Shown here piece by piece: positions 1 through 64,000 of a stretch of 64,000 nucleotides of DNA. The stretch is from assembly GCF_018919065.1 (NCBI RefSeq), contig NZ_JAHLQG010000043.1, forward strand, positions 124,001 through 188,000, written 5' to 3'. Below the pieces are notes generated by a model. That model had not been told where the DNA came from. It did no database searches and saw nothing but the letters and a program-made list of their open reading frames with translations. The stretch comes from Blautia sp. MSJ-9. GTDB taxonomy: Bacteria > Bacillota > Clostridia > Lachnospirales > Lachnospiraceae. The stretch's first letter is position 1; every line of letters begins with the position of its first letter. The position numbers and the translations under genes are program-made.

Positions 1-60
1 GTGTCAGATTTCTGGACGTATTCTATGTGTGCGTGGTATACTAAGGGTGGCAAAATGAGT

Positions 61-125
61 TGCCGGAGCATATATCTGAGAATTCATTATGGTGATTTTC
101 AGATATACTCCGGCATTGATTTTAT
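61..125 (+). terminator. Hairpin, probable terminator of an upstream gene
   Basis: The arms at 61-79 and 99-115 pair perfectly apart from a 2-nt bulge (TGCCGGAG then TATATCTGA against TCAGATATA then CTCCGGCA). A loose T-rich stretch follows. The gene it would terminate lies before the window, so the role is inferred. Confidence 0.5.
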
Positions 126-172
126 TAAGAAATTATACAACAGCGTTTAAGATAATGAAGGAAGAAAAATAA

Positions 173-650
173 ATGCAAAAAGATTACGAGGGGTTATTTG
201 CAAGTGTTCCGTGTGGTATCTTGCAGATGGAATTGCCATTTGGACATATGTGCCAGATTTACAGGGTGAATCCTAAAGCTACGGAAATTATGAAAGTCCA
301 TTTGTCTGCTGGAGATACTATAAAACCGATAGAATATTTGGACGAAGACAATTTGAAATATGCCAGAGAAATTATCAGAAGATTAAAGAAGCCAGGGGAT
401 AAGTCTGCATTTCTGTTAAAGACATACCATAGCGCCATTGAGGGAGAAATTGAATTCATTCAATTGTCGGACGGACATGAACTGCTTCAGTGTATGTTCT
501 TTGAAGTTGGTAGAGAAATAGAATCCAGAAAGTAAGAATATTTCGGATGTCGTATATACCGGGGATTCCGGGGAAGATACTTTTGCAGCATACTGTGATG
601 ATGGTGCTATCGTATCATTATTTTTTGCTGATTTTAACCGAATCAAGTAA
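173..650 (+). pseudogene. PAS-domain sensor fragment, apparently frameshifted
   Basis: A 120-residue frame (173-535) opens after a plausible ribosome site (AAGGAAG). Its start, FASVPCGILQME followed by VNPKATEIM, reads like the N-terminal half of a PAS sensory domain. The frame stops at 535, but the next frame continues at once with protein-like sequence (ISDVVYTGDSGEDTF, then IVSLFFADFNRIK) to a stop at 648-650. This suggests one indel in a longer gene that had already lost its output domain. PAS domains normally sit in front of a kinase, GGDEF or HTH module, and none is present here. It could instead be a genuine short PAS protein with a chance continuation. Confidence 0.45.
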
Positions 651-665
651 GTCTGTTGCAAACGG

Positions 666-696
666 AAAAAAGAGTCAGAAATGACTCTTTTTTCTA
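666..696. terminator. Bidirectional intrinsic terminator
   Basis: The stem AAAAAAGAGTCA/TGACTCTTTTTT has a short AGAAA loop and A/T runs on both sides. It sits between the convergent PAS remnant and the GH13 glucosidase gene and can serve both strands. Confidence 0.8.
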
Positions 697-721
697 CGTT
701 ATGGAAATGATAACGATTCAT

Positions 722-2380
722 TTAATGAAGCTGAAAAACAACAGTTTCGTAAGGCTTGAGCACCAGTGTTCCATTACCGTATTCCACTTCGTTTTCACCG
801 TAATTGGAGATGATAACAGGAGTATCATACGGTAATTCAATATTTTCAGCGGCATAATCGAACTTCTGCATGGATGCAGAAAAGTTATGCACTGCCAGCC
901 ATGTTTCGTTCTGATAATTTCTGGTATAGGCAATTATCGGACCTTCTTCCGGGCAGCAGAGTTTGAAATCGCCATGAGCCATTATCGGATGTTCTTTACG
1001 CAGTGTTATGAGATTCTGGTAGAATCTGAAAACAGAAGAGTCATCTTTCATCTGGCTTTCTGCGTTAATAAGCTTATAGTTTGGATTGACACCAAGCCAT
1101 GGAGTATGCTCGGAAAATCCGCCGTTTGGACTGTCATTCCACTGCATCGGAGTTCTTGCATTATCACGACTGATACTCTGGGATTCTGCTAATGCTTCTT
1201 CTGGGGAGGAGCCATTTTCAATCATGGTTTTATAGTAATTGCGGGTATCAATGTCATCATAATCATCGATAGACGGGAATGCGACATTGGTCATTCCGAA
1301 TTCTTCACCCTGGAAAACAAATGGGGTTCCCGGAAGTGTATGCAGATAACATGCCAGCATTTTGGCTGATTCTGACCAGAATTCTTTATCATTTCCATAG
1401 AGGGAAACCTGACGTGGTTTGTCGTGGTTGCTTAAAAATCTTGCCCACCATCCGTCTTTTTTCAGAGTTTCATAATCTTTTTTCAGGTCGCGTTTCATCT
1501 TCTCCGGTGACCAGGTCTGGATTTCTACGATTGGAGGAACAAACGGGATTGACATATTAAATTCTTTGCTTGCAGCACTGGAATAGTTGATGGCATCCTG
1601 TTCATTATTGATGTTGACTTCTCCGACACTCATCAGATTGTCAGGGGTCATGGTTGCAGCAACCATTTCACGGATGTAGCGGTGAGTTCCTTCAAGGTTT
1701 ACACATGCTACAGTACCGATCGGTTCATTCATATCTGCACGTCCGTCCAGACCTTTGTCCAGATAGCTGATGGCGTCAATGCGGTAGCCGTCGACACCTT
1801 TCTCATTCCAGAAACGGATGATATCAAAGATTTTCTCTTTGGTTTTCGGATTATCCCAGTTCAGATCCGGCTGTTCTCTGGCAAAGAAGTGAAGATAATA
1901 CTGTCCTCTTTCCGGGACATATTCCCAGGCACTTCCGCCGAATACAGACATCCAGCAGTTCGGGGTACCTCCGTCCGGGGCAGGGTCACGCCAGATATAA
2001 TAATCGCTGTAAGGATTATTGCGGGATTTCCTTGATTCCTGGAACCAGATATGTTTGTCAGAAGAATGGTTCAGAACCAGATCCATGATAATGGCGATGC
2101 CGCGTTCATGTGCGCCGTCGCGGAAAGCTTCCCAGTCTTCCATGGTTCCGAATTCTTCCATGATCGCGAAATAATCGGAGATATCGTAGCCGTTATCCAC
2201 ATTCGGAGAAGCGTAGACAGGGGACATCCATACGGCATTGATGCCAAGCTCTTTCAGATAATCTAATTTCTCAATCATTCCCTTCAGATCTCCGATTCCG
2301 TCATTGTTTCCATCTTTAAAACTTCGAGGGTAAATCTGGTAAATGACCAGATCTTTGTACCAGTCTTTTGTGTGTTTCAT
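722..2380 (-). CDS. malL: GH13 alpha-glucosidase (oligo-1,6-glucosidase type)
   Basis: This 552-residue cytoplasmic enzyme should hydrolyse short alpha-glucosides such as isomaltose, panose or maltose. The (beta/alpha)8 signatures are all visible: DLVLNH ending at H105, YRIDA with the nucleophile D202, GEV with the acid/base E254, and FLSNHD with the stabiliser D320. The QPDLNWDNP motif is typical of the GH13_31 subfamily. The start was placed at 2380 because GGGTGG lies just upstream and MKHTKDWYKDLVIYQIYPRS is the usual N-terminus; the frame stays open for 40 more codons but shows no family homology there. It is divergent from the LysR gene. Trehalose-6-phosphate hydrolase or dextran glucosidase are close alternatives. 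Confidence 0.88.
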   Translation of the reverse strand: MKHTKDWYKDLVIYQIYPRSFKDGNNDGIGDLKGMIEKLDYLKELGINAVWMSPVYASPNVDNGYDISDYFAIMEEFGTMEDWEAFRDGAHERGIAIIMDLVLNHSSDKHIWFQESRKSRNNPYSDYYIWRDPAPDGGTPNCWMSVFGGSAWEYVPERGQYYLHFFAREQPDLNWDNPKTKEKIFDIIRFWNEKGVDGYRIDAISYLDKGLDGRADMNEPIGTVACVNLEGTHRYIREMVAATMTPDNLMSVGEVNINNEQDAINYSSAASKEFNMSIPFVPPIVEIQTWSPEKMKRDLKKDYETLKKDGWWARFLSNHDKPRQVSLYGNDKEFWSESAKMLACYLHTLPGTPFVFQGEEFGMTNVAFPSIDDYDDIDTRNYYKTMIENGSSPEEALAESQSISRDNARTPMQWNDSPNGGFSEHTPWLGVNPNYKLINAESQMKDDSSVFRFYQNLITLRKEHPIMAHGDFKLCCPEEGPIIAYTRNYQNETWLAVHNFSASMQKFDYAAENIELPYDTPVIISNYGENEVEYGNGTLVLKPYETVVFQLH

Positions 2381-2423
2381 ATTTCCACCCTTTCGTCTTT
2401 TTGCATAAATAAATTCTGAATTT

Positions 2424-2452
2424 ATTATATTGTATTGTGCAGAAAAACGCAA
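2424..2452 (-). promoter_or_regulatory. Sigma-A promoter of the GH13 glucosidase gene
   Basis: On the minus strand TTGCGT (2447-2452) and TATAAT (2424-2429) are separated by exactly 17 bp. The start codon lies about 44 bp downstream of the -10 box. Confidence 0.6.
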
Positions 2453-2714
2453 TATAGAAAACATAGAAAGAAAATATCCTCCCGAAAAAGAATTGTGCAA
2501 TAAAAAAATGCTGTAAAGCCAGCACTTTTTGTATTGTGGGTTACATATAAATATTGTTTGGCTTCTGTCAGAAAATGGCTGAACAGAAAAATGATCAAAT
2601 GACCAAGAGTAATTATAAAGCCTGCGAAAACGATTGTAAAGATTGTATGGAAGAAAAATTTATGTTAGAATATGCGCGTAAAAAAGGACTTGATGATGAC
2701 AGACGGAGAAGAAA
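2453..2714. other. Divergent intergenic region upstream of the LysR gene
   Basis: No gene is seen here. A short hairpin (TGCTG at 2509-2513 with CAGCA at 2520-2524) is flanked by A and T runs and could end transcription in either direction. The region should also hold the LysR promoter and any LysR operator, but I could not pick a convincing T-N11-A half-site pair. Confidence 0.35.
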
Positions 2715-3608
2715 ATGAATGCGAATTTTGAGTATTATAAAGTTTTTTATTATGTATCCAAGTATGAAAATCTGACGAAAGCGGCATCAGTTTTAAAGAC
2801 CAGTCAGCCTGCGGTGACAAGGACAATACATAATCTTGAAAATATCCTGGGATGCAGATTGTTTACCCGAAGTAAAAGCGGAATGAAGCTGACACCGGAG
2901 GGGAGGATTTTTTATGAATATGTGGCTGCGGGATGCGCACAGTTTTTTAAAGCGGAAGATAATCTAAATAATCTGATCAGTCTGGAAAATGGAACCATCT
3001 ATATCAGTGCAACAGAGACGGCGCTTCACTGTTATCTGTTTGAAGCTGTCAGAGATTTTAATATTCAATATCCGAATGTCCACTTTAAGATACTGAATAA
3101 CAGTACGACGGATTCTGTCAATGCATTGAAAGAGGGGAAAGTAGACCTTGCGGTTGTGTCGGCGGCCTTACAGGTGGCAGAGCCACTGAAGATGAAAGTT
3201 GTGCGAAAGTATAAAGAAATTCTGATCAGTGGAAGCCGCTTTTCAGAACTGAAGGGACGGAAGACTTCGCTGGAAGAACTGTCTGCCTATCCATGGATCA
3301 GCCTGACTTCTGAGGCAATCACCAGAAGATTCCTGAATGCGTATTTTGCGAAAAATGGCTTACAGTTTTCGCCGGATGTAGAGCTGGCGACTACGGACAT
3401 GATCCTTCCGGCAGTACGTTACAATATGGGAATCGGATTTCTGCCTGAGGAGTTTGCAAAAGATGATCTGGCATCAGGGAAAGTTTTTGCAATTGATGTA
3501 AACGAGACCTTTCCGGAGAGAAGCATTATTCTGATCCACGATACGGAATATCCACAGAGTATTGCGTCGAAAGCATTTCAGAAATTTCTTTCGGACAGAG
3601 AAAGGTAG
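2715..3608 (+). CDS. LysR-family transcriptional regulator
   Basis: This 297-residue DNA-binding regulator has a typical LysR winged helix-turn-helix at about residues 3-62 (FYYVSKYENLTKAASVLKTSQPAVTRTIHNLE, followed by LFTRSKSGMKLTPEG). A two-lobed effector-binding domain from about 90 to 292 follows, and the length is normal for the family. It is divergent from the GH13 glucosidase gene, an arrangement in which LysR proteins often control the neighbour. The effector is unknown. The next gene, phosphoketolase, is convergent and is therefore a less natural target. Confidence 0.9.
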   Translation: MNANFEYYKVFYYVSKYENLTKAASVLKTSQPAVTRTIHNLENILGCRLFTRSKSGMKLTPEGRIFYEYVAAGCAQFFKAEDNLNNLISLENGTIYISATETALHCYLFEAVRDFNIQYPNVHFKILNNSTTDSVNALKEGKVDLAVVSAALQVAEPLKMKVVRKYKEILISGSRFSELKGRKTSLEELSAYPWISLTSEAITRRFLNAYFAKNGLQFSPDVELATTDMILPAVRYNMGIGFLPEEFAKDDLASGKVFAIDVNETFPERSIILIHDTEYPQSIASKAFQKFLSDRER

Positions 3609-3662
3609 AATGTTCAGGGGGAACATATAGATTAGCTGCCCTGTCTGAACGTTTGAACAATT

Positions 3663-3713
3663 GCCATCAGGAAATCCATATTATAGGAATCCCTGATGGC
3701 TGATTATATTTAT
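3663..3713. terminator. Hairpin between convergent lysR-type and xfp genes
   Basis: A 9-bp perfect stem, GCCATCAGG/CCTGATGGC (3663-3671 with 3692-3700), is followed by an AT-rich tract. It lies between two convergent genes and probably terminates one or both. Confidence 0.5.
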
Positions 3714-3783
3714 AAGGAATTTATCATTGTCTGGGTGATCAAAAATCATTCTCCTGATCTGTAAATAAAACCGCGATCAGAGA

Positions 3784-6159
3784 TTATTTATGCCACTCCC
3801 AGTTTCTGATCTCTTCAAGATCCTGGCCGTATTCAGCAATGTACTGTTTGTGCTCAACAAGCTTGTCGTTCATCTTCTGGATTAAGTAAGAACCTTTGTT
3901 TCCAAGCTGTGGCAGATGCATGATGGCATCTTTTACAAGGTTGAAACGGTCGATCTGGTTCTGTACACGCATATCGAATGGAGTAGTGATAGTACCTTCT
4001 TCCTGATATCCATGAACAGATACATTGTGGTTATGACGACCATATGTAAGTTCGTGGATCAGTGTTGGATATCCGTGGAATGCAAAGATAACCGGTTTGT
4101 CTTTTGTGAAGATTGCATCGTACTCTGCATCACTTAAGCCGTGTGGATGTTTGTGATCGGATTCCAGTTTGAACAGGTCGACAACGTTAACAACACGGAT
4201 CTTAAGTTCTGGCATTTCATCACGAAGGATAGTAACTGCAGCCATGATCTCAAGTGTAGGTGTATCACCGCAGCAAGCCATAACAACGTCTGGTTCTTCA
4301 CCACGGTCATTGCTTGCCCACTCCCAGATACCGATACCCTGTGTGCAGTGCTTAACAGCCTGCTCCATAGTCAGCCACTGGCAACTTGGATGTTTGGAAG
4401 CTACGATCGCATTTACATAGTTCTTACTCTTGATGCAGTGATCGAAGCAGGAGAGTAAGCAGTTAGCGTCTGGTGGTAAGTACATACGTACCACGTCTGC
4501 TTTCTTATTAGCGATGTGATCCAGGAATCCAGGATCCTGATGTGTAAATCCGTTGTGGTCCTGCTGCCATACGTTGGATGTCAGGATGAAGTTCAGGGAT
4601 GCGATCGGCTGTCTCCAGGAAAGCTGGTTGCAGACTTTTAGCCATTTTGCATGCTGAGCTGCCATGGAGTCAACGATACGGATGAATGCTTCATAGCTTG
4701 CGAAGAAGCCGTGACGACCTGTTAACAGGTAACCTTCCAGCCATCCTTCACACATATGCTCGCTGAGCATACTGTCCATGATACGTCCGTCTCTTGCGAG
4801 GCAGTCGTCAGTATCAAGCATTTCTGCATTCCAGTCACGTTTCTGATATTCAAATACTTTGTACAGACGGTTGGACATACTTTCGTCTGGTCCAAAGATA
4901 CGGAAGTTCTTGTTCTCTTCATTCAGTTTGAAGATGTCACGGATGTATCCGCCAAGTTCGATCATATCCTGAGCTTTTGTTTTGCCTGGCTCTACTTCGA
5001 TACCGTAATCACGGAAATCCGGGAGACGAAGGTCTTTCAGAAGAAGTCCGCCATTTGCATGTGGGTTGGCACCAAGACGTGCATTTCCCTTAGGTGCCAG
5101 TTCAGCCAGTTCAGGGATCAGACGTCCGTTTTCATCGAACAGTTCCTGCGGACGATAGCTTTCCAACCACTCTTTGAGAAGTTCAAGATGCTCTGGTTTC
5201 TCCATGGAGATCGGAACCTGATGAGCACGGAAAGAACCTTCAATCTGAAGTCCGTCAACAACCTTAGGACCTGTCCATCCCTTAGGAGTACGAAGGATGA
5301 TCATTGGCCATACCGGACGCTCTGGATTATTGTTTTCACGAGCGTTCTTCTGGATTGCTTTGATCTCTTCGATTACAGTATCCATTGTCTCAGCCATCTT
5401 CTTGTGCATGGTCATTGGGTCGTCGCCTTCAACGAAGTATGGTTTCCAGCCGCAGCCTTTGAAGAAGCATTCAAGTTCTTCATGAGAAAGACGGGAGAAG
5501 ATAGTTGGGTTGCTGATCTTATATCCATTTAAGTGAAGAATAGGAAGTACAGCACCGTCGGTGATTGGGTTCAGGAATTTGTTGGACTGCCAGGATGTTG
5601 CAAGAGGGCCAGTCTCAGCTTCACCGTCACCTACAACAGTAGTAGCGATCAGGTCTGGGTTGTCGAATACAGCTCCGAATGCATGAGCGATGGAATAACC
5701 AAGCTCACCACCTTCATTGATGGAACCAGGTGTTTCCGGTGCACAGTGGCTTGGAACTCCACATGGGAAGGAGAACTGTTTGAACATTTTCTTCATACCT
5801 TCCTCATCCTGGCTGATGTTAGGATAAACTTCGCTGTAAGAACCTTCCAGATAAGTGTTGGCGATCATGAAGTTTCCGCCATGTCCCGGACCGGAAAGCA
5901 GGATCATATCAAGATCATAACGTTTGATAACACGGTTGCAGTGTGCATAAACGAAGTTCTGTCCTGGTACAGTTCCCCAGTGACCAACGATTTTCTTCTT
6001 GATCTGGTCCATTGTTAATGGCTCTCTCAGAAGCGGATTGTCAAGAAGATAGAGCTGTCCGGCAGACAGGTAGTTAGCTGCACGCCAGTAAGCATCGATT
6101 TTGTCAAGCATTTCCTGATTTAAAGGCTGCTTTTCGAGACATAATTTGTTGTCTTCCAT
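3784..6159 (-). CDS. xfp: Xylulose-5-phosphate/fructose-6-phosphate phosphoketolase
   Basis: This 791-residue thiamine-diphosphate enzyme cleaves xylulose-5-P and/or fructose-6-P with phosphate to give acetyl phosphate and an aldose phosphate. It supports pentose use and an acetate- and ATP-yielding bypass of upper glycolysis. Family signatures include GPGHGGNF, the ThDP-binding [14 protein letters not shown], and [11 protein letters not shown]. The length matches the family norm of about 800. The start at 6159 follows an AGAGGTAAGAAA ribosome site. It is monocistronic and divergent from malQ, so the two share a 494-bp upstream region. Two Spo0A-box-like heptamers lie in its leader. Sequence alone cannot say whether it prefers X5P or F6P. 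Confidence 0.95.
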
Positions 6160-6201
6160 TTTCTTACCTCTTTCTTTGTCTTTGATGTGTATAACTTAAG
6201 A

Positions 6202-6221
6202 TGTCGAAGATATCTGTCGAA
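6202..6221. promoter_or_regulatory. Two TGTCGAA heptamers (0A-box-like) in the xfp leader
   Basis: TGTCGAA occurs at 6202-6208 and again at 6215-6221, 13 bp apart, about 45-60 bp upstream of the xfp start codon and in reverse orientation to the gene. TGTCGAA is the consensus Spo0A box. A weak Rex-like half-palindrome (TTGTTA, spacer, TTAAC; 6282-6299) lies further upstream. Function is inferred only. Confidence 0.4.
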
Positions 6222-6511
6222 GAAGCTTTCATAAGTTGGTTAATGACAAGTGTTTCTCAACAGATAAGTTGAAGTGTTACTTTGTTATTTTTTTAACCGA
6301 TCACATCCTATCATATCAGAAACGAAACGTAAAATAGCAATATTGCATTATAAATATAACTTTTTGATATGGATGGAAGATGAGTAAGAGATTCCCAAAT
6401 GTTAAAAAAGATTTGATTGGAAAATTATTGACATTTAATATGAAACATGTCGGAAAGAACTGATTGCTGATTAGTGATTTTCACGAAAAAATGAATAATG
6501 CAAAAGTTATA
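6222..6511. other. Shared xfp/malQ upstream region
   Basis: No gene is seen. The palindrome GCAATATTGC (6337-6346) resembles the ATTGCAAT palindrome over the malQ -35 box, which could hint at a shared operator. A possible minus-strand xfp promoter is TTGCTA (6335-6340) with TATGAT (6310-6315), but its 19-bp spacer is long. Confidence 0.3.
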
Positions 6512-6540
6512 TTGCAATTTGCACAAAAAATAGATATAAT
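6512..6540 (+). promoter_or_regulatory. Sigma-A promoter of malQ
   Basis: TTGCAA (6512-6517) and a perfect TATAAT (6535-6540) are 17 bp apart. The start codon is about 113 bp downstream, leaving a leader of roughly 105 nt. An ATTGCAAT palindrome overlaps the -35 box. Confidence 0.7.
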
Positions 6541-6653
6541 AAAAAAAACAATTGCGCATAAGGTATATAAAAGCTGCTTATATGGAACCCGACAAGCGTT
6601 TCAGAATAAAGTATAAGTGGCAAAAGTGAAAGATCACGAAGGAGATAAGAATT

Positions 6654-8159
6654 ATGGGAAAAAGAGCAGCCGGAATTTTACTGCCGATCAGCAGTCTGCC
6701 ATCAGACTATGGAATCGGATGTTTTTCCAAGAGTGCATATGAATTTGTAGACTGGTTAAAGGAAGCAGGACAGACCTATTGGCAGATTTTACCACTGGGA
6801 CCGACAAGTTATGGAGATTCTCCGTATCAGTCATTCTCTACATTTGCAGGAAATCCGTATTTTATTGATCTGGATGCACTGGTAGAAGAGGGCGTTCTGG
6901 ATAAGAAAGACTGCGAGAAAGTAAATTGGGGAAAGAAGATCGACGATGTAGATTATGAGAAGATTTACAAAGGCCGTTATCCGCTTCTGAGAAAAGCATA
7001 TGAGAACAGTGACATCAGCAAGAATCCTGATTATCAGAAATTCGTAGCAGAGAACAGCTGGTGGCTTTCTGATTATGCTCTGTTTATGGCAGTAAAAGAT
7101 CGCTTTGAAGGTGTAGAGTGGACAAAATGGGCAGAGGATATCAGACTCCGCTGGAATAATGCCATGGATTATTACCGTGAGGAATTATATTTTGATATTG
7201 AGTTTCAGCAGTACATGCAGTTTAAGTTCTACGAGCAGTGGATGAAGCTGAAATCTTATGCAAACTCAAAGGGAATTCAGATCATCGGAGACATTCCGAT
7301 TTATGTTGCCATGGACAGTGCGGATGCATGGGCGCATCCGGAGCTGTTCCAGCTGGATCAGGACAATGTACCACTGGCAGTGGCAGGATGCCCGCCGGAT
7401 GGATTCTCAGCAACTGGTCAGTTATGGGGAAATCCGCTGTATCGCTGGGATTATCACAGAGATACCGGATATCAGTGGTGGATATCCAGAATGAGCTATT
7501 GCTTCAGACTTTACGATGTTGTGCGAATCGATCATTTCCGCGGATTTGATGAATATTTCTCGATTCCATACGGAGATACTGATGCAAGAGGCGGACACTG
7601 GGAGAAAGGTCCTGGAATTGATCTGTTCCGTAAGATCGAGCAGGCGCTTGGATGGAAACAGGTTATCGCAGAGGACTTAGGATACATGACAGATTCTGTA
7701 CGTCATCTGGTTTATGAGAGTGGATTCCCGGGAATGAAAGTTCTGGAATTTGCGTTTGACTCTAGAGATTCCGGATGTGCCAGTGATTATCTGCCGCACA
7801 ATTATTCAGAGAACTGCGTGGCATATACAGGAACTCATGACAATGAAACGATCGTGGGATGGTGGAAGAGCATCACAGCAGCAGAGAGAAAACTTGCAAG
7901 AGATTATCTGTGTGATCATGCAACACCGGAAGAAGAACTGTATAAATGCTTTATCAGTCTGATCATGCGAAGCGCAGCACGTGTCTGCGTAATCCCAATG
8001 CAGGATTACATGGGACTGGATAACAGATTCCGAATGAACAAACCGTCTACAGTAGGCACGAACTGGAAGTGGAGAATCAAGAAGAGAGATCTTACAAGGA
8101 AACTCCAGAAAGAGATTCATGATGTGACATTGCGTTATGGGCGTAAGAACTGGGATTAA
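6654..8159 (+). CDS. malQ: 4-alpha-glucanotransferase (GH77, amylomaltase)
   Basis: This 501-residue cytoplasmic enzyme moves alpha-1,4-glucan segments between maltodextrins and releases glucose. It works in maltodextrin and glycogen metabolism. GH77 signatures are clear: an N-terminal GILLPISSLPSDYGIGCF, the nucleophile in VRIDHFRGFDEY (D293), the acid/base in VIAEDLGY (E340), and the stabiliser in YTGTHDNETI (D396). The length is usual for the bacterial enzyme. A GAAGGAGATAAGAATT ribosome site supports the start. It has its own strong promoter and terminator, so it is probably monocistronic. It is functionally linked to the two alpha-glucosidases in this window. Confidence 0.96.
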   Translation: MGKRAAGILLPISSLPSDYGIGCFSKSAYEFVDWLKEAGQTYWQILPLGPTSYGDSPYQSFSTFAGNPYFIDLDALVEEGVLDKKDCEKVNWGKKIDDVDYEKIYKGRYPLLRKAYENSDISKNPDYQKFVAENSWWLSDYALFMAVKDRFEGVEWTKWAEDIRLRWNNAMDYYREELYFDIEFQQYMQFKFYEQWMKLKSYANSKGIQIIGDIPIYVAMDSADAWAHPELFQLDQDNVPLAVAGCPPDGFSATGQLWGNPLYRWDYHRDTGYQWWISRMSYCFRLYDVVRIDHFRGFDEYFSIPYGDTDARGGHWEKGPGIDLFRKIEQALGWKQVIAEDLGYMTDSVRHLVYESGFPGMKVLEFAFDSRDSGCASDYLPHNYSENCVAYTGTHDNETIVGWWKSITAAERKLARDYLCDHATPEEELYKCFISLIMRSAARVCVIPMQDYMGLDNRFRMNKPSTVGTNWKWRIKKRDLTRKLQKEIHDVTLRYGRKNWD

Positions 8160-8187
8160 GTACATATTGAAATAATGTAAATGATAG

Positions 8188-8226
8188 CAGCGTTTTGGAT
8201 ATAAATAATATCTGGAACGCTGTTTT
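8188..8226 (+). terminator. Intrinsic terminator of malQ
   Basis: CAGCGTT (8188-8194) pairs with AACGCTG (8216-8222) through an imperfect stem that continues towards the loop. TTTT follows. Confidence 0.6.
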
Positions 8227-8348
8227 GATATAGTGGAAATTTTGCAGGAATCTTTTACTATATTCTAATCAGATCAAATAAGGCTCTGTTTTTTAATTGA
8301 AAATATCCACGTGATGTTTTGGCCAGAGCCATTTTCCGGGGAGAAAAA

Positions 8349-8507
8349 ATGGACAGTATTGAGCAGGCTTTATTTTTGTACGAAAAAGAAAACATTGGAA
8401 TTGTTTTGATGGGTATACAATTGAGAAAGAAATCCATTGATTTTCGGGCAATGTCTGATAAAATATTAACCAGAAAAGAGCAAAAAAGGGATTTTCAGGA
8501 GGATTAA
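8349..8507 (+). CDS. Small hypothetical protein (52 aa)
   Basis: I do not recognise this short protein. The start at 8349 has GGGGAG four bases upstream; an in-frame ATG 30 bp earlier lacks a ribosome site. The product is charged, with a hydrophobic stretch (IGIVLMGIQL) near the middle and a lysine/aspartate-rich end. It ends 3 bp before the next gene and its stop region overlaps that gene's AGGAGG, so the two are probably cotranscribed. A long-range inverted repeat (GGCTCTG at 8282-8288 with CAGAGCC at 8324-8330) lies just upstream. Confidence 0.5.
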   Translation: MDSIEQALFLYEKENIGIVLMGIQLRKKSIDFRAMSDKILTRKEQKRDFQED

Positions 8508-8510
8508 AAC

Positions 8511-9041
8511 ATGAATTATAATAGATTAGAAACCAGTCTGATCGATGTGATCAAAGAGGAACAGGCGAAGCTTGGATATATGAAAGAGAAGATCAGTCTT
8601 TATTATCCGCTCAGTTCCCTGAATCATTTCTTTGGAAGTGAGGCAGATGCTGCAGGCATGATGGAGATTTTAAAAGATTTTCCTTCCTATATAGAAGAGA
8701 AATTCGGAGAAGTTGTAGTTTCTCACAGAGGAGACCGTTTCTGTTTTACTGTTTCGGATAAAGCTTCAGAATATGTGCATAATAATATGAAAGATAATGA
8801 ATTTATCAAGGCATTGATCGAGCTGGTTGGCAGACATGGATGTACGATGGATGAGATTAAAGAACTGTTTCATTCTTATTCAGATAAGATCGTTACGGAA
8901 CCGATGGATAATGGCGAATTTGATGTGATGATTCGCTTTGACGATGGATCAGATCCTTACTATTATTGTTTTAAAGATGAAGGATGCCATATCATTTACC
9001 ATAGATTCCTGCCGGAAGACTATGCGGATTTTGAATTCTGA
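8511..9041 (+). CDS. DUF3877-like conserved protein
   Basis: This is a 176-residue soluble protein with no signal peptide or membrane segment. From memory it resembles the uncharacterised DUF3877 family found in Lachnospiraceae. The C-terminus is rich in aromatic and acidic residues (DPYYYCFKDEGCHIIYHRFLPEDYADFEF). A perfect AGGAGG lies upstream. It follows the 52-residue gene by 3 bp and probably shares its transcript. No enzymatic motif is apparent and no function is claimed. Confidence 0.6.
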   Translation: MNYNRLETSLIDVIKEEQAKLGYMKEKISLYYPLSSLNHFFGSEADAAGMMEILKDFPSYIEEKFGEVVVSHRGDRFCFTVSDKASEYVHNNMKDNEFIKALIELVGRHGCTMDEIKELFHSYSDKIVTEPMDNGEFDVMIRFDDGSDPYYYCFKDEGCHIIYHRFLPEDYADFEF

Positions 9042-9124
9042 TTCAGGCATTTAATAGCAAAAAAGAAATATTTTTATTGATTGAACAGGAAATCTTCCAA
9101 CTGCCGGATCGACGAAATTATATG

Positions 9125-9157
9125 TAACATTTGCAATAAAAGTATGTTATTTTTTTG
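9125..9157 (+). terminator. Weak terminator after the DUF3877-like gene
   Basis: TAACAT (9125-9130) and ATGTTA (9144-9149) form a 6-bp A/T-rich stem followed by eight T. Stability is low, so this is tentative. Confidence 0.4.
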
Positions 9158-9252
9158 TCAAATACTTACAAAAATAAACCGAAATTCGATATTGACAGAT
9201 ACTCTCAATAATGGTAATTTTTATTTGACTTAATGTTTTTCATTACTATAGA

Positions 9253-9322
9253 AACTGTTAAGAAATCTGCTGACAGAAACAAAAAACTGGCAGGTTTGCA
9301 AACTCTTTTTAACGGTTTTTTT
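9253..9322 (+). promoter_or_regulatory. Terminator-like hairpin in the pyk leader
   Basis: Residues 9253-9264 pair with 9306-9317 over 12 bp (two G-U pairs), and a T run ends at 9322, about 80 bp before pyk. The long loop holds further self-complementary sequence. Candidate promoters are TTGACA (9192-9197) with TAATTT (9215-9220) upstream of the hairpin, or TTGACT (9225-9230) with TATAGA (9247-9252), which would start inside it. It may be an attenuator or the true terminator of a short upstream transcript. Confidence 0.4.
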
Positions 9323-9404
9323 CCGGAAGATAAGAGAAAAGTAATTTTTACACAATATTGACAGGGATAATAGATACAATCAACAGTTGGAGGGAAAGAA
9401 TTAA

Positions 9405-10823
9405 ATGAGAAAAACCAAAATTATCTGTACAATGGGACCGTCTACTGATAAAGGCGATGTTATGGAACAGCTTGTGAGAGAGGGAATGGACGTAGCACGT
9501 TTCAACTTTTCACATGGACCTCACGATGAACAGAGAGGACGTATCCAGAAGCTGAGAGAACTTCGCAAGAAATATGACAGACCTGTTGCAGCACTTCTTG
9601 ATACAAAGGGACCGGAGATTAGACTTGGATGCTTCAAGGATGGTAAGGTTTCTCTGGAAGAAGGACAGATTTTTACATTTACAAATAAAGATATAGAAGG
9701 AACTAACGAGCACGTAAGCATTACTTATAAAGAACTTTATAAGGATGTAAAACCAGGCGGACACATTCTGGTTGATGATGGACTTGTAGATCTGGAAGTT
9801 CAGGATATCGCAGGAAAAGATATCGTATGTAAAGTTATCAACGCAGGTGTAGTTGGTGATAAGAAAGGTGTCAATGTTCCGGGCGCAAACCTGAAGATGC
9901 CATTTATCAGCAAGAAAGACCATGATGACCTTCTTTTCGGTATTCAGGAAGGATTTGACTTTGTTGCAGCATCTTTTACACGTACTGCTGATGATATCCG
10001 TGAAGTAAGAAAAATCCTGAAAGAAAACGGCGGTGAAGAAATCCAGATCATTGCCAAGATTGAGAACCAGCAGGGTGTTGACAATATCGATGAGATCATC
10101 GAAGCAGCAGACGGTATTATGATCGCCAGAGGTGACATGGGTGTTGAGATTCCACCGGAATATGTACCTGTTATCCAGCAGAAGATCATCCAGAAAGTTT
10201 ATACAGCAGGCAAACCTGTCATCACTGCAACACAGATGCTTGACTCCATGATCTCTCATCCGAGACCAACCCGTGCAGAGGCGACAGACGTTGCCAATGC
10301 GATCTTCCAGGGAACAAGTGCGACTATGCTTTCCGGAGAAACAGCAGCTGGTAAATATCCGATACAGGCACTGCAGATGATGAGCCGTATCGCAGAGCAT
10401 ATGGAACAGAATATTGACTACAATACAATCTTTAAGAAAACAGACAGAAATGAAAACCCGGACATCACAAATGCGATCGCACATGCAACCTGCCTGACAG
10501 CAATCGACCTGAAGGCTCGTGCAATCCTTGCAGTGACAAAATCCGGAAGTACCGCACACATGATGTCCAAACACAGACCAGGATGTCTGATCGGTGCATG
10601 CACAAGCTCTGAGAGAGTTCTGCGTCAGCTGAACCTGTCCTGGGGCGTTTATCCGATGCTCATCAAAGAAGAATACAGCTCTGAAATCCTTTGCCTGAGA
10701 GCAATCGAAGCAGCACAGAAGCATAAACTTGTAAAAGTTGGTGATACGGTTGTATTCGCAGGTGGTGTACCGCTTGGTATTCCGGGAAGAACAAACATGA
10801 TCCGTGTCTGCATCGTAGAATAA
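9405..10823 (+). CDS. pyk: Pyruvate kinase
   Basis: This 472-residue glycolytic enzyme transfers phosphate from PEP to ADP. Visible signatures are the N-terminal RKTKIICTMGPS, DTKGPEIRLG, and the active-site region IIAKIENQQGVDNIDEII with IMIARGDMGVEIP. The TATQMLDSMI and ATDVANAIFQGTSATMLSGETA motifs follow. It is the short form, lacking the extra C-terminal PEP-utiliser-like domain of many Bacillus enzymes. The start has GGAGGGAAAG upstream. It is probably monocistronic: a long leader lies upstream and a strong terminator downstream. Confidence 0.97.
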   Translation: MRKTKIICTMGPSTDKGDVMEQLVREGMDVARFNFSHGPHDEQRGRIQKLRELRKKYDRPVAALLDTKGPEIRLGCFKDGKVSLEEGQIFTFTNKDIEGTNEHVSITYKELYKDVKPGGHILVDDGLVDLEVQDIAGKDIVCKVINAGVVGDKKGVNVPGANLKMPFISKKDHDDLLFGIQEGFDFVAASFTRTADDIREVRKILKENGGEEIQIIAKIENQQGVDNIDEIIEAADGIMIARGDMGVEIPPEYVPVIQQKIIQKVYTAGKPVITATQMLDSMISHPRPTRAEATDVANAIFQGTSATMLSGETAAGKYPIQALQMMSRIAEHMEQNIDYNTIFKKTDRNENPDITNAIAHATCLTAIDLKARAILAVTKSGSTAHMMSKHRPGCLIGACTSSERVLRQLNLSWGVYPMLIKEEYSSEILCLRAIEAAQKHKLVKVGDTVVFAGGVPLGIPGRTNMIRVCIVE

Positions 10824-10837
10824 TATTAAGATACAAG

Positions 10838-10867
10838 GTCAGGGGCAAGGTACCTTTTGCCCCTGAC
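10838..10867 (+). other. 11-bp perfect hairpin after pyk
   Basis: GTCAGGGGCAA pairs perfectly with TTGCCCCTGAC around an 8-nt loop. No T run follows, so it is more likely a 3'-end protecting or processing hairpin than a terminator. A proper terminator lies 45 bp further on. Confidence 0.6.
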
Positions 10868-10910
10868 ATCATATTAACAGAACAAACAGCATAAATTTTT
10901 AAAGACACAT

Positions 10911-10955
10911 ACAAGGGTCTGCCGTCAACTTTTCGACAGCGGCCCCTTGTTTTTT
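10911..10955 (+). terminator. Intrinsic terminator of pyk
   Basis: ACAAGGG (10911-10917) pairs with CCCTTGT (10944-10950) around an inner partial stem. Five further T follow. Confidence 0.8.
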
Positions 10956-10981
10956 GTACGTAATGAGGAGAGAAAATTATT

Positions 10982-11665
10982 ATGAAAACAAACGGAGAAG
11001 AAGATTCCAGACATATTTTCAGAGGGGAGCTGGCATTGGTGATCGCAGTTATGATCAACAGCCTTGCAGTTATCCTGATGCTGTATTCAGGTTCAGGAAT
11101 ATCTGCCATATCCAGTGTACCTTATGCATTTGAGAAAGTATTTCCGGTGATCACACTGGGAACATGGACTTATATTTTCCAGGCACTTCTGATCTTAAGC
11201 TTGATGATACTGAGAAAGAAATTCGTACCGGTTTATCTGTGCAGTTTCCTTGTAGGATTTGCATTCAGCGAACTACTTGATGTCAATGAGGCATGGATTA
11301 ATGTCCTGCCAAAGACAATTCCGCTCAGAATCTTATACTTTGTCATCAGTTATCTGCTGATCTGCATAGGAATCGCACTTTCCAACAGATGCGGACTGCC
11401 GATCATTCCGACGGACCTGTTTCCACGTGAGTTGTCAGAGATCATAAAGGTGAAATATTCCAAGATTAAGGTTTCTTTCGATGTAATCTGCCTGACAATT
11501 ACTGCCTGTATGACAGGAATGATCCTGGGACATATCAGCGGGCTTGGAATAGGAACCGTGCTGGCAGCATTTACCATGGGGAAAGTGATCGGCCTGATCG
11601 GTGACCAGATGGATAAACATTTCCGATTTGTGAATTTCACCCAGCAACGTTCACAGGCGGCGTAA
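10982..11665 (+). CDS. YczE/YitT-like integral membrane protein
   Basis: This 227-residue protein has about five hydrophobic helices (residues roughly 14-36, 55-77, 82-100, 118-137 and 165-205). The loop motif GLPIIPTDLFPRELSEI and the glycine-rich last segment (SGLGIGTVLAAFTMGKVIGLIGD) are typical of the YczE/DUF6198 group related to YitT proteins. Its role is unknown; some members are linked to export or resistance. The start follows a GAGGAGAG ribosome site. It lies between two strong terminators and looks monocistronic. Confidence 0.75.
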   Translation: MKTNGEEDSRHIFRGELALVIAVMINSLAVILMLYSGSGISAISSVPYAFEKVFPVITLGTWTYIFQALLILSLMILRKKFVPVYLCSFLVGFAFSELLDVNEAWINVLPKTIPLRILYFVISYLLICIGIALSNRCGLPIIPTDLFPRELSEIIKVKYSKIKVSFDVICLTITACMTGMILGHISGLGIGTVLAAFTMGKVIGLIGDQMDKHFRFVNFTQQRSQAA

Positions 11666-11709
11666 TATAATTGTCAAACAAATCTGAATAATACCACAGT
11701 ATTTCTGAA

Positions 11710-11737
11710 AGAATCCCGCATTGCGGGATTCTTTTTT
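11710..11737 (+). terminator. Strong intrinsic terminator
   Basis: The 10-bp perfect stem AGAATCCCGC/GCGGGATTCT is followed by a T run. It ends the YczE-like gene. Confidence 0.9.
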
Positions 11738-11846
11738 CTGTGATACACTTGACACAACATAAGTATATTGGAGGATATTGACGATAAATATTCTCTTTTA
11801 TCAGAAAAATATTGTTTTCTGATGGAGAATGACTGGGAGGTAAAAA

Positions 11847-14800
11847 ATGGTTCTCATTAAAGAGCGTATTAGTAAAATGCTGGAATACATAAAAGAGCAG
11901 ATTTATCCTGAGAGTATGCCAATTCAGAAGTACCGTATGATCAAAACGGATAAGAGATTTGAGAATATAGCAGATCTTGATACTTCTGGCTGGGAAGAAT
12001 TTACAAATACGGAAGTGTGGGGTGGACACAGAGAATATTACTGGTTTGAAACTTTCGTAACGGTTCCGGAAGAGTTTGATGGAAAATGTGTTGTGTACGA
12101 ACTTCGGACAGGAAAAGAAGGGGAATGGGATGCGACTAATCCGCAGTTTACAATCTATGTAAACGGCACTCTTGTACAAGGACTTGACATTAACCACAGA
12201 GAAATCATTCTTGCAGAGCAGGCAAAAGCGGGAATGCAGTACAGAATTATTCTCTCTGCTTTTACCGGAGATCAGAATTTCAGATTGAAGCTGGATTCCA
12301 GATTAAAGGTTCTGGACAGAAAAACAGAGAAGTATTTCTATGACCTCTCTGTGCCATATGAAACTGCACGTCTGTTAAATACAGAGGACAGAGCGTATAT
12401 TACGATTATTCAGGCGTTAAATGATTCCCTGAATCTTCTGGATATGAGAAAAGAAGGTTCGCCGGAATATTACAAGAGCCTTGAGAAAGCACAGGAATTT
12501 ATTACAAAAGAGTTTTATGAGAAACATTGTGATAAAGAACAGGGGCCAGTGATCTGTTGTGTAGGTCATACACATATTGACTGCGCATGGCTATGGACAT
12601 TAAGGGTAACAGAAGATAAAGCTGTAAGAAGTTTTTCCACTGTGCTGAATCTGATGAAACAATATCCGGAATATATTTTCATGTCCAGCCAGCCACAGCT
12701 TTACAAATTTGTAAAGAAGAATGCACCTCAGGTTTATGAGCAGATCAAGGAGCGCGTAAAAGAAGGCCGCTGGGAAACAGAGGGCGGTATGTTTGTGGAA
12801 GCGGACTGCAATCTGGCATCAGGAGAGGCTCTGGTGCGTCAGTTTATGCATGGAAAGAAATTCTTCAAAGAGGAATTCGGAACGGACAACAAGATCCTCT
12901 GGCTTCCGGATGTATTCGGATATGCAGCTGCCCTGCCTCAGATCATGCAGAAATGCGGAATCTCGTATTTTATGACAACAAAGATCAGCTGGAATGAATT
13001 AAACAAAATGCCTTATGATACGTTTGAATGGGAAGGAATTGACGGCAGCAGAGTGCTGACCCATTTTATTCCTACCAGAGATTATAATAAAGCTGCTGTA
13101 GAAGGCGGCACAGAAACAGAGCATTTTACAACTTATAATGGTTACCTGAATCCAAGTCAGATGAAGGGCGGATGGGCCCGTTACAGTCAGAAAGACTTGA
13201 ATGATGAGGTTCTCTGCAGCTTCGGATTTGGTGACGGTGGCGGTGGCCCGTCGAAAGAAGAGCTGGAAAATCAGAGGCGTATGAGCCAGGGAATACCGGG
13301 ATGCCCGAGAACCAAAATGTCCACAGCGCTTGAGTTCTTTGAGAGACTGGACAAAGAAACAAAGGGCAGTAAATATCTTCCGTCATGGGTCGGAGAATTA
13401 TATCTGGAATATCACAGAGGAACCTATACTTCTATGGCGAGAAATAAGAAGTATAACCGTAAAGCAGAGCTTGCTTATCAGGATGAAGAAACTTATGCGG
13501 CAATGGATGAACTGCTGACAGGAAATACATACCCGAAAGATGCTCTTTATGATGCATGGGAAGTGATCCTAAGAAATCAGTTCCATGATATTCTGCCAGG
13601 ATCTTCCATTAAAGAGGTATATGATGACTCCAAAGCAGAATATGAGAAGATTTTTGAGGAAAATAAAGAATTGAAAGCTGCTTCCCTTGGAAGCCTTGTA
13701 AAGAATGTAGATGCACCTTTACATGCGGTGGTCGTGTTTAATCCAAACAGCGGCGAGGTTCCGGGAATTGTTTCCTTTGCCTGCCCTAAAGAGATTAAGA
13801 ACCCGGTACTAAGAGATCATGGAACTCAGGTTGCGGTCCAGAAGACAGGAGACGTTTATATTTTTACAGCAGTGGGAGTGCCATCAAAGGGATATAAAAC
13901 TTATGTTCTGGAAGATGGAGAAGAGTCTGCAGAAGAAGCGTCCATGGATGTTTCTGTAAAACATATGGAGAATGACTGGTTTGCAATTTATTATAACGAA
14001 AAAGGTCAGTTTGCGAAGATTTATGATAAATCAGCGAAGAGACAGATCCTTAAAGAAGGTAAAGCAGGTAATGTGATCATCAGTTATGAGGACCGCCCGC
14101 ATAATTATGATGCCTGGGATGTAAATAATTATTATACGGAGAAATCCTGGGAAATTGATGATGTTTCCTCCATAAAAGTAACAGAGAACGGACCGGTAAG
14201 AGCATGCGTGAGGATTGAGAGAAAATATCTGGATTCTGTGATCGTTCAGGAAATTTATCTATATCATGATATTCCGAGAATTGATATCAAGAACAGTATT
14301 GACTGGAAAGAACACCAGATTTTTGTTAAAGATTATTTCCCTGTAGATGTGCATGCCAATGAAGCAACATTTGACATTCAGTACGGCAACGTAAAACGCC
14401 CGACACATGCAAATACGTCATGGGATTTTGCTAAATTTGAAGTCTGCCATCATAAGTGGATGGATGTAAGTGAAGGCGGATATGGAGTAAGCTTCCTGAA
14501 TGACTGTAAGTTTGGAGTAAGTGTGCGTGGAAGTGAGGTTGGACTTTCCATGCTGAAATCTGCGATCCATCCGAATCCTGAAGCAGATAAAGAACATCAT
14601 GAATTTACCTATTCAATTTATCCGCATGCAGAAAACTGGACAGATGCCAATACGGTTGCTCAGGCATATGAGCTGAATAATCCGATGACAGCGGTTGTTA
14701 AGGAAAATAAGGGCGGAAAACTTGCCACAGAATATTCTCTGATCAAGGTTGATCAGGATAATGTAATAATTGAAACGGTTAAAAAGGCAGAAATTGGAGA

Positions 14801-14996
14801 GGAACTGATCGTTCGTCTGTATGAATGCTATAATAAAAGAGCGAATGTGGTTCTTACCTGTGGGGAAAAAATTGCAGATGTGGTTGAGTGTAATCTTCTG
14901 GAAGAAGATGAACAGCAGGTATCTTATGCGGATCATACAGTTTCTTTCTGCATTAAGCCATATGAAATTAAGACGTTAAAAATAAGACTGAAATAA
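11847..14996 (+). CDS. GH38 alpha-mannosidase
   Basis: This is a 1049-residue cytoplasmic enzyme (no signal peptide) that should hydrolyse alpha-linked mannose. The GH38 zinc site HTHID lies at about residues 240-244, and the nucleophile aspartate is in WLPDVFGY at about 354. After the catalytic domain come the helical middle domain (YLEYHRGTYTSMARNKKYNR) and C-terminal beta domains. The N-terminal 200 residues form the usual jelly-roll extension. Length matches the family. GGGAGG lies ten bases before the start, and a 9-bp hairpin (11800-11808 with 11815-11823) lies in the leader. The ROK kinase gene 210 bp downstream may phosphorylate the released sugar. Linkage specificity cannot be read from sequence. 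Confidence 0.93.
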   Translation: MVLIKERISKMLEYIKEQIYPESMPIQKYRMIKTDKRFENIADLDTSGWEEFTNTEVWGGHREYYWFETFVTVPEEFDGKCVVYELRTGKEGEWDATNPQFTIYVNGTLVQGLDINHREIILAEQAKAGMQYRIILSAFTGDQNFRLKLDSRLKVLDRKTEKYFYDLSVPYETARLLNTEDRAYITIIQALNDSLNLLDMRKEGSPEYYKSLEKAQEFITKEFYEKHCDKEQGPVICCVGHTHIDCAWLWTLRVTEDKAVRSFSTVLNLMKQYPEYIFMSSQPQLYKFVKKNAPQVYEQIKERVKEGRWETEGGMFVEADCNLASGEALVRQFMHGKKFFKEEFGTDNKILWLPDVFGYAAALPQIMQKCGISYFMTTKISWNELNKMPYDTFEWEGIDGSRVLTHFIPTRDYNKAAVEGGTETEHFTTYNGYLNPSQMKGGWARYSQKDLNDEVLCSFGFGDGGGGPSKEELENQRRMSQGIPGCPRTKMSTALEFFERLDKETKGSKYLPSWVGELYLEYHRGTYTSMARNKKYNRKAELAYQDEETYAAMDELLTGNTYPKDALYDAWEVILRNQFHDILPGSSIKEVYDDSKAEYEKIFEENKELKAASLGSLVKNVDAPLHAVVVFNPNSGEVPGIVSFACPKEIKNPVLRDHGTQVAVQKTGDVYIFTAVGVPSKGYKTYVLEDGEESAEEASMDVSVKHMENDWFAIYYNEKGQFAKIYDKSAKRQILKEGKAGNVIISYEDRPHNYDAWDVNNYYTEKSWEIDDVSSIKVTENGPVRACVRIERKYLDSVIVQEIYLYHDIPRIDIKNSIDWKEHQIFVKDYFPVDVHANEATFDIQYGNVKRPTHANTSWDFAKFEVCHHKWMDVSEGGYGVSFLNDCKFGVSVRGSEVGLSMLKSAIHPNPEADKEHHEFTYSIYPHAENWTDANTVAQAYELNNPMTAVVKENKGGKLATEYSLIKVDQDNVIIETVKKAEIGEELIVRLYECYNKRANVVLTCGEKIADVVECNLLEEDEQQVSYADHTVSFCIKPYEIKTLKIRLK

Positions 14997-15205
14997 TTAG
15001 CTGCAGTTTATTCCATTCTCGGTAATATGCTTCGTAATTTAATCAAACTGCGGAGCAGATATCTGGTCATGAGCAAGTAGCGAAGCGGATGATTTTATCT
15101 GTTTGACTTTATGCGAAGCGAGAGGAACAACAGTAACAGCAAAACACTATATAAAGAAAGGGAAGACTGTATTTGCAGGGAAAGAATACAGTTGTGGGAT
15201 TTATT
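14997..15205 (+). other. Intergenic region between GH38 and ROK genes
   Basis: No gene is seen. An imperfect inverted repeat (GCAGTTT near 15003, AAACTGC near 15050) and a repeated AGCGAAGCG/GCGAAGCGAG motif are present. No T-run terminator is seen, so read-through from the mannosidase into the kinase is possible. Confidence 0.35.
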
Positions 15206-16099
15206 ATGAGATATGCAGTAGCAATTGATATCGGCGGAACGAATACACGAGTTGCACTTGTTAATGAGAATCTGGAGATTACTGACAGGCAGCAGTTTCC
15301 TACAAACCCGGAAGATCCGGAAGAAACACTGGGAAAGATTGCAGATGTGATCAAAGGATATGACTGCGAGATCGTGGGAGCAGGAATGTCCTGCCCTGGA
15401 CCGCTTGATCTGGTAAATGAGAAAATTATCACACCTCCGAATATCAGAGGTGACTGGTATCATTTACCGGTATCACAGAAACTGAGAGATATGATCCATA
15501 TTCCGGTATATCTGAATAATGACGGAAATCTGGCAGCTCTTGCTGAAGCTGTGGCGGGAGAAGGGAAGGGTTACAGATTTGTCCAGTTCCTGACGATTTC
15601 TACAGGAATCGGATCTGGCTTTGTGATTGATAAGAAAATTTTTCAGGGAGCTCATGGATGGGCGAATGAAGTAGAGAATACGATCATGATGCAGGATGGC
15701 CCGTCTCACGGAACCATTCTTCCAGGTGGAATCGAGGCAATCAGCAGTGGAACTGCCATTACAGTAAGAGCCAGAAAAGCAGGACTGGATGTAAAACATG
15801 CAGGTGAAGTCAATGATCTGGCACTTGCCGGAAATGAAACAGCTAAGAAAATTATGGAAGATGCAAAAGTTCATCTTGCCAATTTCATCGCGGCGATTTA
15901 TAATCTTGTTGACCCGGATATTGTAATTCTGGGTGGTTCAGTGGCGATTAAGATAAATGGTTTCGTAGAAGAAGTGGAAGAACTTGTGAAGAGTAAAGTT
16001 TATGAGGCACAGAGACCATTTATTAAAGTGAGAAAATCCACATTAAATGAGGACTCCGGTCTGATCGGAGCAGCATATCTTGCTTTTTCGAAGCGATAA
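15206..16099 (+). CDS. ROK-family sugar kinase
   Basis: This 297-residue kinase opens with the ATP-binding DIGGTNTRVALV and carries GMSCPGPLD, NNDGNLAALAEA, TISTGIGSGFV and IVILGGSVA, as expected of ROK proteins. The zinc motif CxCGxxGCxE of classical ROK glucokinases is missing; GAHGWANEVENT is followed directly by DGPSHGTILPGGIEAISSG. I chose the ATG at 15206 because GGGA precedes it and MRYAVAIDIGG is the usual N-terminus; a TTG 33 bp earlier is possible. Downstream of an alpha-mannosidase, mannose or glucose is the likely substrate, by context only. Confidence 0.85.
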   Translation: MRYAVAIDIGGTNTRVALVNENLEITDRQQFPTNPEDPEETLGKIADVIKGYDCEIVGAGMSCPGPLDLVNEKIITPPNIRGDWYHLPVSQKLRDMIHIPVYLNNDGNLAALAEAVAGEGKGYRFVQFLTISTGIGSGFVIDKKIFQGAHGWANEVENTIMMQDGPSHGTILPGGIEAISSGTAITVRARKAGLDVKHAGEVNDLALAGNETAKKIMEDAKVHLANFIAAIYNLVDPDIVILGGSVAIKINGFVEEVEELVKSKVYEAQRPFIKVRKSTLNEDSGLIGAAYLAFSKR

Positions 16100-16101
16100 G
16101 G

Positions 16102-16156
16102 TTACAGAGAGAACTGTAATATACAGAGTTATTTGACAGGAGGAGAAATCCTCCTG
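16102..16156 (+). other. Two tandem hairpins after the ROK gene
   Basis: TTACAG/CTGTAA (16102-16119) is followed by a perfect 8-bp stem CAGGAGGA-GAAA-TCCTCCTG (16137-16156) with a GNRA tetraloop. A T-rich stretch starts a few bases later. It may be a terminator, though the second stem also buries an AGGAGG. Confidence 0.5.
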
Positions 16157-16189
16157 CACTAATTTTTAAGAGGAAAATGGCGTATAATT

Positions 16190-16375
16190 ATGAAACGGTT
16201 GATTATAAAAAACAAAAGAAGAATCTGGATTTGGTTTCTGCTGATCGTTTTTTTGATCCTGGCGTGCAGAGCGGCCTATATTACAGGTAACAGGGTTGGA
16301 CGAATGGAAAAGAATGATACAGAATCTGCGGTTCAATCCGGAGATGATGATCAGATATATAAAGTGGCAGTGTAA
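16190..16375 (+). CDS. Small single-pass membrane protein (61 aa)
   Basis: I do not recognise the family. A basic start (MKRLIIKNKRR) leads into one hydrophobic helix at about residues 12-29 (IWIWFLLIVFLILACRAAYI), followed by a polar tail rich in Asp, Glu and Ser. The likely topology is N-in with the tail outside. GAGGAAAA lies 14 bp upstream, which is long. An overlapping ATG at 16177 opens a 37-codon frame with no membrane segment, which I consider less likely. It lies between the ROK and tcdA genes on the same strand. Confidence 0.55.
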   Translation: MKRLIIKNKRRIWIWFLLIVFLILACRAAYITGNRVGRMEKNDTESAVQSGDDDQIYKVAV

Positions 16376-16456
16376 GTAACTGCAGAAGGTAAAATAAGGA
16401 TGTTGTTCTGATTAATGACAGCATCCAGACAGAAGAAAAAAATGAATGGAGGAAAT

Positions 16457-17221
16457 ATGCTCAATCAATTTTCAAGAACAGAGCTTCTTCTGGGAAAAGA
16501 AGCAATGAATAAACTGGAGAACTCCCGTGTGGCAGTATTTGGAATCGGAGGGGTTGGAGGATATGTATGTGAAGCGCTGGTGAGAAGCGGCGTAGGTTCT
16601 TTTGACCTGATCGATGATGACAAAGTATGCCTGACTAATCTTAACAGACAGATCATTGCTACCAGAAAAACGGTAGGCCAGTATAAGACTGAGGTAATGC
16701 GAGACAGGATTCTGGAAATCAATCCGAAAGCGGATGTTCGTATCCATCAGTGCTTTTATTTGCCGGAGAATGCTTCTGATTTTGATTTTAGCGAGTATGA
16801 TTATGTGGTAGATGCTGTGGATACGGTGACTGCAAAGATTGAGCTGATTATGCGTGCAAAAGAGTCCGGGACGCCGATCATCAGTAGTATGGGGGCTGGA
16901 AATAAGCTGGATGCGAGTGCGTTTCGTGTGGCGGATATTTATAAGACGAAGGTGTGTCCACTGGCGAAAGTTATGCGCAGAGAGTTGAAGAAGCGTGGTG
17001 TGAAGAAGCTGAAGGTTGTTTATTCTGAGGAGCAGCCGATCAGACCGATTGAGGATATGGCAATCAGTTGCAGGTCGCACTGTATTTGTACTCCAGGGGC
17101 GAAGCATAAGTGTACGGAGCGCAGGGATATTCCCGGCAGTGTGGCGTTTGTGCCGTCTGTGGTTGGACTGATCATTGCTGGAGAGGTTATTAAAGACTTG
17201 ACTGCGGAGTGCAGAAGATAA
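16457..17221 (+). CDS. tcdA: tRNA threonylcarbamoyladenosine dehydratase
   Basis: This 254-residue E1-like ATP-dependent enzyme converts t6A37 of ANN-decoding tRNAs to the cyclic form ct6A. The Rossmann/adenylation motif VAVFGIGGVGGYVCEALVRSG lies at about residues 25-45. LIDDDKVCLTNLNRQI and YVVDAVDTVTAK follow, and a Cys-rich segment (CRSHCICTPGAKHKC) lies near the C-terminus. A perfect GGAGGAAAT places the start at 16457, so the earlier in-frame ATG is not needed. The window also encodes TrmO, another enzyme acting at t6A37. Confidence 0.93.
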   Translation: MLNQFSRTELLLGKEAMNKLENSRVAVFGIGGVGGYVCEALVRSGVGSFDLIDDDKVCLTNLNRQIIATRKTVGQYKTEVMRDRILEINPKADVRIHQCFYLPENASDFDFSEYDYVVDAVDTVTAKIELIMRAKESGTPIISSMGAGNKLDASAFRVADIYKTKVCPLAKVMRRELKKRGVKKLKVVYSEEQPIRPIEDMAISCRSHCICTPGAKHKCTERRDIPGSVAFVPSVVGLIIAGEVIKDLTAECRR

Positions 17222-17236
17222 GAAATGTTTATTTAG

Positions 17237-17277
17237 GATGTGCATTGTATCAGAGTGGTATGGTGCACATCTTTTTT
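17237..17277 (+). terminator. Intrinsic terminator of tcdA
   Basis: GATGTGCA (17237-17244) pairs perfectly with TGCACATC (17264-17271). Six T follow. Confidence 0.85.
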
Positions 17278-17324
17278 GTGTAATTTCTATGCTGTTACTC
17301 AAATGTGGAAAATAAGATTAGTAA

Positions 17325-17446
17325 ACTGAATTCAGTAATAAGCAGACGAAGATCCGCGTAGTCCCGGCGTTTTATTCTGAGACAACTGCGGTGATGGGAG
17401 TGGTTTGTAATATGCTGACGAAGTATTTCCAGGGGGAAGTGCTTTA
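17325..17446 (+). pseudogene. Short protein-like remnant, family unknown
   Basis: A 40-codon frame directly after a stop reads like a protein tail (TKIRVVPAFYSETTAVMGVV, then NMLTKYFQGEVL) and ends at 17446. It has no start codon or ribosome site. I cannot name the family. The neighbouring fragments suggest it belongs to a decayed locus. Confidence 0.3.
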
Positions 17447-18018
17447 AGCGGATTATCAGAGTTGTGTTTATGCGTTGCTATCTTGCAAAGTGTTGCTAAG
17501 AGCAAACGGTAACTATTTATATAGGTAAGCTATACACATATTCAATATAAAAAGAATCCTGATAAGTGGAAGACAGGTGATTCTGTCTGAGACATTATCA
17601 GGATTCTTTTTTGTACGAAAATTGTATCAGGGTTGTTTTGTTGGGGACAAGAGTGAAGTTGGACGATTTTATCAACCTGAATTAAATTATGCAGATATGG
17701 ATCAATTTTTTTGATAAGTATTCTGTTTTGGGGGACAAGTCGCAAAGAGGGTGTTTTTGTTGGAAGACTGAAATTATGGGAATAATAAATAAAATATAAA
17801 GTAATGTGAAATAACTAAATTGATTAAAATACCTGTAAAATGCGCAAAAAGTATAAAAAGCAGAATCAATATAAAAGGCGCAGACCTAAAAAATATTGTG
17901 AAAACAGCACAAAATCAATGGATTTGCTATATGGAAAGTGACAGAATTAAATATAGTGTCTTGGCATTATTAAATAGTGTACTATAATGCAGTTAAAGAT
18001 AACGAAGGGAGGAACGAC
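17447..18018. other. AT-rich gene-free stretch
   Basis: Apart from the terminator at 17551-17612, I see no gene. The segment 17477-17515 (GTTGCTATCTTGC and GGTAACTATT) loosely resembles the interspersed repeat family described elsewhere. The A-rich region 17760-17990 probably carries the former promoter of the broken kinase gene. Confidence 0.4.
17551..17612. terminator. Long perfect terminator hairpin
   Basis: The 15-bp perfect stem AAAGAATCCTGATAA/TTATCAGGATTCTTT encloses a second AGACAG/CTGTCT hairpin and is followed by T. It has no intact gene directly upstream, so it may mark the end of the decayed unit. Confidence 0.75.
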
Positions 18019-18369
18019 ATGGACATATACAGTATTGGAGAAATGGTGATCGACTTTATACTTGGCGAAAGAGAGGGTGAATATATAAGGAATGCAGGCG
18101 GTGATGCTGTAAATGTAGCTATTGCAGCCGCAAGAAACGGACTTGAGACTGGAATGTGCTGTTGGCGTAATCGCAGGTGCAGGTGTGTGGGCAGTACCGG
18201 ATAAGGAGCGAAGATTATATACATAGATTCACCGGCAACTTTTGAGGGTGAGGCGACATTTGCAACAGATAACTATGCAGCTGGTGAGCAGGCAGGGGAA
18301 GAGATGTTGAAAATCCTGGATGAAGCCGGGATTACGGAAGGAACCATCGGACTTAAAATAAAAAAATAG
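18019..18369 (+). pseudogene. Fused remnants: PfkB sugar kinase start plus sugar-binding protein fragment
   Basis: After a good GGGAGG, 18019 starts a typical fructokinase/PfkB N-terminus (MDIYSIGEMVIDFI, RNAGGDAVNVAIAAARNGLE). It breaks after about 47 residues and runs to a stop at 18204. A different frame then reads VGVIAGAGVWAVPDKE, and a third (18211-18369) reads IIYIDSPATFEGEATFATDN and AAGEQAGEEMLKILDEAGIT. That last part is typical of a periplasmic-binding-protein-type sugar ABC receptor. At least two deletions or frameshifts have joined two genes. Neither product can work. Confidence 0.75.
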
Positions 18370-18484
18370 TAGTAGAGCCAATATAGAAAGCTATTATAAT
18401 TGACTGCATTTGCAGAAAATAGAATTTTAGCCAAATAGTATAGAATATATGCAAATTCATGTTTTTTATAAGCGACGGAAGCTG
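18370..18484. other. Gene-free stretch upstream of the rhodanese/PP-loop gene
   Basis: I see no gene. A short frame after 18480 (FPGELGGNTGGSPDTSN) might be another fragment, but support is weak. Confidence 0.3.
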
Positions 18485-18513
18485 TTGACTACACTGGGGT
18501 TTCCAAGTATAAT
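18485..18513 (+). promoter_or_regulatory. Sigma-A promoter of the rhodanese/PP-loop gene
   Basis: TTGACT (18485-18490), a 17-bp spacer and a perfect TATAAT (18508-18513). The start codon is 83 bp downstream of the -10 box. Confidence 0.7.
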
Positions 18514-18595
18514 GTTTCCTGGTGAATTGGGCGGAAATACAGGCGGTTCGCCAGATACAAGTAATTGATCTTAAGAAATAAAAGGCAGGTTATAT

Positions 18596-19774
18596 ATGAA
18601 TACAATTAGTGTAGAAGAACTGGAGAAGATTGATTCTTCTGAGATTACGATCGTGGATGTACGTCCGGCGGATCAGTACAGCAGAGGATCTTTTCCGGGA
18701 GCGGTAAGTATTCCGTTAGATGAATTTGATGAGAAGATGGAGTCCGTTGATAAAGATAAGACAGTGTATGTTCTGTGTCATACCGGGGACAGAAGTCAGG
18801 AATGTGTGGAGAAGTTTGCGGAAGCAGGATATGATGCTGTGAATATTGAGGGCGGATATCGTGCATATCTGAGACTCTCTCTGAGCCGTTTTATGGCGGA
18901 TGATGCAGAGGAGCAGAAGAAGCAGAAGACAAAGGAAATCGAGCATAGCATTATCAAGACTTTCAGAAAGACAATCTGGAGACCTTTTACAAAGGCATTG
19001 AATGAGTATCAGCTGATCCAGGAGGGGGATAAGGTTGCTGTCTGTATTTCAGGTGGTAAAGATTCTATGCTTATGGCAAAGCTGATCCAGGAACTGCAGA
19101 GACATGGAAAGATTCATTTTGAGGCAGTTTTTCTGGTTATGAATCCGGGATACAATGCAGATAACTGGAAGATCATTCAGGAGAATGCGAAGCTTCTGGG
19201 AATTCCGTTGACTGTGTTTGAGAGTGATATTTTTGATACAGTGGCAGAGATTGAGAAGAATCCGTGTTATCTGTGTGCGAGAATGAGACGTGGTTATCTT
19301 TATTCTCATGCGAAAGAGCTGGGATGTAATAAGATTGCGCTGGGCCATCATTTCGATGATGTGATTGAGACGATTCTGATGGGTATGCTGTACAGCGGTA
19401 AGGTGGAGACTATGATGCCGAAGCTGCACAGCCAGAACTTCGAGGGAATGGAACTGATCCGTCCGATGTATCTGATCAAGGAGTCTGCAATCAAGGCATG
19501 GAGAGATACCAACGGATTGCATTTCATTCAGTGTGCATGCCGTTTCACTGAGAATTGTGTAAGCTGTGGTGGCGGCCGTGGTTCCAAGCGTGACGAGATG
19601 AAAGAACTGGTTGCGCAGTTCAGAAATACCAGCAGTGTGATCGAGACAAATATCTTTAACAGTGTGAGGGATATTAATCTTCGTACGGTTATGGGATATC
19701 ACAAAGATGGAGAATATTATAACTTCCTGGATGACTATGATCAGCGCGGAAATAAGGGCGTTGATAAAGAGTGA
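18596..19774 (+). CDS. Rhodanese domain fused to TtcA/TtuA-like PP-loop ATPase
   Basis: This 392-residue protein joins an N-terminal rhodanese domain (about 1-100) with active-site loop VLCHTGDRS (C61) to a PP-loop adenylating domain with SGGKDS at about 151-156. The second domain has CYLCARMRRGYLY, the GHHFDDVIETILMGMLYSGK motif and a late Cys cluster (CACRFTENCVSCGGG). TtcA/TtuA enzymes thiolate tRNA with an Fe-S cluster. Here the rhodanese could hand persulfide sulfur straight to the tRNA-modifying domain. AAAGGCAGG precedes the start. The target base is not determinable. LarE, also a PP-loop enzyme, was considered because of the nearby lar genes, but the motifs fit TtcA better. Confidence 0.8.
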   Translation: MNTISVEELEKIDSSEITIVDVRPADQYSRGSFPGAVSIPLDEFDEKMESVDKDKTVYVLCHTGDRSQECVEKFAEAGYDAVNIEGGYRAYLRLSLSRFMADDAEEQKKQKTKEIEHSIIKTFRKTIWRPFTKALNEYQLIQEGDKVAVCISGGKDSMLMAKLIQELQRHGKIHFEAVFLVMNPGYNADNWKIIQENAKLLGIPLTVFESDIFDTVAEIEKNPCYLCARMRRGYLYSHAKELGCNKIALGHHFDDVIETILMGMLYSGKVETMMPKLHSQNFEGMELIRPMYLIKESAIKAWRDTNGLHFIQCACRFTENCVSCGGGRGSKRDEMKELVAQFRNTSSVIETNIFNSVRDINLRTVMGYHKDGEYYNFLDDYDQRGNKGVDKE

Positions 19775-19907
19775 TAATATCTGCGTTTTGAAGCAGCTTT
19801 TTGGGAAAAATTCTGATAAGAGATGAAATGCTCATAGGATTTTTCGGGATGAAAATAAGTAGTTTGCAAAGCAGATAGTCTTATTACCTGAAATACTGGA
19901 ATGAATA

Positions 19908-20465
19908 ATGAGACATACAGGAAAGGACAAAAGAGAGATGACAGCAAAATATGCATTTAAGCAGTCTATCCCGATCATGGCGGGATATATCGTGCTTGGC
20001 ATGGGATTTGGTGTTCTTCTGGAATCAAAAGGGTATGGTGTGCTCTGGGCGATTGCCATGAGTGTGTTTATTTATGCGGGATCTATGCAGTATGTTGCCA
20101 TAGATCTGATCACAGGCGGGGCGTCTATGATCGCGACTGCACTGATAACACTGATGGTGAACGCCAGACACCTGTTTTATGGAATCTCCATGCTGGATAA
20201 ATATAAGAACACGGGAAAGTATAAACCATATCTGATTTTTTCACTGACAGATGAGACGTATTCGCTGGTGTGCAGCGGGGAAATTCCTGAGGGAGTTGAT
20301 AAGAATAAATATTATTTTCTGGTATCCTTATTTGATCAGTTTTACTGGGTACTGGGAAGCGTGTTGGGTTCTGTACTGGGAAGTGTGCTGAACTTTAATA
20401 CAGCCGGAATTGACTTTTCTATGACTGCGCTGTCTTTGGCGGAAATAAGAAGAGGCCGGCGGTAA
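19908..20465 (+). pseudogene. azlC: Truncated azlC (branched-chain amino acid exporter)
   Basis: The 185-residue frame starts like AzlC (FKQSIPIMAGYIVLGMGFGV, MQYVAIDLITGG, LMVNARHLFYGISML) and is normal as far as NFNTAGIDFSMTAL at about residue 176. AzlC proteins are about 230-240 residues, so the last membrane helices are missing. The final residues (SLAEIRRGRR) are azlD sequence read in the wrong frame. An internal deletion has therefore removed the end of azlC and the start of azlD. The start may be 19908 or 19938; neither has a strong ribosome site. Confidence 0.8.
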
Positions 20466-20680
20466 TTGACTATCTGGCAGATGTACTGCCTTATGCGATC
20501 ATGGGAATGCTGGTGGTTTACTGTCTGAAAAATGTGAGCCTGATCACAGCGCCTCATGGACTGCCGGAGCTGATCGCGTGTGTGCTGGTTGTTTTGCTGC
20601 ATTTATGGAAAAGAAATACTCTGCTTAGTATTATAGCGGGAACTGTTGCTTATATGTTTTTGATACAGGTGGTATTTTGA
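20435..20680 (+). pseudogene. azlD: 5'-truncated azlD remnant
   Basis: In the frame offset from azlC, 20435-20680 encodes FGGNKKRPAVIDYLADVLPY, IMGMLVVYCLKNVSL and LHLWKRNTLLSIIAG, the last 80 or so residues of an AzlD-type small permease subunit. No start codon or ribosome site belongs to this frame. AzlD is normally about 105-110 residues, so roughly 25-30 N-terminal residues are lost. It overlaps the truncated azlC frame by 31 bp. Confidence 0.8.
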
Positions 20681-20800
20681 GATTGTTTTTGAGCAGAGAA
20701 GGATAAATTGACGGCTGCAAAGTAGATATTCGGTTATGAATAAGTCGTCAGAATGACAGTTTTAATGTTTCGATTTGGAGATACAGACCAGGAGGAACTT

Positions 20801-21577
20801 ATGACATTACAGGAGATTCTTGAAAGTGTAAAAAGCGGTTCGGTATCTGTGGAAGAAGCAGAGAGAATCCTTAAGAAAGAAAGCTATGAAGAAATGGGAT
20901 ATGCGAAACTGGATACAAGCCGCAAGGCAAGAACCGGATTCGCGGAGGTGATCTACTGCAGCAATAAGGCAGATGAGCATCTTCTGAACATTTTTGAAAG
21001 ATTATACAGAGAAGATGGAGAGGTCTTCGGAACCAGAGCTTCCCAACATCAGTATGAACTGGTGAGAGAGAAGTTCCCGGAAGTGGAATATGATCCGATC
21101 TCACGCATTTTAAAGATAGAGAAAAAAGATAAGAAGCGCATCGGAAAGATTGCAGTCTGCTCTGCGGGAACAGCAGATATTCCGGTTGCAGAGGAAGCTG
21201 CACAGACAGCGGAATATTTTGGGACAAATGTAGAACGTATTTATGATGTGGGAGTCAGCGGAATGCATCGCTTATTTTCCCGGCTGGAGACGATCCAGAG
21301 TGCGAACTGCGTAGTTGCAGTTGCAGGCATGGAGGGAGCTCTTGCCAGTGTTATGGGCGGTCTGGTGAGCAGACCGGTGATTGCAGTGCCGACATCTGTA
21401 GGATATGGAGCAAGTATGCACGGACTTTCCGCACTTCTTACCATGATCAATTCCTGCGCAAATGGAATTGCAGTGGTGAATATTGATAATGGCTATGGTG
21501 CCGGTTATCTGGCAACACAAATTAACCGTCTGGCAGCCGGGGCAGATGAGAAGGGAAATCTTCCAACAGAAAAATAG
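20801..21577 (+). CDS. larB: Pyridinium-3,5-biscarboxylic acid mononucleotide synthase
   Basis: This 258-residue enzyme makes the first intermediate of the nickel-pincer nucleotide cofactor by carboxylating and hydrolysing nicotinic acid adenine dinucleotide. The PurE-like C-terminal domain is clear (KIAVCSAGTADIPVAEEAAQTAE, VAGMEGALASVMGGLV, PVIAVPTSVGYG). The N-terminal region MTLQEILESVKSGSVSVEEA is usual for LarB. An AGGAGG seven bases upstream fixes the start at 20801. larC follows 147 bp downstream. No larE or larA lies in this window. Confidence 0.92.
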   Translation: MTLQEILESVKSGSVSVEEAERILKKESYEEMGYAKLDTSRKARTGFAEVIYCSNKADEHLLNIFERLYREDGEVFGTRASQHQYELVREKFPEVEYDPISRILKIEKKDKKRIGKIAVCSAGTADIPVAEEAAQTAEYFGTNVERIYDVGVSGMHRLFSRLETIQSANCVVAVAGMEGALASVMGGLVSRPVIAVPTSVGYGASMHGLSALLTMINSCANGIAVVNIDNGYGAGYLATQINRLAAGADEKGNLPTEK

Positions 21578-21724
21578 CTACATGGACTTTTAACATATGT
21601 AATTACAATTGTGGATAAACGAGAGGATTAGTTGTTTTAAGAGCATTGTAGCAGAATCAAAAATAAGCAAATGTTACTGAGATGAAAGTAAACAGTAACA
21701 GAGAAACTGGAGGAACTTATAATT

Positions 21725-23278
21725 ATGGGAAAAACATTATATCTGGAATGTTACTCCGGAATCAGCGGCGATATGACAGTAGCCGCACTTCTTGATCTGG
21801 GCGCTGACCAGAGAGTTCTTGACAATGTGCTGAAAAGTCTTCCGGTGTCAGGATTCCAGACTAAGGTCAGCAGAGTCGTGAAATCAGGAATAGATGCCTG
21901 CGATTTCGATGTTGTGCTGGACAAAGAGCATGAGAATCATGACCATGATATGGAGTATCTGCACGGCCATCACCATGAATCTGGTGAACATCATCATGAT
22001 CATTCTGGAAATGTTCATGGACATGTCCATGAAGAAACAGCTGAACGTATTCACGATGATACGCACACAGTTCATGAACATAGATGTGATGTAGAACAGG
22101 CATATGATACAGCACATGGTCATGTGCATAGTCATGCCGCAGAACACTCACATGATCATACGCATGAGGAAACTGAACTGAATACACATGAACATACTCA
22201 CAGTCATAATACAGAATCCGCGCACGGTCATCACCATCATGAGCACCGTGGCATGAAAGAGATCACTCATATCATTGAACATGGCGCAATGACAGAGAAT
22301 GCAAAGAAAATCGCATTAAGAATCTTTGCAATTCTTGCGGAAGCGGAGAGCAAAGCTCACAATGTGCCGGCAGATCAGGTACATTTCCACGAGGTCGGAG
22401 CAGTAGACTCCATCGTAGATATCGTATCTGTGGCAGTCTGCCTGGATAATCTGGACATTACAGATGTAATCGTTCCTATCCTCTGTGAGGGACGCGGAAC
22501 TGTCCGTTGCCAGCATGGAATCCTGCCAATTCCGGTTCCGGCAGTTGCGAATGTGGTAAGCGCAAACCATTTACACCTGAAAATGACAGAAGTAGAAGGG
22601 GAACTTGTAACTCCTACAGGTGCGGCAATCGTAGCAGCAGTGAAAACGAAAGATAAACTTCCGAAAGATTTTGAGATCCGGAAGATTGGAATCGGCGCAG
22701 GTAAACGCCAGTATGAGTGTCCGGGAATCCTAAGGGCAATGATTATCTCACAGAGCGCAGAAACAGATGAAGCAAAGGCTCAGACAGAAGAATTCAAACA
22801 CCCGGAAATCGGAAATAATCCGAAAGCTGAAAATCAGGAAACCAAAGATACGATTATCAAGATGGAGACAAACATTGATGACTGCAGTGGAGAAGTTCTG
22901 GGATTTGTCATGGAGCGTCTAATGAAAGCCGGTGCCAGAGATGTGCATTATGTGCCTGTTTTTATGAAAAAGAACAGACCTGCATGGGTTCTGAATGTGA
23001 TCTGTAAGGAAGAAGATATGGAAACGCTTCAGAATATTATTTTTGAAGAAACTACTACGATTGGAATTCGTTATAGCAGAATGGAACGTACGATTCTTCC
23101 CAGAGAAACGAGAACCCTTCCGACTCCATGGGGAGAAGTTCTGGCAAAGGTATGCACTTTGAATGGAAAAGAGCAGCTTTATCCGGAATATGAGAGCGTT
23201 GCACAGTTGAGCAGAGAAAAAGAGATCCCGTTTACAGAAATTTATCGTTATATTGTTTTGGCAAATAAAGAAAAATAA
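21725..23278 (+). CDS. larC: Nickel-pincer cofactor nickel chelatase, His-rich
   Basis: This 517-residue protein inserts nickel into the pyridinium bis-thiocarboxylate mononucleotide. The N-terminus YLECYSGISGDMTVAALLDLG is diagnostic. A histidine-rich insert (about residues 69-175, with roughly 35 His) probably stores or passes nickel. The core resumes with VHFHEVGAVDSIVDIV, and the C-terminal LarC2 part has METNIDDCSGEVLGFVMERL. Both halves lie in one uninterrupted frame, whereas Lactobacillus plantarum needs a programmed frameshift. The start follows GGAGGAAC. It is probably cotranscribed with larB. Confidence 0.93.
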   Translation: MGKTLYLECYSGISGDMTVAALLDLGADQRVLDNVLKSLPVSGFQTKVSRVVKSGIDACDFDVVLDKEHENHDHDMEYLHGHHHESGEHHHDHSGNVHGHVHEETAERIHDDTHTVHEHRCDVEQAYDTAHGHVHSHAAEHSHDHTHEETELNTHEHTHSHNTESAHGHHHHEHRGMKEITHIIEHGAMTENAKKIALRIFAILAEAESKAHNVPADQVHFHEVGAVDSIVDIVSVAVCLDNLDITDVIVPILCEGRGTVRCQHGILPIPVPAVANVVSANHLHLKMTEVEGELVTPTGAAIVAAVKTKDKLPKDFEIRKIGIGAGKRQYECPGILRAMIISQSAETDEAKAQTEEFKHPEIGNNPKAENQETKDTIIKMETNIDDCSGEVLGFVMERLMKAGARDVHYVPVFMKKNRPAWVLNVICKEEDMETLQNIIFEETTTIGIRYSRMERTILPRETRTLPTPWGEVLAKVCTLNGKEQLYPEYESVAQLSREKEIPFTEIYRYIVLANKEK

Positions 23279-23294
23279 TAACTTTCATATGTGA

Positions 23295-23344
23295 ACCCTT
23301 TGGTTTCCCTGAGAGTACTCCACGCGAAACCAAAGGGTACTTTT
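23295..23344 (+). terminator. Strong terminator after larC
   Basis: The 13-bp perfect stem ACCCTTTGGTTTC/GAAACCAAAGGGT (23295-23307 with 23326-23338) is followed by TTTT. It separates the lar genes from the LytTR cluster. Confidence 0.85.
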
Positions 23345-23347
23345 GTC

Positions 23348-23376
23348 TTGAAATAGAGTTGTAAGAGCTGTATACT
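23348..23376 (+). promoter_or_regulatory. Sigma-A promoter of the LytTR two-component genes
   Basis: TTGAAA (23348-23353), a 17-bp spacer and TATACT (23371-23376) lie just past the larC terminator. The start codon is 26 bp downstream of the -10 box. Confidence 0.65.
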
Positions 23377-23402
23377 GCATGTAGTATGAAGGGAGAAAAG
23401 GA

Positions 23403-24125
23403 ATGTTTTGCATTGGCATTTGCGATGATGATGAGGGTCTCTGCGGGGAACTGGAAAAAATGCTTTATGATTATGGAAAAGAGCATAAAATTCAGATGAA
23501 TATTGATATCTGGTATCAGGGAGAAAGCCTGTGCCGGTTCCTGAGAGAAAACAAGAAGATTCTTGATGTGTTATTTCTGGATATAGAATTACTGACAACA
23601 AATGGAATTGAAGTGGGACGTTTTATAAGAGAAGAACAGGAAAACATGGAAACTGCAATTGTTTACATTTCAGCGAACAGCAGTTATGCGATGGATCTAT
23701 TTCGTGTACAGCCTACAGATTTTCTGATCAAACCTTTAGACAAAATAAAAGTTGGGAATGTCATGAACAGGATTCAGAAAATTTCGGAAGTCAGAAAAGG
23801 TATTTTCGAGTACTTTGGCAGTGGATATTATTTCAAGGTGCTGTATAAAGATATTCTGTATTTCAGCAGTCAGAATAAAAAAGTGTATCTGGTTTTAAAA
23901 GACGGACAGAAAGAATTTAATGGCAAACTGAAAGAAATAGCAAAGAAAATTCCGGGAAATTTCATTCAGATTCATCAGTCGTATCTGATCAATTTTGATT
24001 ATATCGAAGAATGTTCTTATGAATCTGTGAAAATGAAAAACGGAGATACAATTCCAATCAGCCAGCCATATCGGAAATCAGTGAGAAAGCAACTGGCGGA
24101 ACGTGTGTGGAGGGACAGAGAGTAA
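23403..24125 (+). CDS. LytTR-family response regulator (AgrA-like)
   Basis: This 240-residue cytoplasmic regulator has a receiver domain (about 1-120) with the acidic pair in CDDD and phosphoacceptor D60 in VLFLDIEL, plus KPLDK with the conserved lysine. A LytTR DNA-binding domain follows at about 135-236 (YKDILYFSSQNKKVYLV, IQIHQSYLINFDYIEE). GGGAGAAAAGG precedes the start. The next gene, a sensor kinase, begins directly after its stop codon. LytTR regulators bind direct repeats two helical turns apart, and such a repeat lies upstream of the secreted-protein gene at 25676. Confidence 0.92.
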   Translation: MFCIGICDDDEGLCGELEKMLYDYGKEHKIQMNIDIWYQGESLCRFLRENKKILDVLFLDIELLTTNGIEVGRFIREEQENMETAIVYISANSSYAMDLFRVQPTDFLIKPLDKIKVGNVMNRIQKISEVRKGIFEYFGSGYYFKVLYKDILYFSSQNKKVYLVLKDGQKEFNGKLKEIAKKIPGNFIQIHQSYLINFDYIEECSYESVKMKNGDTIPISQPYRKSVRKQLAERVWRDRE

Positions 24126-25367
24126 ATGTTTGCGTTGATAACTACATTAAGCACGAATCTTTTGCGTACATATATAATCTATCGCTTTATGAGGTTGTTC
24201 TTTTGGACAGATATTGAGGAAAAGAAAAAAGAAAGAGCCTGTTATGTATTGTTTTTTGTTTTGACAGCAGTGGTATATCTGATATTTTGTTCGCCGGGTA
24301 TGAGTGTGATAACAAATATAGTGCTGATTTTTTTGATTACAGTGTGTTATGAAGGAGCATTGAAAAAGAAAATATTTGTGACACTACTTGTATATGGAAC
24401 TAATATGGGATGTGATTTAGTAGCTGTTCATTTACTGACAGATTATTCAATAACAGGGAAAGTCGGTGAATGTGCTGCGTATATAACTGTACTATTATTG
24501 CTGATTTGCGATGTTATTTCAGAAAAAATCTTGATTAAGAATAAAGGAGAAGATAAAACTCCGCATGGGATGATACTGGCGGTTATTTCAGCACTTTGTC
24601 TGGCAGAATTGCTTATTGTTGAACAGGAACTAAAAAATCGTATCCTGCTGGTGTTATTTGGATGTTGTGTTTTGGCAGTTGTATTATTGATTTTCTATTT
24701 ATATGATGTTCTGATAAGTGCGTATAAGAAACTGGAAGAACAATCTCTTATGGAAAAACAAATGCTCATTTATTCTCACCAGTTGGATGTGTTGATGCAA
24801 TCGGAAGAGAAAGTAAAAGCTCTACGCCATGATATGAAAAATCATCTGGGAGAACTTGCACTTATGGCTGGAAATCAGAATAATGAAGAAATTCGGAAAT
24901 ATATACAGGACATGGGGGAGTATATGCAGAACCAGTCTGAACTGGTCAGCTGTGGGAATAAGAATCTTGACAGTTTGCTGAATTATCTTCTGGGACAGGC
25001 AAAAAAGAAACTGAATCATGTAGAGTATGAGGTACGGGTACCATCTGATTTGTGTATATCAGCATTTGATCTGAATGTGATTTTGGGAAACCTGACAGAG
25101 AACGCAATAGAAGCAGCAGAACAGACGAAAGATAAATGGATGTCAGTGGATATATACTATGAAAAGGGCATGCTTTCCATGGAAATAAAAAACAGCTTTC
25201 AACATGAATTGGCTGTAGAGAAAAATAAATTATTGTCAACGAAGGAAGAAAAAGGACATGGCATTGGTCTTGCAAATGTCAGGAAGATGGTAGAGAAATA
25301 TCAGGGATTTATGGATGTTTCGAATACAAATCAGATTTTTACTGTAAAGGTAATGCTGTACTTATAA
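24126..25367 (+). CDS. GHKL sensor histidine kinase (AgrC-like)
   Basis: This 413-residue membrane kinase has an N-terminal half of about six hydrophobic helices (residues roughly 1-195) and a short linker. It then has the phosphoacceptor motif LRHDMKNHLGE (His about 235) and the GHKL ATPase domain (NVILGNLTENAIEAAEQ; GHGIGLANVRKMVEKY). The layout matches peptide-sensing AgrC-type kinases. No AgrB, AgrD or other signal-peptide gene is evident nearby, so the signal is unknown. It starts one base after the regulator's stop codon, so translation is probably coupled. A terminator follows. Confidence 0.9.
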   Translation: MFALITTLSTNLLRTYIIYRFMRLFFWTDIEEKKKERACYVLFFVLTAVVYLIFCSPGMSVITNIVLIFLITVCYEGALKKKIFVTLLVYGTNMGCDLVAVHLLTDYSITGKVGECAAYITVLLLLICDVISEKILIKNKGEDKTPHGMILAVISALCLAELLIVEQELKNRILLVLFGCCVLAVVLLIFYLYDVLISAYKKLEEQSLMEKQMLIYSHQLDVLMQSEEKVKALRHDMKNHLGELALMAGNQNNEEIRKYIQDMGEYMQNQSELVSCGNKNLDSLLNYLLGQAKKKLNHVEYEVRVPSDLCISAFDLNVILGNLTENAIEAAEQTKDKWMSVDIYYEKGMLSMEIKNSFQHELAVEKNKLLSTKEEKGHGIGLANVRKMVEKYQGFMDVSNTNQIFTVKVMLYL

Positions 25368-25384
25368 ATTATGTAGAATCTATG

Positions 25385-25424
25385 AAAGATAGTGTAGTGG
25401 TAGGACTGCGCTGTCTTTTATTTT
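25385..25424 (+). terminator. Terminator after the sensor kinase gene
   Basis: A 10-bp stem with two G-U pairs (25385-25394 with 25409-25418) is followed by TTTATTTT. It separates the two-component genes from the transporter genes. Confidence 0.6.
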
Positions 25425-25448
25425 GCAGAAAATTAGTCAAGAGGGAAA

Positions 25449-25563
25449 ATATTGTGAAAGAAAACCTTATAAAAAACCACAATATGTTCTGAAAAAACGA
25501 ATTTCGCCAATTTATATATGAATTTCGCCGTTTCAGAAAATTTTGCGATAAATATGTTATTAT
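25449..25563 (+). promoter_or_regulatory. Probable LytTR-controlled promoter with direct repeats
   Basis: GAATTTCGCC occurs twice, at 25499-25508 and 25520-25529, exactly 21 bp from start to start, which is the two-turn spacing known for LytTR regulators. A possible -10 box TATTAT (25558-25563) lies downstream with no recognisable -35 box, as expected for an activator-dependent promoter. An inverted repeat ATATTGTG/CACAATAT (25449-25456 with 25478-25485) lies upstream. Binding by the neighbouring regulator is inferred. Confidence 0.55.
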
Positions 25564-25621
25564 TCAAATACAAGGTAAGAAGAAATGAATATATCTGGAA
25601 CTGTAACACCGTAAGGAAGCA

Positions 25622-25662
25622 AAAAATGAGTTGTACAGAAAAGCCCTGTACAACTCATTTTT
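25622..25662 (+). promoter_or_regulatory. Perfect 17-bp hairpin abutting the ribosome site
   Basis: Residues 25622-25638 and 25646-25662 are perfectly complementary (arms AAAAATGAGTTGTACAG and its reverse complement) around a 7-nt loop. The 3' arm ends in five T, and AGGAGG follows two bases later. It looks like an intrinsic terminator placed between promoter and gene, that is, an attenuator. It also contains a 12-codon frame (MSCTEKPCTTHF, 25626-25664) with no clear ribosome site. Confidence 0.65.
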
Positions 25663-25675
25663 AGGAGGAATAGAT

Positions 25676-26677
25676 ATGAGAAAAAAAATACTATTAACGA
25701 TGATGTTGCTGACAGTTTGTGCTAGTGGAACTAATTCTATATTTGCAACTGAAAATGTGGAAAAAAACGAGATTGAAGTGTATGAAATATCACTTAAAAA
25801 ATTTGATTACAATAAGGTTTGTGAGTGGTTATTGGAAAAAGAACCACAGGAATGTAATATAATATCTCAGAAAAATGGAAGCCTTATTATAGAGTCAGAA
25901 GAAAGCAGTGTTTATGTTAATGAAGGGACGATAGAATATAAAAAAGATGATATGACATCAGATATAGAAACACTGTGTTTTTATTATATTTTACCTGGAT
26001 TAATAGACATAAATGAGTTTGTGAACGCTGATTCAGTAGAGATGGTAGATGACAGCGAAGATGAGAGAATAAAAAATCAAATAGAACATATCTGTGAATT
26101 TAAAGAAAATGAAACACTTCAGTTAATCCGTTCCTGTAAACTGAGCAAAGAGACTCTGGTGGAAGTATCAGAAAAATTGAAACAGTATGGTGAAGAAAAT
26201 ATAGATACATCTGCCTGGAACGCTGAAGAATATACAGGGTTGGAATATGAAATTTTAAAAGATGGAATTCCGGTTATGGGATCAGAAGAACCGACACAAG
26301 GATATTATCTGGACATACAACAGGCAATTCCGGCATATGTCAGAGTTTTAATGGGAGATGGAAAGTTAATAGGCGTTAGTATTCAGGAGATGTTTGAAGA
26401 GAAAAGTGTATATAGTACTCCGATTCTGTCGTCAGAAGAAGCTCTTGGGATATTACAGAAAGAAGATGAGGAAATAATTTCAGATAAAACCGGAGAAATT
26501 GAAGAAATAAAACTTGAGTATGTAATGATTCCGGATTGGACAACAGAAATTTCAAAACCAATAGAATTAAGACCATACTGGTGCATTATTAAAAATGTTG
26601 AGGAAGATGGTGAACAGTACACTACAGCCGATAGAATTAATGCTATAACAGGTGGAGATTTGTCATATGGCGAATAG
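25676..26677 (+). CDS. Secreted protein of unknown function in the LytTR/ABC cluster
   Basis: This 333-residue protein has a signal peptide (MRKKILLTMMLLTVCASGTNSIFATE, predicted cleavage near residue 25). The mature part is acidic with no membrane helix. Its end (LRPYWCIIKN, then TTADRINAITGGDLSYG) resembles the closing strand of PepSY- or YycI-like periplasmic domains, but this is weak. AGGAGG fixes the start at 25676; an upstream in-frame TTG lies inside a hairpin. The next gene overlaps it by 11 bp. It may sense or bind an extracellular ligand for the transporter or kinase; I do not know the family. Confidence 0.7.
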   Translation: MRKKILLTMMLLTVCASGTNSIFATENVEKNEIEVYEISLKKFDYNKVCEWLLEKEPQECNIISQKNGSLIIESEESSVYVNEGTIEYKKDDMTSDIETLCFYYILPGLIDINEFVNADSVEMVDDSEDERIKNQIEHICEFKENETLQLIRSCKLSKETLVEVSEKLKQYGEENIDTSAWNAEEYTGLEYEILKDGIPVMGSEEPTQGYYLDIQQAIPAYVRVLMGDGKLIGVSIQEMFEEKSVYSTPILSSEEALGILQKEDEEIISDKTGEIEEIKLEYVMIPDWTTEISKPIELRPYWCIIKNVEEDGEQYTTADRINAITGGDLSYGE

Positions 26678-27440
26678 GAAAATAATTATTTTATCAAAAT
26701 GTCTGATTTCCGCATTATTTGTGAGTTTTTGTATACCGGCAGACAGTTTGGATATTTTTATGGCAGCTATAAAAAACAGAAGTAATCTGGATATTCACTA
26801 TTTCTGGATGAATTCAATTATTTATGGTGGTATTTATGGATATTATTTTATCTATATATTAGCCGGAATGCCTTATGCAGACTCGTTTTGCTGTGAATAT
26901 TGTCAGGGCATTTGGCGATATCTTATAATGCGTATGGGAACAAAGAAATATGCTGTCAGGAAGTTTATAATAGCTTTTTGCCTGGGAGGACTAACAGCTT
27001 CGGGTGGTGGTTTGCTTTTTATAACTGCTTTAAAAAGTGTATTACCTTTATTTCAGAGTGGCAGAGCAATAGAGGTTACTTTTTTGCCATGTAGTGAAAT
27101 TTTGATAAAGAATCCGGAAAAATATTTTTTGATTATGTTATATATTATGCTTTTGGCAGGGGGAATGTGGACAACTATTAGTGTTTGTATTTCTGCATAT
27201 TGCCCTGTGAATTATTTTGTACATTTAATTCCTTTTATAGGCATTTTTTTATTAACAAGATTTAATTCTATGCTCCATTTACCTGATAAGTGGCGTTTAG
27301 ACTTTTGGCTTTGCGGAAGGGCAGGATTGGAGCAACCATATGTTTATATTTTACTGTTAACAGTCAGTGTTACTATTTTAACGAGTATATGTTGCTGGTT
27401 GTTTTATAAAAAAGTAAAGTGGAGAGTTTTAAATGAATGA
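26667..27440 (+). CDS. Membrane subunit of an ABC-type exporter (first permease)
   Basis: This 257-residue protein has about six hydrophobic segments (residues roughly 8-24, 45-65, 93-120, 148-172, 178-195 and 225-247) and no catalytic motif. This is consistent with an ABC-2-type permease half. The start at 26667 is an ATG preceded by GGTGGAG and lies inside the end of the secreted-protein gene (11-bp overlap). Its end overlaps the next gene by 8 bp. Codon use is strikingly A/T-rich compared with the housekeeping genes. Primary sequence resemblance to known permeases is low, so the role rests mainly on the ATPase two genes downstream. Confidence 0.65.
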   Translation: MANRKIIILSKCLISALFVSFCIPADSLDIFMAAIKNRSNLDIHYFWMNSIIYGGIYGYYFIYILAGMPYADSFCCEYCQGIWRYLIMRMGTKKYAVRKFIIAFCLGGLTASGGGLLFITALKSVLPLFQSGRAIEVTFLPCSEILIKNPEKYFLIMLYIMLLAGGMWTTISVCISAYCPVNYFVHLIPFIGIFLLTRFNSMLHLPDKWRLDFWLCGRAGLEQPYVYILLLTVSVTILTSICCWLFYKKVKWRVLNE

Positions 27441-28272
27441 GAGTTTATATAGAAGTATTATGGTGTGCAGATATAGATTAAAGGATAGATTTTTTAATAG
27501 AAGGTTATGGATAACAGGAAGTGTTTTTTCTGTTTTTTTATATATTGCTGAGGAGGGAGTACGCAAATTTTCTATTCAGACCGGGGAGAAAATCACACCC
27601 TGGATTTTTCCGTTTCTGACAAGTGACTGGATTTGTCAGATGCTGATTTCAGGATATTTTCTTTGGTTGATTACAGGATTTTGTGATAAAAAGGAATCTG
27701 ATAATTATGTGATTGCACGTGCCGGGAAAATCATATGGAAAACAGGAAGCTGTATTGCTATAATAGTTGCTGCTTTTTTATATACATTGAGTTTAGCAGT
27801 AGTATCAATCGCTGTTCTTTTTCCGCATGTAAAATTTTCATTAACATGGGGAAAAATATGGAAAACTTTAGCGGTAATAGATAAATCAAAGTATGATGTG
27901 CAGATAAATATTCTGCCTTCTATCAGCAGAAATAACTGTGCAGTGGAAGCATTTTTGAAAGCGGAAATACTTCAGCTTCTATGTATATGCTGGTTAGCGT
28001 TTCTTATGTATTTTATTTATGATTTATCAGAAAAAGTGATAGGAATTTATATCACATATGTTTTTATTTTTCTGGACGTTATGCTTACCAATACTATGTT
28101 GGAGAAATTTTATGTTTTTTCACCTTTAACGTTAGTTCAGCTTGGAAATTATTCGATAGAAACAGCAAAATACGGGATTAGTTTTGATTCTTCAATAAAG
28201 TTTTATTTGTTTGGTATTGTGATATTTGTATCAGGAATATTATTTCATGATTTTATAAAATGGAGAAAATAA
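27433..28272 (+). CDS. Membrane subunit of an ABC-type exporter (second permease)
   Basis: This 279-residue protein has about six hydrophobic segments (near residues 27-42, 68-85, 105-130, 178-200, 203-225 and 256-272). Between helices 3 and 4 is a polar loop of about 45 residues. GGAGAG lies upstream and the start overlaps the previous gene by 8 bp, so synthesis is probably coupled. With its partner and the ATPase it would form a heteromeric exporter, similar in layout to bacteriocin-immunity or peptide-resistance ABC systems. The family is not recognised from sequence. Confidence 0.65.
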   Translation: MNESLYRSIMVCRYRLKDRFFNRRLWITGSVFSVFLYIAEEGVRKFSIQTGEKITPWIFPFLTSDWICQMLISGYFLWLITGFCDKKESDNYVIARAGKIIWKTGSCIAIIVAAFLYTLSLAVVSIAVLFPHVKFSLTWGKIWKTLAVIDKSKYDVQINILPSISRNNCAVEAFLKAEILQLLCICWLAFLMYFIYDLSEKVIGIYITYVFIFLDVMLTNTMLEKFYVFSPLTLVQLGNYSIETAKYGISFDSSIKFYLFGIVIFVSGILFHDFIKWRK

Positions 28273-28273
28273 A

Positions 28274-28936
28274 TTGGGGAACATTATTGAAATAAAACAC
28301 TTAACGAAAAAGATAGAAAATCAGTTGATTCTCTCAGATATTAATTTATGTTTTGAAGAGGAACATATTTATGGAATTGTTGGACGCAATGGATCAGGAA
28401 AAACTGTGCTGCTAAAATGTATATGTGGCTTAATGGAAGCGACACAGGGAGAGGTGATTTTTAATGGAAAAAGATTGAAGAAAGATATGGAATACATAGA
28501 TCAGTTAGGGTTTCTGATTGAGCGTCCAGGATTTTTGGAAAAGCTTTCCGCATATGAGAATCTTAGATACATTGCATCCATTAAAAGAATTGCGGGAAAA
28601 AAAGAAATTGAGGAAAGTCTACGAAAAGTAAACCTTGATCCATGTGACAAGAAAAAGGTTGGAAAATACTCTTTGGGTATGAAACAACGGCTGGGGATAG
28701 CACAGGCTTTTATGGAAAATCCTGAAATTCTGATTTTAGATGAACCAACAAATGGTTTAGACGAATCCGGAGTAAAATTAATAAGAGAATTATTACTTGA
28801 TTTGAAGAAAAGAAGAAAAATTATTGTGATAGCCAGTCATTATCAGGAAGATATAGATTTATTATGTGATAAAGTATATGTGATTCAGAATGGAAAAATA
28901 TGTGAAAAGCCACATGAGAAATATTGGGAAGTTTGA
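28274..28936 (+). CDS. ABC transporter ATP-binding protein
   Basis: This 220-residue ATPase shows all key motifs: Walker A GRNGSGKT (37-44), the signature YSLGMKQR (132-139), Walker B ILILDEP (152-158), and the switch histidine in IASHYQED. It starts with TTG at 28274, one base after the preceding stop, with GGAGAAAATAAA upstream. The length suits a single-domain ATPase energising the two permeases before it. It is closest in style to CcmA/BcrA-type exporters for peptides or antibiotics. A strong terminator follows. Confidence 0.92.
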   Translation: MGNIIEIKHLTKKIENQLILSDINLCFEEEHIYGIVGRNGSGKTVLLKCICGLMEATQGEVIFNGKRLKKDMEYIDQLGFLIERPGFLEKLSAYENLRYIASIKRIAGKKEIEESLRKVNLDPCDKKKVGKYSLGMKQRLGIAQAFMENPEILILDEPTNGLDESGVKLIRELLLDLKKRRKIIVIASHYQEDIDLLCDKVYVIQNGKICEKPHEKYWEV

Positions 28937-28967
28937 TATGTATTATTTGAAAAAATAACAATGCAAA

Positions 28968-29030
28968 AAACAGCCATATATCTGAGTGAATATTTCAGTA
29001 TTCATCAAATGTATGTGGCTGTTTCTTTTT
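28968..29030. terminator. Terminator between the ABC cluster and the GH31 gene
   Basis: AAACAGCCA (28968-28976) pairs with TGGCTGTTT (29016-29024). CTTTTT follows on the plus strand and an A-run precedes, so it can serve both convergent units. Confidence 0.8.
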
Positions 29031-29079
29031 GTTTTTCTATTATTTCTGAGGTAACTGTTTTTACAGATATATGCTGGGA

Positions 29080-31032
29080 TTACAGAGTGCTTACCCCGTC
29101 ATCATCATAACGGTCATATTCAGCTCCCTCATATCCGATCATGCGGATAGTAGAAGGATCGATATCCTTTACTGTCTGTGCAACATCAGCAACCGGGATT
29201 GCTTTTCCCTTGCGGATGAACAGTGGAACTTCATTCAGGGCAACTTCTACATAGTGATGTCCTTTTTCAAGAATCTCCTGAGAAATTGTTCCGTCAGGCA
29301 GGAATTTTACGAACATCATTTCTTCCGGCAGATATACATAGCGGCCTTTTGCATTCTGTGTGTAAACTGGTGCGATCATGATTTCGTTTCCAAGGAGAAG
29401 CTGGTCCTCTACCTGAGTTGCGAATGCATCGTCTGTGTAGTCAAATGCCAGCGGACGGAACATCATGTCGTCGTTTAATGCTGCTTTCATGTATTCACTG
29501 TACAGATATGGAACAAGGCGATATCTGACACCGATCACATGGCGGAAGTCTTCGATATTTTCAAACTGGTAAGCTTCCTGTTCTCTGGTTCCCAGAGCGG
29601 AGTGGTTTCTCATAAGAGGTGTGAATACACCCAGTGCCAGCCAGCGCAGTACCAGGTCACGTGTGGTATCTGCACCGAATCCGCCCAGATCTGCTCCTGT
29701 GTAAAGGAAACCGCACATATTCAGGGATGGAAGCATCTTTAAGTTCAGAAGGATGTGTGACCACCAGGATTTGTTGTCTCCCATCCAGATTCCGCCGTAT
29801 CTGTGCATTCCCACATAGGAGGAACGGGAGAACATCAGAAAACGTTTGCCAGGTGCGATTTTTTCAAATGCTTCACCTGCTGCACGGGTCATGTTATAGC
29901 CAAACAGGTTATGTACCTTGTCGTGGCGGATTTTCTGACCGTTTACATTGTGATAGAAGCGTTTGTAATCTTCCGGATTATTTGCAAGGGCGTTTACTTT
30001 ATCACCGAGTGTAAATCCAGGTGCTTCTTCCTTGTCCATGAAGTTGTCTTTGATGTATTCTTTTAATTCAGCAACGCCTTCCGGTGTACAGAACATTGCA
30101 GGTTCGTTCATGTCATTCCAGAAACCGTCGATTCCTTTGGAAATGAGACGTTCGTATTTCTGTCCGAACCATGCTCTGGCATCTGCGTTCAGGACATCAG
30201 GGAAATGAGTCCAGCCCGGCCATACAGCGGAAACGAAATCACTTCCGTCTTCACGTTTGCAGAAGTAGTTCTTCTCAACGCCTTCTTCATAAACATCATA
30301 GCCAGCCTCTACCTTGACACCTGCATCGATGATCGGGACAAGGTGGATGCCTTTTTCTTTCATTTCATTGACATAGGCCTCAAAGTCAGGAAAGTTTTCC
30401 TGATTGACTGTGAAATCTTTGTAGTCTTCCATGTAATCGATATCCATGTATACCATATCGATCGGAATATTGTTTTCACGATATCCGTCAGCGGCTTTTT
30501 TGAAATCGTCAGCAGTTGTATATCCCCAACGGCTCTGACCGAAACCAAATGCGAATTTAGGCGGGATATAGCTTCTTCCGATGATTTTACGGAACTGTTT
30601 TACGATATCGTAAGGAGTTTCGCCCTCGATCACATACAGATAAAGGTCTGCATCCTCACAGGTGATCTTTAACTGGGAAGAGAGTGTGTAACCGATATCA
30701 AACTTCAGTTTTCCGGGATAATCAACGAAGAGACCGAAAGTCTGTTTTCCGGAGATTACGATGAAGTTGTGTGCTCCGTAGAGGGAGATTTTATCTTCTG
30801 TATGGTTTGGCTGGTCGGAACAGTTGCTTTCATAAACGTATCCACGTTTGTTGATTCCGCGGTTTGATTCGCCCAGACCATAGACAACATCGTTGTCATC
30901 CATGTCATAAGTAAAAGAGAAGCCGTTCTCTGTGGAGATAGTTCCGTATGCAGGAGTCCCCTCAGAAGCCGGGATGGAAGTTACGATGGCATCGGTTTCA
31001 AATGGGGTTCCGTAAGTATATTTCTGAATCAT
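29080..31032 (-). CDS. GH31 alpha-glucosidase
   Basis: This 650-residue cytoplasmic enzyme should release glucose from alpha-glucosides, probably favouring alpha-1,6 links. The nucleophile D307 lies in GFWNDMNEPAMF and the acid/base D419 in IWMGDNKSWW; W169 in GQSRWGY lies in the active site. From memory it matches the characterised Ro-alphaG1 of Ruminococcus obeum over long stretches and has the same numbering for W169 and D307. AGGAGG six bases upstream fixes the start. The C-terminus is a few residues shorter than in that enzyme. It is divergent from the alanine symporter gene. Confidence 0.95.
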   Translation of the reverse strand: MIQKYTYGTPFETDAIVTSIPASEGTPAYGTISTENGFSFTYDMDDNDVVYGLGESNRGINKRGYVYESNCSDQPNHTEDKISLYGAHNFIVISGKQTFGLFVDYPGKLKFDIGYTLSSQLKITCEDADLYLYVIEGETPYDIVKQFRKIIGRSYIPPKFAFGFGQSRWGYTTADDFKKAADGYRENNIPIDMVYMDIDYMEDYKDFTVNQENFPDFEAYVNEMKEKGIHLVPIIDAGVKVEAGYDVYEEGVEKNYFCKREDGSDFVSAVWPGWTHFPDVLNADARAWFGQKYERLISKGIDGFWNDMNEPAMFCTPEGVAELKEYIKDNFMDKEEAPGFTLGDKVNALANNPEDYKRFYHNVNGQKIRHDKVHNLFGYNMTRAAGEAFEKIAPGKRFLMFSRSSYVGMHRYGGIWMGDNKSWWSHILLNLKMLPSLNMCGFLYTGADLGGFGADTTRDLVLRWLALGVFTPLMRNHSALGTREQEAYQFENIEDFRHVIGVRYRLVPYLYSEYMKAALNDDMMFRPLAFDYTDDAFATQVEDQLLLGNEIMIAPVYTQNAKGRYVYLPEEMMFVKFLPDGTISQEILEKGHHYVEVALNEVPLFIRKGKAIPVADVAQTVKDIDPSTIRMIGYEGAEYDRYDDDGVSTL

Positions 31033-31375
31033 TTTGTCATGTCCTCCTTAGGTTGAAAAATGTTAAATTAATAACTGAAGCGTTTAAGTACTATTGGAAA
31101 ATACACAGGTGTTTTCCTTGATTTTCTATCTATAATAATAGAGGGCTGAGTGGAGAAATGCTACTGAAATTATGACAAATTTATACGTTATTTTGACTTT
31201 TGATCAAACTGTGAAGCAGAGATACAGGTATGGCAGGCAGTAGAGCGGATGGTTTTAGTTGTTTGTTCCGATAATCTGTTATGCTTTAATGCTTTATCTT
31301 AATAGAATTTTTCTGTACATACGGTGAAAAAAGTGCTAAACTGTTATTATTACACGAAAGAAAGGTTTATTTAAC
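31033..31375. other. Divergent intergenic region, GH31 and symporter genes
   Basis: No gene is seen. For the symporter the best promoter is TGTACA (31314-31319), 17 bp, TAAACT (31337-31342) with an extended TGC. For the GH31 gene a minus-strand TTGATC (near 31201) with TATAAA is possible but distant. I looked for a glycine riboswitch before the symporter and saw none. Confidence 0.4.
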
Positions 31376-32764
31376 ATGCTTCAGACAATTGAATCCATCA
31401 ATAACGTCGTAAATAATTTTATCTGGGGTGTCCCGGCTATGATCTGTATTATCGGCGTAGGGCTTTACCTGAGCCTGCGGACTGGTTTTGTCCAGATCCG
31501 CAAATTCCCGTATGCGCTTAAAACCACACTGGGAAGAATTTTTAAGAAAAAAGAGGCCTCTGACGGTTCCATGACACCTTTCCAGGCAGTCTGTACTGCG
31601 TTGGCAGGTACAGTAGGTACTGGAAATATCGCCGGTGTTGCCGGAGCTATCGCCATCGGTGGTCCGGGCGCTGTATTCTGGATGTGGGTTTCCGCGCTCC
31701 TTGGAATGTGCACGAAATTTACAGAGGTTACCCTTGCAGTACACTTCCGTGAGAGAAACAGACATGGAGATTATGTAGGCGGACCTATGTATTATATTAA
31801 GAACGGTCTGGGAAAGAATTGGAGATTTCTTGCGGTTCTTTATTCTGCATTCGGTGTACTGACTGTATTTGGAACAGGTAATGCTACTCAGGTAAATACC
31901 ATTACAACAGCAATTGACACAGCTCTTATTAACTTTAATGTGATTTCAGAGTCTTCCACAGGCAGACTGAATCTGATCCTTGGAATTGTGATCACGCTGC
32001 TGGTTGGTATGGTACTGCTGGGTGGTATCAAGCGAATCGGAAGTGTTTCCGAGAAGCTGGTGCCCTTTATGGCATTGTTTTATATTGTACTTGCATTGGG
32101 TGTTGTGATCTTAAATATCGGAAGAGTTCCGGCAGTTTTCCATGATATTGTTTATGGAGCCTTTAATCCGTCAGCAGTGACAGGCGGTGTGATCGGAAGT
32201 TTTTTCCTCAGTATGAAAAAGGGTGTTTCCAGAGGTATTTTCTCCAATGAAGCCGGACTTGGTACAGGGTCTATCGCTCATGCCTGTGCAGATACAAGCA
32301 AACCTGTAAAACAGGGTATGTTTGGTATCTTTGAGGTATTTGCAGATACGATCGTGATCTGTACTCTGACAGCACTTGTGATCCTTGTAAGCGGCGTGCC
32401 GGTAAATTACGGTGCAGCGGCAGGTGCAGAACTTACAATTTCCGGATTTACTGCTACATACGGAGGCTGGGTTTCTATCTTTACGGCAGTTGCCATGTGT
32501 TGCTTTGCATTTTCAACGATTATCGGATGGGGACTTTACGGAGCACGCTGTATTGAATTTTTATTCTCTGCAAAAGTTATCCGCCCATTTATGATTGCCT
32601 ATTCATTAGTGGCAATCCTTGGTGCAACTGTAAATCTGGGACTTCTCTGGAGCATTGCTGAGACATTCAACGGTCTCATGGCAATCCCCAACTTAATTGG
32701 TGTATTTCTGCTTTCAGGAACTGCCATTACACTTACGAAAGAGTATTTCGCACAGAAGAATTAA
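31376..32764 (+). CDS. Sodium:alanine/glycine symporter
   Basis: This 462-residue inner-membrane carrier has about ten or eleven helices. Family signatures include LSLRTGFVQIRKFPYALK, the conserved FQAVCTALAGTVGTGNIAGVAGAI, GGPGAVFWMWVSALLGMCTKFTEVTLAVHFR, and SNEAGLGTGSIAHA. It imports alanine or glycine with sodium. The start has AAAGG upstream; no other upstream start is available. A strong terminator follows, so it is monocistronic. Confidence 0.94.
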   Translation: MLQTIESINNVVNNFIWGVPAMICIIGVGLYLSLRTGFVQIRKFPYALKTTLGRIFKKKEASDGSMTPFQAVCTALAGTVGTGNIAGVAGAIAIGGPGAVFWMWVSALLGMCTKFTEVTLAVHFRERNRHGDYVGGPMYYIKNGLGKNWRFLAVLYSAFGVLTVFGTGNATQVNTITTAIDTALINFNVISESSTGRLNLILGIVITLLVGMVLLGGIKRIGSVSEKLVPFMALFYIVLALGVVILNIGRVPAVFHDIVYGAFNPSAVTGGVIGSFFLSMKKGVSRGIFSNEAGLGTGSIAHACADTSKPVKQGMFGIFEVFADTIVICTLTALVILVSGVPVNYGAAAGAELTISGFTATYGGWVSIFTAVAMCCFAFSTIIGWGLYGARCIEFLFSAKVIRPFMIAYSLVAILGATVNLGLLWSIAETFNGLMAIPNLIGVFLLSGTAITLTKEYFAQKN

Positions 32765-32768
32765 CATT

Positions 32769-32804
32769 AATAGCCCGGAGAGTAATTTTCCGGGCTATTG
32801 TTTT
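32769..32804 (+). terminator. Terminator of the symporter gene
   Basis: AATAGCCCGGA (32769-32779) pairs with TCCGGGCTATT (32789-32799), an 11-bp perfect stem followed by GTTTT. Confidence 0.85.
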
Positions 32805-32813
32805 GCCCATAAC

Positions 32814-32844
32814 TTGCATGATGCGGAAAAATATGTTATATAAT
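32814..32844 (+). promoter_or_regulatory. Promoter of the trmO leader
   Basis: TTGCAT (32814-32819) is followed after 17 bp by TATATA (32837-32842), overlapping a perfect TATAAT (32839-32844, spacing 19). Transcription should start near 32851, leaving a leader of about 150 nt. Confidence 0.65.
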
Positions 32845-32862
32845 AAACAGAGAAAAATATTC

Positions 32863-32968
32863 TCTTCACCATAATATGAGATGAGTGACGGTTCTGACTC
32901 ATCGGTAAAATAAAAATTGACCGAGTGAAGAATGTAGAGGGAGGAAAATTAGTTTTCCTCTCTTTTTT
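32863..32968 (+). ncRNA. Structured leader with terminator upstream of trmO (riboswitch-like)
   Basis: An outer stem TCTTCAC/GTGAAGA (32863-32869 with 32925-32931) encloses two inner helices: GATGAGT/ACTCATC (32880-32886 with 32897-32903) and GGT/ACC (32904-32906 with 32920-32922). The ACCG at 32920-32923 could instead pair with CGGT in the loop of the first inner helix. A terminator follows (GAGGAAAA/TTTTCCTC, 32941-32960, then six T from 32963). This aptamer-plus-terminator layout fits cis-regulation. I do not recognise a known riboswitch class. Confidence 0.45.
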
Positions 32969-33000
32969 CATTAGAGCTAATAGAGCATGAGGAGAAAAAT

Positions 33001-33711
33001 ATGAAACCAATTGCACACATAGAAAATGATTTCCCGACTAAATTCGGCATCCCCAGACAAAGCGGCCGTGTAGAAGCTCTGAAAGCAAGGATTGTATTCG
33101 AACCGGAGTATCGCAATGTGGATGCCTGCCGTGGATTGGAAGAATTTAGCCACATCTGGTTGATCTGGGAGTTTTCAGAGGCGAAAAGAACAAAGTGGTC
33201 ACCGACTGTCCGCCCGCCGAGGCTTGGCGGAAACGTAAGAAAGGGAGTTTTTGCCACCAGATCTCCGTTCCGCCCAAACTCCATAGGTTTATCTTGCGTG
33301 AAACTTACAAAAGTAGCTCTGGATGAGCCAGACAGTCCCGTAATCTATGTAGAGGGTGCGGACTTAATGAACGGCACACCGATTTTTGACATAAAACCAT
33401 ACATTCCGTATGCGGACTGTCATCCTGAAGCAACAGGGAGCTTTGCTGAATTTGCCAGAGACTATCATCTGAATGTAGAATTTCCACCGGAACTTCTGAA
33501 AAAAATCCCGCCCAAAAGCCGCGAAGCATTAATGGCAGTACTTGCAGACGACCCGCGTCCTGCATACCAGAATGATCCGGAACGTTCCTATGGAATGCCG
33601 TTTGGAGACAAAGACATTCATTTCCGCGTAAATGGGGATACTCTGCGAGTCCATGATGTAACAGATTTTGTAAAAAAACAGCAGGAATCTGCCGCGGATT
33701 GTGAAAAATAA
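33001..33711 (+). CDS. trmO: tRNA (N6-threonylcarbamoyladenosine37-N6)-methyltransferase
   Basis: This 236-residue SAM-dependent enzyme methylates t6A37 of a threonine tRNA. The TrmO/YaeB beta-barrel domain covers about residues 1-140 (PIAHIENDFPTKFGIPRQSG, LEEFSHIWLIWEF, GVFATRSPFRPNSIGLS, GADLMNGTPIFDIKPYIPY). A C-terminal extension of about 95 residues follows. GAGGAGAAAAAT precedes the start. It has its own promoter and a structured leader containing a terminator. The tRNA-Thr gene in this window carries GGT, the type of anticodon this enzyme modifies in E. coli. Confidence 0.93.
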   Translation: MKPIAHIENDFPTKFGIPRQSGRVEALKARIVFEPEYRNVDACRGLEEFSHIWLIWEFSEAKRTKWSPTVRPPRLGGNVRKGVFATRSPFRPNSIGLSCVKLTKVALDEPDSPVIYVEGADLMNGTPIFDIKPYIPYADCHPEATGSFAEFARDYHLNVEFPPELLKKIPPKSREALMAVLADDPRPAYQNDPERSYGMPFGDKDIHFRVNGDTLRVHDVTDFVKKQQESAADCEK

Positions 33712-33967
33712 CTATTTTCAGATATTTCTGCAAGAAAAGCTTGCAAAATTCTAGTTTATTCAATAAAATATTAAACAGACTTTATGTTAGTAGAGTGACA
33801 AAGACTAACAGGCTGCTGTTTACTTTGTGAACAGTAACAATAACAGTTCTCAGACAGGAACCTGACCGGAGAGTTTGATGATAGTGAGGCAGGAGACTGA
33901 TGAGGAACAATAAGGCAAGAATGAGAGTTGTCTGGAAATACTAAGTGACATATGAGGAGCAGGAAAG
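33712..33967. repeat. Intergenic region with a member of the short repeat family
   Basis: No gene is seen. At 33814-33846 the motif CTGTTTACTTTGTGAACAG followed by TAACAATAACAG resembles, on the opposite strand, the TTACTGTTCACTTTG element found at 41525 and 44334. I saw no lysine riboswitch despite the lysC context. Confidence 0.4.
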
Positions 33968-35287
33968 ATGAAGAAAATTGTAAAATTCGGAGGAAGTTCT
34001 CTGGCAAATGCACAGCAGTTTGAGAAAGTAGGAGAGATCATCAGAAGTGATGAGAGCAGACGTTATGTGGTTCCGTCCGCACCTGGAAAGAGATTTGACG
34101 GAGATACCAAAGTTACCGATTTACTTTATAAATGCTACAACATCGCAGTACAGGGCGAAGATTTCGGAGCTGTTTTACAGGAAATCAAAGAGAGATACTA
34201 CGAGATCATCCGTGGTCTGAAACTGGACCTTTCTTTAGAAGACGAATTTGCACAGATCGAAAAAGATTTTAAGGCTCAGGCAGGTTCTGATTATGCAGCA
34301 TCCAGGGGTGAGTTCCTCAATGGTAAAGTAATGGCAGCTTACCTTGGCTATGAATTTGTAGACGCAGCAACCGTGATCCGTTTCGATAAGAACGGAAACT
34401 TCGATGCAGACAAGACAGACAAGCTTCTTTCCAAGAGACTGGCCAAATGTGAACGTGCTGTAATCCCGGGATTCTACGGAGCATATGAAGATGGAACAGT
34501 TAAGACATTCTCCAGAGGCGGCTCTGATGTAACAGGTTCTCTTGTTGCAAAAGCAATCAAAGCAGACCTCTATGAGAACTGGACAGATGTTTCCGGTTTC
34601 CTTGTAACAGACCCGAGAATCGTAGAGAATCCGGCAGTGATCGAGACGATCACATACAGAGAACTTCGTGAGCTTTCTTACATGGGTGCAACCGTTCTTC
34701 ATGAAGATGCAATCTTCCCTGTTCGTAAAGAGGGAATCCCGATCAACATCAAGAATACAAATAAACCGGAAGATAAAGGTACTTTCATCGTAGAGAGCAC
34801 ATGCAAGAAACCGAAATATACAATTACCGGTATTGCCGGAAAGAAAGGCTTCTGCTCCATCAATATCGAGAAATCCATGATGAACAGCGAAGTTGGTTTC
34901 GGACGTAAAGTTCTTCAGGTGTTCGAAGATCAGGGAATCAGCTTTGAACATATCCCATCCGGAATCGATACACTGACTGTATATGTACATCAGGATGAAT
35001 TTGAGGAAAAAGAACAGCAGGTAATCGCAGGAATCCACCGTGCAGTACAGCCGGATTTCGTAGAAATGGAATCTGACCTTGCACTGATCGCAGTTGTAGG
35101 TCGTGGTATGAAATCCCAGAGAGGTACAGCAGGCAGAATCTTCTCTGCACTTGCCCATGCAAATGTAAACGTTAAGATGATCGACCAGGGATCCAGTGAG
35201 CTGAACATCATCATCGGTGTTGAGAACAGAGATTTCGAAGCTGCTGTAAAAGCAATTTATGATATTTTTGTACTTACTCAGATCTAA
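33968..35287 (+). CDS. lysC: Aspartate kinase
   Basis: This 439-residue enzyme phosphorylates aspartate, the first step to lysine, threonine and methionine. It opens with the KFGGSSLAN motif, has FSRGGSDVTGSLVAKAI in the kinase domain, and ends with paired ACT domains at about 280-437 (INIEKSMMNSEVGF and LALIAVVGRGMKSQRGTAGRIF). Their presence suggests allosteric control by an end product. GAGGAGCAGGAAAG precedes the start. No other biosynthetic gene of the pathway is adjacent, so it looks monocistronic. Confidence 0.95.
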   Translation: MKKIVKFGGSSLANAQQFEKVGEIIRSDESRRYVVPSAPGKRFDGDTKVTDLLYKCYNIAVQGEDFGAVLQEIKERYYEIIRGLKLDLSLEDEFAQIEKDFKAQAGSDYAASRGEFLNGKVMAAYLGYEFVDAATVIRFDKNGNFDADKTDKLLSKRLAKCERAVIPGFYGAYEDGTVKTFSRGGSDVTGSLVAKAIKADLYENWTDVSGFLVTDPRIVENPAVIETITYRELRELSYMGATVLHEDAIFPVRKEGIPINIKNTNKPEDKGTFIVESTCKKPKYTITGIAGKKGFCSINIEKSMMNSEVGFGRKVLQVFEDQGISFEHIPSGIDTLTVYVHQDEFEEKEQQVIAGIHRAVQPDFVEMESDLALIAVVGRGMKSQRGTAGRIFSALAHANVNVKMIDQGSSELNIIIGVENRDFEAAVKAIYDIFVLTQI

Positions 35288-35353
35288 TTAACACATTAGA
35301 CAATGAGCTGAATTTTGAAGATTCAGCCATACAGAAGTTGAAGAATGTAACAG

Positions 35354-35390
35354 GCCGCCGGGAATCTGTATATAGATTTCCGGTGGCTTT
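35354..35390 (+). terminator. Terminator of lysC
   Basis: GCCGCCGG (35354-35361) pairs with CCGGTGGC (35380-35387), continued by AATCT/AGATT, and T follows. Confidence 0.75.
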
Positions 35391-35412
35391 TGCGTTTTAT
35401 GAATGAGGAAGA

Positions 35413-35423
35413 TGTGCTATAAT
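35413..35423 (+). promoter_or_regulatory. Extended -10 promoter of the helicase gene
   Basis: TGTGCTATAAT gives a perfect TATAAT (35418-35423) with an upstream TG. The -35 position holds only TTTTAT. The start codon is about 109 bp downstream. Confidence 0.45.
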
Positions 35424-35531
35424 CGTATATTATACCTGAAGGAATAATTAGGCATTAGGTGATCAGGCGAATTGGTCAGTGGATAACTCATATGGTGAGG
35501 AAAAATAACTTTTAGGATGCAGGAGGCAGAC

Positions 35532-37925
35532 ATGGAGAAACCGTTGGTTCGCATTTCCGTCAGAAATCTGGTGGAGTTTATACTGAAAAGCGGTGACCTT
35601 GACAACCGCAGAGGTTCTGCGGACAAAGAAGCAATGCTGAAAGGCAGCAGACTTCACAGAAAGATACAAGGCCGTATGGGAAGCCACTACAGAGCAGAGA
35701 TTTCCCTGAAATATATAACAGAATACGAAGATGTGGACATTCAGGTAGAGGGCAGAGCTGATGGGATATTCGCGGAAGATGATCAGTATTACATTGATGA
35801 GATTAAGGGCATTTATGCAGATGTCAGTCAGCTTGAGAAGCCGGTAGAAGTCCACCGTGCCCAGGCAATGTGCTATGCGTGGATCTATGCCCAGGAGCAG
35901 CAGCTTGAGAAGATCGGAGTGCAGATGACCTACGGAAATCTGGATACAGAGGAACTTCGATATTTCCGGGAAGACCATATGCTGGAAGAACTCAGACAAT
36001 GGTATCAGGATCTGTTGGATAGATATCACAAATGGATCGCCTATCAGCTTGCATGGGAAAAAGAGAGGAATGCATCCATGATTAATCTGGAGTTTCCTTT
36101 TGAATATCGGGAGGGACAGCGGAAAATCGTATCCAGTGTATACCATACGATATCCACAGAACGCCAGATTTTTATTCAGGCACCTACAGGCGTAGGCAAA
36201 ACCATGTCTACGATCTTTCCAGCGGTAAGAGCAGTCGGTGCAGGAATGGGCGAAAATATCTTCTATCTTACAGCAAAGACGATCACCAGAACCGTAGCAG
36301 AAGAAGCCTTTTCCATATTGAGGGAGCATGGTCTGAAATTCAAAGTGATCACCATCACTGCAAAAGAAAAATTATGCTTCTGCGATAAAGTAGAATGCAA
36401 TCCGGAGAACTGTCTCTGGGCAAGAGGACATCTGGACAGGGTCAATGATGCGGTCTATGAGTTGTGGACTACGCAGGACAGATATGACAGGGAAACTCTG
36501 CTTGAGTATGCAAAAAAGTGGCAGGTATGCCCGTTTGAACTATGTCTGGATCTTGCAGTCTGGGTAGATGCAGTGATCTGCGATTATAATTATGTATTTG
36601 ACCCGAATGTATATCTGAAGAGATTTTTCGGAGAAGGAACTTCGGGAGATTATATCTTCCTGATCGACGAAGCACACAATCTGGTGGACAGAGGCAGGGA
36701 AATGTACAGCGCCTATGTGGACAGAGCAGATGTACTGGAAGCAAAGAAGCTGGCAGCAGATTACAGCAAAGGCCTTGTAAAGGCATTGGAAAAGGTAAAC
36801 CGGCACCTGCTTACGCTGGAAAAGGAATGTGGAGATTACGAAATCCTGCAGAATCCGGGTGCTGTTTCTCTGAGTATGCTGCAGGTCATGGGTGAAATGG
36901 ATAAACTGCTGGAAGAGCTTCATGGAAAAGAATTGCCGGAACAGCTCCTGGAATTTTATTTCTGCGTCAGAGATTTTCTGAATATTGATGAACTGTTGGA
37001 TGAGAATTATGTGGTCTATACAGAAATCGGAGATCAGGGAAAAGTAGTCCTGCGGCTTTTCTGCGTAAATCCTGCGGCAAACATCGACAGATGCCTGGAG
37101 AAAGGAAAGAGTACCGTGTTCTTTTCAGCAACGCTTCTTCCTATGGACTATTACCGGACGCTTCTGAGCACCAGAAAGGACGACTATGGGATTTATGTTC
37201 CGTCACCTTTTCAACAGGAGAAGCGATGTATTCTTACAGGCCGTGATGTGAGCAGCCGTTACACCAGAAGAGGATATGAGGAGTATCACAGGATCGCGTC
37301 GTATATTGCCAGAACAGTATGGACGAGAAAAGGAAATTATATGGTATTCTTTCCTTCCTATAAATTTATGGAAGATGTGCTGGATGTGTATGAAAATGAA
37401 TTTTCAGTTGATTGGGTGCGCTGTATTGCGCAGACATCGGGAATGCACGAACAGGAGAAAGAAGAGTTTCTGGAAGAGTTTTCTACATCAGAGGGGACAC
37501 TGGTAGGATTTTGCGTGATGGGCGGTATTTTCTCGGAAGGAATTGACCTGATGGGAGAGAAATTGATCGGGGCGATCATTGTGGGAACCGGCCTGCCGCA
37601 GATTGGAATACAGAGAGAAATACTGAGACAATATTATGATAAAAAAGGAGCCAGCGGGTTTGACTATGCCTATCGTTATCCGGGAATGAATAAAGTACTG
37701 CAGTCTGCAGGGCGAGTGATCAGAACGCAGGAAGATACAGGAATCATACTTCTACTGGATGAACGTTTCGCGGGAAGCGATTACCGGAATCTCTTTCCGG
37801 CAGAATGGTCTGACCGCGGAAACTGCACTTTAAATACAGTAGAAGAACAGCTTGATCATTTCTGGAATAGCGTAAAGGAAAGTGGACAGTTATCAAATCA
37901 GGAAAATGGCAGTGCTCAAGATTAA
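35532..37925 (+). CDS. PD-(D/E)XK nuclease-like domain fused to an XPD/DinG-type helicase
   Basis: This 797-residue protein joins two parts. The N-terminal ~180 residues carry the RecB/Cas4-type nuclease motifs GRADG, YIDEIKG and HRAQAMCYAW. The rest is a superfamily 2 helicase with Walker A APTGVGKTM (about 216-224), a Cys-rich insert (CFCDKVECNPENC and VCPFELC, about 282-338) that should hold a 4Fe-4S cluster, the DEAH box FLIDEAHNLV (about 376-385), and C-terminal motifs VFFSATLLP, GGIFSEGIDL and QSAGRVIRT. It probably unwinds and cuts DNA in repair. GGAGG fixes the start at 35532. Confidence 0.85.
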   Translation: MEKPLVRISVRNLVEFILKSGDLDNRRGSADKEAMLKGSRLHRKIQGRMGSHYRAEISLKYITEYEDVDIQVEGRADGIFAEDDQYYIDEIKGIYADVSQLEKPVEVHRAQAMCYAWIYAQEQQLEKIGVQMTYGNLDTEELRYFREDHMLEELRQWYQDLLDRYHKWIAYQLAWEKERNASMINLEFPFEYREGQRKIVSSVYHTISTERQIFIQAPTGVGKTMSTIFPAVRAVGAGMGENIFYLTAKTITRTVAEEAFSILREHGLKFKVITITAKEKLCFCDKVECNPENCLWARGHLDRVNDAVYELWTTQDRYDRETLLEYAKKWQVCPFELCLDLAVWVDAVICDYNYVFDPNVYLKRFFGEGTSGDYIFLIDEAHNLVDRGREMYSAYVDRADVLEAKKLAADYSKGLVKALEKVNRHLLTLEKECGDYEILQNPGAVSLSMLQVMGEMDKLLEELHGKELPEQLLEFYFCVRDFLNIDELLDENYVVYTEIGDQGKVVLRLFCVNPAANIDRCLEKGKSTVFFSATLLPMDYYRTLLSTRKDDYGIYVPSPFQQEKRCILTGRDVSSRYTRRGYEEYHRIASYIARTVWTRKGNYMVFFPSYKFMEDVLDVYENEFSVDWVRCIAQTSGMHEQEKEEFLEEFSTSEGTLVGFCVMGGIFSEGIDLMGEKLIGAIIVGTGLPQIGIQREILRQYYDKKGASGFDYAYRYPGMNKVLQSAGRVIRTQEDTGIILLLDERFAGSDYRNLFPAEWSDRGNCTLNTVEEQLDHFWNSVKESGQLSNQENGSAQD

Positions 37926-38122
37926 AAAGCAGGGCTTTACTGGAAAAAGGATAAAAATGTTGCTATCCTGAAAAAAACAATATATACTTTGCTTACTGTA
38001 AAATAACATGAGTTGAAATGATAAATGAAAAAATGGTTTCTGAGAATATTCTGCAGGATTTTCGCAGGATGCTTAGAAAACAGCAGTGACAACATGGAAA
38101 GTAACTGTAAAAGGAGTTGCAC

Positions 38123-39619
38123 ATGAGAAAAAACAAAAGAACAGCGAAATCTTTTATAGCGGCAGGCATTTTGGCAGGAGCTGTCTCGATAATGATGGCT
38201 TTTCCATATTATGTTCCGGCAGCACAGCAGAGCCTGTCCTCTGTCACAGAACAGGCGCAGATTCAGCCTATAGGTGACGGAAGCGGCAAATATATTATGA
38301 AGAGTGACGGATTCTACTGTCTGGATGTGAACGGTGCCAGAAGTACTCAGGCAGAGGTTCATTATTTTCACGATTATGAAATAGACGGAACAGTATTTGA
38401 CGGATATTACTACCATGATACGGATGGTAAGTTTAAAGCCTGCAATCCACATATGGAACGTTTAAAAAGTGTTGCGGCATTTGAGAATAAGGCAGATGAA
38501 ACAACAGAAGCAGATGCTCAGGCAGCGCAGACAACCCAGACTGCAGAGAAATTTGACGGATTCTATTTTGTAAATAATCTGGGCCGCCTGTCTGCAGCGC
38601 CACAGGTAAGATATATTGACAACCTGGCAATAGACGGGATTACTCTGAACGGCTACTACTATTTTGATGAAAATGGCAGAATGGTAACAGAGCCGGGGAT
38701 CCATTCCCTTGAAATGAACTGTTATGAGATAAATTTTGATGGAAGTTACTATTTTGGCGGTATAAATGGAGCGCTGCTGCAGGAGAGTACCGTGACTTCA
38801 GATGGATTTATCGTAGACGATACAGGAAAAGTCCTGAATCTGGATAACCTGGGAATTGATAATCTCAAACCTCAGCTTGAGAACATCCTGTCCGGATATC
38901 AGGGAACCTGGAGTGTATATGTCAAAGACCTTAACGAAGACAAAGAAATCGTGATCAACGATACCCAACTGTATTCTGCCAGCCTGATCAAGGCCTTCGT
39001 AATGGCAAAAACATACCAGGATATGGAACAGGTAAAAGCAAATGAAGAGAAGAAGCTGAATACTACAGACGTGAAAACAGCAGAAGTGAAGCTGGATGAT
39101 TTCTTATGGAATATGATCACGGTCAGCGATAACGAATCCTGCAACGAATTGGTGAAGCTTCAGACAGATGCTCTTGATTTCAAAAAAGGCGCTGAAGATA
39201 TCAATAAATACCTGAAAAAAGAGGGCTACACGGAAACTACGGTACAGCATACTCTGCACCCGGCAGCTTCTGCGCAGGAGAGTCTGGGCGGCAGAAATAT
39301 GACTTCCGTAAAAGACTGCGGCACACTGCTTGAGAAGATTTACAATGGAGAATGTGTCAGCAAAGAAGCTTCAGAAGCAATGCTGAATCTTTTGTCAAAC
39401 CAGGAGAACACCTGGAAAATCCCGCAGGGACTGCCGGACGGGATCAAGTCGGCCAATAAGACCGGTGAAACAGATCAGGACCAGCATGATATTGCGATTA
39501 TCTATGGAGAAAAGACAACTTATATCTTATGTGTAATGTCTGAGAACTGTCCGGAAGGTACTGCAGTGACAAATATACAGAACATTTCGAAGATTGTATA
39601 TAATTACCTTAATTTATAG
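38123..39619 (+). CDS. Secreted serine hydrolase with class A beta-lactamase motifs
   Basis: This 498-residue exported protein has a signal peptide (about 1-33). A region of glucan/cell-wall-binding-like aromatic repeats follows (DGFYCLDVNG, DGYYYHDTDGKF, DGFYFVNNLGRL, NGYYYFDENGRM; about 60-200). The C-terminal catalytic domain (about 250-498) has SxxK in SASLIKAF (S288, K291), SDN near 334 and KTGE near 446. These are the three class A beta-lactamase signatures. It may be a beta-lactamase or a wall peptidase attached to the cell surface; sequence does not decide. AAAAGGAG fixes the ATG at 38123. Confidence 0.8.
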   Translation: MRKNKRTAKSFIAAGILAGAVSIMMAFPYYVPAAQQSLSSVTEQAQIQPIGDGSGKYIMKSDGFYCLDVNGARSTQAEVHYFHDYEIDGTVFDGYYYHDTDGKFKACNPHMERLKSVAAFENKADETTEADAQAAQTTQTAEKFDGFYFVNNLGRLSAAPQVRYIDNLAIDGITLNGYYYFDENGRMVTEPGIHSLEMNCYEINFDGSYYFGGINGALLQESTVTSDGFIVDDTGKVLNLDNLGIDNLKPQLENILSGYQGTWSVYVKDLNEDKEIVINDTQLYSASLIKAFVMAKTYQDMEQVKANEEKKLNTTDVKTAEVKLDDFLWNMITVSDNESCNELVKLQTDALDFKKGAEDINKYLKKEGYTETTVQHTLHPAASAQESLGGRNMTSVKDCGTLLEKIYNGECVSKEASEAMLNLLSNQENTWKIPQGLPDGIKSANKTGETDQDQHDIAIIYGEKTTYILCVMSENCPEGTAVTNIQNISKIVYNYLNL

Positions 39620-39678
39620 AGTGTCATGCAGGGGCCGGAAATAATGTAATTTACTACTGTCAGCCACATGCACAATGA

Positions 39679-39707
39679 TTGATTTTTACTGGAAAATCAT
39701 GTATAAT
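39679..39707 (+). promoter_or_regulatory. Sigma-A promoter of the G1P dehydrogenase gene
   Basis: TTGATT (39679-39684), 17 bp, perfect TATAAT (39702-39707). The start codon lies 62 bp further. Confidence 0.7.
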
Positions 39708-39769
39708 ACCAACGAACTATGCCTATAGAAAATTAAGTTTAATCAAGAAAGTCAGGAGGAAGAATTTAA

Positions 39770-41044
39770 ATGCGAGTTGATGCGGACGATTTTGCCCGAC
39801 CTTGCAGCTGCGGCAGGGAACACCAGATTGCAGTGAAAGAGATTTTGATAGAAGCCGGAGCAGTAGAGAAGCTTGAAGAAGAGATGTCAGAGGGAATGCT
39901 CAGAGAGTACATATCCCCGCTGGTCATCTGCGACACCAATACCTATGCGGCAACAGAAGAACTCATGGAGGATATCTATGACAGATGCCAGGTACTGGTC
40001 CTGGATGCAGAGGGACTTCAGGCAGACCGGCATGCAGTAAAAATTGTGGAGAATAACATGGAAGAGGATATTGACCTGATCCTTGCAGTAGGAGCAGGTA
40101 CGATCCATGATATCAGCCGCTATATTGCACACAACTATAAAGTACCTTTCATTTCAGTGCCTACCGCAGCAAGTGGAGATGGATTTGTAACAACAGTAGC
40201 AGCAATGACCTGGGACGGAGTGAAGAAAACGGTACCGTCAGTAGCTCCGATCTGCGTATATGCAGACACGGACATTTTCTCAAAAGCACCGCAGCGCCTT
40301 ACGGCAGCCGGAATTTCAGACCTGATGGGAAAATATATCTGCCTTGCAGACTGGAAGATCGCCAACCTGGTCACCGGAGAATATTTCTGCCGCGAAACTG
40401 TAAAATTGGAAGAGAAAGCGTTAAAAACTGTAAAATCTTCGATTCAGGATATTACAGAGGGAGAGGAAGATGAGTGTGAACAGCTTATGTACGCCCTGAT
40501 CCTTTCCGGACTTGCCATGCAGATGATCGGCAATTCCAGACCTGCGTCCTGCGCAGAGCACCATGTCACACATTTATGGGATATGGAAGTGATCAATGGT
40601 CCGCTGGATGCACTTCATGGTGAGAAAGTTTCTGTAGCAGCACTCCTTGTACTGGAAGAATACAAGCGTATTGCCACAGCCATCACACAGGGAAGATGTC
40701 ACGCGAAACCGTATGAGAATGAAGACGAGGAACTTCTGAAAGAAACCTTTGGAAAGAAAGGGCTTCTGGAAGAAATCACAAAAGAAAACGAGCCGGAACT
40801 TCTGAAAACGATTTCCCCGCAGCACCTGGAGGAATGTCTGGATGGAATTGCGGAGATCATCGACGAACTTCCGAATGAGCAGGATATGTTCCATATGCTG
40901 GAGAAAGCCGGATGTGCAAAAACTGTTTACGATATCGGACTTGATGAAGCGGCCGTTTTACCAAGCCTCAGACTTGCTCCTTATACAAGGAGACGATTAA
41001 GCTTATTAAGAATCAGCAAGATGCTGGAAATCAGAGGAGAATGA
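39770..41044 (+). CDS. egsA: sn-glycerol-1-phosphate dehydrogenase
   Basis: This 424-residue member of the iron-type alcohol dehydrogenase superfamily reduces dihydroxyacetone phosphate to sn-glycerol-1-phosphate with NAD(P)H. Motifs include the nucleotide-binding [27 protein letters not shown] and the metal-ligand region [14 protein letters not shown] with [10 protein letters not shown]. The length is normal for the AraM/EgsA group. A perfect AGGAGGAAG lies upstream. Its end overlaps the ispF frame (ATGA junction), so the two are cotranscribed. In Bacillus the homologue AraM makes G1P for a prenylated lipid; the role here is unknown. Confidence 0.88.
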
Positions 41045-41046
41045 TT

Positions 41047-41523
41047 ATGCGTGTTGGAATGGGATATGATGTACACAGACTAACCGAAGACAGAGATCTG
41101 ATCCTGGGCGGCGTAAAGATTGACTGGGAAAAAGGTCTCCTTGGACATTCAGATGCGGATGTGCTGATCCATGCAATAATGGATGCACTTCTGGGAGCTG
41201 CCGCGCTGGGAGATATCGGGAAACATTTCCCGGATACAGACCCTGCATATAAAGGGATTTCCAGCATTCTGCTGCTGGAGCATGTAACGAAACTTTTGAG
41301 AGAGCATCATTATGAGATTGGAAATATAGATGCAACGATCATTGCGCAGAAACCAAAGATGGCACCTCACATTCCACAGATGAGAACCAATATGGCGAAA
41401 GCAATGGGAATCGATGAATCTCAGCTGAATATCAAAGCAACTACAGAGGAGAAGCTGGGATTTACAGGAAGAGAAGAAGGAATCGCGTCTCAGGCAATCT
41501 GTCTTCTTAATGAAGTAAAATAG
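41047..41523 (+). CDS. ispF: 2-C-methyl-D-erythritol 2,4-cyclodiphosphate synthase
   Basis: This 158-residue trimeric zinc enzyme of the MEP isoprenoid pathway shows [46 protein letters not shown] and the C-terminal [22 protein letters not shown] chose the ATG at 41047, which has GAGGAG at proper distance; an ATG two codons earlier sits too close. It overlaps no coding sequence but starts 3 bp after the G1P dehydrogenase stop. Pairing of an isoprenoid gene with a G1P gene suggests a shared lipid role. Confidence 0.95.
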
Positions 41524-41524
41524 A

Positions 41525-41575
41525 ATTACTGTTCACTTTGTATCTGGCAGCCAGATGTTTGCCAGATTGCAGAAG
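41525..41575. repeat. Short interspersed inverted repeat
   Basis: It opens with ATTACTGTTCACTTTG, as does the element after rlmB, then has the perfect stem ATCTGGCA/TGCCAGAT. It fills the gap between ispF and cysS. Confidence 0.5.
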
Positions 41576-41645
41576 ATTTGACCTGACTTTTATATAAAAA
41601 CTCTATGAAATAATGAAACAATAGAGAAAACTGGAGGAATAAAAC

Positions 41646-43055
41646 ATGAAGCTTTTTAACACACTGACACGTAGAAAAGAAGAATTCGTACCTCTTGAAG
41701 AGGGAAAGGTTCGTATGTATGTCTGCGGTCCGACTGTATACAACCTGATCCATATCGGAAATGCACGTCCGATGATCATCTTTGATACGGTACGCCGTTA
41801 TATGGAATATAAAGGCTATGAAGTAAACTATGTATCCAACTTCACAGACGTAGATGATAAGATCATCAAGAAAGCCATCGAAGAAGGCGTAAGTGCACAG
41901 GAGATTTCCGAACGTTATATTGCAGAGTGCAAAAAAGACATGGATGGCATGAACGTAAAACCTGCTACGACTAATCCGCAGGCCACACAGGAAATCGATG
42001 GAATGATCAATATGATCCAGACTCTGGTTGATAAAGGTTATGCTTATCCGGCAGCAGATGGTACTGTATATTTCAGAGTTAAGAAGTTCAAAGAATATGG
42101 CAAACTTTCTCACAAGAATCTGGATGATCTGCAGTCCGGCTTCCGTTCTCTGCAGGTATCCGGTGAAGACCAGAAAGAAGATCCGCTTGATTTCGTACTC
42201 TGGAAACCGAAGAAAGAAGGCGAACCGTCATGGCCGTCACCATGGTGCGACGGACGTCCGGGATGGCATATTGAGTGCTCGGTTATGGCTAAGAAATATC
42301 TTGGCGATGAGATTGATATCCACGCAGGTGGTGAGGATCTGATTTTCCCTCATCATGAGAATGAAATTGCACAGAGTGAATGCTGCAACGACAAGATTTT
42401 TGCAAAATACTGGATGCACAATGCATTCTTAAATATTGATAACAGAAAAATGTCCAAGTCTCTTGGAAACTTCCGTACTGTCCGTGAGATCAGCGAACAG
42501 TATGATCTGCAGGTACTTCGTTTCTTCATGCTGAATGCACATTACAGAAGTCCGTTGAACTTCAGCGCAGACCTGATGGAAGCTGCAAAGAACGCATTAG
42601 AACGTATCACAGATGCTGCCGCAAACTTAAAAGACAGAAAAGCAGCCGCACAGACAGAAACTGCAACAGATGCAGAGAAAGAACTGCTTGTACAGTCACA
42701 GGAATTTGTAAAGAAATTCGAAGAAGCCATGGAGGATGATTTCAACACAGCTGATGCACTGGCAGCAATTTTTGAACTGGTTAAATTTGCGAACACAAAT
42801 GTATCTGAGGAAAGCTCCGCGGAATTCACCGGCGCACTTCTTGATACAATGGTGAAATTATGCGACGTACTTGGCCTGAAAGCTGAGAAGAAAGAAGAAA
42901 TCCTCGACAAAGAAATCGAAGACCTCATCGCAGAACGCCAGGAAGCAAGAAAAGCAAAGAACTTCGCAAGAGCCGATGAGATCAGAGACGAACTTCTGGC
43001 AAAGGGAATTATCCTTAAGGATACCCGTGAAGGAGTAAAATGGAAACGAGCTTAA
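41646..43055 (+). CDS. cysS: Cysteinyl-tRNA synthetase
   Basis: This 469-residue class I synthetase charges tRNA-Cys. [16 protein letters not shown] contains the zinc cysteine and the HIGH-type motif, and KMSKSLGNF is the KMSKS loop. [11 protein letters not shown] and [20 protein letters not shown] are also diagnostic. The C-terminal DALR domain ends in the usual region. GGAGGAAT precedes the start. No T-box leader is visible. The mrnC start lies inside its end, giving a tight cysS-mrnC-rlmB operon. Confidence 0.97.
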
Positions 43056-43600
43056 ATGATATGAGTGAAACCAATGAACTTAATGAAGTGAATAATACTG
43101 TTGAGGCAGAACTGACAGGACTTGCGGAGCATTCAGACAAAAGTTCAGATAAAAGATTTTCTGAAGAAGTAAATTTAAGTGGTCTGAAAGGTTTACTTAA
43201 TCAGGTGTTTCATTTGGAAGATAAAGATTTGCGAACCTATTCTCCACTGACATTGGCGTATATTGGCGACGGAGTCTACGAACTGGTGATCCGCACAATC
43301 CTTGTAAAAAAAGGCAACTGCCCGGTCAATCAGCTTCACAGAAAAGCCAGCAGTCTGGTCAAGGCAGGAACCCAGTCTTCCATGATGGAAGTGATCGAGC
43401 CGATGCTCACAGAGGAAGAACACAGCGTTTACAGAAGAGGAAGAAACGCCCATTCTCCGACAATGGCAAAGCATGCAACCATGGCAGATTACCGCAGGGC
43501 AACGGGATTTGAAGCTCTGATGGGCTATTTATATTTAAAAGATGATTTCAGCAGGATCATAGAACTGGTCCGTGCAGGAATTGGAGAGGATCAGATATGA
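43040..43600 (+). CDS. mrnC: Mini-ribonuclease 3
   Basis: This 186-residue protein has an RNase III catalytic domain without the dsRNA-binding domain, and matures 23S rRNA. The domain runs from about residue 65 ([71 protein letters not shown]). The first ~50 residues are an acidic, Asn/Glu-rich extension not usual in the family. The start at 43040 has a perfect GGAG-TAAA upstream and lies 16 bp inside cysS, so the extension seems real; a later ATG at 43061 is less well placed. Its end overlaps rlmB by 4 bp. Confidence 0.93.
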
Positions 43601-44334
43601 GTGAACAGATAGAAGGACGCAACGCAGTCCTGGAAGCCTTTCGTTCCGGCAAATGTGTAGATAAGCTGTTTATCCTGGACGGATGCCAGGACGGCCCGGT
43701 CCGCACCATTGCCAGAGAGGCAAGAAAAAAAGATACAATCATTAACTATGTGGCAAAAGAACGTCTGGATCAGTTAAGCGAGACAGGTGCACACCAGGGT
43801 GTGATCGCTCAGGTGGCAGCCTATGAATATGCAAGCGTAGAGGATATCCTTGCAAAAGCAAAGGAGAAAGGAGAAGATCCATTTATCTTTATCCTGGATA
43901 ATATCGAAGATCCTCATAATCTCGGTGCCATTATCCGTACAGCAAACCTTGCAGGAGCACACGGCGTGATCATTCCGAAGAGAAGAGCAGTGGGTCTGAC
44001 ATCTACAGTTGCCAAGACTTCTGCAGGCGCATTAAACTATACACCCGTTGCCAAAGTTACCAATCTGGGACATACTATCGATGAACTGAAAGAACAGGGC
44101 ATGTGGTTTGTATGCGCAGATATGGGCGGCGAAACCATGTATAACCTCAATCTCACAGGGCCGATCGGTGTAGTGATCGGTAACGAGGGTGAAGGCGTAA
44201 GCAGACTGATCCGTGAGAAATGCGATTTCGTGGCGTCCATTCCTATGAAGGGTGACATTGACTCCCTCAACGCATCAGTAGCAGCCGGCGTACTTGGTTA
44301 TGAAATTGTACGTCAGAGACTGCAGAAAAAATAA
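43597..44334 (+). CDS. rlmB: 23S rRNA 2'-O-ribose methyltransferase (SpoU/TrmH family)
   Basis: This 245-residue SPOUT enzyme uses SAM to methylate a ribose in 23S rRNA, G2251 in E. coli. The substrate-binding N-domain starts with EGRNAVLEAFRSGKCVDKLFI. The knotted C-domain has ILDNIEDPHNLGAIIRTANLAGAHGVI, VIGNEGEGVSRLIREKCD and SIPMKGDIDSLNASVAAGVLGYEI. The ATGA overlap with mrnC signals translational coupling. In Bacillus a yacP gene usually follows before sigH; it is absent here. Confidence 0.95.
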   Translation: MSEQIEGRNAVLEAFRSGKCVDKLFILDGCQDGPVRTIAREARKKDTIINYVAKERLDQLSETGAHQGVIAQVAAYEYASVEDILAKAKEKGEDPFIFILDNIEDPHNLGAIIRTANLAGAHGVIIPKRRAVGLTSTVAKTSAGALNYTPVAKVTNLGHTIDELKEQGMWFVCADMGGETMYNLNLTGPIGVVIGNEGEGVSRLIREKCDFVASIPMKGDIDSLNASVAAGVLGYEIVRQRLQKK

Positions 44335-44393
44335 TTACTGTTCACTTCGTGCCCGGTAAAACACTTCGCGGGATATTACCAGTGAGCAATAAT
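44334..44393. repeat. Short interspersed inverted repeat directly after rlmB
   Basis: ATTACTGTTCACT (44334-44346) pairs with AGTGAGCAATAAT (44381-44393) with G-U pairs, and an inner GGTAA/TTACC stem adds to it. It begins at the last base of the rlmB stop codon. Confidence 0.6.
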
Positions 44394-44544
44394 AAAAATT
44401 ATTCCACAATATTGTTATGCTATAAGAAGCCCTCTGGGCGAAAAATTTCTTGTAGATTGCAGTTTGTTATAACACATATGTAGTGTGTTTCAGGATAAAC
44501 TTAAATGATAGAGAGATTTTCAGAAAAACGGAAGGTTCGAATTG

Positions 44545-45144
44545 ATGAAACAGTATGACGGAATTAAAGATGAAGAATTAATATCACGTTTCAAAAACGG
44601 GGAATCAGAAATCCTTGACTATCTGATGGAGAAATACAAGAACATGGTCCGTAAGAAGGCAAGGACCATGTTCCTGATAGGCGGAGAGAATGATGACCTG
44701 ATACAGGAAGGTATGATCGGACTGTTCAAAGCAGTCCGCGACTACCAGCCAGACAAGGATGCAGCATTCCAGACATTTGCAGGCATATGCGTAGACAGAC
44801 AGATATATAACGCCATCCAGAGCTCCAACAGACAGAAACACCAGCCGCTGAACTCGTATATTTCCCTCAGCGAACAGGACGGAGAGAATGAAGAACATCT
44901 TGGCGACACCTGGGTAGAGAATCCCGAGTCGATCATCATCGACCAGGAAAATGTCCAGAGCCTGGAACAGGAGATCACCACCACCCTAAGTCCAATGGAA
45001 AATCAGGTTCTCGAATACTATCTTGCAGGAAACGGCTACGGAGAGATTGCCCGGATCATGGGAAAAACACCCAAATCCATAGACAACGCCCTCCAACGCA
45101 TCCGCACCAAGATCAAAGAACAACTGGAACAACTACAAAAATAA
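44545..45144 (+). CDS. sigH: RNA polymerase sigma-H factor
   Basis: This 199-residue sigma-70 family protein directs transition-state and early sporulation genes. Region 2 is seen at DDLIQEGMIGLFKAVRDYQPDKDAAFQTFAGICVDRQI (about 50-88) and region 4 at LSPMENQVLEYYLAGNGYGEIARIMGKTPKSIDNALQRI (about 149-188). Position after cysS-mrnC-rlmB matches the conserved sigH locus of Firmicutes. GGAAGG lies upstream; a TTG one codon earlier is an alternative start. Presence of sigH fits the Spo0A-type features further on and a spore-forming ancestry. Confidence 0.92.
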   Translation: MKQYDGIKDEELISRFKNGESEILDYLMEKYKNMVRKKARTMFLIGGENDDLIQEGMIGLFKAVRDYQPDKDAAFQTFAGICVDRQIYNAIQSSNRQKHQPLNSYISLSEQDGENEEHLGDTWVENPESIIIDQENVQSLEQEITTTLSPMENQVLEYYLAGNGYGEIARIMGKTPKSIDNALQRIRTKIKEQLEQLQK

Positions 45145-45207
45145 AATCATCAGAATATATTTTCTGTAAAAAATTTTCTACAAAATGAAAAAGTTAAAAA
45201 ATAGGGA

Positions 45208-45236
45208 TTGACAACACGAACAAGTTCTGGTAACAT
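45208..45236 (+). promoter_or_regulatory. Promoter of tRNA-Thr
   Basis: A perfect TTGACA (45208-45213), 17-bp spacer and TAACAT (45231-45236). The mature tRNA begins 32 bp after the -10 box. Confidence 0.75.
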
Positions 45237-45267
45237 ATCCAAATGTGAGCGGCAAGTCCGACACGAT

Positions 45268-45339
45268 GCTGATGTGGCTCAGAGGTAGAGCACTTCCTTG
45301 GTAAGGAAGGGGTCACGGGTTCAATTCCCGTCATCAGCT
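45268..45339 (+). tRNA. tRNA-Thr (anticodon GGT)
   Basis: A complete cloverleaf is visible: acceptor GCTGATG/CATCAGC, D stem GCTC/GAGC, anticodon stem CTTCC/GGAAG with loop TTGGTAA, and T arm with GGTTCAATTCC. The anticodon GGT reads ACC and ACU threonine codons. CCA is not encoded. A T run directly follows the gene and helps end transcription. Confidence 0.96.
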
Positions 45340-45735
45340 TTTTTTATTGCTAAAAATAAAGGATTACAAGTAGTCAAAAACAAAGACTGTTTGTGATCCT
45401 TTTTCTATTTAAAGATTTGCCGTTGTTGAATGGACTATTTGAGATAGCTTACTGTCAGAAGTGAAGGAATACTAGAAGTATACTTTTAAGGAAAATTATA
45501 AAATATAAAGATATATACAAAATGAAAGATATAATGTTTAAAGGCCTGCATATGTTGGTATATATAGAAAATATTCTAATGATGGTGGAAATTCTTACAA
45601 ATATGTAATACAATAGTGTAAGTAAAAATATTATATTTAATGATATTAGAAATAAAGTATAAATGGAAAAAAGTTAACTACAAGGAGCATGATGACAAGA
45701 TTTAATGATATCTTATAAAAAGAGAGGATAATAGT
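45340..45735. other. Gene-poor AT-rich stretch
   Basis: Directly after the tRNA, AAAGGATTACAAGTAGTC (45358 onwards) and TTTGTGATCCTTTTTC form a long hairpin with T run ending near 45408, probably the tRNA terminator. Beyond it I see only A/T-rich sequence with no credible frame up to the LRR pseudogene. Confidence 0.4.
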
Positions 45736-46105
45736 ATGAAGAGGACAGTATTGGCTTTTTTAGTTGCAAGTACAATGGTTGTAAATCCGTTCATTGTGGT
45801 GAATGCAGCAGATTTTTCAGATAGCGTAGGACAAGAAACAGACTTGTGCATTTACTCAGTGCCCGAATCTTGAGAATGTGACATTATCATCAAGCATAAG
45901 AAAGCTTGGAGCTAAAGCATTTTACCAGTGTACATCCATCAAGACTCTGAAGATTAATGGTTCTACTCTGGAATATGTTGGAAAGAAAGGACTTGCAGTT
46001 AATAAGTCAGTAACTCTGAAATTGCCGAAGAAATCTTACAGCACATATCAGAAGCTGATAAAAGCAAGTAGCATTTATGCTAATACAAAATTTGTAAAAT
46101 TCTAA
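45736..46105 (+). pseudogene. Broken BspA-type leucine-rich-repeat surface protein
   Basis: A signal peptide (MKRTVLAFLVASTMVVNPFIVV, cleavage after VNA) starts at 45736 and the frame stops at 45873. From about 45846 the next frame reads AFTQCPNLENVTLSSSIRKL and GAKAFYQCTSIKTLKING, the AF-C-L-V/I pattern of BspA-like leucine-rich repeats, to a stop at 46105. An out-of-frame deletion has thus joined the export signal to the last repeats of a larger secreted protein. Confidence 0.75.
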
Positions 46106-46185
46106 TACAAATATGTAATAGGAGCAAGGCCAGGGTGAATATTCTGGTCTTTCTTTCTGAAATATAATAAACTTGTAAAATGAGA

Positions 46186-46218
46186 AAAGCCCAAGGAGCT
46201 TGCCGCTCCGAGGGCTTT
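46186..46218. terminator. Hairpin terminator
   Basis: AAAGCCC/GGGCTTT (46186-46192 with 46212-46218) encloses GGAGC/GCTCC. AT-rich sequence flanks it on both sides, and it lies between convergent units. A weaker GGCCAG/CTGGTC hairpin with T-rich tail lies about 60 bp earlier. Confidence 0.65.
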
Positions 46219-46305
46219 CAGTTTTGACTTTTGCCAGATTATTATTTCTTTCAATTGGTATTATAACATATAAAAAATGGAGAGCAACAAGCTTGTAAAG
46301 TTTTG

Positions 46306-46536
46306 TTATGCAGAAGAAGCATAATCCATAATGAAAATCTTGCTTGCAATCTGCTCAAGACGATCTAAGATATCTTCAATTTTTTCAAGCACAGATGCAG
46401 TAAAAAATTCTTCTCCACATTGATCACATTTCATACATGGAACATTTTCAATAATAACATAGCAATTTTTCAGGTGTGCAAAGTATGTGGTTGTAGATTG
46501 TTCCATAGTACCATTTTTACAAGTTAGGCATCTCAT
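46306..46536 (-). CDS. YgiT-type zinc-finger antitoxin-like protein
   Basis: This 76-residue protein has two CxxC pairs (MRCLTCKNG and CMKCDQCGEEFF), the zinc finger seen in the N-terminal half of MqsA/YgiT antitoxins. It lacks the C-terminal HTH of full MqsA, but short versions are common next to DUF4258 genes. Its start overlaps the end of the upstream DUF4258 gene by 4 bp. The pair is read as toxin then antitoxin, as in mqsRA. Confidence 0.8.
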   Translation of the reverse strand: MRCLTCKNGTMEQSTTTYFAHLKNCYVIIENVPCMKCDQCGEEFFTASVLEKIEDILDRLEQIASKIFIMDYASSA

Positions 46537-46853
46537 TTTAAAGTCTCCTTTCTTGTTTTATAATCAGATTCCCATTTTTCCGGATCAGGGAAATATGCGG
46601 TGATGATCCGGCTGCCGGTTCCTTCATCGCTCATAACTACATGGATGATTTTATTATCCACAGAATAGCCGAAAATTAAACAACTGGGGAATGGATAATC
46701 ATCTGGATATTGTTCGATAATTTCACCATCCATAATGGCATGACGAATATCTTTTATCTTGATTCCTCTTTGGCGACAACGCTCGGAAGAATGTTGTGTC
46801 ATTAAAACTTTATCTTCAGTGTAGTAAGATTGTAGAGTTTTAATTTCTATCAT
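46533..46853 (-). CDS. DUF4258 putative toxin
   Basis: This 106-residue protein carries the DUF4258 pattern: MTQHSSERCRQRGIKIKDIRHAI, then IIEQYPDDYPFPSCLIFG, and IIHVVMSDEGTGSRIITAYFPDPEKW. Members are related in fold to RelE/MqsR-type mRNA interferases and pair with YgiT-type antitoxins. The His and Arg residues in the first motif are candidate catalytic residues. An inverted repeat 24-48 bp upstream of the start may be the operator. Toxin activity is inferred from family and context. Confidence 0.78.
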   Translation of the reverse strand: MIEIKTLQSYYTEDKVLMTQHSSERCRQRGIKIKDIRHAIMDGEIIEQYPDDYPFPSCLIFGYSVDNKIIHVVMSDEGTGSRIITAYFPDPEKWESDYKTRKETLK

Positions 46854-46876
46854 AATGACAATATCCCTTCTTTGGA

Positions 46877-46901
46877 TTTACAGTTATATATGTACTGTAA
46901 A
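46877..46901. promoter_or_regulatory. Palindromic operator candidate of the toxin-antitoxin pair
   Basis: TTTACAGT (46877-46884) and ACTGTAAA (46894-46901) are perfect inverted arms separated by 9 bp, just upstream of the DUF4258 gene. Confidence 0.5.
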
Positions 46902-47022
46902 TAATATTATAACTTAGCTATCCGGAAAATTCAACAGACGCCAATACCCTGAACTGGAAGTTTAAACGCCAAATATTGAGCTTTTGAGCATAAAATAAGG
47001 CTTATCACTATAGTGGAAACGG

Positions 47023-47051
47023 TTGACAGATGGAATTTCCAATGATAATAT
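47023..47051 (+). promoter_or_regulatory. Sigma-A promoter of glnS
   Basis: Perfect TTGACA (47023-47028), 17-bp spacer, TAATAT (47046-47051). No T-box or other leader is seen in the 90 bp that follow. Confidence 0.75.
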
Positions 47052-47142
47052 AAATTCATTCGACATAAAAAATATTCAGTTGTATTTTTTATATATAGAT
47101 ATGTGAAAAACACTGTAAAATACGACAACAGGAGGGAAGAAG

Positions 47143-48810
47143 ATGGAGAACGAAACAGTTTCCAAGAATTTTATTGAGAATATTATTGATAAAGATTTAG
47201 CAGAGGGTGTTTATGACACCGTGCATACACGTTTCCCGCCGGAACCGAATGGATATCTTCATATCGGTCATGCGAAATCTATTCTTTTAAACTATGGTCT
47301 TGCACAGGAGTATAACGGCAAATTCAACATGCGTTTTGACGATACAAACCCGACCAAAGAGAAGAGCGAGTTTGTAGAATCCATCAAAGCGGATATCAAA
47401 TGGCTTGGTGCAGACTGGGAAGACAGACTGTTCTTTGCATCTGATTATTTCGACCAGATGTATGAAGCTGCTGTAAAGCTGATCCAGAAAGGAAAAGCTT
47501 ATGTATGTGACCTGACAGCAGATCAGATCCGCGAATACCGTGGAACTCTTACAGAGCCAGGAAAAGAGAGTCCATACAGAAACAGAAGTGTAGAAGAGAA
47601 CCTTCAGCTTTTCGAGGAGATGAAAGAAGGCAAATACGCAGACGGAGAGAAAGTACTCCGTGCCAAGATTGATATGGCATCTCCGAACATGAACATGCGT
47701 GACCCGGTTATCTATCGTGTTGCCCATATGACACACCACAGAACAGGCGACAAATGGTGCATCTATCCAATGTACGACTTCGCTCATCCGATTGAGGACG
47801 CAATTGAAGGAATCACACATTCCATCTGTACTCTGGAATTTGAGGACCACAGACCTCTGTATGACTGGGTTGTAAGAGAATTGGAATACCCGCAGCCACC
47901 GAAGCAGATCGAGTTTGCAAAACTGTACCTGACAAACGTTGTTACAGGTAAACGTTATATCAAGAAACTGGTAGAAGAAGGAATCGTAGACGGATGGGAT
48001 GACCCACGTCTGGTTTCCATCGCAGCACTGCGCCGTCGTGGCTTCACACCGGAATCTATTAAGATGTTCGTAGAACTTTGTGGTGTATCCAAAGCAAACA
48101 GTTCTGTTGACTATGCAATGCTTGAGTACTGTATCCGTGAGGATCTGAAACTGAAACGTCCGCGTCTGATGGCGATCCTTGATCCGATCAAGCTTGTGAT
48201 CGACAACTATCCGGAAGGCGAAGTAGAATATCTGGAAGCTCCGAACAACATGGAGAATGAAGAACTTGGTACCCGTAAGATGCCATTCGGCAGAGAACTC
48301 TACATCGAGAGAGAAGACTTCATGGTAGACCCACCTAAGAAATATAAGAGAATGTTCCCTGGCACAGAGGTTCGTCTCATGAACGCATACTTCGTAACCT
48401 GCACAGGATATGAAGCTGATGAAGATGGAACTGTACGTGTTGTACACTGTACTTATGACCCTGCAACAAAAGGCGGCAACGCACCGGACGGCAGAAAAGT
48501 AAAAGGAACCATCCACTGGGTAGAAGCAAGCCAGGCAGGAAAAGCAGAAGTACGTCTCTACGAGAATATCGTAGACGAGGAGAAAGGTGTATACAACAAA
48601 GAAGACGGTTCTCTGAATGTAAACCCGAATTCCCTGACAAAAGTGACTGCATATGTAGAGCCTGCATTGATGGAAGCGAAAGGTTACGACAGCTTCCAGT
48701 TCGTAAGAACAGGATTCTTCTGCGCAGACATCCATGACTCCAAAGAAGGCGCACCGGTATTTAACCGTATCGTATCTCTTAAGAGTTCATTCAAACTGCC
48801 AAAAGCATAA
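47143..48810 (+). CDS. glnS: Glutaminyl-tRNA synthetase
   Basis: This 555-residue class I enzyme charges tRNA-Gln directly. It shows [18 protein letters not shown] with the HIGH motif, [47 protein letters not shown], and the [11 protein letters not shown] region in place of KMSKS. The C-terminal anticodon-binding barrels are present ([19 protein letters not shown]). AGGAGGGAAGAAG precedes the start. Many Firmicutes lack GlnRS and use the amidotransferase route, so this gene is often viewed as horizontally acquired. It is monocistronic. Confidence 0.96.
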
Positions 48811-48819
48811 ATAAAAAAT

Positions 48820-48866
48820 AGACCATCTCATCCGGCGCTATACCAGATAAGATGGTCTTTCTTTTT
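48820..48866. terminator. Terminator of glnS, possibly bidirectional
   Basis: AGACCATCT (48820-48828) pairs with AGATGGTCT (48850-48858), followed by a T-rich tract to 48867. An A-run on the other side may serve the convergent gene. Confidence 0.85.
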
Positions 48867-48902
48867 TGTTGAATCCAAGAAAATAATAAACAAAGAGTGG
48901 GA

Positions 48903-49289
48903 TTATTCTTCTGATTCAGATGCAGCGTCAATAGTTTCTTCAAAATGAGATGGCTCATCAGCGTCTTCTGCATCTTCAGCTTCTTCCTCTGCATCTTTGA
49001 TTTCAACTTCTGTAGCTGTATCCTTAGTTTCTGAAGTTTCGTCCTCAGCCTGCTCACCAGCGTGTTCTTCCCATGCCTGGAAATCTTCAGCAACTTCTTC
49101 AGCTTCAGTACTTTCCTCAGCTTTTTCTTCTTTTTCATCATTCAGATCAAAATCATCAAAATCGTCTTCAAAATCGAAGTCTTCCTTGCAGGAATTTTTC
49201 TTAGCAACAAGTGCAGCTATAGCACCTGCAGCAGCTGCTGTAAGAGCACCTACTGCTACAAAACCCCAATATTTATTAATTTTAGCCAT
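48903..49289 (-). CDS. Single-pass membrane protein with a highly acidic tail (128 aa)
   Basis: I do not recognise a named family. After MAKINKYWG comes one Ala/Gly-rich membrane helix (about residues 8-29) and then KKNSCKED. About 95 residues follow that are dominated by Glu, Asp and Ala (EDDFDDFDLNDEKEEKAEES and similar), probably disordered. Charge distribution suggests the N-terminus outside and the tail in the cytoplasm, but this is uncertain. AAAGGAG is seen upstream. The tail is low-complexity, so length may vary between strains. Confidence 0.7.
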   Translation of the reverse strand: MAKINKYWGFVAVGALTAAAAGAIAALVAKKNSCKEDFDFEDDFDDFDLNDEKEEKAEESTEAEEVAEDFQAWEEHAGEQAEDETSETKDTATEVEIKDAEEEAEDAEDADEPSHFEETIDAASESEE

Positions 49290-49459
49290 GATAATCGTAA
49301 ACTCCTTTCAGATATTCTCCTATTTCTGCGAATATAATACAGGTCACTGACCAGTCCGTTCGTAATACTTCCGGTCAGCTATAGGTTATCCTTATTTTAA
49401 TACTTTTTATCATAAAAGAAAAGCAAAACTTTAAAAAGCAAAACTTTTGCTGAAAGCAG

Positions 49460-49488
49460 TTGCATACCAAAAAGATACACGGTATACT
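49460..49488 (+). promoter_or_regulatory. Sigma-A promoter of maf and the HAD genes
   Basis: TTGCAT (49460-49465), 17 bp, TATACT (49483-49488). A tandem AAGCAAAACTTT repeat lies just upstream (around 49422-49447). Confidence 0.65.
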
Positions 49489-49512
49489 ATGACAGGAAAG
49501 AAGAGGTTATTT

Positions 49513-50106
49513 ATGAAGAGAATTATTTTGGCATCTGCCTCACCCAGACGGAGAGAATTGCTGGAGCGGGCAGGCGTGAATTTCGAAGTGATACCTGCAT
49601 CAGGCGAGGAGAACCGTACCTCAGATGATCCGAAAGAAGCTGTTCAGCAGCTTGCCAGAGACAAGGCGGTTTCTGTTATGCACACAGTAGAAGACAGTGA
49701 GGACGGAACCATTGTGATCGGATCTGACACAGTAGTTGTGTTTGAGAACATGATCCTTGGCAAACCTCACGATACAGAGGATGCAGTAAATACATTAAAA
49801 AAACTTCAGGGAAATACCCACCAAGTATATACCGGCGTTTCCGTATGGGAGAAGAAAGCCGGAGTCTGGACGGAACACACCTTTTATGAGAGCACAGACG
49901 TGACTTTTTACCCAGTATCAGATGAAGAAATCCGGGCATATGTTGCGACTGGAGAGCCGATGGACAAAGCCGGAAGTTATGGCATCCAGGGACTCTTCGG
50001 AATCTATGTAAAAGGAATCTGCGGAGATTACAATAATGTGGTAGGACTTCCTGTTGCCAGATTATTTTACGAAATGAAGAAATCAGGAATTGACTTGAGA
50101 GGATGA
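49513..50106 (+). CDS. maf: Maf-family nucleoside triphosphate pyrophosphatase
   Basis: This 197-residue enzyme hydrolyses dTTP/UTP or modified nucleotides to monophosphates, a house-cleaning role tied to septum formation. It has the typical MKRIILASASPRRRELLERAG start, VIGSDTVVVFENMILGKPHD, THQVYTGV, and DKAGSYGIQGLFGIYVKGICGDYNNVVGLPV. AGAGGTTATTT places the start at 49513; 22 earlier in-frame codons lack homology. It is followed within 6 bp by the phosphatase gene, so they form an operon. Confidence 0.95.
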   Translation: MKRIILASASPRRRELLERAGVNFEVIPASGEENRTSDDPKEAVQQLARDKAVSVMHTVEDSEDGTIVIGSDTVVVFENMILGKPHDTEDAVNTLKKLQGNTHQVYTGVSVWEKKAGVWTEHTFYESTDVTFYPVSDEEIRAYVATGEPMDKAGSYGIQGLFGIYVKGICGDYNNVVGLPVARLFYEMKKSGIDLRG

Positions 50107-50112
50107 CAAAAG

Positions 50113-50778
50113 ATGATTAAGGCATGTATATTTGACTTGGATGGAACTCTGGCAGATACGCTGGATTCCATGGCATATGTGACCAATATTATTATGGAAA
50201 AATTCGGATTAAAAACACTTCCGGTCGATAACTTCAGATACTACAGCGGTGAGGGCGCAAACATGTTGATCCGCCGTGCGTTGAAAGATGCTGGTGATCC
50301 GGAACTGACTCATTACGAAGAAGGACAGAGACTTTACAGAGAAATGTTTGCAGCAGATCCGATGTATAAAGTAGTACCTTATGAAGGAATGCCGGAAACA
50401 TTAAAAGAACTGAAAAAGCATGGAATGAAACTGGCAGTCTGCTCCAATAAACCGCATCCTGCAGCAGTGAAAGTAATCGCACAGCTTTTCGGAGAAGAAT
50501 TCGATATGGTTGTTGGTCAGAGCGATGCCATCCGCAGAAAACCTGCACCGGACGGTCCGTTAATGGTAGCTGAGAAATTTGGCGTAAAACCGGAAGAGTG
50601 CATGTATGTAGGCGACACCAGCACAGACATGCAGACCGGAAAAGCAGCAGGAATGTTTACAGTCGGTGCACTCTGGGGCTTCCGTGACCGTAAGGAGCTG
50701 AATGAAAACGGTGCAGACCTGGTAGCAGAGAAGCCGGTCGATCTGGTAAAAATATGCGAGGAACATGGAAATGATTAA
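50113..50778 (+). CDS. HAD hydrolase, phosphoglycolate phosphatase-like
   Basis: This 221-residue member of the HAD superfamily has motif I FDLDGTLADT, a helical cap, motif II AVCSNKPH, the lysine in RRKPAPDGPL, and motif III YVGDTSTDMQTGKAAGM. It may dephosphorylate 2-phosphoglycolate or a similar sugar phosphate. Its end overlaps the next HAD gene by 14 bp. The true substrate cannot be read from sequence. Confidence 0.88.
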   Translation: MIKACIFDLDGTLADTLDSMAYVTNIIMEKFGLKTLPVDNFRYYSGEGANMLIRRALKDAGDPELTHYEEGQRLYREMFAADPMYKVVPYEGMPETLKELKKHGMKLAVCSNKPHPAAVKVIAQLFGEEFDMVVGQSDAIRRKPAPDGPLMVAEKFGVKPEECMYVGDTSTDMQTGKAAGMFTVGALWGFRDRKELNENGADLVAEKPVDLVKICEEHGND

Positions 50779-51574
50779 GCTGATCGCAAGTGACCTGGAT
50801 GGAACATTGCTTTTGAATAAGGCACAGTCTTTACCCGAAGAAATTTTTCCACTGATCAGACAGTTAAAAGAATTGGGAATTATGTTTGTAGCGGCCAGTG
50901 GACGGCAGTATCCGAACATGACCAAACTGTTTGCGCCTGTTGCGTCGGAGATTTCCTACATTTCCGAAAATGGAGCGTTGGCAGTAGACCGTGGGGAAGT
51001 ACTGTATCAGGATTCCTTTGACAGAAAACTGGCAGAGAAGATCATCTCTGCGATCATGGCAAAGAAAGATGCTGAGTTTACATGTTCTGCAAAGGATTAT
51101 CACTATCTGATGCCTAAGACTCAGAAGTTCCACGATCATATGTTATACGAAGTGAAAAACGAATGCAGATTTGTGAACAGTATGGATGAGATGACAGATC
51201 CGATCATGAAACTGGCGGTATTTGAACCGGGCGGCATTACCGATGAGTCTGTAAAATACTGGACAGGAAATTTTGGAAAAGACTGCGTTGTCGTGACATC
51301 CGGAAATGAATGGATCGATTTCGTACCGTTTGGTACAAACAAGGCAAAAGGAATCAGGGAATATCAGAAGCGATATCATATTTCGCCGGAGGAATGCGTG
51401 ACATTCGGAGACGAATATAATGATATAGAAATGTTAAAAGCAGTAAAATATGGCTTTGCCATGGCTCATTCCAAGGAGGGGGTACGGGCAGCAGCGTCCT
51501 ATGTGACAGAACGCGTTGAACCGTTCCTTGAGAAACTGATCCGGGCAAAGGGAAACATTGAGGAGGTAATTTAA
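50765..51574 (+). CDS. Cof-type HAD phosphatase
   Basis: This 269-residue enzyme belongs to the Cof/YbjI group with a C2b cap. It has motif I ASDLDGTLLLN, FVAASGRQYPNM, a lysine in NKAKGIREYQ, and motif IV TFGDEYNDIEMLKAVKYGFAMAHS. Such enzymes hydrolyse sugar phosphates or FMN. The start at 50765 has GAGGAAC upstream and lies inside the preceding gene. It ends one base before the next small gene. Confidence 0.9.
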   Translation: MEMIKLIASDLDGTLLLNKAQSLPEEIFPLIRQLKELGIMFVAASGRQYPNMTKLFAPVASEISYISENGALAVDRGEVLYQDSFDRKLAEKIISAIMAKKDAEFTCSAKDYHYLMPKTQKFHDHMLYEVKNECRFVNSMDEMTDPIMKLAVFEPGGITDESVKYWTGNFGKDCVVVTSGNEWIDFVPFGTNKAKGIREYQKRYHISPEECVTFGDEYNDIEMLKAVKYGFAMAHSKEGVRAAASYVTERVEPFLEKLIRAKGNIEEVI

Positions 51575-51575
51575 G

Positions 51576-51833
51576 ATGTACACAGAAGAATGTATCAATA
51601 CTTTTCTGGAGAACCAGGAACAGCTCTTTCCACAGCCGGTAGCAGAATCCTATGAAGCAGCAGAAGCCTTTCTTGAGGATTGTATGGCACAGGTAGTGGA
51701 CTCTATTGAAGAAGTCAGAGAATATCTGGAAGAAGCAGGTGCTGATGTAGACGGAATGTCAGATGAAGAACTGGAAGATGCCAGTGAAGTCTTTGCACTG
51801 CCAGATGGTAAATACCTGATCGTAGAGGGATAA
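51576..51833 (+). CDS. Small acidic conserved-looking protein (85 aa)
   Basis: I do not recognise this family. The protein is very acidic, predicted helical, and ends with a short beta-like segment (VFALPDGKYLIVEG). Cysteines at residues 6 and 35 are the only notable side chains. GAGGAGG lies upstream and it follows the Cof phosphatase by one base, so it is the last gene of the maf operon. A large terminator follows. Confidence 0.65.
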   Translation: MYTEECINTFLENQEQLFPQPVAESYEAAEAFLEDCMAQVVDSIEEVREYLEEAGADVDGMSDEELEDASEVFALPDGKYLIVEG

Positions 51834-51854
51834 TATTAAAAAATACGTAATTTG

Positions 51855-51911
51855 TACCGGCGGTCCCTAAGTCAGAATAAAAAAATTCTGACCTGGGGAG
51901 CCGGTATTTTT
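51855..51911 (+). terminator. Long terminator hairpin of the maf operon
   Basis: TACCGGC/GCCGGTA at the base (51855-51861 with 51900-51906) continues through TCCC/GGGGA and GTCAGAAT/ATTCTGAC, then TTTT. It is one of the most stable hairpins here. Confidence 0.9.
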
Positions 51912-51999
51912 ATGTCAGTGGAGGACGGTGTCGCTGAAGCAACTTGACACAGGTAGAGAATCCAACGGGCAAGATTCTTTCGGGTGAAGAAAATACAGA

Positions 52000-52029
52000 T
52001 TACATTTTCATGGAATGCGATGCTATAAT
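52000..52029 (+). promoter_or_regulatory. Promoter of the surface-protein gene
   Basis: TTACAT (52000-52005), 18-bp spacer, extended TGC-TATAAT (52024-52029). The start codon is 108 bp after the -10 box. Confidence 0.55.
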
Positions 52030-52137
52030 AGCTTTATGCAGAGAATGAAAGGACTACCGCTATCTGTTGCAGACAGAATGCATGCGAACAGAAGCGGAAC
52101 ATCAGAAATTTATTATACAGAAAAAGGAGGACGACAG

Positions 52138-54759
52138 ATGGAGAGAAGGAGATTTCTCGCAATCGTAATGACTGTGCTGATGGTTATTTCTATGATTCCA
52201 TCCATGGTTTTTGCGGCAGCTCCGTCAGGAGAGCTGGGTGGTAAGCTTAAGATTAAGGGGCTTGCAGCTGTAGGAGTAAGTCTGAGCGCAGATTACTCAA
52301 AAATCACACCGGAGGGAGTGACTGATGAAGATTTTACTTTTTCATGGTCAAGACAGACGGATGACAAGCAACTGACACAGGTAGGTACTGAGAAGACTTA
52401 CACGATTACTCAGGATGACCTGGGATATAAACTGGTGCTTGATCTTACACCAGTAGATGGCAGTGTACTTACAGGCACACTTACAGCGAAGACCTTAGAA
52501 GTTGTTTCTACAGAGGAAGAAGCTAAGGCAGTGGCAGAGCAGACTCCAGAGGAAGGTGCTTTGTTGGAAGAAACTACAGATGAAACGAATTATGAGAATG
52601 CAGATGAGACAGACAATACAGAGGAAACTGACGATTCCCAGATGAAGATCTATACAGAAGATCAGCTTCAGATAGATGAGAATGGAAATGTACAGACAGA
52701 TGAATCTGACAAAGGAAGCGAAGAGCCATATGAAGCAACAGCTACAGTAGATGGCAGCGAGGACCAGATCTGCGATTTTGGAACAATCGGCAGTGATACA
52801 GAAGATTTAGAAGCTCAGTTTGTCAAGATTACCAATACTGGAAGCGAGACACTGAATTTTCTGGCAATCAGTCCGGAGCATTTTATGGCAGAAGATATAG
52901 AAGAACCGTTGGAACCAGGCGATTCCATAAATGTATGGGTACAGCCTCGTAAGGGATTGGATGCAGGAGACTATGATGATATGGTCACATATCAGACAGA
53001 GGAAGGTACAGAGGTATCTTTTGAAGCAAAAGTATCTGTAGAAGGTACAGGAGATGCGACAGATGATGAACAGGATCCTCTTGATAAAGTTACAATGGAT
53101 GATGCAATCGATACTGCATCAGATTTGAAGTCCAATGGAGCTTCTGAAGAAGGCGACAGTGACCAGACAGATAACGTTGAAACTCCATCCACAAAGGATG
53201 ATGCAGTTGTAAATCCAGATGAAGAACCGGACGCAGATAATAATGCAGATGCAACTCTGGAAGCACAGTCTCTGGATGCGAATACAGGAAGCCTCAGTTT
53301 CAGCGATATTGAGGAGAACTATACAACAGCTAATGAGACACTGTCTGTAACAATAACAAATACAGGAGACAGTACGGTTACTTTAAAAGTTCCACAGTCA
53401 GAATATTTCGATATTATGGCAGAGGATGGAAGTGAAGCAGTATCCGGTGCACAGATTGCCAAAGGGGAATCTGTGATGTTTATGGTACACCCGAAGGCCG
53501 GACTTGTGAAAGGTAATTACAGCGATACATTGATCTTTTCCAGTGAAGAGGATTCAGAGGTTGCTGCGCAGGTAACAGCAGAAGTTTCTGTAAAAGAAGC
53601 ACAGCAGGAACAGATCACAGAAGTGCAGACAGATCCTGCAACTATTAATTATGACAGCCTGAAAGAAGGTTATGACACTCCTGAAAGTACAACAGTGACA
53701 CTTACGAATACAGGAAACACAACCGTATCGCTGATTCAGCCGACAGCAGAGAACTTTAATATCGGAGATCTTACTGCATCTGTTTTGGATCCGGGAGATA
53801 CTGCATCCTTTACAGTAACACCTGTAACTGGTCTTACAGTAGGAAGTTACGTGGACAGTATCCAGATCATGCGGAACAATGATAACGGAGAACAGGAAGT
53901 TTTGACAACAGTAAATGCAGCGATCGCTGTTTCGGAAGTGGAAAAAGTCTACAAATTATCTGTAAACCCGACAGCTCTGGATTTCGGAAATACAAAGGCT
54001 GGATACAATGAAGCGCCGAAGGCACAGAAGGTTACAGTAACAAATGAAGGAAACACAAATGTGACATTATATGCGCCATCTGCTTCTAACTTCAAAATCG
54101 GTAAACTTTCCGCAGCAGAACTTGCGCCGGGAGAGAGTTGTACATTTAAGATCCGTCCGAAAGATGGACTGGAGGCAGGTTCCTATACGGAGACGATCAC
54201 AATTGACAATGAGCAGAATATCAGTGCAAAAGTCAATGTCAGCTTTACTGTAAAGGCAGTACGTAAGGCAAAGATCGCGGACCCTGCAGATAATAAGATC
54301 ACAGGAATCAGCTCAGATGGATATACCACACAGTCCAAGATCACTTTCACAGCAGTTGGAGCAGGTATGGACAATGAGAGTCCTGGAAAAGGTGATGTCC
54401 GTTACGTGCCATATAACTGGAAAGTTATCAATACAAACAGTTGGAGCAGTGCACCTTATACAGCAGCATTTGGAATTACAAAAGCAGGAACTTATACTCT
54501 GACAGTTGTATTTGACCAGCAGAAGTATAATGGAAGTGAGTGGGAGAATACCGGAGAACAGGATACCAAACAGGTAAACTTCAATATTACTCAGGCCCAG
54601 ACTGTTACAGCAACTCCAACTCCACAGCCAAACGGAGCAACGACAAAATCCGCAGTAAAAACAGGTGATAATACTCCGATTGCACCATTCGTGCTTATCC
54701 TGGCAGTTGCAGTCGGATGTATTGCAGGCGTTGTAATCTATAAAAAGAAAAATAAATAG
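52138..54759 (+). CDS. Large secreted surface protein with ASH-like repeats and C-terminal anchor
   Basis: This 873-residue protein has a signal peptide (MERRRFLAIVMTVLMVISM to VFAAA), an Ig-like region (about 30-125) and an acidic linker. Four repeats of about 100 residues start near 211, 385, 502 and 614. Each begins with a FG-x-GY-like turn followed by VTVTNTGN-T, a NF-IG step and PG-sxxFxVxPxxGLxxGxY. They resemble ASH/Hydin-type beta domains. A further beta domain and a Pro/Thr linker lead to VKTGDNTPI, a membrane helix and KKKNK. This resembles a degenerate sortase signal lacking LP. AAAGGAGG fixes the start. Adhesion is a guess. Confidence 0.75.
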   Translation: MERRRFLAIVMTVLMVISMIPSMVFAAAPSGELGGKLKIKGLAAVGVSLSADYSKITPEGVTDEDFTFSWSRQTDDKQLTQVGTEKTYTITQDDLGYKLVLDLTPVDGSVLTGTLTAKTLEVVSTEEEAKAVAEQTPEEGALLEETTDETNYENADETDNTEETDDSQMKIYTEDQLQIDENGNVQTDESDKGSEEPYEATATVDGSEDQICDFGTIGSDTEDLEAQFVKITNTGSETLNFLAISPEHFMAEDIEEPLEPGDSINVWVQPRKGLDAGDYDDMVTYQTEEGTEVSFEAKVSVEGTGDATDDEQDPLDKVTMDDAIDTASDLKSNGASEEGDSDQTDNVETPSTKDDAVVNPDEEPDADNNADATLEAQSLDANTGSLSFSDIEENYTTANETLSVTITNTGDSTVTLKVPQSEYFDIMAEDGSEAVSGAQIAKGESVMFMVHPKAGLVKGNYSDTLIFSSEEDSEVAAQVTAEVSVKEAQQEQITEVQTDPATINYDSLKEGYDTPESTTVTLTNTGNTTVSLIQPTAENFNIGDLTASVLDPGDTASFTVTPVTGLTVGSYVDSIQIMRNNDNGEQEVLTTVNAAIAVSEVEKVYKLSVNPTALDFGNTKAGYNEAPKAQKVTVTNEGNTNVTLYAPSASNFKIGKLSAAELAPGESCTFKIRPKDGLEAGSYTETITIDNEQNISAKVNVSFTVKAVRKAKIADPADNKITGISSDGYTTQSKITFTAVGAGMDNESPGKGDVRYVPYNWKVINTNSWSSAPYTAAFGITKAGTYTLTVVFDQQKYNGSEWENTGEQDTKQVNFNITQAQTVTATPTPQPNGATTKSAVKTGDNTPIAPFVLILAVAVGCIAGVVIYKKKNK

Positions 54760-54769
54760 AAACAAATTG

Positions 54770-54796
54770 TTAGCACTCATTTTAAATGAGTGCTAA
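54770..54796. promoter_or_regulatory. Perfect CIRCE operator (HrcA site)
   Basis: TTAGCACTC (54770-54778), nine bases, GAGTGCTAA (54788-54796) matches the CIRCE consensus exactly. Eight bases later the htpG promoter begins. Six T follow, so the same hairpin may also terminate the surface-protein gene. Confidence 0.88.
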
Positions 54797-54803
54797 TTTT
54801 TTC

Positions 54804-54832
54804 TTGACTTTTGAGATAAATGGTATTACTAT
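54804..54832 (+). promoter_or_regulatory. Sigma-A promoter of htpG
   Basis: TTGACT (54804-54809), 17 bp, TACTAT (54827-54832), directly downstream of CIRCE. The start codon is about 286 bp away, giving a long leader that holds two repeat elements. Confidence 0.65.
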
Positions 54833-54912
54833 ATCTCTCAGAGATGCAACTTATGGAAGTCAGAAGCTATTTTGAGGGAGAAATAAAAGAGAGTAGTTTT
54901 GACATCCAACTG

Positions 54913-54988
54913 TTAGAGTGTGTTTGAGAAATTCAAATACACTCTAGAGCGTGCAGATTGCGGGAATGTTTTTTCAAACACGCTCTAA
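54913..54988. repeat. 76-bp nested inverted-repeat element (MITE-like)
   Basis: The ends TTAGAGTGTGTTTGA (54913-54927) and TCAAACACGCTCTAA (54974-54988) are inverted repeats with one mismatch. Inside, 54933-54946 is also complementary to the left end, and TAGAGCGTG (54945-54953) to CACGCTCTA (54979-54987). The RNA can form either one long or two tandem hairpins. Confidence 0.75.
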
Positions 54989-55038
54989 GACAAGTAGGAA
55001 AGCAGTGAATTGACAGAAAAAAGTTGCAGCAAATGTAT

Positions 55039-55086
55039 CTGTTCAGTATCTTGCGAAATAGCAGATCGCTGAATAGTTACCAGTAA
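55039..55086. repeat. Short interspersed repeat in the htpG leader
   Basis: It shares the pattern CTGTT-AGTATCT-GC-AATAGCAGA-GCTGAA-AGTTAC with the element at 62156, at about 40 of 48 positions. CTGTTCAG/CTGAATAG and inner ATCT-GC/GCAGAT pair. Confidence 0.6.
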
Positions 55087-55118
55087 ATACCTATAAAATA
55101 AAAAGGAGTGTGGACAGC

Positions 55119-57182
55119 ATGGCTGTAAAACATGGAAGTTTATCAATCAACAGTGAAAATATTTTCCCGATTATCAAGAAATGGTTATATTCCGACCATG
55201 ATATTTTTGTAAGAGAGCTGGTTTCCAATGGATGCGATGCTATTACAAAACTGAAAAAGCTGGAAGTAATGGGAGAGTATTCTTTCCCGGAAGGTTATAA
55301 ACCAGAGATTCAGGTAATCGTAAATCCTGATGAGAAGACTCTGAAATTTATCGATAATGGTATTGGTATGACTGCTGAAGAAGTAGAGAAATACATTACC
55401 CAGATTGCTTTTTCCGGCGCAACTCAGTTCCTTGAGAAATATAAAGACAAAACAACAGATGACCAGATCATCGGTCATTTTGGACTTGGTTTTTATTCTG
55501 CGTTCATGGTAGCAGATGAAGTACACATTGACACTCTTTCTTATACAGAAGGTGCACAGCCTGTACACTGGACCTGCGATGGCGGAACAGAATATGACAT
55601 CCAGGAAGGAAACAAGAACACAGTTGGTACAGAGATCACACTGTTCCTGAACGAAGACTGCCTGGAATTCGCAAATGAATACCGTATGCGTGAAATCCTT
55701 GAAAAATACTGTTCCTTTATGCCGGTTCATATTTATCTTTCCAAAGCAAATGCACCACAGGAATATGAGACAATTGATGAATCTGAATTAAGAGACGATG
55801 ATGTAGTTGTTGAACATATTCATGAAGATGCAAAGACAGAAGAGAAAGAGAATGAAAACGGCGAGAAAGAAGTAGTTGAAGTTTCTCCTGCAAAGGATAA
55901 AGTAAAGATTAACAAACGTCCGGTTTCTATCAGTGATATTAATCCTCTTTGGATGAAACATCCGAATGAATGCACAGATGATGAATACAAAGAGTTCTAC
56001 CGCAAAGTATTTATGGATTACAAGGAGCCGTTATTCTGGATCCATCTGAACATGGATTATCCGTTTAACTTAAAAGGTATCCTGTACTTCCCGAAAATCA
56101 ATACAGAATACGATTCCATTGAAGGAACTATCAAACTGTACAATAATCAGGTATTCATCGCAGACAATATTAAGGAAGTAATTCCTGAATTCCTGCTTCT
56201 GCTCAAAGGTGTGATCGATTGTCCGGATCTTCCACTGAACGTATCCAGAAGTGCACTTCAGAACGACGGATTTGTACAGAAGATTTCTGAGTACATTTCC
56301 AAGAAGGTAGCAGACAAGCTGACTGGAATGTGCAAGACAGATCGTGAATCTTATGAGAAATACTGGGATGACATCAGCCCATTTATCAAATATGGCTGCA
56401 TCAAAGACAGCAAGTTTGCAGAGAAGATGGGAGACTATGTACTTTTCAAGAACCTTGATGGCAAATACCTCACATTGAAAGACTGTATCGAAGAGAATAA
56501 GAAAGAAGACGCAGAAGCTCAGACAGAAGAGAAGAAAGAAGATACAGCAGCAGACGAGAACAAGGATGCACAGGAAAAAGAGCCTGAGAAGACAATTATC
56601 TTCTATGTAACTGATGAAGTTCAGCAGAGCCAGTACATCAATATGTTTAAAGAAGCAGGAAAAGACGCTGTTATTCTGAAACACAACATTGACAGTGCGT
56701 TTATTTCAAGCCTTGAGCAGAAACATCAGGATGTACAGTTTAAACGTATCGATGCTGACTTGACTGAGGAAATGAAAGGCGAAGGTACTACTGACGAAGA
56801 AACAGTAAAAGCACTGACAGAACTTTTCCGTAAGAACCTTCACAAAGATAAACTGGAAGTACGTGTAGAGAATCTCAAGAATGAGAGTGTATCTGCAATG
56901 GTGACACTTTCTGAAGAGAGCCGCCGTATGCAGGATATGATGAGAATGTACAATATGTATGGAATGGATCCGAACATGTTTGGCGGACAGGAAACACTTA
57001 TCCTGAATGCAAATCATCCTCTGGTTAAATATCTGGCAGAGAACAAAGAGTCTGACAAAGCTCCGGTAATCTGCGAGCAGTTATATGACCTTGCAATGAT
57101 GAGTCACAAACAGCTTTCACCTGAAGAAATGACCAAGTTTGTTCAGAGAAGCAATGAAATTCTTCTAATGATAGCAAAATAA
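55119..57182 (+). CDS. htpG: Chaperone HtpG (bacterial Hsp90)
   Basis: This 687-residue ATP-dependent chaperone has the N-terminal GHKL ATPase domain: LVSNGCDAITKL, DNGIGMTAEEVEKYI and GHFGLGFYSAFMVAD. The middle domain follows (LPLNVSRSALQND) with an acidic Glu/Lys-rich insert near residues 455-490. The C-terminal dimerisation domain is present. The length is slightly longer than E. coli HtpG because of the inserts. I chose the ATG at 55119 with AAAAGGAG ten bases upstream. The promoter lies beside a perfect CIRCE site, so HrcA repression and heat induction are likely. Confidence 0.95.
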   Translation: MAVKHGSLSINSENIFPIIKKWLYSDHDIFVRELVSNGCDAITKLKKLEVMGEYSFPEGYKPEIQVIVNPDEKTLKFIDNGIGMTAEEVEKYITQIAFSGATQFLEKYKDKTTDDQIIGHFGLGFYSAFMVADEVHIDTLSYTEGAQPVHWTCDGGTEYDIQEGNKNTVGTEITLFLNEDCLEFANEYRMREILEKYCSFMPVHIYLSKANAPQEYETIDESELRDDDVVVEHIHEDAKTEEKENENGEKEVVEVSPAKDKVKINKRPVSISDINPLWMKHPNECTDDEYKEFYRKVFMDYKEPLFWIHLNMDYPFNLKGILYFPKINTEYDSIEGTIKLYNNQVFIADNIKEVIPEFLLLLKGVIDCPDLPLNVSRSALQNDGFVQKISEYISKKVADKLTGMCKTDRESYEKYWDDISPFIKYGCIKDSKFAEKMGDYVLFKNLDGKYLTLKDCIEENKKEDAEAQTEEKKEDTAADENKDAQEKEPEKTIIFYVTDEVQQSQYINMFKEAGKDAVILKHNIDSAFISSLEQKHQDVQFKRIDADLTEEMKGEGTTDEETVKALTELFRKNLHKDKLEVRVENLKNESVSAMVTLSEESRRMQDMMRMYNMYGMDPNMFGGQETLILNANHPLVKYLAENKESDKAPVICEQLYDLAMMSHKQLSPEEMTKFVQRSNEILLMIAK

Positions 57183-57254
57183 TTGAGAGTGCTGTGTGCC
57201 AGTGGTGCATGTTTAGCATCGATCATAGTGAACGAAGATATAATGTAAATTTTG

Positions 57255-57295
57255 AAAAAGAGTGGTCTGGAAGAACAATCTGGACTGCTCTTTTT
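57255..57295 (+). terminator. Terminator of htpG
   Basis: AAAAAGAG (57255-57262) pairs with CTCTTTTT (57288-57295), continued by GTC/GAC inside. Confidence 0.75.
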
Positions 57296-57307
57296 GAATT
57301 GTAAGTA

Positions 57308-57401
57308 TTGACAAATGTCTTATAAATTTTTATGATTAATTTGCTGATATATATGTCGAATTCATGGAAAATACAATGACATCCCAACAATAAATGTCGT
57401 A
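57308..57401 (+). promoter_or_regulatory. Promoter with 0A boxes before the Spo0A-like gene
   Basis: Perfect TTGACA (57308-57313), 17 bp, TATGAT (57331-57336). Downstream, TGTCGAA (57354-57360) matches the Spo0A box exactly and TGTCGTA (57395-57401) nearly, 41 bp apart. Sites placed after the promoter would suit repression. Control by Spo0A or by the gene's own product is inferred. Confidence 0.6.
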
Positions 57402-57493
57402 ACTCTTCTTTACATTATCAGGAAATGTGTGTAAATAAGTGAGAACTCCAGACCTGTGATAATACTGGTATGGAAAGTTGGGAGGAAAGATAT

Positions 57494-57835
57494 ATGGTAG
57501 AAGTATATGGAATTATTAGAAAATTAGGAGCAACATCAAAGTACAAGGGTTATTATTATGTTGCAGATGCTGTAAAAATGGCACAGGGAATTCATGAACG
57601 TCCTGTGAAAGTTACAAAAGATATTTATCCTGCTATTGCAAGAAAATATAAATCAACACCATCAAATGTAGAGCATAATATAAGGACATTAGTAAACTTA
57701 TGCTGGGTGAATCATAAAGATACACTGGAAGAAATCGCCGGATGTACAATGGTGGATAAGCCTACTAACAGTGAATTTATAGATATTCTGGTTTACTACC
57801 TGCATTACGGGCAGAAGACAGCAGTCAATGACTAG
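57494..57835 (+). CDS. Stand-alone Spo0A C-terminal (DNA-binding) domain protein
   Basis: This 113-residue protein aligns by eye with the effector domain of Spo0A: IIRKLGATSKYKGYYYVADAVKMA, then VTKDIYPAIARKYKSTPSNVEHNIRTLVNLCW, and KPTNSEFIDILVYYL. The helix-turn-helix recognition part (TPSNVEHNIR) is intact. The receiver domain is missing, so DNA binding would not depend on phosphorylation. GGGAGG places the start at 57494. Two 0A-box-like sites lie in its own leader. It could compete with Spo0A at target sites. Confidence 0.88.
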   Translation: MVEVYGIIRKLGATSKYKGYYYVADAVKMAQGIHERPVKVTKDIYPAIARKYKSTPSNVEHNIRTLVNLCWVNHKDTLEEIAGCTMVDKPTNSEFIDILVYYLHYGQKTAVND

Positions 57836-57840
57836 ATAGA

Positions 57841-58341
57841 TTACAGTTTTTCGCAGGAAATGTGATGACTGGAGAAAAAAGTAATCAGGGAATCGTCCCA
57901 GAGATGTTCTAGGCGTTTGTCCAGACAGAAAGAAGCATAAGAAACACCTGTTGTACACAATAATGCCTGATTTTTATATTGAATATTCAGATAAAAATTG
58001 CGGACAGGAATATCTGTGACAGAGCTTTCGTTCTTTAGCAGAGCCAGTGTCTGATTATGAGAGAGCTCAAATACGATTTTAAAGTTTAAAGGAGTACGCC
58101 TGCCGCGTATGATAGAGAAACAGTAGGCCTTTACATTTTCCCATAGAGAATATTCCGCAGACTTTTCAAGTAGCGAGGTTTTTGCTTCTGTATCAAAAAA
58201 ATCGTATTGAAGTTTACCGTCGATTGTAAATGTATTGAAGGTTGTAATGGTTGCTTCAACAAAAGAAAAGCAATCAAATACTTCACCAAGCAGGAGCTTA
58301 TTCATAAAATCTTTGATATCAATAATTTTTAAAGCAAGCAT
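57841..58341 (-). CDS. DUF5721-like protein
   Basis: This 166-residue soluble protein starts MLALKIIDIKDFMNKLLLGEVFDCF and contains EATITTFNTFTIDGKLQYDFFD, from memory typical of the uncharacterised DUF5721 family of Lachnospiraceae. GAGAGGTG places the start at 58341; an in-frame ATG 14 codons earlier lacks a good ribosome site. It is convergent with the Spo0A-like gene, with only 5 bp between the stops. Function is unknown. Confidence 0.65.
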   Translation of the reverse strand: MLALKIIDIKDFMNKLLLGEVFDCFSFVEATITTFNTFTIDGKLQYDFFDTEAKTSLLEKSAEYSLWENVKAYCFSIIRGRRTPLNFKIVFELSHNQTLALLKNESSVTDIPVRNFYLNIQYKNQALLCTTGVSYASFCLDKRLEHLWDDSLITFFSSHHISCEKL

Positions 58342-58394
58342 ATAACACCTCTCTGACGACACATTTCTGATTATTTTTTTCATGGATTCAACAG

Positions 58395-58426
58395 CGCTCC
58401 CTGCAAGAATGCGAGGAGCGTTTTTT
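58395..58426 (+). terminator. Plus-strand terminator without an obvious gene
   Basis: CGCTCC (58395-58400) pairs with GGAGCG (58415-58420), then six T. The nearest plus-strand gene upstream ends at 57835, and an opposite-strand gene lies between. Confidence 0.7.
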
Positions 58427-58550
58427 ATTATAAATCACTTTTAAAAAAAAGAACAGAGTTTTTGAGAAAAAGTCTTTTCAAACGTAGATCAGTATGATAA
58501 TATATATCTGGTATTGAATACTACATATAATGGAAAAGAGGACGATATAA

Positions 58551-59390
58551 TTGAGATATAAGATTGTCATAGATAGTTGTGGAGAACTTTTAGATGAATG
58601 GAAGAACGATGAACGTTTTGAATCTGTTCCGCTGACACTGATGGTGGGAGCAGAGCAGATCATAGATGATGAAACATTTAATCAGGCAGATTTCCTTAAG
58701 AAAGTAGTTGCCTGCCCGGAGTGTCCGAAATCAGCCTGCCCGTCACCGGAGAGATATATGAGAGCATATGACTGCGAAGCAGAACACATTTATGCAGTAA
58801 CATTATCATCTGAATTGAGTGGATCTTATAACAGTGCATTACTTGGAAGAAATCTTGTGCTGGAAGATCATCCGGAGAAGAAGATCCACGTATTTAATTC
58901 ACGTTCCGCATCCATCGGTCAGTCACTGATCGGGATGAAGATCCAGGAATGCGAAGAAGCAGGAATGAGTTTTGAGGACGTTGTAGAAACAGTAGAACAT
59001 TACATTGAAGGGCAGCATACATTTTTCGTACTTGAAAATCTCGATACATTAAGAAAGAATGGCCGTCTCAGCAAGGTAAAAGCTTTAGTTGCAAGCGCAC
59101 TGAAGATCAAACCAGTTATGGGATCCACAGATGAGGGAAGTATCTGTCAGCTGGATCAGGCCAGAGGAATGAACCGTGCTATGATCAAAATGGTAGAACA
59201 GGTCATTGAGAAAACCCCTGACAGCGCAGACAAGACACTGGCTATCAGCCACTGCAACTGTCCTGCAAGAGCTCAGGTGCTTAAAGAAGCCTTTGAAGAG
59301 AGAATGAAACTTGCGAAGATCATAGTTCTCGATACAGCGGGTGTCAGCTCTATGTATGCAAACGATGGTGGCGTGATCGTTGCTGTATAA
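58551..59390 (+). CDS. DegV family fatty-acid-binding protein
   Basis: This 279-residue DegV protein is likely to bind a fatty acid, as FakB proteins do for fatty acid kinase. It has KIVIDSCGEL at the start, VTLSSELSGSYNSALLGRN, VFNSRSASIGQSLIG, LDTLRKNGRLSKVKALVASALKIKPVM, and ends DTAGVSSMYANDGGVIVAV. The start is a TTG at 58551 with AGAGG upstream; no ATG is in place. No fakA is nearby. A CPECPKSACPSPERY segment holds three clustered cysteines, which is seen in a subset of the family. Confidence 0.9.
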   Translation: MRYKIVIDSCGELLDEWKNDERFESVPLTLMVGAEQIIDDETFNQADFLKKVVACPECPKSACPSPERYMRAYDCEAEHIYAVTLSSELSGSYNSALLGRNLVLEDHPEKKIHVFNSRSASIGQSLIGMKIQECEEAGMSFEDVVETVEHYIEGQHTFFVLENLDTLRKNGRLSKVKALVASALKIKPVMGSTDEGSICQLDQARGMNRAMIKMVEQVIEKTPDSADKTLAISHCNCPARAQVLKEAFEERMKLAKIIVLDTAGVSSMYANDGGVIVAV

Positions 59391-59460
59391 GCAGATCTTT
59401 TAGCTGTGAAAGTTTTCTGATGATGACGTGATATGCAAAAATACGAGAATGGATTAACTA

Positions 59461-59489
59461 TTTTCTTTTGTAAAAAAGTGTGCTATAAT
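59461..59489 (+). promoter_or_regulatory. Extended -10 promoter
   Basis: TTTTCT (59461-59466), 17 bp, TGC-TATAAT (59484-59489), serving the acidic-tailed membrane protein gene. Confidence 0.5.
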
Positions 59490-59526
59490 CAGAAAATACG
59501 AAATATTGATGCAAAGGAGATCTATC

Positions 59527-60051
59527 ATGAGCCAGAAGAAAGTCGATGCTTATAAGGTCAGAAAAGGACAGAGAAGCAAAGTAGACAAAAAAGAAAGAAT
59601 GCTTTTTGGACTGGAAATGTTTGCCTGGGCATTTATTTGCGTTGTAATTGTTGGATGGATTGGCTATTCTGCATATGTAAAAGTAACAGGAGCCAAGGAG
59701 AGCGTGGTTCAGAATACAGTAATGGATACTACTGCACTTGATAACTACATTTCAAATCTGTCAACAGACACAACAGATAATACCGACAGCACAGACGCCG
59801 ATACTGCAGATACAGATGAAGAAGATACAACCGCTTCTGCAGACGCGGACAGCGAAGATGCAGCCGCAGCAGACACAACCGCAGATACCTCTGAAACAGA
59901 TGCTGTGACAGAGACAGAATCTGCAGACACAGAAGAAGCAGCTGACGATACAGAAGCAGAAGATGCATCAGATGATACTGCAGCCGCAGATGATTCTGAA
60001 ACAGATACAACAGATTCCGCTTCAACAACAGACAGCACAGATGCTGAATAA
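59527..60051 (+). CDS. Membrane protein with an Asp/Thr/Ser/Ala-rich low-complexity tail
   Basis: This 174-residue protein has a basic N-terminus (SQKKVDAYKVRKGQRSKVDKKER), one membrane helix at about residues 30-50 (FAWAFICVVIVGWIGYSAYV) and a short spacer. The last ~90 residues consist almost only of Asp, Thr, Ser, Ala and Glu (TDTTDNTDSTDADTADTDEE and similar). Topology should place the tail outside the cell. AAAGGAG fixes the start. The tail encodes a degenerate GAT/ACA/GCA repeat, so it may vary in length by slippage. Function is unknown. Confidence 0.7.
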   Translation: MSQKKVDAYKVRKGQRSKVDKKERMLFGLEMFAWAFICVVIVGWIGYSAYVKVTGAKESVVQNTVMDTTALDNYISNLSTDTTDNTDSTDADTADTDEEDTTASADADSEDAAAADTTADTSETDAVTETESADTEEAADDTEAEDASDDTAAADDSETDTTDSASTTDSTDAE

Positions 60052-60067
60052 AATTAAATGAAATCAG

Positions 60068-60120
60068 ATAAGTCCCCTGCCGTGATTACGAAGAGTGATA
60101 AGCAGAGGACTTATTTATTA
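60068..60120 (+). terminator. Terminator after the acidic-tailed gene
   Basis: ATAAGTCC (60068-60075) pairs with GGACTTAT (60107-60114), with inner CTGC/GCAG; TTATT follows. Confidence 0.6.
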
Positions 60121-60170
60121 TCTATAATTATAAGAAGAAATCCCGCAGGCAGGATTTGTTGCTGAAATAA

Positions 60171-60200
60171 AAAAATCCCCGGATGATCCAGGGATTTTTT
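60171..60200. terminator. Bidirectional terminator
   Basis: AAAAATCCC (60171-60179) pairs with GGGATTTTT (60191-60199). A and T runs on both sides let it serve both convergent units, including cspA. Confidence 0.75.
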
Positions 60201-60272
60201 GAGGTTTAATCCGTATAGAAAAGTGCGGAATTCAATCCTCTGTCGTTAACAAAAATTATAAACAGTTATGAA

Positions 60273-60473
60273 TTATAATTTTGTAACGTTTGCAGCCTGC
60301 ATGCCACGAGCGCCTTCTGTTAAGTCGTATGTTACAGCCTGGCCTTCTTCAAGGGATTTGAATCCTTCACCATTGATAGCGGAGAAATGTACAAATACGT
60401 CTGCACCGTCTTCACCAGTGATAAATCCGTAACCTTTTTCTGCGTTGAACCATTTTACAGTTCCCTTGTTCAT
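60273..60473 (-). CDS. cspA: Cold shock protein
   Basis: This 66-residue RNA/ssDNA-binding protein has the cold-shock domain motifs RNP1 (KGYGFITG) and RNP2 (VFVHFSAI) and the usual [14 protein letters not shown] start. It acts as an RNA chaperone. A GAGGTAACAAC ribosome site precedes the start. Its promoter is a perfect consensus about 130 bp upstream, and the long leader can form hairpins, typical of cold-shock mRNAs whose leaders control translation. Confidence 0.97.
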
Positions 60474-60510
60474 GTTGTTACCTCCATAAAAAATAAAAAA
60501 ATTATATAGT

Positions 60511-60565
60511 TTCTGGCAAATAAAAAATCACCAGATTTTACAGATTATATACTGTTATATAATCT
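60511..60565 (-). promoter_or_regulatory. Hairpins in the cspA leader
   Basis: TCTGG/CCAGA (60511-60535) and a perfect 9-bp AGATTATAT/ATATAATCT stem (60543-60565) lie between the cspA promoter and its ribosome site. Confidence 0.55.
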
Positions 60566-60609
60566 CTAAAAACCAGTGACTATACATTAAATAATCCAGA
60601 TATGAATTG

Positions 60610-60638
60610 ATTATATCTCCCGTATTTTGAATTGTCAA
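60610..60638 (-). promoter_or_regulatory. Perfect consensus promoter of cspA
   Basis: On the minus strand TTGACA (60633-60638) and TATAAT (60610-60615) are separated by exactly 17 bp, a full sigma-A consensus and the strongest promoter in the window. Confidence 0.88.
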
Positions 60639-60826
60639 GCAAAAAAGACTTGGCGAAAGCAAAAAAAGGACTTTATAAAACGCATGGTTTCGTGTATTAT
60701 GTATATCAGAAAGTTACTGCCTGTAACCGGCTATTCTATGAAGTACATAAGAAAGAGCCGGACAGACAGCAGCAATATGTAAATTATGTAATATCAAGGA
60801 GAGAGGAACTGCTTTTAAGATATTAA
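60632..60826 (+). CDS. Doubtful small frame or gene remnant upstream of pyrC
   Basis: A 64-codon frame starts at a TTG without a ribosome site and overlaps the cspA promoter. Its interior (LYKTHGFVYYVYQKVTACNR, VHKKEPDRQQQYVNYVISRR) reads like protein, yet I recognise no family. It may be the tail of a lost gene. It ends 37 bp before the pyrC start. Confidence 0.3.
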   Translation: MSSKKDLAKAKKGLYKTHGFVYYVYQKVTACNRLFYEVHKKEPDRQQQYVNYVISRREELLLRY

Positions 60827-60863
60827 CAGGATGCATCAGACCACAACGAAGGGAGAGAATTAC

Positions 60864-62150
60864 ATGGGTATTCTGATTCGTGGCGGACGTATCGTAGATG
60901 CGGCCACTGATACTGATAAAAAGGGCGATATTTATCTGGAAGATGGAGTGATCACTGACATCGGTGATAAACTTGAAGTAAAGGACAAGAGTGACAGAGT
61001 GATAGATGCGAAAGGATGCCTGGTCATGCCGGGACTGATCGATCTTCACGTACACTTCAGAGATCCGGGTCAGACACAGAAAGAGGACATAGAGACGGGC
61101 TCCCAGGCAGCAGCCAGAGGCGGAGTGACAACTGTAATTGCCATGCCGAACACTACACCTGTCATCGACAATCCTGACCGTGTAAATTACGTACATAACA
61201 AAGCCGCACAGCTTGCAGGAATCCACGTACTCCAGGCAGGCGCCATCACACAGGGCGAGAAAGGTCAGGAACTTTCCGACATTGAAGGAATGGTAAAAGC
61301 AGGAATACCTGCACTTTCCGAAGACGGCAAATCTGTTATGAACACTATGCTCTGCAAAGAAGCTATGGAAGTGGCAAAGAAATTAAACGTACCGATCTTT
61401 GCACACTGCGAGGATATCGACCTGCGCGGTGACGGATGCATGAATGATGATGAAAATGCAAAGAGACTCGGACTTCCGGGCATCTGCAATGCAGTAGAGG
61501 ATGTGATCGCAGCCAGAGATATTCTTCTGGCAAGAGAGACAGGCGCAAGACTTCATCTCTGCCACTGCTCCACAGAGGGCGTTGCGAAGATGATGGAGAT
61601 CGTGAAAGAAGAGGGACTGGACAACATCACAGCAGAAGTTTGCCCACATCATTTCATCCTTACTTCCGATGATATCAAAACAGACGATCCGAATTACAAA
61701 ATGAACCCGCCTCTCCGTACAAAGAAAGACGTTGATGCGCTGATCAAAGGCCTGAAAGATGGTTCATTCAAAGTGATCAGCACAGACCACGCACCGCACG
61801 CAGTACCTGAAAAGACAGGCTCTATCCGAAACGCAGCATTCGGTATTGTAGGAGTTGAGACAAGCTTTGCCTTATCCTACACAGCACTGGTAGAAACAGG
61901 AATCCTCACACTCACACAGCTAATCGAGAAAATGAGCTGGAATCCGGCACAGATCCTCGGCAGTGACAGAGGAACTATCCAGAAAGGCCATCCTGCCGAC
62001 ATTGTCATCGCAGATATTGACCATGAATATAAAATAGATAAAAACGAATTTGCATCCAAGGGACGCAACACACCATTTGACGGATGGAAAGTAAAAGGAA
62101 AAATCCTTTATACGATCTGCGACGGCAAAGTGGTATATCAGAACGCCTAA
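60864..62150 (+). CDS. pyrC: Dihydroorotase
   Basis: This 428-residue zinc amidohydrolase closes carbamoyl aspartate to dihydroorotate in pyrimidine synthesis. Type I signatures are GLIDLHVHFRDPGQTQKEDI (metal-binding HxH), GGVTTVIAMPNTTPVID, HCEDIDL, HLCHCSTEG and STDHAPHAVPEK. GGGAGAG fixes the start at 60864. It leads a cluster pyrC-pyrF-pyrK-pyrD; the carbamoyltransferase genes are not in view. No PyrR attenuator is seen upstream. Confidence 0.96.
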   Translation: MGILIRGGRIVDAATDTDKKGDIYLEDGVITDIGDKLEVKDKSDRVIDAKGCLVMPGLIDLHVHFRDPGQTQKEDIETGSQAAARGGVTTVIAMPNTTPVIDNPDRVNYVHNKAAQLAGIHVLQAGAITQGEKGQELSDIEGMVKAGIPALSEDGKSVMNTMLCKEAMEVAKKLNVPIFAHCEDIDLRGDGCMNDDENAKRLGLPGICNAVEDVIAARDILLARETGARLHLCHCSTEGVAKMMEIVKEEGLDNITAEVCPHHFILTSDDIKTDDPNYKMNPPLRTKKDVDALIKGLKDGSFKVISTDHAPHAVPEKTGSIRNAAFGIVGVETSFALSYTALVETGILTLTQLIEKMSWNPAQILGSDRGTIQKGHPADIVIADIDHEYKIDKNEFASKGRNTPFDGWKVKGKILYTICDGKVVYQNA

Positions 62151-62155
62151 AGAGG

Positions 62156-62207
62156 GTAACTGTTAAGTATCTGGCAGAATAGCAGACTGCTGAACAGTTA
62201 CAATTAA
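62156..62207. repeat. Short interspersed inverted repeat between pyrC and pyrF
   Basis: GTAACTGTT (62156-62164) and AACAGTTAC (62193-62201) are perfect inverted arms. The interior matches the element at 55039. It lies within the presumed pyr transcript. Confidence 0.65.
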
Positions 62208-62242
62208 TTCTATAGAATATCAACATTCAGGAGGAAATACTC

Positions 62243-63169
62243 ATGATCAACAAACTTATCGAAAAAATCCAGAAAACAAACGCTCCTATCGTAGTAGGAC
62301 TGGATCCAATGCTTAACTATATCCCACAGCACATCCAGCAGAAAGCATTCTCAGAACTGGGTGAGACCTTAGAGGGTGCAGCAGAAGCAATCTGGCAGTA
62401 CAATAAAGGAATCGTAGATGCAGTCAGTGACCTGATCCCTGCAGTAAAACCACAGATCGCAATGTACGAACAGTTCGGCATCCCGGGCTTAATGGCATAC
62501 AAGAGAACTGTTGACTACTGTAAAGAAAAAGGTCTTGTGATCATCGGTGATATCAAACGTGGTGACATCGGTTCAACATCTGCCGCATATGCAGTAGGCC
62601 ACCTTGGAAAAGTTCAGGTAGGAAGCAACAAAATCGCAGGATTTGACGAAGACTTCGCAACTGTAAATCCATACCTCGGCTCAGACGGTGTAAAACCATT
62701 TATCGATGTATGCAAAGAAGAGAACAAAGGTATCTTCGTACTTGTCAAAACATCCAACCCGTCCAGCGGTGAATTCCAGGACAGAATCATTGACGGACGT
62801 CCGCTTTATGAGTGGGTTGGTGAGAAAGTTGCACAGTGGGGCGAAGAGCACATGGGAAATGGCTACAGCTATGTAGGGGCAGTAGTAGGTGCAACCTATC
62901 CTGAAATGGGAAAAACACTCCGTAAGATCATGCCGAAGACATTTATCCTTGTACCTGGATACGGTGCACAGGGCGGAAAAGGCGCAGACCTTGTACACTT
63001 CTTCAATGAAGATGGACTTGGTGCGATCGTTAACTCTTCCCGTGGAATCATTGCAGCTTACAAGCAGGAGAAATATGCTTCCTTTGGTGGATTAAACTAT
63101 GCAGATGCATCCCGTCAGGCAGCAAAAGACATGATCGAAGACATCAGCAGCGCTTTAAACAATCGCTAG
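62243..63169 (+). CDS. pyrF: Orotidine 5'-phosphate decarboxylase
   Basis: This 308-residue enzyme converts OMP to UMP. It is the longer type 2 form, with PIVVGLDPMLNYIP at the start, VKPQIAMYEQFG, and the catalytic GDIKRGDIGSTSAAYA. FLVLVKTSNPSSG-like and VPGYGAQGGKGAD phosphate-binding motifs follow. AGGAGGAAAT precedes the start. It lies 10 bp before pyrK, in one operon. Confidence 0.96.
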   Translation: MINKLIEKIQKTNAPIVVGLDPMLNYIPQHIQQKAFSELGETLEGAAEAIWQYNKGIVDAVSDLIPAVKPQIAMYEQFGIPGLMAYKRTVDYCKEKGLVIIGDIKRGDIGSTSAAYAVGHLGKVQVGSNKIAGFDEDFATVNPYLGSDGVKPFIDVCKEENKGIFVLVKTSNPSSGEFQDRIIDGRPLYEWVGEKVAQWGEEHMGNGYSYVGAVVGATYPEMGKTLRKIMPKTFILVPGYGAQGGKGADLVHFFNEDGLGAIVNSSRGIIAAYKQEKYASFGGLNYADASRQAAKDMIEDISSALNNR

Positions 63170-63178
63170 GAGGACAGC

Positions 63179-63967
63179 ATGAGCGAGAAGAAAAGAGAAA
63201 TCTGCACCATCGTAAGCCAGGAGAGCATCGGTGCAGGTATTTACAGCATGTGGATCCAGACAGACAAGATCGCAGCAGATGCGAAACCGGGACAGTTTGT
63301 ATCCCTCTATACAAATGATAGATCAAAGATTCTGCCGAGACCGATCAGTCTCTGTGAGATTGACAGGGAGAACGGCAGACTTCATCTGGTATACCGTGTA
63401 ACCGGAGAGGGAACCGGAACAGACGAATTCTCCAGACTGAAAGCAGGAGACACTATCCCTGTACTCGGACCTCTTGGAAATGGTTTTTCTGTAGAGAAAG
63501 CCGAGGGAAAAAATGTATTTCTCATGGGCGGAGGAATCGGTGTTCCTCCGATTCTGGAGCTTGCAAAACAGATGAAATGTGAGAAGAAACAGATCGTAGC
63601 CGGATACCGTGACTGTCATACATTTCTGAGAGAGGAATTTGAAGCAGCAGGAATTCTCTACATTGCCACAGAAGACGGCAGTGTGGGAACAAAAGGCAAC
63701 GTTATGGATGCGATCAGAGAGAATGGCTTAAATGCAGATATCATCTATGCATGCGGTCCGACTCCGATGCTCCGTGCGATCAAGAACTATGCCGAAGAAA
63801 ACGGAATCGAATGCTATATTTCCCTTGAGGAACGTATGGCATGTGGAATCGGCGCCTGCCTTGCATGTGTGTGCAAGTCCAAAGAGAAAGATGCACACAG
63901 CAATGTGCATAACAAGAGAATCTGTAAGGACGGCCCGGTATTTCTTTCTACGGAGGTGGAAATCTGA
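63179..63967 (+). CDS. pyrK: Dihydroorotate dehydrogenase B, electron-transfer subunit
   Basis: This 262-residue FAD and 2Fe-2S protein passes electrons from dihydroorotate oxidation to NAD. The FAD-binding part has LPRPISLCEID, the NAD-binding part GGGIGVPPILELAKQM and YACGPTPMLRAI. The cluster cysteines lie in MACGIGACLACVCKS and RICKDGPVF. AGGAGGACAGC precedes the start. Its stop overlaps the pyrD start, so translation is coupled. Confidence 0.96.
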   Translation: MSEKKREICTIVSQESIGAGIYSMWIQTDKIAADAKPGQFVSLYTNDRSKILPRPISLCEIDRENGRLHLVYRVTGEGTGTDEFSRLKAGDTIPVLGPLGNGFSVEKAEGKNVFLMGGGIGVPPILELAKQMKCEKKQIVAGYRDCHTFLREEFEAAGILYIATEDGSVGTKGNVMDAIRENGLNADIIYACGPTPMLRAIKNYAEENGIECYISLEERMACGIGACLACVCKSKEKDAHSNVHNKRICKDGPVFLSTEVEI

Positions 63968-64000
63968 TGGATATGAGAGTAAATATTGCCGGCGTAGAAT
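63967..64000 (+). CDS. pyrD: Dihydroorotate dehydrogenase B catalytic subunit, start only
   Basis: The frame begins at the ATG overlapping the pyrK stop (TGATG) with GGAGGTGG upstream and runs off the window after 11 codons (MDMRVNIAGVE). The short N-terminus and the position after pyrK fit pyrD (PyrDB). Only the context supports the name. Confidence 0.75.
   Translation, partial: MDMRVNIAGVE

Follow-up and report, generated by a model that had tools for sequence, protein, structure and literature searches.

An AT-rich island of six genes, situated between larC and a glucosidase gene within 64,000 nucleotides of the Blautia sp. MSJ-9 contig NZ_JAHLQG010000043.1 (hereafter the window), is considered here, with moderate confidence, to be a possibly eavesdropping offshoot of a bacteriocin-like system under agr control, reduced to immunity only. 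At the level of sequence, this reading draws on the anatomy and gene order of the island, a paired box upstream of its transporter genes, an empty site in a near relative, the failure to find agrB in the window genome, and the linkage of genes for small Sec-secreted proteins (SSPs) to the same transporter cassette in relatives.

Organization and acquisition of the island

All six genes are open, lie on the + strand and are found at the place given in the original prediction. The features of the region are as follows:

23283..28949, no strand assigned: the island, a stretch that relative G312 lacks where its larC and glucosidase genes adjoin
23290..23352, + strand: hairpin in the interval from larC to the regulator gene, with a T-rich tail (-22.2 kcal/mol, z -4.2)
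23403..24125, + strand: response regulator of the AgrA-like type with a LytTR DNA-binding domain (PF00072, 2.4e-10; PF04397, 4.9e-22)
24126..25367, + strand: AgrC-like sensor kinase with six TM segments, an RHDMKNHL motif and a GHKL ATPase domain (PF14501, 1.1e-21)
25499..25529, + strand: putative LytTR box, GAATTTCGCC repeated with a 21-bp period (pattern scan, G359 copies)
25618..25668, + strand: perfect 17-bp hairpin just 5' of the RBS of the secreted-protein gene, attenuator-like (-22.4 kcal/mol, z -6.5)
25676..26677, + strand: SEC, a secreted acidic protein with a YycH/YycI/PepSY-type fold (best start 25676)
26667..27440, + strand: permease A (PA), five TM segments by hydropathy
27433..28272, + strand: permease B (PB), four TM segments by a crude hydropathy count; conserved order
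28274..28936, + strand: ABC ATPase carrying the motifs GRNGSGKT, LGMKQR and LDEPT, with a Glu in the Q-loop position (PF00005, 2e-32)
28957..29040, + strand: hairpin 3' of the ATPase gene (-27.3 kcal/mol, z -5.9)

The edges of the island were defined by blastn of the window against L123, in which the left match stops at 23282 and the right match starts at 28950. At the empty site of G312, larC and the glucosidase gene are ~175 bp apart, with the flank matches ending at 959495 and beginning at 959672. Among three close relatives this site is found empty (G312), occupied by an agr module with other cargo (G359), or occupied by the immunity cassette (the window genome). The island appears to have been acquired by transfer, as had been suggested from base composition; the conclusion is well supported, its direct support being the empty site. 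GC content per kb is 0.30–0.37 in the island vs 0.40–0.45 in its neighbors. The GC3 of the four cassette genes is 0.26–0.27 against a window mean of 0.40 (sd 0.076, n = 48 ORFs), and that of the two regulator genes is 0.386 and 0.343; hence the anticipated AT-rich composition is real across the island, but its strong GC3 skew is confined to the cassette half and is not shared by the regulator genes.

The strong terminators that had been proposed correspond to three real hairpins, none of which was listed by the automatic terminator scan (loop limit, 8 bases). The sequence of the hairpin 3' of the ATPase gene is also present at the empty site. The internal hairpin occurred in one of 64 genomes, namely the window genome, with up to three mismatches allowed, and this single occurrence ruled it out as a repeated mobile element. 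Two other candidate origins or roles of the island were rejected. Of 29 plasmid records that matched, none covered over 80% of the query, and the 20 listed matched short ATPase stretches only. Anti-phage defence was discarded since the five non-ATPase genes lack a PADLOC match; the island ATPase matches the ATPases of several PADLOC systems (best mad3, 3.4e-29), which was taken as general ATPase similarity.

An agr-type regulatory pair and its putative box

The regulator and kinase are an agr-type pair, bearing out the LytTR regulator and AgrC-like kinase of the original prediction. The regulator is 65% identical to those of L131 and L132 and scores 41.2 against the NCBIfam AgrA equivalog, the cut-off of which is 400; the kinase is 99% identical to one kinase copy in G359. 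Upstream of the transporter genes, the box consists of two GAATTTCGC repeats 21 bp apart, and the stretch that holds it is conserved in three copies in G359. A scan of 64 genus genomes with the box pattern returned six sites in four genomes, the reversed control giving none, and five of the six lie directly after a kinase of the window's type. In two relatives, agrD/agrB-like signal genes come next. In the sister genome G359, at the same site, kinase and box are followed by an agrD-like ORF and agrB, and two more box copies precede other cargo.

The fullest order observed is regulator, kinase, repeats, agrD, small protein, cassette and agrB; that of the window is the same minus agrD, the small protein and agrB. 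Four loci (L154, L158, L159 and L160) contain a kinase, direct repeats with a 22-bp period, an agrD-like ORF (by eye), an SSP gene and SEC. PA-PB-ATPase is complete in three of these, L158 running off its contig, and agrB comes next in L154 and L160. Their kinases are 34–35% identical to that of the window. In such complete SSP loci a related AATTTTGACA repeat takes the place of the exact window box, which was not found there; by the same scan, L153 was without a repeat. Pfam identified AgrB in all 14 hand-picked candidates near related loci, three of which are incomplete. No AgrB was found in the window genome, an assembly that is 84% complete, so that agrB, agrD or an SSP gene could lie in the missing sequence. 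The earlier statement that no signal peptide gene is present stands for the window itself and does not extend to relatives with the same regulator pair, in which this position holds agrD-like ORFs together with agrB.

A recurring four-gene cassette

SEC, PA and PB have no match at curated cut-off in Pfam or NCBIfam, consistent with the description of the permeases as poorly recognizable. SEC has a pI of 4.2 once its first 25 residues are removed. It has a YycH/YycI fold and was matched by sequence profile and VIA-align to PDB 5coz, the uncharacterised EUBREC_2869 of Eubacterium rectale; this entry is not among the 50 Foldseek rows listed for SEC. The relatives of PB mostly have five to six TM segments. 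The best NCBIfam match of the ATPase is the lantibiotic-protection subfamily TIGR03740 (5.6e-60; 202.8 bits, cut-off 309.75). Its Q-loop region reads LIERPGF; of 69 distinct cassette ATPases, 65 likewise have Glu there. This E-loop is a trait of LanF and BcrA.

The PA profile is present in 80 of 299 family genomes, and the cassette was surveyed around 60 PA genes in 58 loci. The co-occurrence of secreted protein and permeases, which had been proposed as a check, was seen in 48 of the 60, a SEC-like gene being directly upstream of PA; the other 12 lack one. A size rule alone gave 49 SEC-like genes, one of which (L039) is a LytTR gene. Among the upstream genes, 45 start like secreted proteins and 38 match the SEC profile. 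Within the next four genes after PA, PB was found in 47/60 and the ATPase in 53/60. SEC-PA-PB-ATPase is a recurring four-gene cassette; the make-up of the distant cassettes L108, L111, L117 and L121 differs. A pattern scan of genome contigs with PA alone gave no match; the SEC alignment yielded 33 loci. A description of the cassette was not found among the literature matches listed, nor was anything on DUF2712, on EUBREC_2869, or on the E-loop together with LanF.

Some cassette-adjacent regulators, read by size and sequence, look like BlaI plus BlaR1/M56-type genes, which suggests cell-wall stress. By our own reading, SEC and the pump remain associated beside BlaI/M56-like, ECF-like or unrecognizable regulators.

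Linkage to small Sec-secreted proteins

In 21 of 60 cases, SEC is preceded within 500 bp by the gene of a small Sec-secreted protein. One commensal with both SSP and cassette is Lacrimispora xylanisolvens (L043), and SSPs also adjoin the cassette closest to that of the window (L040). When the loci fetched for an SSP match are excluded, the proportion is 16/54 cassettes vs 2/195 control genes (Fisher p 3.6e-10). No small secreted gene was detected upstream of the other 38 of the 54 cassettes; either some cassettes are unpaired or this crude test fails to cover the diversity of SSPs. A search of the 64 genus genomes with the SSP profile gave 30 rows, comprising seven profile seeds, three short matches in long frames and 20 others; all 20 sit in clusters with SEC genes (L031 and L088 among them). 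The original label of "unknown function" can be narrowed to a recurring four-gene unit often found behind a small Sec-secreted protein.

SSPs start with signal-peptide-like N-termini. A structure model reached a pLDDT of 54.5, and a fold search with this low-confidence model produced no PDB match at E <=0.001 (best E 0.039), too weak a result for its top rows to count as evidence. None of 24 SSPs matched the lactococcin 972 model in Pfam, nine of them having also been scanned in NCBIfam. In the window no SSP-like ORF was seen beside the cassette, and inspection by eye of eight ORFs of at least 20 codons in the gap 25365–25700 revealed no AgrD-like or SSP-like ORF. Elsewhere in the window genome (G000:C38), a weak SSP match (E 1.8e-4) falls inside a 264-residue frame and was judged doubtful. 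We take the SSP to be a putative toxin and the cassette its candidate protection.

Proposed mechanism and alternatives

According to the model, an autoinducing peptide from outside would bind the AgrC-like kinase, which would phosphorylate the LytTR regulator; the latter would then bind the paired GAATTTCGC box and switch on the SEC-PA-PB-ATPase operon. We infer action through the box and a kinase that answers a foreign peptide. SEC, outside the membrane, may bind the SSP, a presumed antibacterial protein that is small, secreted and probably beta-rich, or shield the cell from it; the PA/PB/ATPase pump would remove the SSP in the manner of LanI lipoprotein plus LanFEG. Complete loci of this kind in relatives also encode agrD, SSP and agrB; because these are missing here, the strain would hear and survive its neighbors without making signal or toxin. 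The resemblance to a peptide-sensing immunity module noted originally is well supported. The internal hairpin counts against the model, as it would hinder transcription starting at a promoter at the box.

The ATPase also lends itself to an explanation unrelated to SSPs, in which a LanFEG/BcrAB-like pump, induced by peptide-sensing two-component regulation, confers resistance to a lantibiotic or comparable cell-wall-active peptide of outside origin. Its best match to TIGR03740, the prevalent Glu at the Q-loop position, and a window cassette without an adjoining SSP-like ORF would all agree with this; yet the ATPase score falls below the curated cut-off, no lantibiotic permease model recognizes PA or PB, and the cassette family shows strong linkage to SSP genes, making such resistance unlikely. 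The direct linkage that relatives show to SSP genes, agrB and agrD-like ORFs could signify a production module, in which SEC serves as a secretion/maturation factor and the ABC genes export or mature a peptide, be it the signal, the SSP or some other. We regard this as quite improbable, however, since SSPs with signal-peptide-like N-termini can do without an exporter of their own, AgrD products are exported by AgrB, the nearest subfamily of the ATPase is a protection one, and the window retains the cassette despite no agrB or convincing SSP being found.

The fold of SEC raises one more alternative, a Bce-like envelope-stress circuit in which the pump would sense flux and SEC would act on the kinase as an accessory sensor or brake, much as YycH/YycI do on WalK. 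But SEC stays with the pump where the regulator looks BlaI/M56-like, ECF-like or unrecognizable (our own reading), and neither PA nor PB has an FtsX-type match; we hold this circuit to be very improbable.

Beyond the immunity-only derivative preferred for the island, we tentatively advance a wider and quite possible proposal: Lachnospiraceae may harbor a large undescribed class of systems under agr-type control, in which a hypervariable Sec-secreted SSP kills competitors, a YycH-fold protein and a two-permease ABC pump protect the maker, and islands at exchange sites of the larC/glucosidase type spread versions with immunity and receptor, eavesdropping on toxin-making neighbors through their peptide signal. 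If true, this would be a widespread warfare-and-immunity system of gut Lachnospiraceae tied to peptide quorum sensing, and the family libraries scanned give no function for most of its parts. With one site that in three close relatives is empty, carries agr with other cargo, or carries the immunity cassette, it becomes directly testable whether gut commensals cheat by keeping immunity only and eavesdrop on signals.

Comparison with known systems

Close similarity to a characterized immunity or bacitracin-resistance system, which would have contradicted the original prediction, did not turn up in the libraries searched: the ATPase scores below its cut-off and the permeases match no model. BceAB-type resistance involves a large FtsX-type permease; those of the island have 257 and 279 residues and no FtsX match. 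In the mediterrocin system of Mediterraneibacter gnavus, a member of the lactococcin 972 family, there are a small Sec-secreted protein, an ABC ATPase in the cluster, and a seven-TM DUF1430 protein as the putative immunity protein (PMC12345188). The systems share a small Sec-secreted protein from a Lachnospiraceae member and a cluster ABC ATPase, and they differ in that the SSPs scanned match no lactococcin 972 model, none is seen in the window, and PA and PB have no seven-TM DUF1430 match.

The island differs from LanI/LanFEG in its sub-threshold TIGR03740 score, in permeases that have no LanE/LanG-type match in NCBIfam and none at cut-off in Pfam, in the YycH/YycI fold of SEC, and in the linkage of its cassettes to Sec-secreted small proteins. 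LanI/LanFEG combines a protein outside the cell with a pump of two small permeases and an ATPase; the island has the same set, and in its ATPase the Q-loop Gln is likewise replaced by Glu. With respect to agr (AgrBDCA), neither agrB nor agrD was found in the window, and the window box precedes an ABC cassette. Shared with agr are the LytTR regulator, the GHKL six-TM AgrC-type kinase, and, ahead of the target operon, a pair of direct repeats spaced by roughly two turns of the helix (21-bp period in the window and G359), and relatives carry an agrD-like ORF and agrB beside a kinase of the window's kind.

Base composition and site of the island

The six genes, their order, strand and AT-rich composition, together with the hairpins, were all present as originally predicted: a LytTR regulator, an AgrC-like kinase and a four-gene cassette encoding a secreted acidic protein (SEC), two permeases (PA and PB) and an ABC ATPase. 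The strongest shift in base composition was localized to the four transporter-side genes (GC3 0.26–0.27 against a window mean of 0.40) and not to the two regulator genes, with GC3 values of 0.386 and 0.343. None of the three hairpins (0/3) was listed by an automatic terminator scan; all three were revealed by folding.

The flanking larC and glucosidase genes were searched in 65 genomes, the window's own included. In the close relative G312 (larC 93% identical over residues 155–517, glucosidase 98%), these genes lie about 175 bp apart without the island, and the DNA match to the window ends at 23282 and restarts at 28950. In G359, another close relative (larC 92% over residues 155–517, glucosidase 98%), 11.9 kb is present at this site, with a regulator-kinase region that is 89% identical to the window at the DNA level, followed by other cargo; the reading frame of the G359 regulator is interrupted. 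The fetched G359 site (L124, G359:C1:1219500-1235500) contains two kinase copies, whose proteins are 79% and 99% identical to the window's, a transposase piece, and three copies of a repeat box, each before different cargo.

Elsewhere in the window, a second AT-rich stretch (45001–47000, GC 0.34) adjoins a tRNA-Thr gene (45268–45339) and is possibly a second island. An ORF of 128 residues at 48903–49289 (- strand) has a very low GC3 of 0.194.

The repeat box and the regulators

The post-kinase stretch, kept in G359 up to window position 25595, holds two GAATTTCGC repeats 21 bp apart (the box, window 25499–25529). In G359, an agrD-like ORF (recognized by eye, start codon unclear) and then agrB (PF04647, 2.3e-31, covering profile positions 13–143 of 185) lie 3' of this stretch; these are the signal genes of agr-type quorum sensing. 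A second G359 copy of the stretch sits between a kinase 99% identical to the window's and a DUF2298 membrane protein, and a third precedes a secreted protein with a peptidoglycan-binding domain (L124 12813–13406). Allowing up to three mismatches, the box was found at six sites in four of the 64 genus genomes searched, and the reversed pattern, used as a control, at zero. Five of the six sites directly follow a kinase of this kind, the sixth being the third G359 copy. In one genome (G334) the box has a 55%-identical kinase before it, and behind it come an agrD-like ORF, an incomplete agrB and an ABC cassette; in another (G339) a 49%-identical kinase and the box precede a secreted protein. These results lend support, short of proof, to the LytTR regulator acting through the box. 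A search of the window's genome (84% complete) gave no AgrB match.

The following feature was obtained by folding:

25618–25668, perfect 17-bp hairpin between the box promoter and the SEC ribosome-binding site

It has no match in any other of the 64 genus genomes, and could be an attenuator or, because the G359 similarity stops near 25595, a scar left by cassette insertion.

At another locus (L057 11096–17268), a regulator and a kinase 49% and 33% identical to the window's are followed by a second SEC-PA-PB-ATPase-like cassette with an additional membrane protein.

Small secreted proteins and complete loci in relatives

Many relatives encode, directly 5' of SEC, a small Sec-secreted protein (SSP) of about 100–170 codons with a signal-peptide-like start and a C-terminal end often resembling GRFAP or GRWTP. 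Among 24 SSPs scanned against Pfam, L120 matched DUF2712 (1.1e-34) and L101 a peptidoglycan-binding domain (1.4e-8), while the others had no match at the cut-off used. Of 60 cassettes, 21 had a small secreted gene no more than 500 bp upstream of SEC; omitting L083–L086 and L088, which had been fetched owing to an SSP match, the count was 16/54 versus 2/195 control genes (p 3.6e-10). Conversely, an SSP profile built from 15 sequences was run against the 64 genus genomes, yielding 30 rows spread over 12 of them: seven seeds, three short matches inside long frames (one being the sole row in the window's genome), and 20 others, all within SEC-gene clusters, L031 and L088 included. The order SSP-SEC-PA-PB-ATPase was observed in 8 of the 10 regions fetched for this test (L153–L162); the contig of L158 stops past its SEC gene, and L161 has its SSP downstream of a SEC gene.

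The DUF2712 gene (L120 1990–2436) lies near an ABC cassette, a context that suggests a role for this uncharacterised family. The L101 gene (7499–7969, - strand) encodes a secreted peptidoglycan-binding-domain protein at the SSP position.

Three of these regions (L154, L159 and L160) displayed the order kinase, repeats spaced 22 bp, agrD-like ORF, SSP, SEC, PA, PB and ATPase, with SEC in two frames in L159 and agrB downstream in L154 and L160; L158 has the same order up to SEC. The regulator is whole in L158 (40% identical to the window's) and partial in the other three. With kinases 34–35% identical to that of the window, these are loci of the same kind that do not share its set of genes. The repeats they carry, AATTTTGACA, are related to those of the window and are not matched by the window box pattern; the same scan found no repeats in L153. 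L083 brings together regulator, kinase, agrD-like ORF, agrB, SSP and cassette. All 14 AgrB candidates examined were confirmed with Pfam, although three are incomplete. In the window, regulator, kinase, box and cassette follow the complete-locus order, and agrD, SSP and agrB are lacking. L066 (1448–5051) groups a SEC gene with agrB and a kinase; no PA was detected in its listed portion.

Interpretation and comparison with known systems

The original interpretation holds in part: the likeness to peptide-sensing immunity modules and the transfer of the island are well supported, and signal genes were found in relatives. The simplest account would be that the island protects its carrier from an antibacterial protein of SSP type and is governed by an agr-type receptor whose own signal has been lost; we infer SSP toxicity and protection by the cassette as part of this interpretation only. 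Regulators beside some other cassettes look BlaI/BlaR1-like by our reading, which fits an agent acting on the cell wall.

No description of the cassette family, its SSP partners or an immunity-only island appeared among the papers listed by the literature searches; agr-type regulation and ABC immunity are each already known. The closest relatives of the ATPase are those of lantibiotic protection, and it contains an E-loop, a LanF/BcrA trait. Mediterrocin shows that a member of the Lachnospiraceae can make a small Sec-secreted protein as a bacteriocin, its cluster including an ABC ATPase and a different putative immunity protein (PMC12345188).
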